Assembly: GCA_021821305.1 (NCBI GenBank)
Contig: JAKACP010000001.1
Coordinates: 705,526 to 748,420, forward strand
Direction of reading: 5' to 3'
Source of the DNA: a bacterium
Lineage (GTDB): Bacteria > Patescibacteriota > Minisyncoccia > Moranbacterales > UBA1568
DNA length: 42,895 nt
Position numbers and translations under genes: made by a program. Each line of letters starts with the position of its first letter. Position 1 is the stretch's first letter. Below the pieces are notes generated by a model. The model was given only the letters and a program-made list of their open reading frames with translations, had not been told where the DNA came from and searched no databases. This document shows positions 1 through 42,895 of the stretch, piece by piece.

Positions 1-613
1 CGAGATAGAAGACCTTGCTCACGTCCGACATCCCCATGGCCTTCGGGTCGTGGAGCATGCGCGCCTCCATCTCTTCGGCCTGTTGCCGGAATCCGTGGGT
101 AATGAAGAAGACGGACGATCCCACGACCGCGCCGAAGGCGGCCATGGTATTCCTCTCGAGGGCGAACCAGACGATCGCCGAAAGAAGCACCGAGACGACG
201 GTATAGAACCACACGCCCTTCGAGAGGAAGAAGCGCTCTCCCGGAAACCCGAAGTTCTTGGGCTCGAGGAAGAGCCAGTGGAGGAACAGGAAGAGGAGGA
301 ATATCCCGCCGCCGAGGAGCAGTATCGGCGCCGACCGCTCGATCGCCTCACCTGCCGCGGGGTCGTTCGAGAACGTCGCGGTGAAGGCGCCGAGGAACCC
401 GAGCGAGGGCACCGTCGCCCAGACGATAAGCCACGGCAGGAGTCCGCGGACGAGGAAGACCGCGAAGAATATTCCCCAGGTGATGAAGAACCGGCGCGCG
501 CGGGCACCCATCGTCGAGAGGATCTCGGCGTTGATGATCGCGTTGTCGATACTGCTCACGCCTTCGAAAAGGGTCAATCCGACAACGATAAGCAGGATGG
601 ATGCTATATCCAT
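1..613 (-). CDS. DUF475 family integral membrane protein (TerC-like), truncated by window edge
   Basis: Minus-strand frame from ATG at 613 open to the window edge: MDIASILLIVVGLTLFEGVSSIDNAIINAEILSTMGARARRFFITWGIFFAVFLVRGLLPWLIVWATVPSLGF...; matches the DUF475 pattern (SSIDNAxxNAEILSTM...RGxLPWLIVW). Absent from ORF track because it runs off the edge. Confidence 0.85.
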   Translation of the reverse strand, partial: MDIASILLIVVGLTLFEGVSSIDNAIINAEILSTMGARARRFFITWGIFFAVFLVRGLLPWLIVWATVPSLGFLGAFTATFSNDPAAGEAIERSAPILLLGGGIFLLFLFLHWLFLEPKNFGFPGERFFLSKGVWFYTVVSVLLSAIVWFALERNTMAAFGAVVGSSVFFITHGFRQQAEEMEARMLHDPKAMGMSDVSKVFYL

Positions 614-630
614 AGAAGTCGGGTATAGGT

Positions 631-1956
631 TCAGTTATCCCACTCGGCAGGCGGCGTGAACGATCGGTTCCGCCAGTCCGGAGACTGGCAGCACAGGAGC
701 TCCTTCGCTTCGGAGGGGTTCCGGAGGATCACTTCGGTCACCTTTTCCATGCGCATCCCGCGGGAGCCCTTCACGAGCACGAGATCCCCTTCGCGTAGCA
801 CCCCGTCTAAGGCATTGGATATCGAGTCAGGATCGGGAAACAGCATCACGTTGCCGCGCGAGAACCCCGATGACAGGAGCTCCTCGCCGAGGAGACGCAT
901 GCGCTTGCCCGCGAGGATGACGAGCTCGGCCCCCGACGCCGCGACATCCGCGGCGAGCGCGCGATGCTCGGTTTCCGAATCCGCACCGAGTTCGAGCATG
1001 TCGCCCAGTATGACCACTTTCCTGCGGCTCGGGACTTCCTGGATCGTCTCGAGCGCCGCGCGGACCGAGGCCGGAGAGGAGTTGTACGTGTCGTCGAGTA
1101 TGCCCATACCGTTGCGGCCATGCAGGAATCGGAGCCGTCCGGGAAGCGGTTCGAGCCGCTCGAGCGCGGAGGCGATCTCGACTAAGTTCATGCCGAGCGC
1201 GATGCCGACCGCCGCTCCCGCGAGCGCGTCGGAGATGTGATGCCGGGCGATGACGTGCGGGAGCCTGACCGGTATCGTCTTGCCGTCGTAGTTGAGCTTG
1301 AAACTCGATCCGAGATTGCCGTCGGACTCCTGGAACAGGATGTTGTCCGCCCGCACCGACGCATGCGCCGAAAAACCGTACGAGAGGACGACCGCCTTCG
1401 TCTTCTCTGCCATACGGAACGCCCGCGGATCGTCGGCATTGAGGATCGCGAATCCGTCCTCGGGCAGCGAGGAGATCATCCGCCCCTTTTCCTTGGCGAT
1501 ATTGGCGATACTGCCGAAATAGGCGAGATGACTCTCCGCGATGCGCGTGACCGCTCCGATTTTCACCGGGACGAACTCGAGGAGATAGCTCATGTCGCCG
1601 GGCCGGTCGACTCCCATCTCGAGCACGAGCGCCTGCGGATACTTCGTCGGAAACAGCACGAGCCGGAGGAATCGGAATCCGACCAGGAGCCACCGGAGAA
1701 ACGAGCTCCCGCCGGAATCGGCCCCGAGTATGGTGAGCGGGACGCCGATCTCATTATTGAAATTTCCCTCGCTCTTCCGGACGCGCATCGAGGACGAGAG
1801 GACGAGTGCTATCGCTTCCTTGGTCGAGCTCTTCCCCACCGATCCCGTCACGCCGACCACGAGCGGACGGTACCGCAGGAGCACCGTCTTCGCCATGAAC
1901 CGGAGCGCCCGTTCGAGCGCCCGCCTTCGAAATCTTTTTCCGGTCTGTCGTGCCAT
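631..1956 (-). CDS. murF: UDP-N-acetylmuramoyl-tripeptide--D-alanyl-D-alanine ligase (MurF)
   Basis: Mur ligase P-loop GVTGSVGKSSTKEA, EGNFNNEIGVPLT, DDTYNSSPAS and position after ftsI in a dcw-like cluster. Confidence 0.93.
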   Translation of the reverse strand: MARQTGKRFRRRALERALRFMAKTVLLRYRPLVVGVTGSVGKSSTKEAIALVLSSSMRVRKSEGNFNNEIGVPLTILGADSGGSSFLRWLLVGFRFLRLVLFPTKYPQALVLEMGVDRPGDMSYLLEFVPVKIGAVTRIAESHLAYFGSIANIAKEKGRMISSLPEDGFAILNADDPRAFRMAEKTKAVVLSYGFSAHASVRADNILFQESDGNLGSSFKLNYDGKTIPVRLPHVIARHHISDALAGAAVGIALGMNLVEIASALERLEPLPGRLRFLHGRNGMGILDDTYNSSPASVRAALETIQEVPSRRKVVILGDMLELGADSETEHRALAADVAASGAELVILAGKRMRLLGEELLSSGFSRGNVMLFPDPDSISNALDGVLREGDLVLVKGSRGMRMEKVTEVILRNPSEAKELLCCQSPDWRNRSFTPPAEWDN

Positions 1957-1967
1957 AGGGTCGGAAT

Positions 1968-3827
1968 CTAATCCTTGTTCTTATCCTTTTTGTCAGGTTT
2001 TTTTTCCTCGGCCGGAACCGCTTCGGGTTCTGCCGGAAGGGGGGCCGGCGGCGCCTTCACCTCCTCGGTCGGCTCGATTTTCGCATACGAAAGGAGGAAT
2101 TTCATCACGTCGCCGAACACCGGCGCGGCCGATGATTCGGCCCAGATGACATCCTTCGGATTGTCTATCTTCGAAAGGACCACGAATTTCGGGTCGCCTA
2201 CGGGAGCATATCCCACGAAGGAACCGATGGTCAAACCGTTGTCATATCCCTTCTCGCCCTCCTTCGCGACCTGCGCCGTCCCGGTCTTGCCGCCGACACG
2301 GTATCCGGGAACCGCCGCGCGCTTGCCGTGTCCGTTGAGCACGACCCCTTCGAGCATCTCGCCCATGAGACGGGCGGTCTCCTCGCTCACGACCCGTCGT
2401 TCCTCCCCTCCGGAAGCGACCACCTCGCGGCCATCCTCATACATATATCGGTCGATGATCCTCGGCTTCATGAGGACTCCGTCGTTCGCGAGCGCTCCGT
2501 ACGCGGCGGCGAGCTGTATCGGCGTCGCCGTCAGCCCCTGGCCGAACGACGCGGTGAAGAACTGGATATCCCCCCTCGTGTCGGAAAGGTTCCTCATGTT
2601 TCCGGCGAGCTCGGCCGGCAGTTCTATCCCCGTCTTCCGCCCGAAGCCGAACTGTTCGAGGTATTCGCCGAACCTCCGGTTACCGACGAGCTTCTCGACG
2701 AATATCACGCCGGTATTGATCGACTCCTCGAGCACCTTGCGCATCGACGAGCGTCCGTAGCACTTCTCCTCGGCGTTCCTGATCGTATATCCCGCCTCGA
2801 CGACGGCGCACGGATCCGTGAATTCGGTATCGGGCGAGACCTTGCCCTCCTCGATTCCGATCGCCATTGTGAGCGGCTTCATGATCGACCCCGGCTCATA
2901 GGTCTGGCTGACCACCGGATTGAGGAAACGTGAGAAGTCCTCGGTCTTCGAATATTCGTTCGGATCGAACGTCGGCTCGGAAGCCATCGCGAGGACGTTC
3001 CCCGTTTTCGGTTCCATGACGACGATCGAACCGGAATCGGCACCGTGTTTCTCGACCGCCTCGCGGAGGATGCGTTCCACCTCATGCTGGATGACGCGGT
3101 CTATGGTCAGGATGATATCCGGCCCCTCTTCCGAAGGGTCCATTTCGCGATCGCTCGTGGAAATCCATCGCCCCGCCGCGTCGCGATCCTGTTTCACCCG
3201 TCCCGTTTTCCCCCGCAGCTCGGCATCGAGCGACGCTTCCAGGCCGTATTTCCCGACCTCGCCTCGTCCTCCGTCTCCCGTGCTCACGAAGCCGACCGTC
3301 TGCGCGGCGAGCACGCCCGCGGGATAGAAGCGGTATTTTTCGTTGAGAAAGTGGACGCCTTCGGCATCGAGCTCGCGGATACGGGAAGCCTCCTCTTCGG
3401 AGATCTTCTTCTTGATCACCTCGAAGGGATCGTTCTTGTCGGCGAATTTCGGAAGGATCTCCTCGAGCGGGATACCGGTGATACCCGAGAGCGCGGCGGC
3501 CGTACCGGGAACATCCTCGACGTCGCGAGGGACGACGTAGAGGAGCGGATATTCACGATTCACCGCGGCCGGATACGTCGTATTCCCCTCGCGGAAAAAT
3601 ATCTCCCCGCGATCGGGCAGGATCTCCGCGGAAACCGAATGTTGGTTCTCCGCCAGCGCGGCCCATCGCTCATGGCCGAACACCTGTATCATGGCGAGCC
3701 GTGCGACCGCGATAGCTCCGATCGCGAAGACAAAAAAGAGGAGCGTATTCGATCTCCCCGCCGAAAATGTGTCATTCCCGTCCGATGCGGAGCGGGGAGC
3801 CGATGGCGCTCTGTGTTTTCGTATCAT
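1968..3827 (-). CDS. ftsI: Penicillin-binding protein 2 / FtsI-like peptidoglycan transpeptidase
   Basis: N-terminal TM, PBP dimerisation domain, SxxK-type motif (YEPGSIMKPLT), SxN-type region (ESINTGVIF), KTGTAQ motif. Confidence 0.92.
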   Translation of the reverse strand: MIRKHRAPSAPRSASDGNDTFSAGRSNTLLFFVFAIGAIAVARLAMIQVFGHERWAALAENQHSVSAEILPDRGEIFFREGNTTYPAAVNREYPLLYVVPRDVEDVPGTAAALSGITGIPLEEILPKFADKNDPFEVIKKKISEEEASRIRELDAEGVHFLNEKYRFYPAGVLAAQTVGFVSTGDGGRGEVGKYGLEASLDAELRGKTGRVKQDRDAAGRWISTSDREMDPSEEGPDIILTIDRVIQHEVERILREAVEKHGADSGSIVVMEPKTGNVLAMASEPTFDPNEYSKTEDFSRFLNPVVSQTYEPGSIMKPLTMAIGIEEGKVSPDTEFTDPCAVVEAGYTIRNAEEKCYGRSSMRKVLEESINTGVIFVEKLVGNRRFGEYLEQFGFGRKTGIELPAELAGNMRNLSDTRGDIQFFTASFGQGLTATPIQLAAAYGALANDGVLMKPRIIDRYMYEDGREVVASGGEERRVVSEETARLMGEMLEGVVLNGHGKRAAVPGYRVGGKTGTAQVAKEGEKGYDNGLTIGSFVGYAPVGDPKFVVLSKIDNPKDVIWAESSAAPVFGDVMKFLLSYAKIEPTEEVKAPPAPLPAEPEAVPAEEKKPDKKDKNKD

Positions 3828-3836
3828 AGGTGTCCG

Positions 3837-4181
3837 CTATCGGGCCGCCGCAAGCGACCCTCTTTCCTCGATGGTCCGGATCGTCCCGGTCGCGCTCATC
3901 TCGCGCGAGAGGGCCTCGGCCTCGATTCTCGCGAGCGAGAGGGCCTCGGCTTCCGAGAGCTTCAGTTTCCCGTTCTCCTTCTTCAGCTCCGCGATCTCCC
4001 GTTCGAGGGAACGCGTCTCGTATCCTTGGACCGCGCCGCGGTTGAGCGCATAGAGATACCCGGCACCGGCAAGAAAAAGCGCGAACAAGGCGAACAGCAC
4101 CGCCGGATGCACCGAACCGGCGAAAGAAATTCCCTGGGCGCGGTCACGTCGCCGCCGAAAAATACGGTAATCCCTTGTCAT
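3837..4181 (-). CDS. FtsL-like / septum formation initiator-like small bitopic protein
   Basis: MTRDYRIFRRRRDRAQ...VLFALFALFLAGAGYLYALNR...LEREIAELKKENGKLKLSEAEAL: one TM followed by coiled coil, between rsmH and ftsI. The longer ORF-track start (4730) overlaps rsmH and is rejected. Confidence 0.75.
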   Translation of the reverse strand: MTRDYRIFRRRRDRAQGISFAGSVHPAVLFALFALFLAGAGYLYALNRGAVQGYETRSLEREIAELKKENGKLKLSEAEALSLARIEAEALSREMSATGTIRTIEERGSLAAAR

Positions 4182-4216
4182 ACGCTTGCCCCCTGATTGT
4201 TTTTTTATTTTTACCG

Positions 4217-4246
4217 CCTTGCCCCTTGCTTCTTGTCCCTTGTCAC
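4217..4246. repeat. Degenerate heptanucleotide repeat (CCTTGYY) between rsmH and ftsL-like gene
   Basis: ccttgcc ccttgct tcttgtc ccttgtc ac: 7-nt period, same consensus as 40738-40771. Confidence 0.7.
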
Positions 4247-5209
4247 TTACAGTTTCTCCGCTCCGCGAAGCTTCGCGCTCCGCGACCTCGGATTCCGATC
4301 GATCTCCTCGTCGCTCGGCCGTACGAATCGGGGCGAGAGCAACCTGAGCTCCGGCTTCCGTCCGCATCGGCATTCCGGAAACGCCGGAGGACACACGCAC
4401 CCTTTGGCCATTTCCGCGAACACCTTCTTCACGAGCGCATCCTCCCCCGAATGGAACGTGATCACCGCGATCCGCCCCCCGGGAGCGAGCATCGGCACCG
4501 CCGAACGGAGAAACCGTTCGATGACCCCGAGTTCGTCGTTCGTCTCCATCCGGATACCCTGGAACGTCCTCGTCGCCGGATGCAGCTTCATGCGCCGCGT
4601 CTCCACCGCCGAAAATGCGCCCTTCACGCACTCCGCGAGATCCGCCGTCCGCTCGAACACTTGTTCCTGACGTCGGGCGACGATCGCTCGGGCGATCTTT
4701 TTCGCCTTCGGCTCGCCGCCGTAGCGCCACAGTATCCGGACGAGGTCCGCCTCGTCGTATCCGTTCACGATATCGGCCGCGGTCTTCCCTCCGCTTCGAT
4801 CGAGCCGCATATCGAGCGGTCCGTCCGCAAGAAAGGAGAATCCCCGTTCGGGAGCATCCACCTGATCGGAGGAGAACCCGAAGTCGGCCAGTATCGCATC
4901 GACACCTTCATACCCGAGAGCATGGAGCGTTTCCCCGATACGGGAAAAATTTTCCCGCACGGCGACCAGCCGTTTCCCTTCGATCGCTTTCCGGAGAACC
5001 TCATCGGTTTCCGCCGACCGGAGAAAACGCTCCACCGCCTCGCCATCCGCATCGACCGCGACAACCCTCCCACCGGGGAGCACCGAAGAGAGCAATGCCC
5101 TCGTGTGCCCGCCGCCTCCGAGTGTCGCGTCGACCGCCACTGCGCCCTTGTGAAGGTTCAGCATCGCTACCGCCTCATCGAGCAGGACCGGAATGTGTCT
5201 CGTAGCCAT
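4247..5209 (-). CDS. rsmH: 16S rRNA (cytosine(1402)-N(4))-methyltransferase RsmH (MraW)
   Basis: MATRHIPVLLDEAVAMLNLHKGAVAVDATLGGGGHTRALL; ADFGFSSDQVDAPERGFSFLADGPLDMRLD. Confidence 0.96.
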   Translation of the reverse strand: MATRHIPVLLDEAVAMLNLHKGAVAVDATLGGGGHTRALLSSVLPGGRVVAVDADGEAVERFLRSAETDEVLRKAIEGKRLVAVRENFSRIGETLHALGYEGVDAILADFGFSSDQVDAPERGFSFLADGPLDMRLDRSGGKTAADIVNGYDEADLVRILWRYGGEPKAKKIARAIVARRQEQVFERTADLAECVKGAFSAVETRRMKLHPATRTFQGIRMETNDELGVIERFLRSAVPMLAPGGRIAVITFHSGEDALVKKVFAEMAKGCVCPPAFPECRCGRKPELRLLSPRFVRPSDEEIDRNPRSRSAKLRGAEKL

Positions 5210-5293
5210 ACAACCCAGGAATCAACAATGAAATCACTTTCTGCCTCCGTTTTCATTTTTGATTTCTGTTCTGCATCCGATCCGACGGAATCG

Positions 5294-5727
5294 CTAGTAC
5301 ACTCCGAGCTTCCCGAGTTCTTCCGCGATCTTGCCGGTGTTCTTTTCCGCGCCCGCCTTGTACGCCTTCCACTTCTCCTCACCCCAGATCTCGAGCCGAT
5401 TGTAGAGCCCGACGACGACGACGTTCTTGCGGAGACCGGCGTAATCCTTGAGGTAGTCGGGGATGAGGACGCGGCCCTGGCCGTCGAGCTCGACATCCGT
5501 CGCGCCCGCGAGCATGAGCCGGGTGAAACTGCGCGTCGACGATTCGCCGATCGGCAGACTGCCCAGTTTTTCGGCGAGCGTCTCCCACACCTTCATCGGA
5601 TAGACGAAGAGCGACGCATCGAGTCCGCGCGTCACGACGACGCGGCTGCCGAGTTCACTCCGGAATTTCGAAGGAAGCGCGACGCGCCGTTTCGGATCGA
5701 TGGAATGTGAGTACTCGCCGATAAACA
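5294..5727 (-). CDS. mraZ: Division/cell wall cluster transcriptional regulator MraZ
   Basis: MFIGEYSHSIDPKRRVALPSKFR... canonical MraZ N-terminus; start set at ATG 5727 rather than the GTG at 5749 used in the ORF track. Confidence 0.95.
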
Positions 5728-5768
5728 TAGTTTCACCACATTTCCCCACTTCTTAGTTCTTCCTCGAC

Positions 5769-5798
5769 ATTTTACGCCACTTCTCCTCTCCCTGTCAA
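5769..5798 (-). promoter_or_regulatory. Predicted sigma-70-type promoter of the mraZ/dcw operon
   Basis: Minus strand TTGACA (5793-5798), 18-bp spacer, TAAAAT (5769-5774), about 40 bp upstream of mraZ. Confidence 0.75.
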
Positions 5799-5806
5799 CA
5801 CAAACG

Positions 5807-5833
5807 AAAAAAGGCTTGGAAAGCCTTTTTTTA
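5807..5833. terminator. Bidirectional-type hairpin terminator
   Basis: aaaaaaggcttggaaagccttttttta: AAGGCTT/AAGCCTT stem with A- and T-runs on both sides. Confidence 0.7.
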
Positions 5834-5990
5834 TAGGAGAAATGAGGGCTACGGGGAGGGAAAAGACCTTTTCCGCAAAAAATCGAAAAAGGCTGTCTGA
5901 AAGAAGCTTTCCCGAGGGGCACTGTATTAACAAGGATACGGACAAATATCATGCGATACCCCTCTTTCTTTCATCCCTCTACATGTGCGT

Positions 5991-6641
5991 ATGTCCTACG
6001 AAGGATTTCTCAGATATTCGGGAGGCGCGTACATAGCCGTCGGGCTCGGTCTTCTGCTGTTTCCGAAGGAATGGTTCCCCTCCTTTTACGATCCCGTGTT
6101 CATGGGATCGGTCGCCCTCGCTTCGCCTTTCCTCGTATACCTGCCGAAGATGTCCGTGAATGCCGACACGCCGGAGAAAAAACGTACCGTCATGAAAATA
6201 CGCGCCATGATAATGGCCTCGCTCATCATGGGCGGAATCGGCGAACTCGGACTCTACCAGCTGTATCGGATCGGGTTCGAATATGACAAGCTCGCCCACT
6301 TCACGATCTCGATGCTCCTGACGTTCATGTGCGTGGAAAGCCTCATGGCATGGAAACACTCCTCCTTCCGGAAGCTTCTCTGGTTGGTCGCTCCGTCCGT
6401 TCTGATCGCGGGAATCCTCTGGGAGGGATTGGAAGCCGCCTCGGATACGGTTTTCGGAACGGAGGTATGGGGCATCTACGGAAGTTTCATCGCCCGCGAC
6501 ACCCTGTGGGACATCTATTTCAACACGTTCGGAATACTCGCCGGCATGATCGCTCTTCTCACGCGGCATCCCCGAGCGCCGCGCGAGAACCGAAGCTTCA
6601 TCCGACACGTGACACGATACCGGGGCGCCTGCTCACGGTAG
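5991..6641 (+). CDS. Polytopic membrane protein, YjdF (DUF2238)/VanZ-like
   Basis: Several TM segments with YDKLAHFTISM, GILWEGLEAASD, RDTLWDIYFNTFGILAG motifs typical of the YjdF-like family. Confidence 0.65.
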   Translation: MSYEGFLRYSGGAYIAVGLGLLLFPKEWFPSFYDPVFMGSVALASPFLVYLPKMSVNADTPEKKRTVMKIRAMIMASLIMGGIGELGLYQLYRIGFEYDKLAHFTISMLLTFMCVESLMAWKHSSFRKLLWLVAPSVLIAGILWEGLEAASDTVFGTEVWGIYGSFIARDTLWDIYFNTFGILAGMIALLTRHPRAPRENRSFIRHVTRYRGACSR

Positions 6642-6677
6642 CGTGATATACTGAAAAAAAATAATTAAGGAAACCAT

Positions 6678-8513
6678 ATGCGGCGCATCTCGATCGTCTC
6701 GGGGTTTTTCATTTCGTTGATTTTTTCCATCCATCCGTCCATGGCGGCGTACGCGGCTCCGGGCATCGTCATACACGAGGTACGGACGGAAGGAGCGGGC
6801 GGTGCGAAAGACGAGTTCATACGCCTCCTCAACGATGGGGACGGTGATCCCATCAGCCTCTCCGGTTTCAAGTTGACCAAAAAAACGGTCTCCGGCGGGA
6901 CATGCAAGGAACAGTCCCTCGTCAGCGCGGCTCATTTCGACGGCAGTATCGCGGCGAAAGGAACGTTCCTCATCTCTCATCCCGGATACAAGGATGCGTA
7001 TCACGCCGATCTCGACTATTCGAGCTCGTCTTACTACCTCACGGATGACACGGTTATCCTTCTCTATGACGCGGACGGGAATCTTCTGGACAGGAAGGAG
7101 ATCGGCGACGCGTGCGACATCGTGGAAACCGTTCCCGACACGGATCCCGCGCCCGGACCGGATCCGATACCGGAATCGGGCGATATCGCCGTCCGTATCA
7201 ATGAGCTCTTCCCGAATCCCAAGGAAGGCGGCGAAAAAGGAGAGTTCATCGAACTCCGCAACCTCGGGGACGCGGCCGCGGATATTTCCGGATTCGTTCT
7301 CCGCGATGCCTCCAAGAGCGGCAAGTACGTCCTCCCGGCAGGGAGCGTCATCGCCGCGAACGGCTACCTCGCCGTCTCCCGCGCCGAGAGCGGTCTTTCC
7401 CTCAACAATACCGACGAGACCGTCTCCCTCTTCGATCCGTCCGGAAACCCTGTCGACTCGGCGTCCTACGGAACGACCAAGGAAGAAGCGTCGTACAGCC
7501 ACGACGGATCGTCGTTCCGATGGAGCCGCTACCTCACCCCCGGAGCGGTGAACCGGTTCGGTGACGCTCCCTCGGGCACGAAGACCGATATCCCGAAAAG
7601 GGCTTACAAGGATGTCCCGACGACTTTTTCCGCATCGGGACCGGATGACCGGAAATATTTCTGGGACTTCGGCGATGGCGGCACGAGCCGCAAGCAGGAG
7701 GCCACGCATACCTATGAGGAGAGCGGCGAATATGCGGGCACGCTCACGATAAGCGAAGGCATCGAGGAGACCGTGAAGGCGTTCACGGTGGACGTCGAAA
7801 AATTCCCCAAGCGCAAGGTATCGATCGCGGCCGTCTCGGCGAATCCGACCGGCGACGATGCCGAGTCGGAATGGATCTCGCTTCGAAACAAGAGCAAGAA
7901 GAAGATCGACCTCCTCGGATGGAGTATCGCGACCGGGTCGAGCAGAAAAAAAGTCTCCGATCATCCGATCCGGGAGTCGTTCGTCCTCAAGCCGGGCGAA
8001 GAGCGTGCCATCACGCGGGAAGTCGCGGCTTTCTCGCTTCCGAACAAAGAGGGCTACGTCGAACTCCGACAGCCGGACGGAAAAGTCCTCACGAAGACAT
8101 CGTATGCGAAAAAAGGCGGAGTCAAGGAAAACGAGGTCTGGCGGAAACAAGACGGCGGAGCATGGACATGGGGATGGGAGAGGTCTCCCGATGTTCCCGA
8201 TATCGAACCGGCGGCGGAACCGGACGAGCGCGAGGCGGAAGAATCCGGACCGGTCGCCCCGCCTTCCCCCGGGCCGGAGACGCCCCGGACGGTCACGCTC
8301 GATGATCTCTCCCCCGAGGACCTCGCACGCCTCGAGGCGCAGGCCGAAGAAAAAGTGAGGCGGCGGATCTTCGCCGAACTACTCGAGCGCGAGACCGCAC
8401 CTGTAGCGGAAGAAGGAGTGGTGCTTGGAGCATCCGACGAGCGCGACGGATACTCCGGAACGATATTCCGGACGATCAATCAGGCCTTGAGCGGAATGCT
8501 CTCGGATAAGTAA
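6678..8513 (+). CDS. Secreted lamin-tail domain protein with PKD domain (LTD-LTD-PKD-LTD)
   Basis: Signal peptide MRRISIVSGFFISLIFSIHPSMAAYA; LTD motif VRINELFPNPKEGGEKGEFIELRNLGDAAADISGFVLRD; PKD motif KYFWDFGDGGTSRKQEATHTYEESGEY. Confidence 0.85.
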   Translation: MRRISIVSGFFISLIFSIHPSMAAYAAPGIVIHEVRTEGAGGAKDEFIRLLNDGDGDPISLSGFKLTKKTVSGGTCKEQSLVSAAHFDGSIAAKGTFLISHPGYKDAYHADLDYSSSSYYLTDDTVILLYDADGNLLDRKEIGDACDIVETVPDTDPAPGPDPIPESGDIAVRINELFPNPKEGGEKGEFIELRNLGDAAADISGFVLRDASKSGKYVLPAGSVIAANGYLAVSRAESGLSLNNTDETVSLFDPSGNPVDSASYGTTKEEASYSHDGSSFRWSRYLTPGAVNRFGDAPSGTKTDIPKRAYKDVPTTFSASGPDDRKYFWDFGDGGTSRKQEATHTYEESGEYAGTLTISEGIEETVKAFTVDVEKFPKRKVSIAAVSANPTGDDAESEWISLRNKSKKKIDLLGWSIATGSSRKKVSDHPIRESFVLKPGEERAITREVAAFSLPNKEGYVELRQPDGKVLTKTSYAKKGGVKENEVWRKQDGGAWTWGWERSPDVPDIEPAAEPDEREAEESGPVAPPSPGPETPRTVTLDDLSPEDLARLEAQAEEKVRRRIFAELLERETAPVAEEGVVLGASDERDGYSGTIFRTINQALSGMLSDK

Positions 8514-8522
8514 CAAAGAAAA

Positions 8523-8552
8523 AACGCCCCGGCATGAATGCCGAGGCGTTTT
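8523..8552. terminator. Hairpin terminator between convergent genes (LTD protein and csp)
   Basis: aacgccccggcatgaatgccgaggcgtttt, with adjacent A-run for the minus direction. Confidence 0.75.
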
Positions 8553-8570
8553 CGCTAAGCCGGTGAAAGC

Positions 8571-8768
8571 TTAGGCGCGGGACACACCCGTCGCTGCCGG
8601 GCCCTTCTCGCCCTGGACGACTTCGAAGGTGACGGTATCGCCGACCTTGAGCTCATCGAACAGCACACCGACCAACTCCTTGGAGTGGAAGAAAAGGTCC
8701 TTCTCCTGTCCTTCGACGGAGATGAAACCGAATCCGCGATCCGTGAGGGTCTTGATTGTTCCTGTCAT
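8571..8768 (-). CDS. Cold shock protein (CspA family)
   Basis: MTGTIKTLTDRGFGFISVEGQEKDLFFHSKELVGVLFDELKVGDTVTFEVVQGEKGPAATGVSRA; RNP1/RNP2-like motifs. Confidence 0.95.
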   Translation of the reverse strand: MTGTIKTLTDRGFGFISVEGQEKDLFFHSKELVGVLFDELKVGDTVTFEVVQGEKGPAATGVSRA

Positions 8769-8842
8769 AGGTTCAATTTAGGATTGTTTACGCTAAGACG
8801 CTAAGAAACTCGACTCTGTTTCCGTGCCTCATGCACGTTCAA

Positions 8843-8871
8843 AGTATAGCGTAAAAGCGCAGTCTTGTCAA
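8843..8871 (-). promoter_or_regulatory. Predicted csp promoter with roughly 70-nt 5' leader
   Basis: Minus strand TTGACA (8866-8871)-17 bp-TATACT (8843-8848). Confidence 0.75.
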
Positions 8872-8933
8872 TGATACCCGAAATGAGGCCGATAAAAGCC
8901 ACGGCTTCGGTCGCGCCGGAAACGGCCATAGGA

Positions 8934-8963
8934 TTGACAATCCTCCCGAAGCCGGGCTATGCT
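8934..8963 (+). promoter_or_regulatory. Predicted tmk promoter, divergent from csp promoter
   Basis: ttgaca (8934-8939)-18 bp-tatgct (8958-8963), upstream of tmk ATG 8999. Confidence 0.65.
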
Positions 8964-8998
8964 CTCCCCTACTTGTTCATTACAATGGAGGAAACATC

Positions 8999-9691
8999 AT
9001 GAAAACGAGACTCACCCCATTCATCGCGATCGAAGGCATGGACGGCTCCGGAAAATCGACGCTTGTCCGTCGGCTTCAGGAACGGCTCTCGCTCATGTCG
9101 GATCACCGCTACGTCTTCACCCGCGAACCGGGAGGAACGCCGGCCGGAGAAGCTATCCGGAACATCCTGCTCGACGGGAATCTCTCCGGAAACGCGAGCG
9201 GCAAGACGCAGCTGCTCGGTTTTTTCTACGCTCGCTCGCATCACCTGGAAATGATCGGGGGAAAACGGAAAGCAGGATTCACCGTCATTTCCGACCGTTT
9301 CGACGGAAGTACGTTCGCCTATCAGGTACACGCGCAGACCGCCGACGGCAACGAGCGCGAGGAGCTCGACGACCTGTTTTGGACACTCCGGAACAACATC
9401 GTGTACGGCGAGAACGCACCGACACTCTATCTCTATCTCGACCTTCCGCCAAAAACCGCGTACGCCCGCAGGGATGCCGACTCGTCGCAGGCGAAGAATC
9501 ACTACGACACGATGCCGCTCGCTTTCTACGAGCGACAGCATGCCGGGTACGATGACTTCCTTTCGGAAATCGAGCGCCACGGCGGATCGGAGGTCGCACG
9601 GATCGACGCCTCGCAATCCCCCGACGAGGTCTTCGAAGACGCCTTCCAGGCCATCCTCGAACACATCCGGTCACGCTTGATTCTTCCATGA
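8999..9691 (+). CDS. tmk: dTMP (thymidylate) kinase
   Basis: FIAIEGMDGSGKSTLVRRL P-loop; REPGGTPAGEAIR; SDRFDGSTFAYQ. Confidence 0.92.
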   Translation: MKTRLTPFIAIEGMDGSGKSTLVRRLQERLSLMSDHRYVFTREPGGTPAGEAIRNILLDGNLSGNASGKTQLLGFFYARSHHLEMIGGKRKAGFTVISDRFDGSTFAYQVHAQTADGNEREELDDLFWTLRNNIVYGENAPTLYLYLDLPPKTAYARRDADSSQAKNHYDTMPLAFYERQHAGYDDFLSEIERHGGSEVARIDASQSPDEVFEDAFQAILEHIRSRLILP

Positions 9692-9748
9692 AAGCCGCCG
9701 CTCCCTGCAAACGCACGGAGCGGTTTTTTTTGTTTGCCCGGGAAAAGT

Positions 9749-9776
9749 AAAACGCCGCACAATTTCTTGTGCGGCG
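9749..9776 (-). terminator. Terminator for 9811-10101 gene
   Basis: cgccgcacaatttcttgtgcggcg perfect stem; T-run on minus strand. Confidence 0.75.
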
Positions 9777-9810
9777 TCGTCGTTCCGCGGGACGTACCCG
9801 CGCCGGCCGA

Positions 9811-10101
9811 TCAGGCGGGAATCAACTCGTCGAGGAGTCGCCGGCAGGCCCTGGCTTCGGACATGGTCATCGCGGTCGTCGCATCGTAATTGCGGGTATC
9901 GCCCATCAGGATCATCGTCTTGTCTTCCTTGATGGCCAAAAAGGGTGACTTGAGCACCTGACCGCCGATTTTCCCATGGATCGCGTACATCTTGAATCCC
10001 TTGGTGGGAATGACCTGTGGAGATCCGGCGATCTTCACCGTCTTCGGCATCTCGTTTAATGCCATGGCTTCGATACGGAGTGTATCCGACTTCTTATTCA
10101 T
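9811..10101 (-). CDS. Hypothetical 96-aa protein
   Basis: ORF MNKKSDTLRIEAMALNEMPKTVKIAGSPQVIPTKGFKMYAIHGKIGG...; TTGACA-17-TAGAGT upstream and terminator downstream support a real single-gene unit. Confidence 0.7.
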   Translation of the reverse strand: MNKKSDTLRIEAMALNEMPKTVKIAGSPQVIPTKGFKMYAIHGKIGGQVLKSPFLAIKEDKTMILMGDTRNYDATTAMTMSEARACRRLLDELIPA

Positions 10102-10203
10102 CAGTATTGCCTCCTGTAAAAAAGAACGAATCCCGTCGCCGCATGACGATGGGGCCAGTCGATTGACTGACGAAGGATACTCTACGATATATCGCGTACC
10201 CTG

Positions 10204-10974
10204 TCAACGCTGGAGTTTTCCCCGCTCCTGCGCTCCGACCGCGGCCACGTAGGCGCAGTAGTCGCACTCGGGCGAGGCTTCGGGGATATCCTCTCCGCGC
10301 AGACACGCGTGTGCGTCGCCGAGCGCGCCTTCGACCCACGCGGCATCGCCCTCGTACGGGATGAGCGTCACGTCGAACTCGAGCCTGCCGTCGAACGCCT
10401 CGCGGTCGGTCCGACCGTTGCAGTAGACGAAGTACCCGGTATCCGAGACGGGATAGCCGTTGTGCCGGAGGAGCCACTGGTAGACCTCCATCTGCCGCTT
10501 GTATCCGATCTGCCAGGCCTTGTCGAGCGCGGTGATGTCTCCCGCCTTGGACGTGGCCTTGTAGTCGACGACGATATACTCCCCGTTCGAGCTCTGCCAG
10601 AGATCGTCGATCGCGCCGTACACCAGGAAATTCGTCGGCTCGTGGAGATACCGCACGCCGGTGAAATTGTGCCGCCACTGTTCGAGGTCCTTGTGCGGGA
10701 CCGGCCGCGCGTCCACGCCGTACCGCTCGATGAGCGGATGCGCCCCGCCGTTCGCACGGTAGATGTCGAACTCCTGCTTGAGGAGGTGGTCGACGGCCGA
10801 GTTGAGCGCGAACGGAAACCCGGGCGGCCGCCCCACGCCGAGCCGGCGGTCGAGATAGAAGCACCGCGGACAGTTGAGAAACAGATCGAGCTTGGAACGC
10901 GACAGCTTGAACGGTTCGGCCGAAGCCGGATCGTAGAGCCCTCTCACCCGTTGCGCGGTATGGTATTCGGACAT
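10204..10974 (-). CDS. PD-(D/E)XK superfamily nuclease (RecB/Cas4-like)
   Basis: LSRSKLDLFLNCPRCFYLDRRLG, GAIDDLWQSSNGEYIVVDYKATSK (D...DYK core), C-terminal PECDYCAY cysteine motif. Confidence 0.8.
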   Translation of the reverse strand: MSEYHTAQRVRGLYDPASAEPFKLSRSKLDLFLNCPRCFYLDRRLGVGRPPGFPFALNSAVDHLLKQEFDIYRANGGAHPLIERYGVDARPVPHKDLEQWRHNFTGVRYLHEPTNFLVYGAIDDLWQSSNGEYIVVDYKATSKAGDITALDKAWQIGYKRQMEVYQWLLRHNGYPVSDTGYFVYCNGRTDREAFDGRLEFDVTLIPYEGDAAWVEGALGDAHACLRGEDIPEASPECDYCAYVAAVGAQERGKLQR

Positions 10975-10984
10975 AGGATCGAAG

Positions 10985-11491
10985 TTACAGGTAGAGCTTC
11001 CAGAGAAACACGAGGACCATGACGATGCCGAGGATCAGCTTGATCACCGTACCACCGAGGAATCCGAGCACGCTCCCCCATCCGGCGCGGAGCGACTGAT
11101 GCAGGTCCTTGCGGGCGAAGATCATCTCTCCTGCCGCCGCACCAAGGAAGACGCCGATCACGAGTCCGGGGATATTGAACGCGACCAGCCCCGCGATGCC
11201 GCCCACGACCGACCCCCCGACTCCCCACCCGGTCGATCCGAAACGCGACGCACCATAGGCGCTCGCGAGGAAATCGAAGATCATGGAAACGAGCGAGACG
11301 AGACCCAGGACGACGAGCGTCACGACACCGATCCCGTCCACGCCGAAGTAAAGCACGTGGACCAGTATGCCCGCGAAGATGAGCCCGACCCCGGGCAGAG
11401 CGGGTACGACCGTCCCCGCGAGCCCGACGAGGATGACCGCCCACACGACGACGCTGACGATGATGGATTCCATATTACTTACAGTATACAC
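10985..11491 (-). CDS. DUF456-family small membrane protein
   Basis: LVGLAGTVVPALPGVGLIFAGILVHVLYFG...FLASAYGASRFGSTGWGVGGSVVGGIAGLV, typical DUF456 Gly-rich pattern. Confidence 0.8.
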   Translation of the reverse strand: MYTVSNMESIIVSVVVWAVILVGLAGTVVPALPGVGLIFAGILVHVLYFGVDGIGVVTLVVLGLVSLVSMIFDFLASAYGASRFGSTGWGVGGSVVGGIAGLVAFNIPGLVIGVFLGAAAGEMIFARKDLHQSLRAGWGSVLGFLGGTVIKLILGIVMVLVFLWKLYL

Positions 11492-11537
11492 CCACGACCG
11501 GGTAAAAAAAGACCGGCAACAGTGATGTCGCCGGTGT

Positions 11538-12461
11538 TCAGCGGATTTTCCGCGGGATGACTTCGAAGGAGAGATGCTCCTGGTCCTTTCTCGTGAACGG
11601 ACGCGGATAGAGGTCCGCGCCGCGGAACGGAAGCGTCTCTCCCTGATATTCGAAGAATTCGTCGAAGAGATCGACGAACCGTTCGAACCGATCGGCGCTT
11701 CCGGTAGGACTCGTCTCGAGGAGAGCGGAGAGCACGGGGAGGTATTTCCCTCCGATGAGCTTCCGCGCGACGAGCCACGCGAGGAAGTGATCCGGGACCC
11801 GGCCCTCCTCGTACCAATCGCGTATCTCGCGTGCTTCTCCGAAATCGGTCGGCCAGAAGATCGTCGAATCGCGCGCCGCTTCGCGCATCCCGTCCGAATA
11901 CGCCCACAGCTTGCGGTTCACGTCCCGGGAGACGAGCCATTCGGACGCCTTCCGCCGCTCCAGATCCGCGAGGAGTATTTGCAGGAGAAGTGCCCGATCG
12001 CGGAGCGAGACCGAAAACGTGATACCCCTGCGGCGCGGAATCTCCTTTTCCCAGACGAGACCGGATTTCCTCCACCGCGGAAAGTACATGGTGACCCGCC
12101 GCGGATCCTTTCTCCACCGCCGCATGCGCTCGTGGGCGATCGCGACGATCCCGTCCACGAGATGCGGCCAGAGAGCTCGCAACCGGGTACCGAGGAGCCG
12201 GTTCCCGCGGAACGTCGGATAATCCTTGTAGGGATATTCCCGCCGCATCCCGATCATCGAGACGAGCTCGAGCCCGTGCGACCCGATCTCCCAGACGACG
12301 ATCGATTCCTTTTTCCCGTTCGGGATTTCCTTGGCGACACCCGTCTCCCGTCCGAATCGGACCGGATACGAATGCTCGAGGATGGGATGCCCTCTCCCGT
12401 CGAGGAGGAAGGTCTGCCGGTACGGCAGGATCTCTCCTTGGTCGAACAATTCCTTCTGCAT
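11538..12461 (-). CDS. Hypothetical 307-aa protein
   Basis: Long non-repetitive ORF MQKELFDQGEILPYRQTFLLDGRGHPILEHSYPVRFGRETGVAKE...; hairpin and T-run downstream (about 11503-11540). No family recognised. Confidence 0.75.
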   Translation of the reverse strand: MQKELFDQGEILPYRQTFLLDGRGHPILEHSYPVRFGRETGVAKEIPNGKKESIVVWEIGSHGLELVSMIGMRREYPYKDYPTFRGNRLLGTRLRALWPHLVDGIVAIAHERMRRWRKDPRRVTMYFPRWRKSGLVWEKEIPRRRGITFSVSLRDRALLLQILLADLERRKASEWLVSRDVNRKLWAYSDGMREAARDSTIFWPTDFGEAREIRDWYEEGRVPDHFLAWLVARKLIGGKYLPVLSALLETSPTGSADRFERFVDLFDEFFEYQGETLPFRGADLYPRPFTRKDQEHLSFEVIPRKIR

Positions 12462-12541
12462 GATGGATTCCTCCGTGACAAAGAACAGCCCGATACTCTA
12501 TCACGCCGCGCCCCACGGTTCAAGCAGCCCGCTCTCGGGAC

Positions 12542-12574
12542 AAAAAAAGGCGACCGGTCATTATGACTGGTCGC
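12542..12574 (-). terminator. Terminator for 12597-13061 gene
   Basis: gcgaccggtcattatgactggtcgc stem; minus-strand run of T. Confidence 0.75.
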
Positions 12575-12596
12575 TTCGTCCGAACCGCCACGGGAG

Positions 12597-13061
12597 TTAT
12601 CCCGCGGAAGGAACGCGGATCAGGCGGAACCGCCTCGCGAGACGATCGTGCCATTCCTCGCAATGGCGATCCCACAGCACATCGAGACTCGGTTTATAGC
12701 CGTGCTTCTTGGTCCACTCTTTCGCATGTTCGGAAGCTATGAGGAGAAACGCGAACGCTCCCCAGGCTTCCGGCGACACGGCCTTCTGCAGACCGCAGGC
12801 CTCCAAGGAAAAATGTTCCGGACCGCCCGACTTGAGCCAGTCCTCTTCCCTCCGCTCGAGCGGACAGTCGACGACGGACTTGCAGCGCAGGCAGGCTTCG
12901 TGGATTTCCTGGTTCTGTTTTTCGTACAGGGCGATGAGGCTGCAGACTTCGGCCATGGTGCCCGATGACTTGATGGATGCCAGCCACTCCTCCGCCGCCG
13001 ACGGATTCATTTCTTTGAAAAGACCGAGAAGCCGGTCGAACTCAGCACATTCCTGTTCCAT
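12597..13061 (-). CDS. Hypothetical protein (about 154 aa)
   Basis: MEQECAEFDRLLGLFKEMNPSAAEEWLASIKSSGTMAEVCSLIALYEKQNQEIHEACLRCKSVVDCPLERREEDW...; start chosen at ATG 13061 rather than the upstream start at 13301. Confidence 0.7.
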   Translation of the reverse strand: MEQECAEFDRLLGLFKEMNPSAAEEWLASIKSSGTMAEVCSLIALYEKQNQEIHEACLRCKSVVDCPLERREEDWLKSGGPEHFSLEACGLQKAVSPEAWGAFAFLLIASEHAKEWTKKHGYKPSLDVLWDRHCEEWHDRLARRFRLIRVPSAG

Positions 13062-13203
13062 GATCCCCTCCGTATAAGAAGAACATGTCGACATTCTTCT
13101 CCTTTGCACCTCGGTTGTCAAGGACGCCGATTTTCGCGAAAAAACCGCGCGAATAGCGTTGCCGATAAGCGGATATGATTTGTCAGACGTTGATCCGTTC
13201 AGA

Positions 13204-14250
13204 TCACGAGGCCAGGTGCCGCCGGAAAAACTCGGTTGTCTGTCGCATGAAGTCCGTCCAGCGCGGACCGAACTCGTGCGCTTCCCCGTCATAGACGACA
13301 TAGTCGAGCGCTTTCCCCTCCGTCTTCATGAGCTCGGCAGTCCTATCCGACCACTCCTTGGGCACGCTCTCGTCCCTCGTCCCCTGGAAGAGGATCATCG
13401 GCACCGAGATCCGCTCGACATAGGTCGCGGGCGAGAGGGCATCCCATACGGGACCGTTCTCCTCGGGGGTGCCATAGCGCTCGCGGATGCGCTCCGCCCG
13501 TTCGGGATTCCTCGCCATGTATTTGAAATACGAATCCCGATAGTCCATGGAGATCGGCGCGTAGAGCGCGATGGCGTCGACCAGATCCGGTTTCGCCACC
13601 GCGATCGTCTGTGCGATTCCTCCGCCCATCGAGTGTCCGAGCATGCCGATATTTTCCTTGTCGAAATACGGGAGCGATGACGCGCGTACCGCATAGACAG
13701 CGTTGATCACGTCCTCGACATATCCGAGTCGGTTCTCGAGTTCGCCGTCGTCCACGCGGCTCGACTGCGCGTGATTGCGGTAGTCCGGATGGATCACGAC
13801 GAATCCCTGCCGGGCGAGATAGTCCTGCTCGCGGCGCAATCCGCGCCCGTTGGTATAGATGGCCGGATCGATATAGCCGTGGTTGAGGATGAGCACCGGA
13901 AACGGTCCGGCGCCCGAAGGCACGTTCATGATGCCCGAGATCGAGAGCTCGCCGCTCCGGTAGGTGATGTAGTAGCGGGTGTACGCGTCGTGACGCTCGA
14001 GTATCTGTCCCACGGAAAGATCCCTCCCGTCGAAGTTCTTGTCAACCAGCTCCTCGATGGACGGCCACGTCGGAGATACGACCGCATTCGGGTTCGGCGC
14101 CTCGGCCGGGTCCGACGACGTATCGCCCGCGCGCTCCGGAAGTACGGCGACGCCGGGAGCCGATTCCGGACGCATGAGAAAAAACGCGACGAGCCCGACC
14201 GTCGCGACGACGACGGCGATGACGATGATCGGTCGTGCGGAAAAAATCAT
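13204..14250 (-). CDS. Alpha/beta hydrolase (prolyl oligopeptidase / dienelactone hydrolase type), membrane-anchored or secreted
   Basis: N-terminal TM; HPDYRNHAQSS, nucleophile elbow GMLGHSMGGGIAQ, FQGTRDESVP and YDGEAHEFG (Ser/Asp/His triad). Confidence 0.88.
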   Translation of the reverse strand: MIFSARPIIVIAVVVATVGLVAFFLMRPESAPGVAVLPERAGDTSSDPAEAPNPNAVVSPTWPSIEELVDKNFDGRDLSVGQILERHDAYTRYYITYRSGELSISGIMNVPSGAGPFPVLILNHGYIDPAIYTNGRGLRREQDYLARQGFVVIHPDYRNHAQSSRVDDGELENRLGYVEDVINAVYAVRASSLPYFDKENIGMLGHSMGGGIAQTIAVAKPDLVDAIALYAPISMDYRDSYFKYMARNPERAERIRERYGTPEENGPVWDALSPATYVERISVPMILFQGTRDESVPKEWSDRTAELMKTEGKALDYVVYDGEAHEFGPRWTDFMRQTTEFFRRHLAS

Positions 14251-14313
14251 ACGCTCCGGGTCGGGTTACGATGAGTATTACAATCGCACCGGATATCTCT
14301 TCCCGCGCGAGCT

Positions 14314-14526
14314 CTAAAGCTTCTCGAGTTCCTTGAGGTCCTTGTCGGGGAAATAGAGTATGGCGAACCCGACGATGATCCCGCCTATGGCGGTCCAGAG
14401 ACCGTTGCCGGAAAATACCGCGACGTCGACCCAGTCGAGGATATGCCATATCCCCCGCCAGATGATGACAAGCCCGACGACGATACCGAGGTTCTTCCCG
14501 AAATAAGCGATGAGCGAACGTTTCAT
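14314..14526 (-). CDS. Small two-TM hypothetical membrane protein
   Basis: MKRSLIAYFGKNLGIVVGLVIIWRGIWHILDWVDVAVFSGNGLWTAIGGIIVGFAILYFPDKDLKELEKL. Confidence 0.65.
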   Translation of the reverse strand: MKRSLIAYFGKNLGIVVGLVIIWRGIWHILDWVDVAVFSGNGLWTAIGGIIVGFAILYFPDKDLKELEKL

Positions 14527-14612
14527 GATTCTCATGGATGCGTATCGATTATGAACGGATAAACAGGGGTCGTTTGGAATGATACCACGGAAATACCGGG
14601 AAGCGTTCCGGA

Positions 14613-15353
14613 TCAGGATGTCGAGCCTTTGAGGTAGTGGTCGAGGGTGTAGATCCAGTTCTCGTCGTCCTCCTCGCCGCGCTCCCTCGCCATGACCTTC
14701 TGATTGAGGAGCCACGCGAGATAGCTCGCGTCCTCGGACGCGACTTTTTTCACATCCTCACCGGAATATTTCCCGAAATTGAATTTTCGGATGAGGATCG
14801 GGCGAGCGGACACCGCGAGCATCTCATGGAGCACCGCTCCCTCGTCGCCGAGCGTCCCGAGCATCTTCGTGAAATGGAAGTCGAACAGCGCGCGGAGCAC
14901 GCGCACATCGCCCAAGGCATCGTGCGCCGAGGCATCCTCGACGTCGAGGTCGTGGTAGTAGCGCAGGTACTGCAGATTGTATTTCGGGATCTCCCCCGTG
15001 ATATCGAGGTGATGCGCCACCTTGAAGGTGTCGATCATCCCCCCGACCGCGATCCCCTCGCGCGCGAGCATGTCCGCGTCGAATTTGGCATTGTGCGCGA
15101 CGAGGACGGCGCCCGAGGCGAAGATATCCGAGAGCTCCCGATGCATCTCCGATTCCGCGAACGGTGGGAACGCTCCCACCATCTTGTTCGTGATCCGCGT
15201 CACGACCATTGCGTCGATCGAGATCGGCACGGGCGGACAGAAAAGCGACTCGGCCTCCTGGCCGCCGAACTCGTACGCCACCTGGCACAGCCGGTCCTCC
15301 GGCCCGATGCCCGTCGTCTCCGTGTCGAGAAATATGAGTTTGGTCCTGTCCAT
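14613..15353 (-). CDS. DnaQ-like 3'-5' exonuclease with exodeoxyribonuclease X-type C-terminal domain
   Basis: LIFLDTETTGIGPEDRLCQVAY (ExoI DxE), VLVAHNAKFDADML, SAHDALGDVRVL (ExoIII), C-terminal KFNFGKYSGEDVKKVASEDASYLAWLLNQ. Confidence 0.88.
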   Translation of the reverse strand: MDRTKLIFLDTETTGIGPEDRLCQVAYEFGGQEAESLFCPPVPISIDAMVVTRITNKMVGAFPPFAESEMHRELSDIFASGAVLVAHNAKFDADMLAREGIAVGGMIDTFKVAHHLDITGEIPKYNLQYLRYYHDLDVEDASAHDALGDVRVLRALFDFHFTKMLGTLGDEGAVLHEMLAVSARPILIRKFNFGKYSGEDVKKVASEDASYLAWLLNQKVMARERGEEDDENWIYTLDHYLKGSTS

Positions 15354-15409
15354 AGGCTTTTCTTGATATATTTCTCTCCAGTATACACCTGTCCGGTCCA
15401 TCTGTCCGC

Positions 15410-15443
15410 AAAAAAAAACGGGATAGTCATAATGACTATACCC
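15410..15443 (-). terminator. Minus-strand hairpin terminator without an obvious upstream minus-strand gene
   Basis: Minus strand GGGTATAGTCATTATGACTATCCCGTTTTTTTTT. Confidence 0.65.
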
Positions 15444-15555
15444 TCAGGGCCTTGCAGAGAACCGCGGCGGACGCAAGGACGGAATGGAAAAAATTCCATC
15501 GTCAACTGTAGTACAGGGTACGGCACCTTCACAACCCGTTTCAGAGGAGACCATC

Positions 15556-16095
15556 ATGGCCAAGAAACCCCGTCGCACCGTCCCCGTACCCGCCTCGCTC
15601 GCCGAAGCCAACCACTCCCTCTTCCGCCTCGGTGCCATCGACCGCGCGGTCGCCGCCATCGAAAGCGGGCTCGAGGAAGAGATCGCCCGGCTTCGCAAGG
15701 AAGCCGAAGAAAAAAGCGCTCCCTTGCTCGCGGAACACGCCGATCTCGCGACCGGCCTCGAGGTCTTCGCCCGGGCCAACCGCGAGACGCTCCTCGCACG
15801 CGACAGGAAGTCCGTCCGGACCTCGGCCGGCACCTTCGGCTGGCGCGTCACTCCGTACAAGGTGGAGTTCCTGCGCGGCGCCGACAAGGTCCTCGCCGCG
15901 ATCAAGAAACTCAAGCTCAAGAAATATATCCGCGTCACGGAGTCGATCGACAAAAAAGCCCTGCTCAAGGACCGCCCCGTCATCGCCGGCGTGAAATACG
16001 CACGGCGCGAGGAATTCTTCTATGCAGTCTCCTCGGAGACCACGACGGATCCGGATGCGCCGGCCGATGCCGCCCTATTCGCCAAAACCGCCTAA
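15556..16095 (+). CDS. Host-nuclease inhibitor Gam family protein (phage Mu Gam-like)
   Basis: N-terminal coiled coil, then RDRKSVRTSAGTFGWRVTPYKVEFLRGADKVLAAIKKLKLKKYIRVTESIDKKALLKDRPVIAGVKYARREEFFYA, typical Mu Gam C-terminal pattern; RBS aggag upstream. Confidence 0.82.
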   Translation: MAKKPRRTVPVPASLAEANHSLFRLGAIDRAVAAIESGLEEEIARLRKEAEEKSAPLLAEHADLATGLEVFARANRETLLARDRKSVRTSAGTFGWRVTPYKVEFLRGADKVLAAIKKLKLKKYIRVTESIDKKALLKDRPVIAGVKYARREEFFYAVSSETTTDPDAPADAALFAKTA

Positions 16096-16140
16096 GGGTC
16101 TCCCCTCCGCCCGTCAGTCATCGTACTGCCGGGCTTTTTT

Positions 16141-16386
16141 TCATATCTTCCCGATCAGTTCGAGCTTCTGGGCGCGGGAGAGCCGCTTGATACGGGATTC
16201 CTCGCGGGACGCCTCCGAACGATTCTCGAACGCTCGCGAGAAAACGAGCGAGACCGGTCTTCGCCCCCGCGTATATTTCGCCCCGAGCGTCGAACCGTTG
16301 TGCTCGAGAATCCGACGCTCCACATCGGTCGTGATGCCCACGTACAGCGTCTTGTCCGCACATTGGAGGATATAGAGGTGATACAT
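16141..16386 (-). CDS. GIY-YIG nuclease family protein (UvrC/YhbQ-like)
   Basis: MYHLYILQCADKTLYVGITTDVERRILEHNGSTLGAKYTRGRRPVSLVFSRAFENRSEASREESRIKRLSRAQKLELI. Confidence 0.93.
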   Translation of the reverse strand: MYHLYILQCADKTLYVGITTDVERRILEHNGSTLGAKYTRGRRPVSLVFSRAFENRSEASREESRIKRLSRAQKLELIGKI

Positions 16387-16495
16387 GGTTCCATTCTACT
16401 CCCAAGTCGTCAAATCAGGATATGGTTACGTAAGTGCCAAAAAGGTACTTGCCTGCCCGCCTGTGGAGGAACGCCTTTTCTTCTCTTCGCCGAAA

Positions 16496-17932
16496 TTATG
16501 CCTGCAATATTTTCTTTAATCGATTCACCAAAAACTCGTCAAATCTATCCGGATCCTCCTTGCGCGTTCTAATCATCTCAATGAGATCGCCACCACCAAT
16601 TGGGAATATTAAGCACCTCTGAGCGAGAAAGTGTCTACGTGCTCTTTCGATATCTTTGTCCTGAACTTCTTTCCTTGATATTAGAAACACCAACTCTCTA
16701 CCATTTGCAAGAGTGTACGCCCTCCCCTGGTTGAATTCGTCGTTAGAAATTCTGCTACTATCATAGTTTTTCGCTTCAATAACCAGAAGTCCAGATTTGA
16801 TTTGCTGGTTTCTTATCATTTTGAAAAGTGGCGTGTTTGCACCATTTCCGAAGACAACGTCGTATCGAAAAATACCATCTACCGAACAATCCTCTCGTGT
16901 CCCGCTCGTTAGATGGCCATCATACAGCGCAGTAAAAATCTTTCTGAGAAACTCGGAAAATCTGCTAGCACCGCCTTTTCCAGAAGGGATTTTTTTAAGC
17001 TCCTCAATATAAGAACTCCAGTTTTCCTTTCCTTTTTTTCTTTTCTTACGCCGCTCATCATCAAAGATATTTGGGTTTCCAACATAATCAGCTACCAGCT
17101 CTGGTCTATTTTTGGCAATTTTTCTGATTGCAGCCGTCTTCTTACCGAAACGACTCTTCAAGTCATTTTCTACTTGCTTCAGAGAAACTTTCGGCTTCTT
17201 ACCTATTGATCTAGTTGTTATTATTCGCTGCTCCTCCTCGTGCTTTAAAAAATATCTCAAATAATTCTGATAAAATCCTTCCGGACTGAAAATTGGGATC
17301 TTCCGAACTAGGTGCTTGGGCACAAAAATCCTCGGTTCGCAAAATCCGTCTTCTTCGAAGTAGGGAAGCCTCACTCTTGGTATGGGGCGCCACGTAAATG
17401 AAAAGGGGTCTAATGCACGCTCAATTTGAATATCAGTCGTTTTAAGCCCGTAAAGTTTTACCTGTTCCTCTGTATATTGGATTAGATACGAAATACCAAA
17501 ATTCGCCACCAAATCTGAAAGCGTATCCGGACCAACTTTAGGAATAACGATCGACATCTTGGCAAGAGCCTCTACTCCGACTTCATGCACAGTTTCGTTA
17601 TCGAAGATTTCATTCTTTATTGCAATCGCTTTTTCCTCCGCCCCTCCCCTTCCATTTTTCCCATTTTTACAGTAACCGAGAGCTATATGGCTAACTTCCG
17701 GAAATTCAAGCGCTGCTTCAAGCTCATCTGAAGTTATCGCGCCCTCTCTATAAGAATTTAGGTAACGATTAAAGTATTCGTAAATAAGAGCCTGCACCTT
17801 GTGCCATCTGGTTTCTGGTGAATGATACAGGAGATTCAAATCAATATAAACAGGAGTGTCGTCCTTGCTGGGAAAAACGAAATCGACTTCATGCGGTTTA
17901 TACTCCTTTATCAATTCGCCGAGAGTAATCAT
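16496..17932 (-). CDS. Large protein with putative C-terminal PD-(D/E)XK restriction-endonuclease-like domain
   Basis: ASRFSEFLRKIFTALYDGHLTSGTREDCSVDGIFRYDVVFGNG...SGLLVIEAKNYDSSRISNDEFNQGRAYTLANGRELVFLISRK (D-x(n)-EAK core); the N-terminal ~330 aa could not be assigned. Confidence 0.65.
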   Translation of the reverse strand: MITLGELIKEYKPHEVDFVFPSKDDTPVYIDLNLLYHSPETRWHKVQALIYEYFNRYLNSYREGAITSDELEAALEFPEVSHIALGYCKNGKNGRGGAEEKAIAIKNEIFDNETVHEVGVEALAKMSIVIPKVGPDTLSDLVANFGISYLIQYTEEQVKLYGLKTTDIQIERALDPFSFTWRPIPRVRLPYFEEDGFCEPRIFVPKHLVRKIPIFSPEGFYQNYLRYFLKHEEEQRIITTRSIGKKPKVSLKQVENDLKSRFGKKTAAIRKIAKNRPELVADYVGNPNIFDDERRKKRKKGKENWSSYIEELKKIPSGKGGASRFSEFLRKIFTALYDGHLTSGTREDCSVDGIFRYDVVFGNGANTPLFKMIRNQQIKSGLLVIEAKNYDSSRISNDEFNQGRAYTLANGRELVFLISRKEVQDKDIERARRHFLAQRCLIFPIGGGDLIEMIRTRKEDPDRFDEFLVNRLKKILQA

Positions 17933-17945
17933 TTACATGGAAAAA

Positions 17946-18461
17946 TCAGATTAACCCTAATTCTTTAGCCCTGTAATATACCGCCTGCCCGGAAACTCTG
18001 AAGATAGATGCGATCCTGGCTTTCTTAAAGTCGATATCTTCCCTTATCGCATTCCATCTTTCAATAAAAATCTCCTCAGGCATCAGAAATGCCGCGGAAA
18101 AATGATCGCAAAACCTTTCTTCTCCGCTTGCGGAGTATATCTCCCCCTCGGAAAAACCAAAGGCTTTTTCGGAATTTCTGATAATATGTGCAATTTCATG
18201 ACACAACGTGAAGCGCTGCCGATACTCATAATCTCGACCGTTGACGAAAATCCTATACTCCCCGATTCCCGGATCAAAATACTCGAGACCAGAAACAGTA
18301 AACTCATCGGAATTCTTGAACGAAACAGTTATTCTTATGCCGAAATTTTCTTCTGTCCATCGAATCAGCGACAAGATGGATGGCATCGTGTCCCCGAGAC
18401 TGGAATATATGGCGCCTGCTGTTTGTTCGGCATCATTATTTATTTTTTCAAATCCATCCAT
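17946..18461 (-). CDS. ImmA/IrrE family metallo-endopeptidase
   Basis: QRFTLCHEIAHIIRNSE (HExxH) and EERFCDHFSAAFLMPEEIF (ExxxxxFAxxLLMP-type motif). Confidence 0.92.
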   Translation of the reverse strand: MDGFEKINNDAEQTAGAIYSSLGDTMPSILSLIRWTEENFGIRITVSFKNSDEFTVSGLEYFDPGIGEYRIFVNGRDYEYRQRFTLCHEIAHIIRNSEKAFGFSEGEIYSASGEERFCDHFSAAFLMPEEIFIERWNAIREDIDFKKARIASIFRVSGQAVYYRAKELGLI

Positions 18462-18464
18462 ATG

Positions 18465-18791
18465 TCATTTCAAACGGTCAATCATACCCTCGATAATACG
18501 AACGTCCTCATCATTGCTTATGTTATATTTTTTCCTCAAATATACCTTGAGAGGTGCATGATCATCCTGTTCAGCATCAATGACTTTCAGCATATCGAGA
18601 ATCTCCTTCACTTTGACATTGAATCCTTTAGCCAGCTTGATAATCGTAGCGAGAGACACATTCCTACTATCGAAATCCCCTTTTTCGATTCGAGAGAGAA
18701 AACCCTTGGACAAATCAGTTTTTTCGGCCAACTGTTCAAGCGTATCAGCCGAGTTTTTCCTGTAATCCGCAACGAGATTGCTGAGTTTCAT
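18465..18791 (-). CDS. XRE family HTH transcriptional regulator
   Basis: LEQLAEKTDLSKGFLSRIEKGDFDSRNVSLATIIKLAKGFNVKVKEIL, canonical XRE HTH. Confidence 0.93.
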   Translation of the reverse strand: MKLSNLVADYRKNSADTLEQLAEKTDLSKGFLSRIEKGDFDSRNVSLATIIKLAKGFNVKVKEILDMLKVIDAEQDDHAPLKVYLRKKYNISNDEDVRIIEGMIDRLK

Positions 18792-18795
18792 ACTG

Positions 18796-18842
18796 GTAAA
18801 ATAAGTTTACTTTAGATTACACGAGGCGCAGAAGGTTGTCAA
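18796..18842 (-). promoter_or_regulatory. Promoter of XRE-ImmA-nuclease operon with overlapping inverted repeat (putative operator)
   Basis: Minus strand TTGACA (18837-18842)-17 bp-TAATCT (18814-18819); inverted repeat GTAAA-ctTat-TTTAC at 18796-18810 near expected +1. Confidence 0.75.
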
Positions 18843-18860
18843 GAATGCTTTATTATAAGC

Positions 18861-18884
18861 AAAAAAGGAGCTACAGGCTCCTTT
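18861..18884 (-). terminator. Terminator downstream of res, separating the two island operons
   Basis: aaaaaaggagctacaggctccttt: GGAGC(C)/GGCTCC stem with T-run on minus strand. Confidence 0.7.
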
Positions 18885-18998
18885 TCCCATTCAAGCTTCC
18901 AAAGATTCTCACTATGTATCCGCCGGATTTCTTATTCACATCGCTCTCACATATGCGGATAACTTTCCAGCTTTCTTTTTTCAATTACCTATTCCTCT

Positions 18999-21317
18999 TT
19001 ACAATGGAAGTTTCTCCCAATCACCCCAATCACCTTTCTCGCATTTGTCCCAGTTGTAAGATTTCTCGCTATTAAGAAGCCACCCGCCGTTGTGTTCAAT
19101 GGCAATGCCTCCAAAGAGGTCTTTCCGATTTTGCGAGGCAATCCATGCTTGAAGGGCTTCCGCTTTGGCCTTGGTCGTCGTCTGACCTTCGCGATCGGTT
19201 TTGTGTTTCACTTCGAAAGTACCGATACTCCCATCGGAAAAACGGATGATATAGTCCGGATAAAAGGTATTGACCCCATCCGAATACTCGTATCGGATGC
19301 CGAAGTAGTCCTGCTTATTCTCGCCGTTTTTCCACCACCAAGAAATCTGCGTCGCATTCGAGTCGAGAAACTTCTCGAAATGTTGTTCCGGTTCTGAGCG
19401 GTCCGTGCCGAGATAACATTTATCATACGCATATGGCGCGATGGTCGAAACCAGCTCGTCGGTATGCTCGTTGAAAAACTGTTCCTCCGGTAAATCGAAT
19501 TCGTAGAAGCGTTCGCTTGCGGCGACCTTCTCACGGACTTCCCTGTCCTTCACGGACTTATATTCGTCGATCGCCTTGGAAACGATGCTCTCGAAAATTG
19601 CCCGATTGCCATTGTGCACGAAAATCTTCTGTATCAACAGTATTTCCTCGTGCCAGTTCTCTGATCCGAGGCTCCTCTTGAACCAACTGTAGATGGCGGT
19701 CTTCACGGTCGGGACGGACCGCTTCATGCCACGGAAAGTTCCGAGGTTGTTCTTGATGGTCTGTTCGAACAGCGTCTGTAGGTCATTCCCGGCGATAGTC
19801 AGACGTGCGAGCGCGTCCGGTGTGATCTTTCCCTCCAAGTCATCGAACGACTCCCCGTCCAATTTCGTGTCGGCGATGATTTCCTGCTCGTACCGCTTCA
19901 CGTCCAAGGATATCCCGCTCTTCTCAACGAGTTCCACGCACTGCTGAGGAAGCATCCGACTTCCGTCGATGCCGAAGTGTTCGTTTGCGACCCGACTGAA
20001 GACGGCGGTAAAGCTTGAGGTTACATCCCCATAATCGACGCGGGCTTTGTAATAAGAAACAAGCTTGATCGGCTGATAGCTCGGAATTCGATTCGCTTTG
20101 AGATGTTTGATGATGTTCGGATTGTATTCCTCCTTCTTCACCATGATGCTCTGCACGTTGGTGTAGATGTAACCGGTATTGAGACTCTCGTCATCATAAT
20201 GTTTCTGCTCCGGCATACGAAGGATACGACCAACTGTTTGGATCTCGAAAATTGCGCTTTTCGATTCGCGGAATTTCACCAAGATGTGTGCCCGCGGACA
20301 ATCCCACCCTGTATCGATAGCCTGCTTGAAAATGAGAAATTCAATCTCGTTGTCCGACTCGGAAATCCAGTCGATTGTGTCGGATTTCTGCTCCGAAAGC
20401 CAGATTGCAAGTTTGCGATTCTTCTCGGTCACGCCCTTCCCGGAAAGGAATTTTTTCACGGCCGCGATCTTTTCCTCACCAGCCTCGGCAGTCGGAATCT
20501 GGATAAGGACGAGCGGATTCACGGAAGAACCCATATGAACGAACGCATCCTTCAATTCGAGCCGCTTACGATATGCGGCTTCAAGTACGATTTCCTGGGA
20601 ATCCGTTTCGCTCTCTATGATCTTGCCAATTCCCTCGTTGATGATCAGTTCTTTTTTGATCATCCCCTCCTCGATAACATCCTTGGAATTCACCTTCACA
20701 TACCCCGCAGACTTGTCGATGATTTCATCGGCGCTCGGCTTGAGCCTTGGTGTGGCGCTCATTTCGATGACAACGTCCGCGGCGATTTCGTCTCGGAGTT
20801 CGTTGGTGCGTGCCGCGGTGGAACCGATATGACTCTCATCAATGATCATGATAATCCGTCGCTGTTCCCTTGTTTTGGAAAGAACATCGCGGAAGCTTAA
20901 GTTCTCTCCATCTTTCATAAGGAGGTTTTTCCACTCGCCCTCCTTGTCCTTCGACCGGAGCTTTTCCCAGTTCGCTACTACAACCTCATTGCGGACTATA
21001 CGCCTCCGACCTCCGTTGAATTCCTCCTCGACAAGGGAAACCCGCGGCGACCCATCAAAAATACGCTCGAGGCTGTGTTTGCTCTGCAGATGCAGGTCGC
21101 CCTTGCCGATACTCATCCAGACGAAACAAAGATCCTCTTCCGGAAGTTCCCGGATGATGCTTTCGATAAATTTAGCGGTCATGATGGTCTTACCACTCCC
21201 TGTCGGCGCCTGGAAGACACACACCTCGCCATCCCCCGGACGGTCAAGGAGATGTTTTACGGAAGTAGTCAGTTCATCGACCGCTCGATCCTGATAGGCT
21301 TTGAGTTCAATATTCAT
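18999..21317 (-). CDS. Type III restriction-modification system endonuclease/helicase subunit (Res)
   Basis: MNIELKAYQDRAVDELTTS...VFQAPTGSGKTIMTAKF (Walker A), IIMIIDESHIGS (DExH), FKQAIDTGWDCPRAHILVKFRE and TVGRILRMPE (motifs V/VI), C-terminal FYPDYIIRFSDGSIGTFEVKHKTD (PD...ExK). Start set at ATG 21317. Confidence 0.93.
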   Translation of the reverse strand: MNIELKAYQDRAVDELTTSVKHLLDRPGDGEVCVFQAPTGSGKTIMTAKFIESIIRELPEEDLCFVWMSIGKGDLHLQSKHSLERIFDGSPRVSLVEEEFNGGRRRIVRNEVVVANWEKLRSKDKEGEWKNLLMKDGENLSFRDVLSKTREQRRIIMIIDESHIGSTAARTNELRDEIAADVVIEMSATPRLKPSADEIIDKSAGYVKVNSKDVIEEGMIKKELIINEGIGKIIESETDSQEIVLEAAYRKRLELKDAFVHMGSSVNPLVLIQIPTAEAGEEKIAAVKKFLSGKGVTEKNRKLAIWLSEQKSDTIDWISESDNEIEFLIFKQAIDTGWDCPRAHILVKFRESKSAIFEIQTVGRILRMPEQKHYDDESLNTGYIYTNVQSIMVKKEEYNPNIIKHLKANRIPSYQPIKLVSYYKARVDYGDVTSSFTAVFSRVANEHFGIDGSRMLPQQCVELVEKSGISLDVKRYEQEIIADTKLDGESFDDLEGKITPDALARLTIAGNDLQTLFEQTIKNNLGTFRGMKRSVPTVKTAIYSWFKRSLGSENWHEEILLIQKIFVHNGNRAIFESIVSKAIDEYKSVKDREVREKVAASERFYEFDLPEEQFFNEHTDELVSTIAPYAYDKCYLGTDRSEPEQHFEKFLDSNATQISWWWKNGENKQDYFGIRYEYSDGVNTFYPDYIIRFSDGSIGTFEVKHKTDREGQTTTKAKAEALQAWIASQNRKDLFGGIAIEHNGGWLLNSEKSYNWDKCEKGDWGDWEKLPL

Positions 21318-23010
21318 AGATTTCTTGGTAGATATCCAAAATCTTCTGCGGAATGGGGTCCAAACGTACACCGGACCACATGGAAAAATCATCCTTATCC
21401 AAACCAAGCGGATCGAGCGTGAAGCAGTAAAGCAGCTTCTCCCCATCCAACTTGTCCAACTCTTTCTTGAGACTCTTCAACGCGGCGCGTTCGATGGAAT
21501 AATATACCGCCATGAGCCGATCGTTCTGTCGGAAAATCCGATAGTCGTCGCTGCTTGCCAACTCGTCGAATATCCCTTCCCGCAGGCACAGCATCTCCGT
21601 GCACTCCCGCGCGACACGGATCTTAAGCTCGTCCCGGTTGACACTCTTTTTCACGAACTCGGTCTTGAAATACTTAAGATTGCCGCCGAGACCTTCTACC
21701 TTCGAGCCCTTTTCCGTCTTATAACCAGCCATCACATTTTTTACTCGAGGATAACAAACATCTACACAAATCCCATTTTCATTATTAGTAGTCAGAATAA
21801 ATGACCTATGGCCACCATCCTTATTCAATTCAAGAATCGCGTGGCCAGTCGTGCCGGAGCCAGCAAAGAAATCCAATACCACTGCATCCTTCTTATGTTG
21901 AAGAAGAAGTTCAAGTGGTTTAATAACGGCATGCAAAGACTTCGGGTAATCAAAGGCCTTCCTTTTTCCGAGAATTTTTTGCAATAAAACCGTCCCATGG
22001 GAAGATGCATCGAACATTGGATCAATCCAGATTGTCTTCGGCTTCCTACCATCTTTTATCCTGTCCTTCATTAAAACGGTATACCCGTTTTTTGTCTTCT
22101 TTATAACCATATCGCCACGCGCCACAGCAAGCATAAGCGAAGGGCGAGTCTGGCGCCAGACTCGTTTTTTCCCCGAGCTATCTATTGGAATAATTTCAAC
22201 ACAGCCGGGTATATTTTCTATGCCAATATAACCATTTTCCTCATTGTAGTAAATCGGATAATGCGAATTCGGACGCTCTTCAGGAGTAGAAAGGCCGCCA
22301 CTTCGTCGAAATGGGAGCAGGCGATATCTTGATATATCATCTTCAAACTTGAAAACCGCCGCCTGTTCATCGGTAAGCGGCATATTTTTCAACTCGGCCG
22401 TTTCTGCATTTTTTGCATAAAAAAGAATGTACTCGTGAGAAGTAGCGAAAAACTTATTCGTGGTGCGACCCCGCGGATTTATTTCGATTGCCAGGATGCC
22501 GACCCTGTTCTGTTCCCCAAAAATCTCATCTAACAATAAACCTATTGGAAACAACTCATAGTCATCAATAGTCAACACAAAAAAACCATCCTCTTTAAGA
22601 AGGGCGCGAGCTAAACGCAACCGTTTACTCATGAATGAGAGCCACTTGCTATGGCGAAATGAGTCATCAAGATCGACGTAATCATTGTTGTAACGCCAGC
22701 TTTTGTTTCCGGTATTGTATGGAGGATCGGCATAAATAACATCTATCTTTCCAGCGTGGGTATAATTCAAAACCGATAAGGCGTGATAATTATCACCCTC
22801 AATCAAAATGTTCGTCGGCTTGCTCGAATCAGTTGCAATTTCCTTGCCCTTGATTTCTTTCAAAACCGGCAGTGCATTTTCTGCCTCCTTTTCGAATTGC
22901 TCTTTCGTCCGTTCCTCATCCCAAATCAACCCGTATTTTTTTCGGGATTCCAGTTTTTCAATAGCCTTAAGCAAGTCCTCTTTTTCAAGTTTTGAATAAT
23001 CTTTTGCCAT
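21307..23010 (-). CDS. Type III restriction-modification DNA methyltransferase subunit (Mod), beta-class N6-adenine
   Basis: IDVIYADPPYNTGNKSWRYNNDYVDLDDSFRHSKWLSFMSKRL (motif IV DPPY first), later VVLDFFAGSGTTGHAILELN (motif I); overlaps res by 11 bp. Confidence 0.94.
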   Translation of the reverse strand: MAKDYSKLEKEDLLKAIEKLESRKKYGLIWDEERTKEQFEKEAENALPVLKEIKGKEIATDSSKPTNILIEGDNYHALSVLNYTHAGKIDVIYADPPYNTGNKSWRYNNDYVDLDDSFRHSKWLSFMSKRLRLARALLKEDGFFVLTIDDYELFPIGLLLDEIFGEQNRVGILAIEINPRGRTTNKFFATSHEYILFYAKNAETAELKNMPLTDEQAAVFKFEDDISRYRLLPFRRSGGLSTPEERPNSHYPIYYNEENGYIGIENIPGCVEIIPIDSSGKKRVWRQTRPSLMLAVARGDMVIKKTKNGYTVLMKDRIKDGRKPKTIWIDPMFDASSHGTVLLQKILGKRKAFDYPKSLHAVIKPLELLLQHKKDAVVLDFFAGSGTTGHAILELNKDGGHRSFILTTNNENGICVDVCYPRVKNVMAGYKTEKGSKVEGLGGNLKYFKTEFVKKSVNRDELKIRVARECTEMLCLREGIFDELASSDDYRIFRQNDRLMAVYYSIERAALKSLKKELDKLDGEKLLYCFTLDPLGLDKDDFSMWSGVRLDPIPQKILDIYQEIYEY

Positions 23011-23014
23011 ATCT

Positions 23015-23185
23015 TTATTTCTTCCAATCCTTTATCATCACCCCACCGTGAACCCGTTTCACGACCACCTTCTGTTTTTCCTTCCAGCCAAGCTCACGAA
23101 CCAATTCGATCGGGATCGTCAGCCCGATGGACTTTCCGCCCAATTTGGTGAGTTTTCTGATATTCTTCTCGTTTTCCTTTTTCAT
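23015..23185 (-). CDS. AbrB/MazE-like (SpoVT-AbrB) 56-aa DNA-binding protein
   Basis: Translated by hand (below ORF-track cutoff): MKKENEKNIRKLTKLGGKSIGLTIPIELVRELGWKEKQKVVVKRVHGGVMIKDWKK; swapped-hairpin AbrB pattern; 4 bp from mod start; GGAG upstream. Confidence 0.82.
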   Translation of the reverse strand: MKKENEKNIRKLTKLGGKSIGLTIPIELVRELGWKEKQKVVVKRVHGGVMIKDWKK

Positions 23186-23207
23186 GACATCTCCATGTTA
23201 TTTCCAG

Positions 23208-23279
23208 CGCCCTGAGGAGGAGTCGAACCTCCGAATCCTCGATAGAAGCGAGGCGGTTTATCCATTAGCCTACCAGGGC
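23208..23279 (-). tRNA. tRNA-Arg (anticodon UCU)
   Basis: Minus strand GCCCTGG TA GGCTAATGGATAAACC G CCTCG CTTCTAT CGAGG ATTC GGAGG TTCGACT CCTCC TCAGGGC G: full cloverleaf with one C-A mismatch in the D stem; anticodon TCT; CCA not encoded. Confidence 0.92.
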
Positions 23280-23393
23280 GAAACAGCACGGTTTTCCCGT
23301 ACGTCTTCCCTTCTCGGCTGTGTGGAGCTTCATCTGGCGCATAGCTCAAAACTACGTAATCGGTTACGTAACTCGTTATAGACATTCTCCCAC

Positions 23394-23424
23394 GATAAAA
23401 CCCGCGTGTAAAGCGGGATTTTCG
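23394..23424 (-). terminator. Terminator of the M23 peptidase gene
   Basis: Minus strand CGAAAATCCCGCTTTACACGCGGGTTTTATCG. Confidence 0.65.
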
Positions 23425-23428
23425 TTTC

Positions 23429-23953
23429 CTAGGCGGGAAATGTCGTGATGAATGCCGAGGGGTCCCTCCAGTACGATTTCTTGGTCCTGCCCTGCCCTTT
23501 CTTCCAGTACCCGGGGAGGATCGTGCCTTGCCACGGGCCGGTATAGATGGCGAAGTGGAGATGGGCTTCCCACCATCCGTTGTCCGGCGTATATCCCTCG
23601 CCGATCGTCCCGATGGCTTCCCCGAGCTCGACCGGGTCGCCCCGCTCCTTGATCCGGCGTCCGAGGTGCGCGTAGAGGGAGAAGAAGTTTTTCCCGGTCT
23701 CCGGATGCTTGTGCGCGATGATGACGATATTCCCCCAATTCCCCTTGTCCCCCGAACCCGGGTGGAGCGCGGAATAGACGACGCGGCCGCGGCCGGCGGC
23801 GCGGACCGGGGTGCCGGCCGGGGCATCGGCGTCTTCGCCGAGGTGAATGCCCCAAGAGACGCCGCCGTAGGAGCGCTCCTCGCCGAAGCGCGGCCCCGTC
23901 ACGACGTACGGATCCATGGGGAACACCAGTTGTCTCGCGATCGGATAGGCCAT
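23429..23953 (-). CDS. M23 family metallopeptidase (LytM-like)
   Basis: SWGIHLGEDADAPAGTPVRAAGRGRVVYS (HxxxD), FFSLYAHLG, WWEAHLHFAIY (HxH). Confidence 0.9.
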   Translation of the reverse strand: MAYPIARQLVFPMDPYVVTGPRFGEERSYGGVSWGIHLGEDADAPAGTPVRAAGRGRVVYSALHPGSGDKGNWGNIVIIAHKHPETGKNFFSLYAHLGRRIKERGDPVELGEAIGTIGEGYTPDNGWWEAHLHFAIYTGPWQGTILPGYWKKGQGRTKKSYWRDPSAFITTFPA

Positions 23954-24051
23954 GCATCCAGTATACCAGAACGGCCGATATCTTCCCCGGATCGTCGAAA
24001 AAAAAACGGGGTTCCGTGTTCGGAATCCCGCGATGTCTCCATTGTGGAGCG

Positions 24052-24438
24052 TCAGTTGAGAAGGTGCGACCTTTGCCTGTCCGGGAAATACCTGTTGAGG
24101 AGGTCATGGATCCCTTCCACGTATTCCTCCTCGCTCGTGCCGGTGGATTCGCACAGGAGCAGTGCATCGATCCGCGCCTCGAGGTCGGACTCGAATTCGA
24201 GCATGCCTCGCAAGAAAAGATCGATATCCTCGGGGAGCCCGGACTCGCGGATCTCGAAGAGGAGTTTGTCGCGCTCCCGGTCGCCGATCAGGTCGTCGAA
24301 GTAATATTCGCTGACGACCGCCCGGGCGTCCTTCCGACAGAAGACGACATTCGACATCACGGCCCTTCCCAAATCGACATAGCCATGCCGGCCGCATTCG
24401 CCACAGACCGTGAAACGGACTTCGGAAACGGTACTCAT
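24052..24438 (-). CDS. Hypothetical protein with N-terminal CxxC motif
   Basis: MSTVSEVRFTVCGECGRHGYVDLGRAVMSNVVFCRKDARAVVSEYYFDDLIG...; terminator hairpin at about 24004-24042. Confidence 0.65.
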   Translation of the reverse strand: MSTVSEVRFTVCGECGRHGYVDLGRAVMSNVVFCRKDARAVVSEYYFDDLIGDRERDKLLFEIRESGLPEDIDLFLRGMLEFESDLEARIDALLLCESTGTSEEEYVEGIHDLLNRYFPDRQRSHLLN

Positions 24439-24592
24439 ATCGCTACCCTCCCTTTCTCCAAAGAACGGAAACTCTTTTCCACGCCCCCACCGTATCACGG
24501 GAATATCCGCCTGTCGAGCGGTCGGACGGTTGACAGGGAGGGGAAACGAGTATATAAGTGATGCACCGTACTTTTCAATGAAAGGAAGCGAA

Positions 24593-25063
24593 ATGCCCCA
24601 CCACAGCGTCGTGACATGTACGCGCTACGAGCTATCACTCCTCATGGCCGAGGAACCCGGATTGCGGCATATCAAGGATCTCGCCCTCAGCGAACAGGTC
24701 GCCCGCTCGGAAGAACGGGTGGACGAGATCGCCATGGGGTGCCTCCAGTGGCTCGCCGCGGCGTTCACGCTCCCGAGGGGTGCCGAGCTCCTCATGTTCG
24801 AGGGACGGGTGGAATCATTCCTCCGTCTCGTCATCCTCGACACCGAGTTCTTCAAGCATCTCTACCGGAGATATGCCGACTATCCCATCCGCTACAAGCC
24901 GCTTACGATAAGCCGGGAAAACATCGGACCGTTCCGAGGATACATCGATTGGACGATCGAATACCTCCATGGCACCTTCGGGGACGCGCTCCATCCGGAG
25001 CTCGCCAAGTGGGAGCATGCTCACCACATCAAACTGCTCCCTACCGGCATCGCCAGCCGCTAG
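24593..25063 (+). CDS. Hypothetical protein (156 aa)
   Basis: RBS aaaggaag before ATG 24593; upstream ttgaca-17-tataag; MPHHSVVTCTRYELSLLMAEEPGLRHIKDLALSEQ...; terminator hairpin downstream (25083-25115). Confidence 0.7.
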   Translation: MPHHSVVTCTRYELSLLMAEEPGLRHIKDLALSEQVARSEERVDEIAMGCLQWLAAAFTLPRGAELLMFEGRVESFLRLVILDTEFFKHLYRRYADYPIRYKPLTISRENIGPFRGYIDWTIEYLHGTFGDALHPELAKWEHAHHIKLLPTGIASR

Positions 25064-25178
25064 CCGAAAAAACAGAGACCCGTCTCCAAATGGAGCCGGG
25101 TCTTTTTCTTTTCCGGTTCGGGAGATTCGAAAAGAAAAAAGCCGATCTGTCGATCGGCTTCGAATCCCCCGTGAGCCG

Positions 25179-25514
25179 TCACCGGCTTCGGAAGAAATCC
25201 CCTTCCGGCCTCACGGTCGCCAGCGCGCCGGATGTCCGGTAGTAGGCCAGGAAATCCACCGTCCCCGCCTCGCGGCCAGAGAGGAGCGCATCGAGGAGAT
25301 CCCGGTGCCCGATATTCCAGGCGAAGAAATCCTCGCCGCCCGAGAGCGTCCGCATCCACCGGTAGAGCGTGGCCGGAAGCCCGCTTTGCGAGGCGGCGTC
25401 CTTTACGGCTTCTCCCAACCGATGCTCCTGTCCCTCCGGGTCGCCCAAGACCATCTTGGGCCGGAGCATGACGACGATACACATGCCGCACCACGTGATA
25501 TTCATCTGTTGCAT
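25179..25514 (-). CDS. Hypothetical protein (111 aa)
   Basis: MQQMNITWCGMCIVVMLRPKMVLGDPEGQEHRLGEAVKDAASQSGLPATLYRWMRTLSGGEDFFAWNIG...; minus-strand terminator aagccgatctgtcgatcggctt at about 25138-25162. Confidence 0.65.
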   Translation of the reverse strand: MQQMNITWCGMCIVVMLRPKMVLGDPEGQEHRLGEAVKDAASQSGLPATLYRWMRTLSGGEDFFAWNIGHRDLLDALLSGREAGTVDFLAYYRTSGALATVRPEGDFFRSR

Positions 25515-25643
25515 CTCTCGGCCCTCCTTTCGTCAGGGTAAAGAACACGAAATCGCCCCGAGAGTACCACGTCGGAGGCCGTCTGACAAGAAAAACGAAA
25601 ACCCGCCACAGAGGGCGGGTTTCCCATGCTGTCGGACACGTCG

Positions 25644-26852
25644 CTACTTCACCGGGATCTCCTTGGCCGGAAGCGTGCCATCCGTGCCTTCGAGCGGAAC
25701 AGTCGGGGCTATCGTCCCGAGCTGTGCCATGACCGTGTCGCAGTCGCGTCCGGCTTCATGCTCGTTCCAGATCGCGGCACCGGCACCGCCATAAGGATAC
25801 TCCGTGGTTCCTTCGGTCGGACCATCCGCGGCCAGAGAGAAGGTCGCGCAGAGCTCGAATTCCCCGACACGACCGGCACCTTCCATGCGCGACGGCGTGA
25901 CGACACGGTAGCCGTAGTCCTCCTTCGTTTCCGGATCCTGCATGAATTCGGCGCAGTAGGCGTACTGGCTCGATTTTCGGAGGTCGCTGAACGATACGGG
26001 AAGCTGGCCGAGATCCCTGGCATATCCCTCCACACAACTCGAGAGCGCCGCGAGGCCGTTGGCCCGTTCCGCATCGAATGTCCGCTGGCGCGTCGTCTCG
26101 GGTGAACCGCCCGCGAAGAATCCGAACACGATACCGAGCACGACCAGCGCCGTGACCACGGTGGCGAAGTCGCGGAATACCTTCTTCGGGATGTCTTTCT
26201 TGTACTGGATCTTCCTACGTTCGAGAAAGTAGAATCCGAAGATACCGCCGGCGATCGCGAATATGATAAACGCCTTGAGAAAGAACCGTGCACTGATCTC
26301 GCCTTGGAGAAAGGTGAAGACGACGGTGATGAGGTCGCCCACGACGGTCACCGACGCTATGAGCAAGACGAGATAGGTGAGCCATCGGGAAAGCTTGGAC
26401 TCGATCCTGCCCTCGTCCTCGCGGAACGTGCGAAACCAGATCCGCATCGCGATGTAGTAGAGCGGATATCCGATGAGAAGCGCCGCTATGGCATAGTGGA
26501 TGGCGCTCGTCGATGCCGCCTCGCCGTACCAGTTCATCGCGTCGAGCGGATCCGGGAACGCCTTGTTGATGACCTGGAAATAGAGCGTGCCGAGCGCGGT
26601 CGCCACGATACCGAGCAGGATGAACGAGAAGAAGTTGACCACGATATCGGCCGCGGAGGACCGGAGCGAAAGCGTCGGTCGGATGCCCTCGTGCGGTACG
26701 GGGGCACCGAGCGCGATCACGCCGTCGCGATATGCCGCGTCCGCCTCCTCTTCCGACCAGCCGACGGCCAAAAGTTCCTCTCTGAGCTCCGCCTTGGAAA
26801 TGCCTGTCCGTATACGTCCTGCCACGTACTGCGAAAGCGTATTCGTATCCAT
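25644..26852 (-). CDS. Membrane protein with DUF5671-like domain
   Basis: Short N-terminal helix-rich segment (YVAGRIRTGISKAELREELLAVGWSEEEADAAY), multi-TM region with FRTFREDEGRIESKLSRWLTYLVLLIASVTVVGDLITVVFTFLQGEISARFFLKAFIIFAIAGGIFGFYFLE. Confidence 0.75.
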   Translation of the reverse strand: MDTNTLSQYVAGRIRTGISKAELREELLAVGWSEEEADAAYRDGVIALGAPVPHEGIRPTLSLRSSAADIVVNFFSFILLGIVATALGTLYFQVINKAFPDPLDAMNWYGEAASTSAIHYAIAALLIGYPLYYIAMRIWFRTFREDEGRIESKLSRWLTYLVLLIASVTVVGDLITVVFTFLQGEISARFFLKAFIIFAIAGGIFGFYFLERRKIQYKKDIPKKVFRDFATVVTALVVLGIVFGFFAGGSPETTRQRTFDAERANGLAALSSCVEGYARDLGQLPVSFSDLRKSSQYAYCAEFMQDPETKEDYGYRVVTPSRMEGAGRVGEFELCATFSLAADGPTEGTTEYPYGGAGAAIWNEHEAGRDCDTVMAQLGTIAPTVPLEGTDGTLPAKEIPVK

Positions 26853-26925
26853 AGCGCTTTGCTTAACGGTTTAATTGCCGATTTATTATACCACAACGAC
26901 CCCCCGAAACGACCGGAGGTATCTC

Positions 26926-27183
26926 CTACCGCGTGATGGCACCTTCCTCACGGAGGAGACGCGCCTTTTCCGCCTCGCCTCGATTGTACTGCCCGAGAGC
27001 GCCGTCGCTCCGGATGACCCGGTGGCACGGCACGCGCGGATCGAAGTTCCGGCGGAGAATCGACCCGACCGCACGCGACGCACCGGGGCTCCCCGCGCGG
27101 CGCGCGACCTCGGCATAGGTCAGGGTCTCCCCCCGCGGGATACCCGCCACGACCGACAACACTTTTTCAGTGAAGGATGCCAT
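26926..27183 (-). CDS. MGMT family protein (alkyltransferase-type DNA-binding/active-site domain)
   Basis: TYAEVARRAGSPGASRAVGSILRRNFDPRVPCHRVIRSDGALGQYNRG; active-site PCHRV retained; only 85 aa. Confidence 0.9.
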   Translation of the reverse strand: MASFTEKVLSVVAGIPRGETLTYAEVARRAGSPGASRAVGSILRRNFDPRVPCHRVIRSDGALGQYNRGEAEKARLLREEGAITR

Positions 27184-27193
27184 GGTATTTCGT

Positions 27194-27640
27194 CTATGAT
27201 TCTTCGAGCGGAAGCGGTTTCACCGGAGCGAGCACCGCGTGCGGGTCCGTCTTCCATGCATCCGAGACATCGGCATAGAGCTCGAGTTCGTTGCCGTCGG
27301 GGTCGAGGACGTAGAGACTGTGCGTGACCGTATGGTCGCTTGATCCGACGATCGTGACCCCTTTCGCGGAAAGCTCGCGATACGCCGCACGCACGTCCTC
27401 GGGAGCGTCGCCGATCTTGAACCCGATATGGTAGAGGCCCGGCTCCGGCGTATGCTTCGCCCTCGGCGATCCGCCGACTTCGAGGAGCAGGAGCTCGTGA
27501 TGCGTGCGTCCCGAGGAATAAAGCGCCATCCCGCGCCGCCGTTCGATCTCGCGGAATCCGAGCGTGTCGCGATAGAAATCGGCGGACCGGCCGAGGTCCG
27601 AGACGTAGAGTACGACGTGTCCGAGTTCATGTATCTTCAT
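27194..27640 (-). CDS. VOC (glyoxalase/bleomycin resistance/dioxygenase) family protein
   Basis: LGHVVLYVSDLGRSADFYRDTLGFRE...YVLDPDGNELELYAD. Confidence 0.93.
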   Translation of the reverse strand: MKIHELGHVVLYVSDLGRSADFYRDTLGFREIERRRGMALYSSGRTHHELLLLEVGGSPRAKHTPEPGLYHIGFKIGDAPEDVRAAYRELSAKGVTIVGSSDHTVTHSLYVLDPDGNELELYADVSDAWKTDPHAVLAPVKPLPLEES

Positions 27641-27662
27641 AGCATGGGCGAAGCGGATTATT

Positions 27663-28247
27663 TCAGCCTTCCACTTCCATCAGGATCTCGTTTTTCATGA
27701 AAAAGGGCGGGGAAAACGGAGCGTCCGAGAGCACGAGTTCGGGATCGCCGATCGCGGTGAATCCGTCGCGCAGGAGGAGCGACTCGAGCTCGGACGCCTT
27801 GCGCATGATGCGGTCGGGCGTCGGATACCAGCCGAACCGCATCGCGGCGACCACGCGGCCCGGGTAGAGCCGGGTCGAGATCCGCGGATCGAGCGACTTG
27901 GCCGCCGCGGCACCCGCGTCTTCGGAGATCGCCACCGACACCGTGTGCGTCGGCGCGTCAGCCGGTATCCGTCCCCTCTCGGTCGGAGCTCCCTCCGCGG
28001 TATCCGGCCCGTCGGCGAGGATGTGTCGGGAAAGGAGGGTGAAGCCTTCGCCCGATGCGCCGGCGATATCGCCTTTCACGTCCGTCTCCGCCGCGATGAA
28101 GGGCTCGTAATCGCGCAGTTCGTACCGGTCATGCCGCTCGATCACGACATAGTTCCCCTCCGGGACGCCGCGAAAGACGCGCAGGCTCGCGTACCGCCAG
28201 AACGCCACGCCTCCTATGAGCACCAGAATAAGAAAAATCCACAGCAT
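27663..28247 (-). CDS. SOUL heme-binding family protein
   Basis: YVVIERHDRYELRDYEPFIAAETDVKGDIAGASGEGFTLLSRHILADG, VVAAMRFGWYPTPDRI: SOUL/HBP pattern; N-terminal TM. Confidence 0.88.
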   Translation of the reverse strand: MLWIFLILVLIGGVAFWRYASLRVFRGVPEGNYVVIERHDRYELRDYEPFIAAETDVKGDIAGASGEGFTLLSRHILADGPDTAEGAPTERGRIPADAPTHTVSVAISEDAGAAAAKSLDPRISTRLYPGRVVAAMRFGWYPTPDRIMRKASELESLLLRDGFTAIGDPELVLSDAPFSPPFFMKNEILMEVEG

Positions 28248-28275
28248 ATCGTCTCCGTTCGGAATATGCCCTCAT

Positions 28276-28755
28276 TTATACTACCGTTTCTTTGCCGAAA
28301 GCTTTCACGTCCGCGAGGATTTCCTCGGCATGATCGTCGGGATCCACATCCTCGTAGATCTTGGCGATCGTTCCCTCCGGATCGATGAGAAAGGTCGTGC
28401 GGAGCGTTCCCATGTATTCCCGCCCCATGAATTTTTTCTTGATCCACACGCCATATTCCCCGACGACGGTTTTCTCCTCGTCGGAGAGCAGCGTGAACGG
28501 GAGCGAGTACTTCTCCGCGAATTTGGCATGTTTTTTGACCGGGTCGATCGAGACACCGAGGACGACGATGCCCGCGCGTTTCAACCTCGAGAAGCTGTCC
28601 CGGAACGAACACGCTTCCGCCGTACACCCCGGCGTATCGTCCTTGGGATAGAAATAGAGCGCGACCCACTTGCCGAGATAGTCCTTGAGCGCACGCATCT
28701 TCCCATCCTGGTCCGGCAGGCTGAATGCCGGCGCTTTTTGCTTGAGCTTCGGCAT
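28276..28755 (-). CDS. bcp: Thioredoxin-dependent peroxiredoxin (Bcp/PrxQ)
   Basis: MPKLKQKAPAFSLPDQDGKMRALKDYLGKWVALYFYPKDDTPGCTAEACSFRD; peroxidatic and resolving Cys. Confidence 0.93.
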   Translation of the reverse strand: MPKLKQKAPAFSLPDQDGKMRALKDYLGKWVALYFYPKDDTPGCTAEACSFRDSFSRLKRAGIVVLGVSIDPVKKHAKFAEKYSLPFTLLSDEEKTVVGEYGVWIKKKFMGREYMGTLRTTFLIDPEGTIAKIYEDVDPDDHAEEILADVKAFGKETVV

Positions 28756-28837
28756 AGTATTGTCGTTACGGCTTATCATGACAGTATACGCCATCCTGGC
28801 GCCATAAACAAAACAGCCTGTCAGTTCTGACAGGCCG

Positions 28838-29032
28838 CTAAAGGTCCATGGGCTCATGGAGCAGGTGAAGCGGGACTTCTCGCGCTTTCCGGAGTTCGGC
28901 GATGACTCTGCCGATACCCCGGCACGTGTCGGCGATCTCCTTCTGCCCTTCGGGTGATTTCAGCCATTTCTCGAGCCTTTCCCTCTCTTCCGGAGCGATT
29001 CCGGCCCTTATCGGTTCCTCGGTGGTCGGCAT
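28838..29032 (-). CDS. Hypothetical 64-aa protein
   Basis: MPTTEEPIRAGIAPEERERLEKWLKSPEGQKEIADTCRGIGRVIAELRKAREVPLHLLHEPMDL; hairpin terminator cctgtcagttctgacagg just downstream. Confidence 0.65.
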   Translation of the reverse strand: MPTTEEPIRAGIAPEERERLEKWLKSPEGQKEIADTCRGIGRVIAELRKAREVPLHLLHEPMDL

Positions 29033-29160
29033 GGTCGATACCTCCTCTCGTAATGTACTGCGGTCACTATACAACTTCCACCGAAAATGGCAACTGGAGC
29101 CTCTCTCAAAAAATCAATGAAAAAAGCCCGTCGACGTGTCGTCGAGGGCTTTCTGGCTGC

Positions 29161-29304
29161 TTACTGTCCGGAGGTATCGGTGGGATCTATCCCCGCCGAA
29201 TCGAGACCGAACGCGAAACGGGCCTGCTCGAAGAAATCTCCGAGAATGAGCGACCCGGTATTTCCCGTATCCGAGGGATCATTGTCCTTCGTGTCGTTTT
29301 CCAT
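29161..29304 (-). CDS. Putative 47-aa acidic small protein
   Basis: Translated by hand: MENDTKDNDPSDTGNTGSLILGDFFEQARFAFGLDSAGIDPTDTSGQ; hairpin terminator (agcccgtcgacgtgtcgtcgagggctt) immediately downstream. Confidence 0.5.
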   Translation of the reverse strand: MENDTKDNDPSDTGNTGSLILGDFFEQARFAFGLDSAGIDPTDTSGQ

Positions 29305-29425
29305 AAAACATTCCATCCGTAATTCCTATTCCATTGTAAAAAAACAAAACCCCCTCGCGAGGGTACTTCGATGCCGTGAGTCAGGACGACTCACGGCCAT
29401 ATTCTCGCACGTTTTCCGGCATCTG

Positions 29426-30652
29426 TCAATCCCCGATGAAATCGACGTACTTCCTCCCCCGGAGCGCCTCGGGAAGGTAGTCCTGCTTCGCCTCCTCCTG
29501 GTCCTTGAAATCGGGGGTATATTTGTAGCCTTTGCCGTAGCCGATCTCCTTCATGAGTTTGGTGGGGGCGTTGCGCAGGTGGATCGGGACGGGTTCGTTC
29601 GGGAACTGCCGGACGTCCTCCTTGACGTGGCCGTAGCCGACGTAGAGCGCGTTGGATTTCTTGGATTTGGCGAGGTAGACGACCGCCTGCGCGAGCGCGA
29701 GCTCGCACTCGGGCATGCCGATCATATGGCACGCCTGGTGCGCGGCGACCGCCTGCGGAAGCGCGAAGGAATTGGCAAGCCCCACGTCCTCGGACGCGAA
29801 CCGCACGAGCCGACGCGCCACGTAGAGCGGATCCTCGCCAGCCTCGAGCATACGCCCGAGCCAGTAGAGCGCCGCATCGGCATCGCCGCCGCGCATGGAT
29901 TTGTGGAGCGCGGAGATGATGTCGTAGTGCCATTCGCCGCCCTTGTCGTAGAGGAGGTGCGAGCGGTTCACGATCTTTTCGACGAGTTCGGGCGTGATAT
30001 GTCGGGCGCTCGCCGCGCACGCCTCGAGGATATTGAGGGCGTTGCGCGCGTCGCCGCCCGAGACATCCGCGATGAAGGCGAGCACGCCGTCTTCCACCTC
30101 GATCGCGGCATCCTTCAATCCCCGCTCATCGGAAAGCGCCCGCGACAGGACCTCGACGACCTCGTCGGTCGAAAGTTTCCCCAGCACCAACACGCGCATC
30201 CGCGAGAGGAGCGCGGCGTTGACCTCGAAGCTCGGGTTCTCGGTGGTCGCGCCGATGAGCGTCACGAGACCGTGTTCGACATGCGGCAGGAGCGCGTCCT
30301 GCTGGGCCTTGTTCCACCGGTGGATCTCGTCGATGAAGAGGATGGTCTTCTTGTCTGCCTTGCGGTTCTCCTCGGCCGCGGCGATCACCTTTCGGAGCTC
30401 GGCGACGCCGCTCCCGACCGCGGAAAGCTGGACGAATTCCGACTTCGTCTCCCGAGCGATGAGGAGCGCGAGCGTCGTCTTGCCACAGCCGGGCGGCCCC
30501 CAGAAGAGGAGCGACGGCACGCGATCCGCCGCGATCGCATCGCGCAGGAACGATCCCTCGCCGAGGATCTTTTCCTGCCCGAACACCTCGGAGAGTTTTT
30601 CCGGGCGCATCCGATCCGCGAGCGGGGTGGTATCTTTTTTTCTTGTATTCAT
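29426..30652 (-). CDS. rarA: Replication-associated recombination protein A (RarA/MgsA) AAA+ ATPase
   Basis: PLADRMRPEKLSEVFGQEKILGEGSFLRDAIAADRVPSLLFWGPPGCGKTTLALLIA; KTILFIDEIHRWNKAQQDALLPHVE. Confidence 0.95.
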   Translation of the reverse strand: MNTRKKDTTPLADRMRPEKLSEVFGQEKILGEGSFLRDAIAADRVPSLLFWGPPGCGKTTLALLIARETKSEFVQLSAVGSGVAELRKVIAAAEENRKADKKTILFIDEIHRWNKAQQDALLPHVEHGLVTLIGATTENPSFEVNAALLSRMRVLVLGKLSTDEVVEVLSRALSDERGLKDAAIEVEDGVLAFIADVSGGDARNALNILEACAASARHITPELVEKIVNRSHLLYDKGGEWHYDIISALHKSMRGGDADAALYWLGRMLEAGEDPLYVARRLVRFASEDVGLANSFALPQAVAAHQACHMIGMPECELALAQAVVYLAKSKKSNALYVGYGHVKEDVRQFPNEPVPIHLRNAPTKLMKEIGYGKGYKYTPDFKDQEEAKQDYLPEALRGRKYVDFIGD

Positions 30653-30927
30653 AGGATGCTGAACTCAACTTCGTCGGAAACGGGCGGGATCGCCTCGTGC
30701 GTGAGATCATCCACACGGGCCGCTCCCGACCCATGTCCCGCCCATGCGAGGAATGTCTGTACGGAGGATTCCTCTCCCTGCACTTCGATATCCACACTTC
30801 CATCCTGCTCATTGCGCACGAAGCCGGTGAGACCGAGCCGCCGGGCTTCCCGTCGGGCGTTCGCGCGGAAGAACACACCCTGGACCCGACCTTGAATCTT
30901 CATACGGACACGGATAATATCAATCAT
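30649..30927 (-). CDS. acyP: Acylphosphatase
   Basis: VRMKIQGRVQGVFFRANARREARRLGLTGFVRNEQDGSVDIEVQG; start could also be ATG 30903. Confidence 0.93.
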   Translation of the reverse strand: MIDIIRVRMKIQGRVQGVFFRANARREARRLGLTGFVRNEQDGSVDIEVQGEESSVQTFLAWAGHGSGAARVDDLTHEAIPPVSDEVEFSIL

Positions 30928-31062
30928 AAAGCACAGGACACAGAGTCACAAAATTCCAAACGAAACCCAAAACACAGATCCCAAAAACACAAGGCTTGAA
31001 TTCGTTTGTGCTTCGGACTTCGTCCTTTGTTTGGCTTTTTGTGTTTTGAACTTTTGTGTTTT
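30928..31062. repeat. Palindromic intergenic repeat, copy 1
   Basis: Shares cacaaaattccaaac and ggctttttgtgttttgaa (exact blocks) with copy 2 at about 33405-33535; arms partly inverted-complementary. Confidence 0.75.
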
Positions 31063-31872
31063 CTAAAGCGTAAGCTTGAGTCCGACCGGACAGTGGTCCG
31101 ATCCCATGACCTCGGGGAGGATGAACGCGTCCGTGACGGCGTCCCGGAGCGCCTCGCTCACGAACACGTAGTCGATACGCCAGCCGACGTTGCGTGCCCG
31201 GGAGTTCGCCCAGTGCGACCACCAGGAATAGTGCCCGTTGCCTTCGTGGAACATCCGGAAGGTATCGACGAACCCGGCTTCGACGATCCGGTCGATCCCC
31301 TCGCGCTCCTCGGCCGTGTAGCCGTGCTTGCCCTCGTTCTCCTTTGGCTTCGCGAGATCGTCGGGACCGTGCGCGACATTGAGATCGCCGCAGAAGATGA
31401 CCGGTTTTTTCTTCTCGAGCTCCTTCATATACGCGAGGAACGCCGGATCCCAATGTTCGTGCCGGAGATCGAGCCGGGAGAGGTCCTCCTTGGAGTTGGG
31501 GGTATAGACCGTGACGACGAAGAATCCGGCGAATTCCGCCGCGATCACCCTCCCCTCGCTCTCGGAATTCCGATCCGCGCCGTCGATGAGGTGGTAGCGC
31601 TTCGCGATATGCTCGGGGAATCCGTTCACGACCGCGATCGGCTTCTCCTTGGTGAAGATGGCCGTCCCCGAGTAGCCTTTCTTCTCCGCCGAGTTCCAGT
31701 ACTCCTCGTAGTCGGGAAGGTCGATCTCCGCCTGTCCGCGCTCGGCCTTGGTTTCCTGAAGACAGATGATATCCGGCTCGTACTGCGCGACGAACGGGGC
31801 GAACACGTCCTTGCGTACCACCGCGCGGATGCCGTTGACGTTCCAGGAAATGAGGGTGAGATCCTTCTTCAT
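31063..31872 (-). CDS. xth: Exodeoxyribonuclease III
   Basis: MKKDLTLISWNVNGIRAVVRKDVFAPFVAQYEPDIICLQETKAERGQ; VIFCGDLNVAHGPDDLAKPKENEGKHGYTAEER; MGSDHCPVGLKL. Confidence 0.95.
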   Translation of the reverse strand: MKKDLTLISWNVNGIRAVVRKDVFAPFVAQYEPDIICLQETKAERGQAEIDLPDYEEYWNSAEKKGYSGTAIFTKEKPIAVVNGFPEHIAKRYHLIDGADRNSESEGRVIAAEFAGFFVVTVYTPNSKEDLSRLDLRHEHWDPAFLAYMKELEKKKPVIFCGDLNVAHGPDDLAKPKENEGKHGYTAEEREGIDRIVEAGFVDTFRMFHEGNGHYSWWSHWANSRARNVGWRIDYVFVSEALRDAVTDAFILPEVMGSDHCPVGLKLTL

Positions 31873-31915
31873 AGGTTCATTGTACGATACCACCCGAAGG
31901 AAAGGAAGGCAAAAA

Positions 31916-31947
31916 GAAAGTCGCTTTTGTTTCCAAAAGCGACTTTA
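31916..31947 (-). terminator. Terminator of the 50-aa membrane protein gene
   Basis: aaagtcgcttttgtttccaaaagcgacttt perfect stem; T-run on minus strand. Confidence 0.8.
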
Positions 31948-31962
31948 GACGGAAGCCTCCCA

Positions 31963-32115
31963 TCAGGAGAAAGCGTGAACAAGGACGGCCAGGACAGCCA
32001 GGACAGCCACTACGATGGCTATCCACATCATGAGCCCACCCCATCCCATCGGCAAGCGTGGCATATCCCACTCGGGGTCGAAATCTTCAATGGGGAAAAT
32101 CGGTTCGCGTTTCAT
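31963..32115 (-). CDS. 50-aa single-TM small membrane protein
   Basis: Translated by hand: MKREPIFPIEDFDPEWDMPRLPMGWGGLMMWIAIVVAVLAVLAVLVHAFS; strong SD AAGGAGG upstream, consensus promoter and terminator. Confidence 0.82.
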   Translation of the reverse strand: MKREPIFPIEDFDPEWDMPRLPMGWGGLMMWIAIVVAVLAVLAVLVHAFS

Positions 32116-32185
32116 TTCAACCTCCTTGGGGAAAGAAAAGAACTGTTTTCACTAAACCACGTCGTCAAAAAATTGACAACGTAAT

Positions 32186-32214
32186 ATTATAGCACAAAAA
32201 AATTACTTTGTAAA
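32186..32214 (-). promoter_or_regulatory. Strong predicted sigma-70-type promoter for the 50-aa membrane protein
   Basis: Minus strand TTTACA (32209-32214)-17 bp-TATAAT (32186-32191); sits within the 3' end of the miaB ORF. Confidence 0.8.
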
Positions 32215-33398
32215 GGGTCACTTTTGGCTTCCTTGCCTATCAGATATTCGCGGCCGGACAGCGTCAGTACGAGGTGATCGAGCTCCCGCTGGCGGCGTCG
32301 CTTCTCTTCGATCGGCACGTCGTCTCGCATCCCCTTGGTCGCGGCCGTCCCGGGGCGGGGCGAATACCATGCGATATAGGCCTTGGCGAAACCGACCCGC
32401 CGGGCGAGGTCGAGCGTATCCTGGAAATCCTCCTCCGTCTCCCCCGGAAATCCGACGATGATGTCGGTCGTGAACGAGACATCAGGAATCCGCGCGCGGA
32501 TCCGGTCCACGAGCGCGAAGTATTCGTCGCGGCTGTACCAGCGGTTCATCGCCTTCAAGATCCGGTCGCTTCCCGCCTGCACCGGCAGATGGAGCAGGCG
32601 ATCGACATTGGGATTGCGCGCGATCGTCTCGATGAGCTCGTCCGAGAAATCCCAGGGATTGGACGAGATGAACGATACCCTCCGCACGCCGGGAATCCGG
32701 GCGACCGTCTCGAGGAGATGCGGGAAGAGGGTCGGGACCCGATGACGGTTGAGGTGCTTCACCATGACCGGCTTCACCGTTCGGCCGTCCGGGAGCGCAT
32801 ATTCCTCCCCTTCGCGGATCTTTTCTGCGAGAAGGTCGGCCCCGTAGGAATTCACGTTCTGCCCGAGAAGCATGATCTCGTCGCGACCGTCCGCGACGGC
32901 CGATTCCGCCTCGCGCACGATATCCCCGAACGGGCGGGAGATCTCCTTGCCGCGGGAGAACGGCACGATGCAGAACGCGCAGTAGTTGTTGCAGCCGTTG
33001 GAGATGACGATCGACGCCATCTTCGTACCGCTCCGGAGCGGCGGGTGTTCGAACCCGATATCCTCGAGCGGGAGGAACTCCGCGTCCGGCAGGCGGGCCT
33101 GGATACGCTTGAGCATCTTCCCCGACGGTTCCCGCGCCGCCGCGCCGATGAGGCATCCGGTGACGACGATGCGCGCGTCGCGGTTCCCGTGGAGTCCTTT
33201 GCGGATATTGCGCACGAGGCCGTAGACCTTCTCCTCCGCCCGATCGCGCACGACGCAGGTATTGAGGACGATCACGTCGGCCTCATCCATGTTTTCCGCC
33301 GCGCCGAATCCGCGCGCCTCGTACGAGGCCGCCACCCGCTCGGAGTCCGCCGTATTCTGCTGGCACCCAAACGTTTTGATATAGTATGTTTCCATCAT
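32187..33398 (-). CDS. miaB: tRNA-2-methylthio-N6-dimethylallyladenosine synthase (MiaB), radical SAM
   Basis: YYIKTFGCQQNTADSERVAASYEARGF; ISNGCNNYCAFCIVPFSRGKEISRP; LLHLPVQAGSDRILKAMNRWYSRDEYF; TDIIVGFPGETEEDF. Confidence 0.93.
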   Translation of the reverse strand: MMETYYIKTFGCQQNTADSERVAASYEARGFGAAENMDEADVIVLNTCVVRDRAEEKVYGLVRNIRKGLHGNRDARIVVTGCLIGAAAREPSGKMLKRIQARLPDAEFLPLEDIGFEHPPLRSGTKMASIVISNGCNNYCAFCIVPFSRGKEISRPFGDIVREAESAVADGRDEIMLLGQNVNSYGADLLAEKIREGEEYALPDGRTVKPVMVKHLNRHRVPTLFPHLLETVARIPGVRRVSFISSNPWDFSDELIETIARNPNVDRLLHLPVQAGSDRILKAMNRWYSRDEYFALVDRIRARIPDVSFTTDIIVGFPGETEEDFQDTLDLARRVGFAKAYIAWYSPRPGTAATKGMRDDVPIEEKRRRQRELDHLVLTLSGREYLIGKEAKSDPLQSNFFVL

Positions 33399-33404
33399 AT
33401 TCGA

Positions 33405-33535
33405 TCAAAAAACACAAAGCTCAGAGCACAAAATTCCAAACAAAGCACGAATTTCACAAAGCACAGATCATGCCACGCTTGCTTCCTGTGTTTTGTGTTC
33501 TGTCTGGCTTTTTGTGTTTTGAATGTTTGTGCTTT
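33405..33535. repeat. Palindromic intergenic repeat, copy 2
   Basis: Shares exact blocks cacaaaattccaaac and ggctttttgtgttttgaa with copy 1; overlaps the 3' end of the rlmN ORF. Confidence 0.75.
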
Positions 33536-34571
33536 GCGGCGTATTCGCCGCCAACTGTCCGCAGGCCGCGGCGATATCGTCGCCCATCGTCCGACGCCTG
33601 GTCGCGACGACGCCCGCCGCTTTCAGCCGCGACTGGAACCGTTCTATCGTCTCCTCGGTGCTCTTGGACAACCCTCCTTCGGTGATATTGTACGGGATGA
33701 GGTTGATCCGGACCTTGCCGACGCGGCGGGCGAACCGGATGAGGGCGTCGGCGTGCGCGTCGGTGTCGTTGACGTCCTTGAGCATGATGTATTCGAACGT
33801 GAGGTGCCGCCGTTTCTCCGAGAATTTCCGGAAGTAGGCTTCCGTCCATTCGGCGAGCTTGTCGAGGAATCCCTCGTACGATGTCGGCATGAGCTCCCGC
33901 CTCGTCTTCGGATCGGCGGAATGAAGCGAGACCGCGAGGCGCACCGGCGGCCATTCCGGGTCGTCGAGCGTGCGCGTGAGCATCGGGACGAGGCCGACGG
34001 TCGATACCGTGATGCGCGTGGGACCGATACCCATGCGGTCGATGAAGGTCCGGAGCGCGGCGCGGACCTGTTCGTAGTTCGAGAGCGGTTCACCCATGCC
34101 CATGAAGACGATGTTGGTCACCGCTCCCTCCGTCTCCGGATGCCGTGCGAGGTATCCGTTGAAGAACCGCACCTGGTCGACGATCTCATCGGCCATGAGA
34201 TTGCGGGAGAAGCCCATCTTCCCCGTCGCGCAGAACGTGCACGCCATGGCGCAGCCGACCTGGGTCGATACGCATACGGTGAGCTGTCCGCGGCTGTTGC
34301 GCATGAGCACGGTCTCGATACGGTTCCCGTCCCCCGTCTCGAGGAGCGCTTTCCAGGTGTCCCCTTTCATACTCGGCAACACCGCGATCTCGCGGAAGGC
34401 GTTCCACGGGATTTCCGCGGCGAGCCTCTCACGGAGCGGTTTGGAAAGGGCCGTCGCCTCGTCCCAACCCGCATTGGCGGGCGAAAAAAGCGCCTCGACA
34501 GCCTGTCTGGCGCGAAAGGCGCTCTCGTCCGCGAGGAGCGCGCGTATCCGTTCTTCCCGAGTCTCTATCAT
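33468..34571 (-). CDS. rlmN: 23S rRNA (adenine(2503)-C(2))-methyltransferase RlmN
   Basis: TVCVSTQVGCAMACTFCATGKMGFSRNLMADEIVDQV; NIVFMGMGEPLSNYEQV; radical SAM CxxxCxxC. Confidence 0.95.
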   Translation of the reverse strand: MIETREERIRALLADESAFRARQAVEALFSPANAGWDEATALSKPLRERLAAEIPWNAFREIAVLPSMKGDTWKALLETGDGNRIETVLMRNSRGQLTVCVSTQVGCAMACTFCATGKMGFSRNLMADEIVDQVRFFNGYLARHPETEGAVTNIVFMGMGEPLSNYEQVRAALRTFIDRMGIGPTRITVSTVGLVPMLTRTLDDPEWPPVRLAVSLHSADPKTRRELMPTSYEGFLDKLAEWTEAYFRKFSEKRRHLTFEYIMLKDVNDTDAHADALIRFARRVGKVRINLIPYNITEGGLSKSTEETIERFQSRLKAAGVVATRRRTMGDDIAAACGQLAANTPQSTNIQNTKSQTEHKTQEASVA

Positions 34572-34609
34572 AACCGTATAGGGTACGCGGAAAACCGGGA
34601 CCCGTCAAT

Positions 34610-34939
34610 CTACCGCTCCTTCTTCATGCCGGGAATGGGAACGAAGAAATCGTTTTCGATCTCGAGATCCTCTTCGTGCAGCCGCGATCGCTCGTCAGCT
34701 GTCTCGACGGCCTTTCGGAAATCCGATTCCTGGAAGACGGTTTCCTGGAAGGCCGACTCCGCGTAGCGTCGGCGCTCCTCGTCGGTCCAATCGCCCCGAT
34801 AGACATTGTCATACCAGAAATACATGCCGGCTCCGATCGCGACGAAAAAGAGAGCTGCGAAGAATGCCTGCGCATGCCGGAACCAGAAGAGCGCGAGCGC
34901 CCTTCCCGAGATATGCAATTTTTTCAGCTTGAGTTTCAT
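34610..34939 (-). CDS. Small bitopic protein in pilus operon
   Basis: One TM (FFAALFFVAIGAGMYFWY); 3 bp downstream of the pilO-like gene. Confidence 0.6.
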   Translation of the reverse strand: MKLKLKKLHISGRALALFWFRHAQAFFAALFFVAIGAGMYFWYDNVYRGDWTDEERRRYAESAFQETVFQESDFRKAVETADERSRLHEEDLEIENDFFVPIPGMKKER

Positions 34940-34942
34940 AAG

Positions 34943-35638
34943 CTATTCCAGATAAACCGCTATCTCGAACGAGGCGTTGACGCGGAGATCCTCCGCTGAC
35001 GAATCCGGCTCCGTGGCGGTTTCCGAGGATGAAGCGGAGAAGAGATCCCCCGCGACATCGGAACGTCGTTCATCCTCGGGCGCCGGGCGGAAATCGACGG
35101 ACAGCACGTCGAGTCGGTACGGCATCGTCTCGACCTTGTGGAGGAAGTTCGCCGCCTCCGCATAGGCGCCGGAAAACCGGATCTTGAGCCGGAGCGACTT
35201 CTCCCACGGAAGGCTCTCCTCGATGGTTTTCGGTTTGGCCGGAACGGAAGCGTCGGCGCCATCCTTGTCCTTGGGTGCTGCGGCCTTGGCCGGCGCCGGA
35301 GCGGGGGCCGCACCTTGAGCGATGGTCACTTCGCCGCCCGTCTTGCCGGCGAGCGTCTCTATCTCCCGTATGAAATCGACGACGCGATTCTCCGACAGCA
35401 TGAGGCGGATCCGGTCCTCGCTCTCACGGATGATCGCGTACTGCGATTCGAATTCCGGGAGACGCGATATCTTCCGCTCGGAATTCTCGGTCTTCGCCAG
35501 GATCTTCTGTATCTCGTCCCCTTCCGCGCGGATCCTCTGGTGCAGGGGCAGGATCACGAGGAACAGCACCGCGAACGCGGCGATGAACACCAACACGGCG
35601 TACGTGAAATGATTTTTCAGGAGAGTCGATATCTTCAT
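34943..35638 (-). CDS. pilO: Type IV pilus assembly protein PilO-like
   Basis: N-terminal TM and coiled coil (LHQRIRAEGDEIQKILAKTENSERKISRLPEFESQY), FSGAYAEAANFLHKVETMPYRLDVLSVDF; follows pilM/pilN. Confidence 0.8.
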   Translation of the reverse strand: MKISTLLKNHFTYAVLVFIAAFAVLFLVILPLHQRIRAEGDEIQKILAKTENSERKISRLPEFESQYAIIRESEDRIRLMLSENRVVDFIREIETLAGKTGGEVTIAQGAAPAPAPAKAAAPKDKDGADASVPAKPKTIEESLPWEKSLRLKIRFSGAYAEAANFLHKVETMPYRLDVLSVDFRPAPEDERRSDVAGDLFSASSSETATEPDSSAEDLRVNASFEIAVYLE

Positions 35639-36201
35639 AGGTTCGTCGCGCTCTTTATGCATTCCGGTTTGACCGAAAAATCTATCTGGAACTCGACATT
35701 CTTCTCGGAGAACAGGTTCGTGACCGGGGCCTTGATGTCGGGAAAGCAGGATTCCTCCTTCAGCCGTTTCTCCATTTCGAGGAAATCTTCGCGCTCTTCG
35801 GCCATCCCGACGACGAAGACCTGATAGTCCTTGGTGGAGAGACTGACGATCGCCACGCCGTCCGGTACGATCCGATCGAGACGGCGCAGAAGTTCGGTCC
35901 AGCCGATATGCTCGCGATCGAAACGGTTGGATTGATCCGAGAGGCGGTTCGCGTCGCGGAACTTCGATTCGTAGGATGCGAGCGCCTTCGCCTCGACCTG
36001 GGTCCGCGCGCGTTCCGCCTCGGCCTCCGCGGCGATCGCATGCTTCTCCCGGACCACGAGGAACACCCCGCCGAGTATGACAAGGTAAAAGACTTCTATG
36101 GAGAGAAGGAGCATGGATTGCCAGAAAAAGAACCTGGCGTAGTATTTCCGGCGGATGACCGCCCGGCCTTCCTCGGGAAGGAGATTAAGCAACACTCTCA
36201 T
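35635..36201 (-). CDS. pilN: Type IV pilus assembly protein PilN-like
   Basis: MRVLLNLLPEEGRAVIRRKYYARFFFWQSMLLLSIEVFYLVIL; WTELLRRLDRIVPDGVAIVSLS. Confidence 0.82.
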   Translation of the reverse strand: MRVLLNLLPEEGRAVIRRKYYARFFFWQSMLLLSIEVFYLVILGGVFLVVREKHAIAAEAEAERARTQVEAKALASYESKFRDANRLSDQSNRFDREHIGWTELLRRLDRIVPDGVAIVSLSTKDYQVFVVGMAEEREDFLEMEKRLKEESCFPDIKAPVTNLFSEKNVEFQIDFSVKPECIKSATNL

Positions 36202-37279
36202 ACTCGTCGAGGGCGCGGAGCGAAAGCCCGATCGCCGTTGAATATTGTACCGCTCGTTTCCGGTCTATCGGCGGGATCTTCCCGTCGAGGTTCACGTTCA
36301 CCCATGGGTTTCCGAGCTCGATGTTCTGATGCAGCCGTTTGGACAGGTAGGGAAGGATTCCGTGGGTGTTCGCCCCGCCGCCGCAGAGGATGACCGCGTC
36401 GATAGCCTTGGAGTATCCGATGCTCGTGAAATAGAAATCGAACGAACGCTCGATTTCCGCGGCGAGATTCTCGAGAATAGGCTGTACCGCCTTCAACTGG
36501 GGGCTCGGTATGGCGAGCGACCCCAAACCCGCGGTGATCTTGAGCTTCTCCGCCGCCTCGAAGGACAGTCCCATCTCCTTGGCGATCGCGTCCGTCATCA
36601 TCTGCGAGGACAACGGCACGCTCGACGTGAACACCGGGATATTGCCGACCGCGATGAGGAAGCTCGTCCGGCGATCGCCGAGATCGACGATGAGCGTCGT
36701 CTCATTGTCGTGGTTCTCGGACAGGAGGCTCCGCGCCTGGGCGATCGACTCCGTCTCGAGACCGACGACCTCGAGCCCGGCCTTGCCGAGCACCGATCGG
36801 AACTGGTCCACCATGGACCGCGCCACCGCCACCACGAGCACGCTCACCTTCTCCTCTCCCGGGGAGAACACCGATCCAAGGATCTGCCAATCGTAGTACA
36901 CCTGGTCGAGCGAGAGCGGGATGTTGGCCTCGATCTCCCACTTGATCGCCTCTTTCGCCTCCTCGGGGTCCATTTTCGGGAGGGTGACGATCCGGAGGAA
37001 CGCCTTGGTCTCCGGAAGCGAGCAGACGACTCGACGCGTCTTGATCTTTTTCGGACCGGAGCGCGCGAGCAACGTATGGACCGCCTCGATAATGGCGCTC
37101 TCGTCCATGATCTCGCCATCGACGATGCTCCCCTTTGACAAGGGGACGGATCCGTAGCTCTCCACCCACTCGTCGTCACCCTGGCGGGCGAGCCATACCG
37201 ACTTGAGCGACAGATCGCTCATGTCGAGGCCGAACGGCGGCGGGAAAAAATCGAAAATTTTCTTCTGCAGGAATCCCAT
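36185..37279 (-). CDS. pilM: Type IV pilus assembly protein PilM (actin-like ATPase)
   Basis: FGLDMSDLSLKSVWLAR; TLIVDLGDRRTSFLIAVGNIPVFTSSVPLS; AVILCGGGANTHGILPYLSKRL. Confidence 0.92.
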   Translation of the reverse strand: MGFLQKKIFDFFPPPFGLDMSDLSLKSVWLARQGDDEWVESYGSVPLSKGSIVDGEIMDESAIIEAVHTLLARSGPKKIKTRRVVCSLPETKAFLRIVTLPKMDPEEAKEAIKWEIEANIPLSLDQVYYDWQILGSVFSPGEEKVSVLVVAVARSMVDQFRSVLGKAGLEVVGLETESIAQARSLLSENHDNETTLIVDLGDRRTSFLIAVGNIPVFTSSVPLSSQMMTDAIAKEMGLSFEAAEKLKITAGLGSLAIPSPQLKAVQPILENLAAEIERSFDFYFTSIGYSKAIDAVILCGGGANTHGILPYLSKRLHQNIELGNPWVNVNLDGKIPPIDRKRAVQYSTAIGLSLRALDEYESVA

Positions 37280-37334
37280 CGGTTTCTTCGTTTCTGTTTA
37301 TGTCACTGCCCTCCCATCATACCACATTCCGTGG

Positions 37335-38738
37335 CTACAATTCTTCCCACAGGTCGATCAGATACTGTGTCCCGGTCGGGAAGTACGGCGGCGGGCCGTA
37401 GAGGAGGTGGTTGTCATAATAAAGATTCCGTATCTGATATCCGGTTCCGTCGGTATAGGCGAATCCGTATCGTTGATTGGTCACGATGGCGCCATAGACC
37501 GTGATGACCGATTTGACGACGTTGCCATAGTGGTCACGCCCGACGCGTCCCTGCGCGGCGACGAGTGCGGCGTCGATACGGAGATCGGTCTCGCTGTCAC
37601 GGATGATCTCCACGTCATTCTGCGCGAGCACGCCGATGACATCGGTCCCGTCATAATTGGTATAGGTGATATCGTTGCCGATGAATACGCTTTTCAACGA
37701 GGAGGACTGCAGGTTAGCAGCCGCTATCGTTACCCGTTCCCCGTTTATGGCCCCCTCGAGCCAGACATGGTTCTCCACGAAAATGACCCCGTTGTCGGGA
37801 ATGGGGTATGTCGCCCATCCGCCCTGGTAATTGTTTATGCCGTTCGTACTCGAATTGAAGCTCCGCACCGTCCGGATGCTGAAAGTGCCGTCCGGATGCA
37901 GGATGATATGCCGTCCCTGGTTCGCGTTGTCGAAATAACGGCTTCCGTTGACGCCGGCCAGCGCCTCGCTCTTCATGTAGGCGAAGTCCCCGAGCACGCC
38001 GTTGAAATCCTTGCTCACCGCGGGGAACTCGCGTCCGGCCTCGAAAACGTCCGTCCGATCCGGCAGGGCCGCGGGCGGCAGGGGGTCCGTCGGGCTGTCG
38101 TGCGTGTGTACGCCGAATTCGTTCCCGCCGGTATGGTCCGGATCGTTGTAGTCCGCAACCGAGCTCGTGACCAGATTGTGCGCGAGCCCGTCGAACCGTA
38201 TGCCCTGGTTCGAATGGAGTTTCCCGAACACCTCCGTCCCCGCGCCGAACCGCATGAAGTCGTTGGCGAGCACCGACCATTCGCTCCACGACGGCCGTCG
38301 GAAACGGACCTGTATCGTCCGGGTGTTCGCGGGATATTTCGTCGTCCAGCCGGTCGATTTCGCCATGGCGACGGTCGATCCTCCGGAAGGCGGGATCACC
38401 TCGATCCGGTATCGGCCGACCACCTCGCCCGATGAGGGATCGGTATAATCGGCCTCATAGGGTACGCCGACGCCGTACGCGGTTCCGGAATCCCAGAAAG
38501 CCTGAATCTGCTGGGTCGTCCGGCCGTCGGTATTGTGCGCGAGGTACCATTTGTAGAAATGGATACCCGATTCGGCGATCTGGAACGACTGCTCGCGCGC
38601 GTTCGTATAGAGGCTGTTCTTGATCTGCGCCGTCACGAACGTGAGGATGGACGTGAGCAGGATGGATACGGACGCCATGATGACGAGCCCGTACGCGAGC
38701 GCCGATCCCTGCCTTGTCCCCGTGCGGTTATTGCGCAT
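37335..38738 (-). CDS. PilX-like / pseudopilin-associated protein with long beta-rich C-terminal region
   Basis: RQGSALAYGLVIMASVSILLTSILTFVTAQIKNSLYTNAREQSFQIAESGIHFYKWYLAHN, followed by about 400 aa; within pilus operon. Confidence 0.75.
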   Translation of the reverse strand: MRNNRTGTRQGSALAYGLVIMASVSILLTSILTFVTAQIKNSLYTNAREQSFQIAESGIHFYKWYLAHNTDGRTTQQIQAFWDSGTAYGVGVPYEADYTDPSSGEVVGRYRIEVIPPSGGSTVAMAKSTGWTTKYPANTRTIQVRFRRPSWSEWSVLANDFMRFGAGTEVFGKLHSNQGIRFDGLAHNLVTSSVADYNDPDHTGGNEFGVHTHDSPTDPLPPAALPDRTDVFEAGREFPAVSKDFNGVLGDFAYMKSEALAGVNGSRYFDNANQGRHIILHPDGTFSIRTVRSFNSSTNGINNYQGGWATYPIPDNGVIFVENHVWLEGAINGERVTIAAANLQSSSLKSVFIGNDITYTNYDGTDVIGVLAQNDVEIIRDSETDLRIDAALVAAQGRVGRDHYGNVVKSVITVYGAIVTNQRYGFAYTDGTGYQIRNLYYDNHLLYGPPPYFPTGTQYLIDLWEEL

Positions 38739-39360
38739 AGTCGTTGAGATTGCGGAACTCCGTGAACGACTCGATATTGGTGTCGTCCGGGGCGTTGTTG
38801 GGGTCGATATTGATGACCAGGCGGACCTTGGCGAGCCGCGCGGCGCGTATGCTGATCGGGGTGGCGAGCGGATTGTTCACGGTGTCGCCGGGATAGTCCT
38901 CGTTGTAGTAGGTGAAGACCGGTTCGGTCGGTTCGTTCGCGATATCGGAGGCGAGCGTCGTCACCGTCCCGTCCCCGCTCGCGTAGGTCACCGGCTGGGT
39001 CGCGGACGGTTCCCGGATGCCGCGCTTGAAATCCCCGTTATCGAGGAAATAGTGCACGCGTTCCGTCACGCCGTCCTCGTCGATATCGATATACGCGGTC
39101 AGATCGAAATCATCCCCCGCCTCGATCGGATAGTCGCCGTTGTCGCCCTGCCGGACCTTGCGGAGCTCCGAGACCGTCACGCTGACCGCGCGGGAGGCGG
39201 CGGCCGAAGCGAGGCCGGTCTCGACGAGGAACGCGTTCGACTGCCAGCTCCGGAGGAAGAGTATCGTGAACCCCTCCATGGCGACGAGCACGATGAAAAT
39301 CGATACCATCACCTCGACGAGGGTCATGCCGCGAAGCCGATTGTACCGGTTCCGTCCCAT
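38728..39360 (-). CDS. Prepilin-type N-terminal cleavage/methylation domain protein
   Basis: RLRGMTLVEVMVSIFIVLVAMEGFTILFLRSW: type III signal with E5. Confidence 0.9.
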   Translation of the reverse strand: MGRNRYNRLRGMTLVEVMVSIFIVLVAMEGFTILFLRSWQSNAFLVETGLASAAASRAVSVTVSELRKVRQGDNGDYPIEAGDDFDLTAYIDIDEDGVTERVHYFLDNGDFKRGIREPSATQPVTYASGDGTVTTLASDIANEPTEPVFTYYNEDYPGDTVNNPLATPISIRAARLAKVRLVINIDPNNAPDDTNIESFTEFRNLNDYAQ

Positions 39361-39361
39361 A

Positions 39362-40777
39362 TCAGTTCGCGGTCAGGGTTATGGCCTTTTTCTCGAGCAC
39401 GTTGCCGGCGACATCCACGGTCCCCGTGTCCGTCCCGTATCCGGTCGCGCTCGTCTCGATGTCATACGTCCCCGCGACGAGCGCCGGGAGCGCCGTCGGG
39501 AAGAACGCCTGCCCGTTCGCGTTCGTCGTGACCGTCGCATCGTAGACGAGCGTCGCGTTCGTAAGGCGGACCGACGCGCCGGCTATACCGGCTCCGGACA
39601 CGCTGTCGCTCACCGTCACGAGGAGCGACCCGACGGATTTGTCGAGGAGGACGATGGTCGCGGTCTTCGTCTCGCCGGGAAGGACGTCGATCTTCTCTTC
39701 GGCCGCCACGATCGAGTCGCTCCCATGGAAAATCTCGTATCCGGTCTCGCCGGCGCCGAGCGTGAAGACATACTGTCCGTAGCTCTCGTCCGGATAGGAG
39801 ACACTGCCGCTCCCGCCCGTGGTATCGGTCCGGAGGAACGCGTATACCGGGTCGGGCGGATTCGAAAGCGTGACGGTGCCGAGCTGTCGTCCTCCCTCGA
39901 GCGTGAAGTCGATATCCGGAATCGCGGTACCGAACGGGTCCTTCGTCGCGATCGTGATGTCGGCTTCCCGGTCCATGACGAGGGACTTCTGGTTGATCGA
40001 CCCGGCGACGACGGACGCATGGAGATCGAGCGGATCGAACGATGACGCCGGAGGAGCCGGATACGTCCGGGCTCCGTAGTATCCCGCCTTCGTCACGATG
40101 ATCTCGTACTCCTGGTTGCTCGGGGCGGCGCCGAGCCGTATGAGGTTGCCGGTCGCGTCGGTGAGGTCGGTGAAGTCGAGTCCGAGGGTCGTGTTCACGA
40201 CCCGGACCGTGGCGCCGGGAACGCCGGAACCGGACGCATCGAGCACGTTGATCGACAACACGCCCGTATTCGAGGCGGACTCCACGCCGTCGGGAGAAAC
40301 CGTCGTGAAGGTCACCACCTCGTGCGCCCACCCGCCCGTGCCCCACGATACCGCGATGCGCACGCTCTTGTAGTCCGTCGGAGATGAGTCGTTCGGACTG
40401 CCACCGACGGTCCCGTCGTACGGATCGTCGATATACCTCACCGACGTGTGCACCTCATAGGTCGAATTGCTCGCGGCGACGGTCTCGTATTCGAGGATAT
40501 CGCCGGCGGGAATGCCGTATACCCATGCGGAGCCGTTCCAGTACTTCGTGCCGATGATGTCGTAGTCGAGGCTCCGGACGATCTCCATCCTCTGGTTCGC
40601 GAGCGCCGTCGCGCCGAGCCGGTTGCGCGCGTCGAGCATATGCTGCGTGCTGAGCGACCAGGTCGAATAGAAGCTCGTGGTGATGACGGAAAAGAGAAAG
40701 AGGAGCGTCAGCGCCTCGATGAGCGTGAAACCCGCCGCCTTGTTCCTTGTTCCTTGTTCCTTGTTTCTTGGCATCAT
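39362..40777 (-). CDS. Large prepilin (471 aa) with carboxypeptidase-regulatory/Ig-like repeats
   Basis: AAGFTLIEALTLLFLFSVITTSFYSTWSLS; repeats LSINVLDASGSGVPGATVRVVNTT... and LLVTVSDSVSGAGIAGASVRLTNAT.... Confidence 0.88.
   Translation of the reverse strand: MMPRNKEQGTRNKAAGFTLIEALTLLFLFSVITTSFYSTWSLSTQHMLDARNRLGATALANQRMEIVRSLDYDIIGTKYWNGSAWVYGIPAGDILEYETVAASNSTYEVHTSVRYIDDPYDGTVGGSPNDSSPTDYKSVRIAVSWGTGGWAHEVVTFTTVSPDGVESASNTGVLSINVLDASGSGVPGATVRVVNTTLGLDFTDLTDATGNLIRLGAAPSNQEYEIIVTKAGYYGARTYPAPPASSFDPLDLHASVVAGSINQKSLVMDREADITIATKDPFGTAIPDIDFTLEGGRQLGTVTLSNPPDPVYAFLRTDTTGGSGSVSYPDESYGQYVFTLGAGETGYEIFHGSDSIVAAEEKIDVLPGETKTATIVLLDKSVGSLLVTVSDSVSGAGIAGASVRLTNATLVYDATVTTNANGQAFFPTALPALVAGTYDIETSATGYGTDTGTVDVAGNVLEKKAITLTAN
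40738..40771. repeat. Heptanucleotide tandem repeat (CCTTGTT) inside prepilin leader codons
   Basis: ccttgtt x4 then tcttggc. Confidence 0.85.
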
Positions 40778-41994
40778 TTGATATTTTCCAGCACGCTGTA
40801 CATCGGCTGGAGCATGGCGATCGCGAAAAATCCGACTCCGCCGCCGATGAAGAGCATGAGTACCGGCTCGATGATGGACGACATGTTCTTGGTGATCTGA
40901 TTGACCTCCTCCTCGTAGAACTCGGCGAGTCTCTCGAGCACGAGATCGGTCTTGCCGGTCTCCTCGCCGACCTCGATGATCTGGGCGACGAGGATCGGGA
41001 ATATGCGCTCGTGCGCGGCGATGATCTTGGACAGTTCGGTCCCCTTCTGTATCGCCTCGATCCCTTCCCGGAGCGCGTCACGGTAGTAGACGTTGCCGAG
41101 CGTCTTGGAAACGATGGTGAGCGAATCGACGACCGACACGCCGCTCTTGAGGAGCGAGCTGTAGATGCGCGCGAACCGCGCCGCGTTCACCTTGATGATG
41201 ATGTTGCCGACGATGGGCATCCGCAGGAAGACATAGTGGAAGAACCTCTTCCCCGACGGCGTCCCGTAGAGGAACTTCACGGCCAGCACGGCCGCGACGA
41301 CGATCGCGACGGAGAGGATCGCGTGCGCACGGAGGAAGTCGCTCACGCCCATGATGAAGAGCGTGCTCTTGGGCAGCTGGACGTCCATGTCCGCGAATAC
41401 GCCGGTGATCTTGGGAAGGATGTAGGTGAGCATGAGGATGCCGATGCCGATCATCGCGACGACGATGACCGCCGGATACGTCATGGCGCCCCGCACCTTG
41501 CTCTTGAGGTCGTGCTCCTTTTCGAGCTGGAGCGCGAGGATATTGAGCACGGTCTCGAGATTGCCGGACACCTCGCCGACATAGACCATGTTCGTGAAAA
41601 GCTCGCTGAAGACCGTCGGGTATTTCGCCAGGCTCTCCGAGAGCGTCTTTCCGGCCTGGATCTCATCGTGGACATCCTCGAGGATCTTCCGGAAGGCCTT
41701 GTTCTTCGTCTGGACGGAGAGGCTCTTGATGGCGCGCGCGACGACGAGCCCCGAGGAGATCATCACCGCGAGGTTGCGCGCGAACACCATCTTTTCCTTG
41801 AGCGGAACGGATAAAAACCGGTCGAGAAACCGGACCTGTATCGTGGACTCCGTCTTCAGTTCCTTCGCCGAGGTGAGGAGGAACCCCTGGGCGCGCAGAT
41901 CCTGCGCGAGCGTCCGTTCGTCCTTCGCTTCGGCCTCGCCGGCCGTCGACTCACCGCCCGCGATGTTCTTGGCCGTGTAGAGAAATTTCGGCAT
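40774..41994 (-). CDS. pilC: Type II secretion/type IV pilus inner membrane protein PilC (GspF family)
   Basis: MPKFLYTAKNIAGGESTAGEAEAKDERTLAQDLRAQGFLLTSA...IQAGKTLSESLAKYPTVFSELFTNMVYVGEVSGNLETVL; start set at ATG 41994 rather than the in-frame upstream extension to 42627. Confidence 0.93.
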   Translation of the reverse strand: MPKFLYTAKNIAGGESTAGEAEAKDERTLAQDLRAQGFLLTSAKELKTESTIQVRFLDRFLSVPLKEKMVFARNLAVMISSGLVVARAIKSLSVQTKNKAFRKILEDVHDEIQAGKTLSESLAKYPTVFSELFTNMVYVGEVSGNLETVLNILALQLEKEHDLKSKVRGAMTYPAVIVVAMIGIGILMLTYILPKITGVFADMDVQLPKSTLFIMGVSDFLRAHAILSVAIVVAAVLAVKFLYGTPSGKRFFHYVFLRMPIVGNIIIKVNAARFARIYSSLLKSGVSVVDSLTIVSKTLGNVYYRDALREGIEAIQKGTELSKIIAAHERIFPILVAQIIEVGEETGKTDLVLERLAEFYEEEVNQITKNMSSIIEPVLMLFIGGGVGFFAIAMLQPMYSVLENIK

Positions 41995-42074
41995 ACCAGA
42001 TATGTGTGTGTCCGTTTTTTTCAGTATACCACGAAATGCGGAAAATCGCGCCAAGAAAACAGCGCGCATCGGAA

Positions 42075-42895
42075 TCACTTCCCGATGCGCAATTCCGCGA
42101 ATAGCCGCGTGAATTTTTCGAAATGACGGGGGCCGCGGGGCCGTGGAAGGAAGATGAGCGTCGAGTCGGTGGCCTCGATATGCGCTCCTTCCCACTTCGT
42201 CTTCGGATTGCGCTCGATCTTCCCCTTCTGCCAACGCCCGAGCGCGGACTCGAGCGAGGAGGAATCGAGGAGACGCTCCAGGAACCGCTGAATGAACGGC
42301 GCCGCCGAGGGCTCCGGCCGATACCACAGAGGAAGGAGTTCCGTCGGATGGAAATTCGGCTGGAGGTCGGCGATCCATCGGTTCCTGAGCTCGAAGCGGC
42401 GGAACACGTCCTCGCCGACGATCGGGATGAGAAACCGGTATTCGTTCGCGGAAAAGAGGTCCTTGGAAGAGATTTCCAGGCGATCGAGGGCGACGTAGTA
42501 GTTGAGACACGCGCGGTCGCGCGACCACTCGCCGTGGCGGCGCTTGCCGATCATATGCAGGAAGCCGGTGAGGATCGTCCTCCCCGTCCAGATACGTCCC
42601 TCCTTGAGGACGACGAACAAATCCCAATCGCTCTCCGTATCGCTCTGCTTCATCGCGAGACTTCCCGTCACGCCGACCATCCGGACGAACGGAACGAACG
42701 GAAGAAGCCGGGCGAGCCGGCGGACACGTTTGAGCTTGGCGGACGATATCTTGTCCTTCCGCAGGCGGGAATCGACCAGATCCCCGTGCCCCTTGAGGAA
42801 ATAGAATCCGTCGCGCGTCTCGATCCGACCCGCGAGCGCGTCTTCCCCGAGCGCGCGGACGATGTCCCGGAGCGACGCTCGCCGATCCTCCTCGG
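42075..42895 (-). CDS. Nucleotidyltransferase-domain protein with N-terminal helical/winged-helix-like region, truncated by window edge
   Basis: Frame is open to the window end: ...RLARLLPFVPFVRMVGVTGSLAMKQSDTESDWDLFVVLKEGRIWTGR (GS...D.D NTase signature). Confidence 0.78.
   Translation of the reverse strand, partial: EEDRRASLRDIVRALGEDALAGRIETRDGFYFLKGHGDLVDSRLRKDKISSAKLKRVRRLARLLPFVPFVRMVGVTGSLAMKQSDTESDWDLFVVLKEGRIWTGRTILTGFLHMIGKRRHGEWSRDRACLNYYVALDRLEISSKDLFSANEYRFLIPIVGEDVFRRFELRNRWIADLQPNFHPTELLPLWYRPEPSAAPFIQRFLERLLDSSSLESALGRWQKGKIERNPKTKWEGAHIEATDSTLIFLPRPRGPRHFEKFTRLFAELRIGK

What the first reader, a model, noticed from the sequence alone, without database searches (positions are those of the whole stretch)
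16496..18791. XRE - ImmA/IrrE protease - PD-(D/E)XK-like protein triad: candidate undescribed defence or abortive-infection module
Seen: three minus-strand genes with gaps of 3 and 13 bp, own promoter, XRE regulator first, HExxH ImmA/IrrE peptidase second, 478-aa protein third. The third has a C-terminal D...EAK nuclease-like core and a ~330-aa N-terminal region I cannot assign. Established: ImmA-type peptidases can cleave XRE repressors to derepress mobile elements, and XRE plus Zn-peptidase pairs occur in toxin-antitoxin/defence contexts (RosmerTA-like). Inference: the peptidase senses infection or damage, relieves XRE repression and licenses the nuclease; its location beside a Type III R-M system supports a defence role.
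Basis: partly seen in the sequence, partly recalled or inferred. Interest (0 to 1): 0.75.

Follow-up and report, generated by a model that had tools for sequence, protein, structure and literature searches.

The report
Protease-switched nuclease operon in defence island
A small bacterium carries, on a foreign-looking stretch beside a restriction system, a three-gene operon in which a repressor and a protease of a familiar pair probably switch on a two-part DNA-cutting protein; the protein's family is already listed as a candidate phage defence, but its front half has no known fold and this pairing with the switch was seen nowhere else.

Summary
In detail: XRE (108 aa), ImmA/IrrE-type M78 protease (171 aa, HExxH intact) and a 478-aa protein lie in one minus-strand operon (gaps 3 and 13 bp). 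A hand-read promoter lies upstream, and a terminator separates the operon from the Type III R-M genes before it. The third protein does end in a PD-(D/E)XK-like nuclease domain: D358, E386, K388 and Q402 are conserved, and Foldseek's best PDB hits are FokI, Nt.BspD6I and MspJI, though weak. It is not undescribed: it is a remote relative of PADLOC's phage-defence candidate PDC-M36A (E=3.5e-28). Its ~285-aa front domain matches no Pfam family or solved fold; it occurs alone on small plasmids and fused to one of two nuclease types in prophages and R-M loci. In 5 of 8 same-phylum genomes the gene lies within 5 kb of a DNA methyltransferase (0.35 expected, P=6e-6). The triad itself is not conserved: of 48 other loci, three have an M78 gene within 5 kb, none in a comparable operon. 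Operon and R-M genes form a 45% GC island in a 60% GC region. Most likely a defence nuclease under a CapH/CapP-like protease-repressor switch: a new variant of a known kind.

The parts
18465..18791 (-). XRE/Cro-type HTH repressor, 108 aa (first gene)
   Evidence: Pfam HTH_3 2.4e-10; PADLOC capH 7.7e-8 over residues 3-108
17946..18461 (-). M78 (ImmA/IrrE-type) zinc metallopeptidase, 171 aa; H88-E89-x-x-H92, E115
   Evidence: Peptidase_M78 3e-20; PADLOC capP 2.3e-18, profile 3-153 of 242; alignment
16496..17932 (-). 478-aa two-domain protein, remote PDC-M36A relative
   Evidence: PADLOC PDC-M36A 3.5e-28 over residues 14-455; phrog_27295 5.1e-24
17078..17932 (-). N-terminal domain (about residues 1-285), no known fold; invariant D25, D31, E79, G86, G94, G96, D136, S139, D140, T154, W181, P205 in a 14-sequence alignment
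   Evidence: occurs alone in 300-320 aa plasmid proteins
16499..17020 (-). C-terminal PD-(D/E)XK-like nuclease domain (about residues 305-478): D358, E386-A-K388, Q402
   Evidence: alignment; secondary structure and Foldseek
18814..18842 (-). Probable sigma-70 promoter: TTGACA - 17 bp - TAATCT
   Evidence: read in the sequence; not listed by the consensus scan
18796..18810 (.). Perfect palindrome GTAAA-N5-TTTAC, possible XRE operator
   Evidence: only match in the window with up to 1 mismatch; weak statistically
18863..18885 (-). Intrinsic terminator AAAAGGAGC-CTGTA-GCTCCTTTT(TT), separates R-M from triad
   Evidence: inverted-repeat scan
18999..21446 (-). Type III R-M restriction subunit (Res)
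   Evidence: ResIII 2e-17; REase_III 1.3e-18
21307..23010 (-). Type III R-M methyltransferase (Mod)
   Evidence: N6_N4_Mtase 2.2e-30; MTase_III 2.4e-82; the only DNA methyltransferase of three families found in the genome
16450..23100 (.). Low-GC island (45% against 60% around it) holding triad and R-M; tRNA-Arg at its right edge

Best explanation
A horizontally acquired defence nuclease under a protease-triggered switch. At rest the XRE protein represses its own promoter, so little of the 478-aa protein is made. A stress signal, most likely single-stranded or damaged DNA during phage attack, activates the M78 protease, which cleaves XRE and derepresses the operon. The 478-aa protein then cuts DNA with its C-terminal PD-(D/E)XK domain, while its N-terminal domain, an unassigned module found also on its own, supplies recognition or control. 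Shown: gene order, intact catalytic motifs, terminator, nuclease-like fold, family link to PDC-M36A, enrichment beside R-M genes, foreign GC. Inferred: autorepression, cleavage of XRE, the signal, DNA as substrate, and the phage-defence outcome.
For: PDC-M36A, capP and capH profile matches. Catalytic D/E/K/Q conserved across prophage and genomic relatives. AF2 of the window protein (pLDDT 73) and of relative L073 (pLDDT 87, pTM 0.87) show helix/strand order typical of PD-(D/E)XK; best Foldseek PDB hits are FokI, Nt.BspD6I, MspJI and EcoT38I, best named viral hits are Mrr/restriction endonucleases. Relatives lie inside or beside Type I, II, IIG and III R-M, Septu, RosmerTA and AbiU; 5 of 8 genomes within 5 kb of a methyltransferase, P=6e-6. 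CapP is activated by ssDNA and cleaves CapH beside immune operons (PMC13373217); PprI is likewise activated by ssDNA (PMC10904395). Terminator and promoter make the triad its own unit.
Against: No nuclease, protease or anti-phage activity tested. Foldseek E-values are weak (about 0.01) and TM-scores low. The M78 protein matches only positions 3-153 of the 242-position capP model. The triad recurs in none of 48 other loci with this domain, so functional coupling rests on operon structure in one genome. The possible operator is statistically weak.
Confidence: 0.5

Rival explanations
1. A three-component toxin-antitoxin (RosmerTA-like) module: XRE and the M78 protein together neutralise the 478-aa toxin at protein level and infection breaks the complex, killing or stalling the cell.
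For: XRE-COG2856-toxin three-component systems predicted (PMC2701414); the ImmA domain is a hub antitoxin with diverse toxins in NetFlax/RosmerTA (PMC10440598); split XRE + M78 pairs are followed by PIN-like genes in same-phylum genomes (L119, L123; PIN assignment by reading the sequence); M78 matches RmrA models at 1e-11.
Against: The effector is large and two-domain; its relatives mostly stand without any M78 partner, so the protein does not need one; no RmrT in the operon; the RosmerTA next to a relative in Roseomonas already has its own RmrT.
Confidence: 0.25
2. An R-M accessory or stand-alone restriction factor: the 478-aa protein recognises incoming DNA by itself (or assists the neighbouring Type III system), and the XRE/M78 pair is an unrelated regulatory passenger.
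For: Relatives are embedded between HsdM and HsdS (L031) or inside another Type I R-M locus (L108); R-M proximity is non-random; the C-terminal domain alone overlaps a gene annotated as cytosine methyltransferase (H58) and is attached to a different N-terminal part in Rhodococcus L024.
Against: The triad has its own terminator and promoter apart from R-M; the 3- and 13-bp gaps argue for co-expression with XRE/M78; many relatives lack an R-M neighbour.
Confidence: 0.17
3. A mobile-element control region: XRE/M78 is an ImmR/ImmA-like switch left from an integrated element and the 478-aa protein is element cargo that serves the element (for example exclusion of competitors).
For: Low-GC island beside a tRNA-Arg; relatives abundant in prophages and plasmids.
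Against: No integrase, relaxase or replication gene seen in the island; no tRNA-end duplication at the left edge, longest shared word 9 bases.
Confidence: 0.08

Closest known systems
PADLOC PDC-M36 (phage-defence candidate; PDC-M36A + PDC-M36B)
   Same: The 478-aa protein matches PDC-M36A nearly end to end (E=3.5e-28); same N-domain plus type-1 C-terminal nuclease.
   Different: Only a remote member (about 19-25% identical to the relatives aligned); no PDC-M36B gene (two copies follow PDC-M36A in L063 and L064); carries XRE/M78 instead.
CapH/CapP regulators of CBASS and other immune operons
   Same: Small HTH protein followed by M78 protease at the head of a putative defence operon; PADLOC capP 2.3e-18 and capH 7.7e-8.
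   Different: Protease is shorter (model positions 154-242 absent); effector is not CBASS or any operon named in the passages read (PMC13373217).
RosmerTA (RmrA/RmrT)
   Same: HTH and M78 domains; RmrA models hit the M78 protein at 1e-11.
   Different: HTH and protease are separate genes; no RmrT found; effector does not match RmrT models.
FokI / Nt.BspD6I / MspJI type restriction endonucleases
   Same: PD-(D/E)XK catalytic domain at one end of a two-domain protein; best structural hits.
   Different: N-terminal domain has no convincing match in PDB; overall TM-scores are low.

Membership tests
PADLOC PDC-M36 | PDC-M36A-like protein | tested here: met
   PDLC04597 E=3.5e-28, residues 14-455; no PADLOC score cut-off was available
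PADLOC PDC-M36 | PDC-M36B gene(s) next to it | tested here: not met
   L063 and L064 have two PDC-M36B genes directly after M36A; in the window the next gene is an 81-aa GIY-YIG and XRE, M78, Res and Mod have no M36B hit
CapH/CapP | HTH + M78 protease pair heading a defence-type operon | tested here: met
CapH/CapP | Full-length CapP and CapH profile matches | tested here: inconclusive
   capH 7-99 of 103 matched; capP only 3-153 of 242
CapH/CapP | ssDNA-stimulated cleavage of CapH and derepression | not testable with these tools
   needs biochemistry
RosmerTA | RmrA antitoxin (HTH-M78) with an RmrT toxin | tested here: not met
   No RmrT among the operon genes or the Type III R-M next to it; contrast L069, which has both
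PD-(D/E)XK nuclease superfamily | D...(D/E)xK catalytic residues conserved | tested here: met
   D358, E386, K388 (and Q402) at least 90% conserved in 14 sequences
PD-(D/E)XK nuclease superfamily | Core fold | tested here: inconclusive
   Best Foldseek hits are PD-(D/E)XK enzymes with probability up to 0.95, but E-values 0.008-0.1
PD-(D/E)XK nuclease superfamily | Nuclease activity | not testable with these tools
   needs purified protein
Type III R-M (neighbour) | Mod and Res genes | tested here: met
   MTase_III 2.4e-82, REase_III 1.3e-18

The most novel reading that the evidence does not exclude
The N-terminal ~285-aa domain is an unrecognised invader-sensing or targeting module that bacteria and mobile elements use alone or attached to interchangeable PD-(D/E)XK nucleases, and that has been linked repeatedly to DNA-damage-responsive control (XRE/M78 here, umuD/umuC genes beside PDC-M36 on two plasmids).
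Probability: 0.25. Interest if true: 0.68.

Novelty: new variant of a known kind. Interest (0 to 1): 0.42.

Why it matters
The family behind PDC-M36A has no Pfam or NCBIfam match and no solved structure, yet its N-terminal domain is spread over plasmids, prophages and R-M loci of several phyla. This locus gives it a testable switch (protease plus repressor) and intact catalytic residues, so one operon can test both whether the family defends against phage and whether M78 proteases license nucleases. If the genome is a Patescibacterium, as its size suggests, it also adds to the poorly known defences of these very small bacteria.

Tried and rejected
Conserved triad: rejected; an HMM of M78 against all ORFs in 49 loci with the N-domain found M78 within 5 kb in 4 including the window. 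Roseomonas L069, which first looked like a second triad (XRE-M78 fusion 8 bp upstream), is a RosmerTA with its own RmrT. Full PDC-M36 membership: rejected for lack of M36B. Close relatives in phages: none by tblastn in INPHARED and none in IMG/VR with the window protein itself; relatives were reached only through alignments. Homologues in the 95 other genomes of a 96-genome relatives search: none. Sequence search of PDB with the 478-aa protein: nothing significant. A 14-sequence family alignment was too diverse to search with. Mobile island with att repeats: no tRNA-end duplication found. SOS control: no LexA-box-like sites upstream of umuD/umuC in L063/L064 with four simple patterns. The term PDC-M36 is in no held paper; the first CapH/CapP paper is not held.

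Full report
OBSERVATION. The first is an XRE/HTH_3 protein and the second a Peptidase_M78 protein; the third has no Pfam or NCBIfam family. The protease keeps H88-E89-x-x-H92 and a conserved third Glu. Between the Res stop codon (18999) and the XRE start (18791) lies a good intrinsic terminator (18885-18863). It is followed by a hand-read TTGACA - 17 bp - TAATCT promoter and a perfect 5-N5-5 palindrome just before the ATG. The palindrome is the only such site in the window, but 20% of shuffled short windows contain one, and the consensus scanner did not call this promoter. The triad is therefore most likely its own transcription unit.

WHERE IT LIES. The triad genes have 40-43% GC, Res 50% and Mod 44%, against 60% in the rest of the window. 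So triad and Type III R-M together form a ~6.6-kb foreign-looking stretch with a tRNA-Arg at its right edge. No duplication of the tRNA end was found at the left edge. In the family genomes looked at around the M23-peptidase relative, neither triad nor R-M genes are next to it, and no relative of the 478-aa protein was found in the 95 other genomes of the relatives search.

THE 478-AA PROTEIN. PADLOC assigns it to PDC-M36A, a phage-defence candidate (E=3.5e-28, residues 14-455), and PHROGs to phrog_27295. Relatives were collected from seven other same-phylum genomes, plasmids, prophage-like IMG/VR contigs and the Pseudomonadota set. The alignments show two parts. The N-terminal ~285 aa carry motifs built on D25, D31, E79, G86, G94/G96, D136-xx-S139-D140, T154, W181 and P205. 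This part occurs alone as a 300-320 aa protein on plasmids of Acinetobacter, Bacillus, Rhodococcus, Arthrobacter, Micrococcus and Staphylococcus. The C-terminal part is one of two nuclease-like types. The window has type 1, with D358, E386-A-K388 and Q402. Type 1 also occurs without the N-domain, for instance in Rhodococcus L024 behind a different N-terminal part.

FOLD. AlphaFold2 gave pLDDT 73 for the window protein and 87 (pTM 0.87) for the prophage relative L073. Foldseek against PDB puts Nt.BspD6I, MspJI and EcoT38I first among hits of the window model, and FokI and Nt.BspD6I first for L073. The viral library returns Mrr/restriction endonucleases. E-values are weak (0.008-0.1) and whole-protein TM-scores low, so the PD-(D/E)XK assignment rests on motif, secondary-structure order and consistent hit identity together. 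No convincing match was found for the N-terminal domain.

NEIGHBOURHOODS. Fused relatives lie beside or inside Type III (L034), Type I (L031 between HsdM and HsdS; L108), Type IIG (L033, L040) and C5-methyltransferase (L030) loci, Septu (L023), a methyltransferase-helicase locus (L039), RosmerTA (L069) and AbiU (L107). Several others have no defence neighbour that I recognised (L028, L029, L043, several prophage copies). In eight same-phylum genomes I counted DNA methyltransferases over the Pfam cut-off. Five of eight M36A-like genes are within 5 kb of one, against 0.35 expected (P=6e-6). The count covers three families only and few genomes, and defence genes cluster in any case. In this genome the Mod gene was the only methyltransferase of the three families found.

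IS THE TRIAD A MODULE? No, on present evidence. An HMM of the M78 family against every ORF in 49 loci with the N-domain found M78 within 5 kb in four: the window, Acinetobacter L017 (divergent), Micrococcus L071 (2.4 kb away) and Roseomonas L069. L069 looked like a second triad until PADLOC showed the XRE-M78 fusion to be RmrA (1.2e-108) with an RmrT upstream (8.7e-15). Conversely, relatives of the M78 gene in the phylum (18 other genomes of 290) sit with XRE genes before PIN-like genes or near methyltransferases in several cases, never with an M36A-like gene that I recognised (neighbours there were read from sequence, not scored).

MECHANISM. M78 proteases cut XRE-type repressors: ImmA/ImmR and the link to toxins are summarised in PMC2701414, RosmerTA in PMC10440598. 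CapP, activated by ssDNA, cleaves CapH beside immune operons (PMC13373217), and Deinococcus PprI is activated by ssDNA (PMC10904395). The window pair matches capH nearly whole and capP over its protease part only. The best reading is a CapH/CapP-like switch over a PDC-M36A-like nuclease. Motifs, operon and fold are shown; cleavage, signal, substrate and outcome are inferred. A toxin-antitoxin reading, with XRE/M78 neutralising the protein directly, is the main rival; against it, most relatives have no such partner.

SIDE LIGHT. The two closest PDC-M36A loci (L063 Leptolyngbya, L064 Methylobacterium plasmids; E about 1e-240) are followed by two PDC-M36B genes and preceded by umuC genes, with umuD in L063. 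Both umuC genes look broken or truncated, and no simple LexA-type box was found, so a damage-control link is suggestive only.

VERDICT. Real, well-formed and probably a defence operon. The effector family is already a listed candidate, and the regulator pair and three-gene layout are known kinds. New are the pairing, its setting in a very small genome, and the finding that the family's N-terminal half is an unassigned domain that also stands alone on mobile elements.

Noticed in passing
window 15484-16095 (+): A bacteriophage Mu Gam-like protein (PF07352, 4.9e-27) lies in normal-GC DNA just outside the island, next to an ExoX-like exonuclease (14613-15401) and a GIY-YIG nuclease (16141-16386). 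Relatives in 5 of 25 other family genomes; the same-genus copy (G001) has two in-frame stops in the match.
   Followed up: partly
window 23207-23279 (-): tRNA-Arg(TCT) at the right edge of the low-GC stretch; in most family relatives checked the same tRNA sits between tRNA-Lys and tRNA-His, often near the same M23 peptidase gene.
   Followed up: partly
L063:3145-7173 and L064:3883-7116: PDC-M36A followed by two PDC-M36B genes directly downstream of umuC on plasmids of a cyanobacterium and an alphaproteobacterium; both umuC genes appear broken or truncated.
   Followed up: partly
L017, L018, L020, L021, L065, L068, L041, L025, L071: The N-terminal domain alone (about 300-320 aa) on plasmids, including a 4.6-kb Bacillus plasmid with only two annotated genes and a qacA plasmid of Staphylococcus; function unknown.
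   Followed up: no
L031:6458-10536: An M36A-like gene embedded between HsdM and HsdS of a Type I R-M operon, with overlapping ends (7914/7921 and 9379/9416).
   Followed up: partly
L122:3674-4451: An M78 protease gene 69 bp upstream of the start of what reads as a C5 DNA methyltransferase at a contig end: another possible protease-R-M pairing in the phylum.
   Followed up: no
L030:9288-10271: A 327-aa protein between an M36A-like gene and a C5 methyltransferase has no Pfam or PADLOC match; possibly a Type II restriction enzyme.
   Followed up: no
window 11538-12461 and 12597-13301 (-): Two predicted proteins (307 and 234 aa) without any Pfam match.
   Followed up: no
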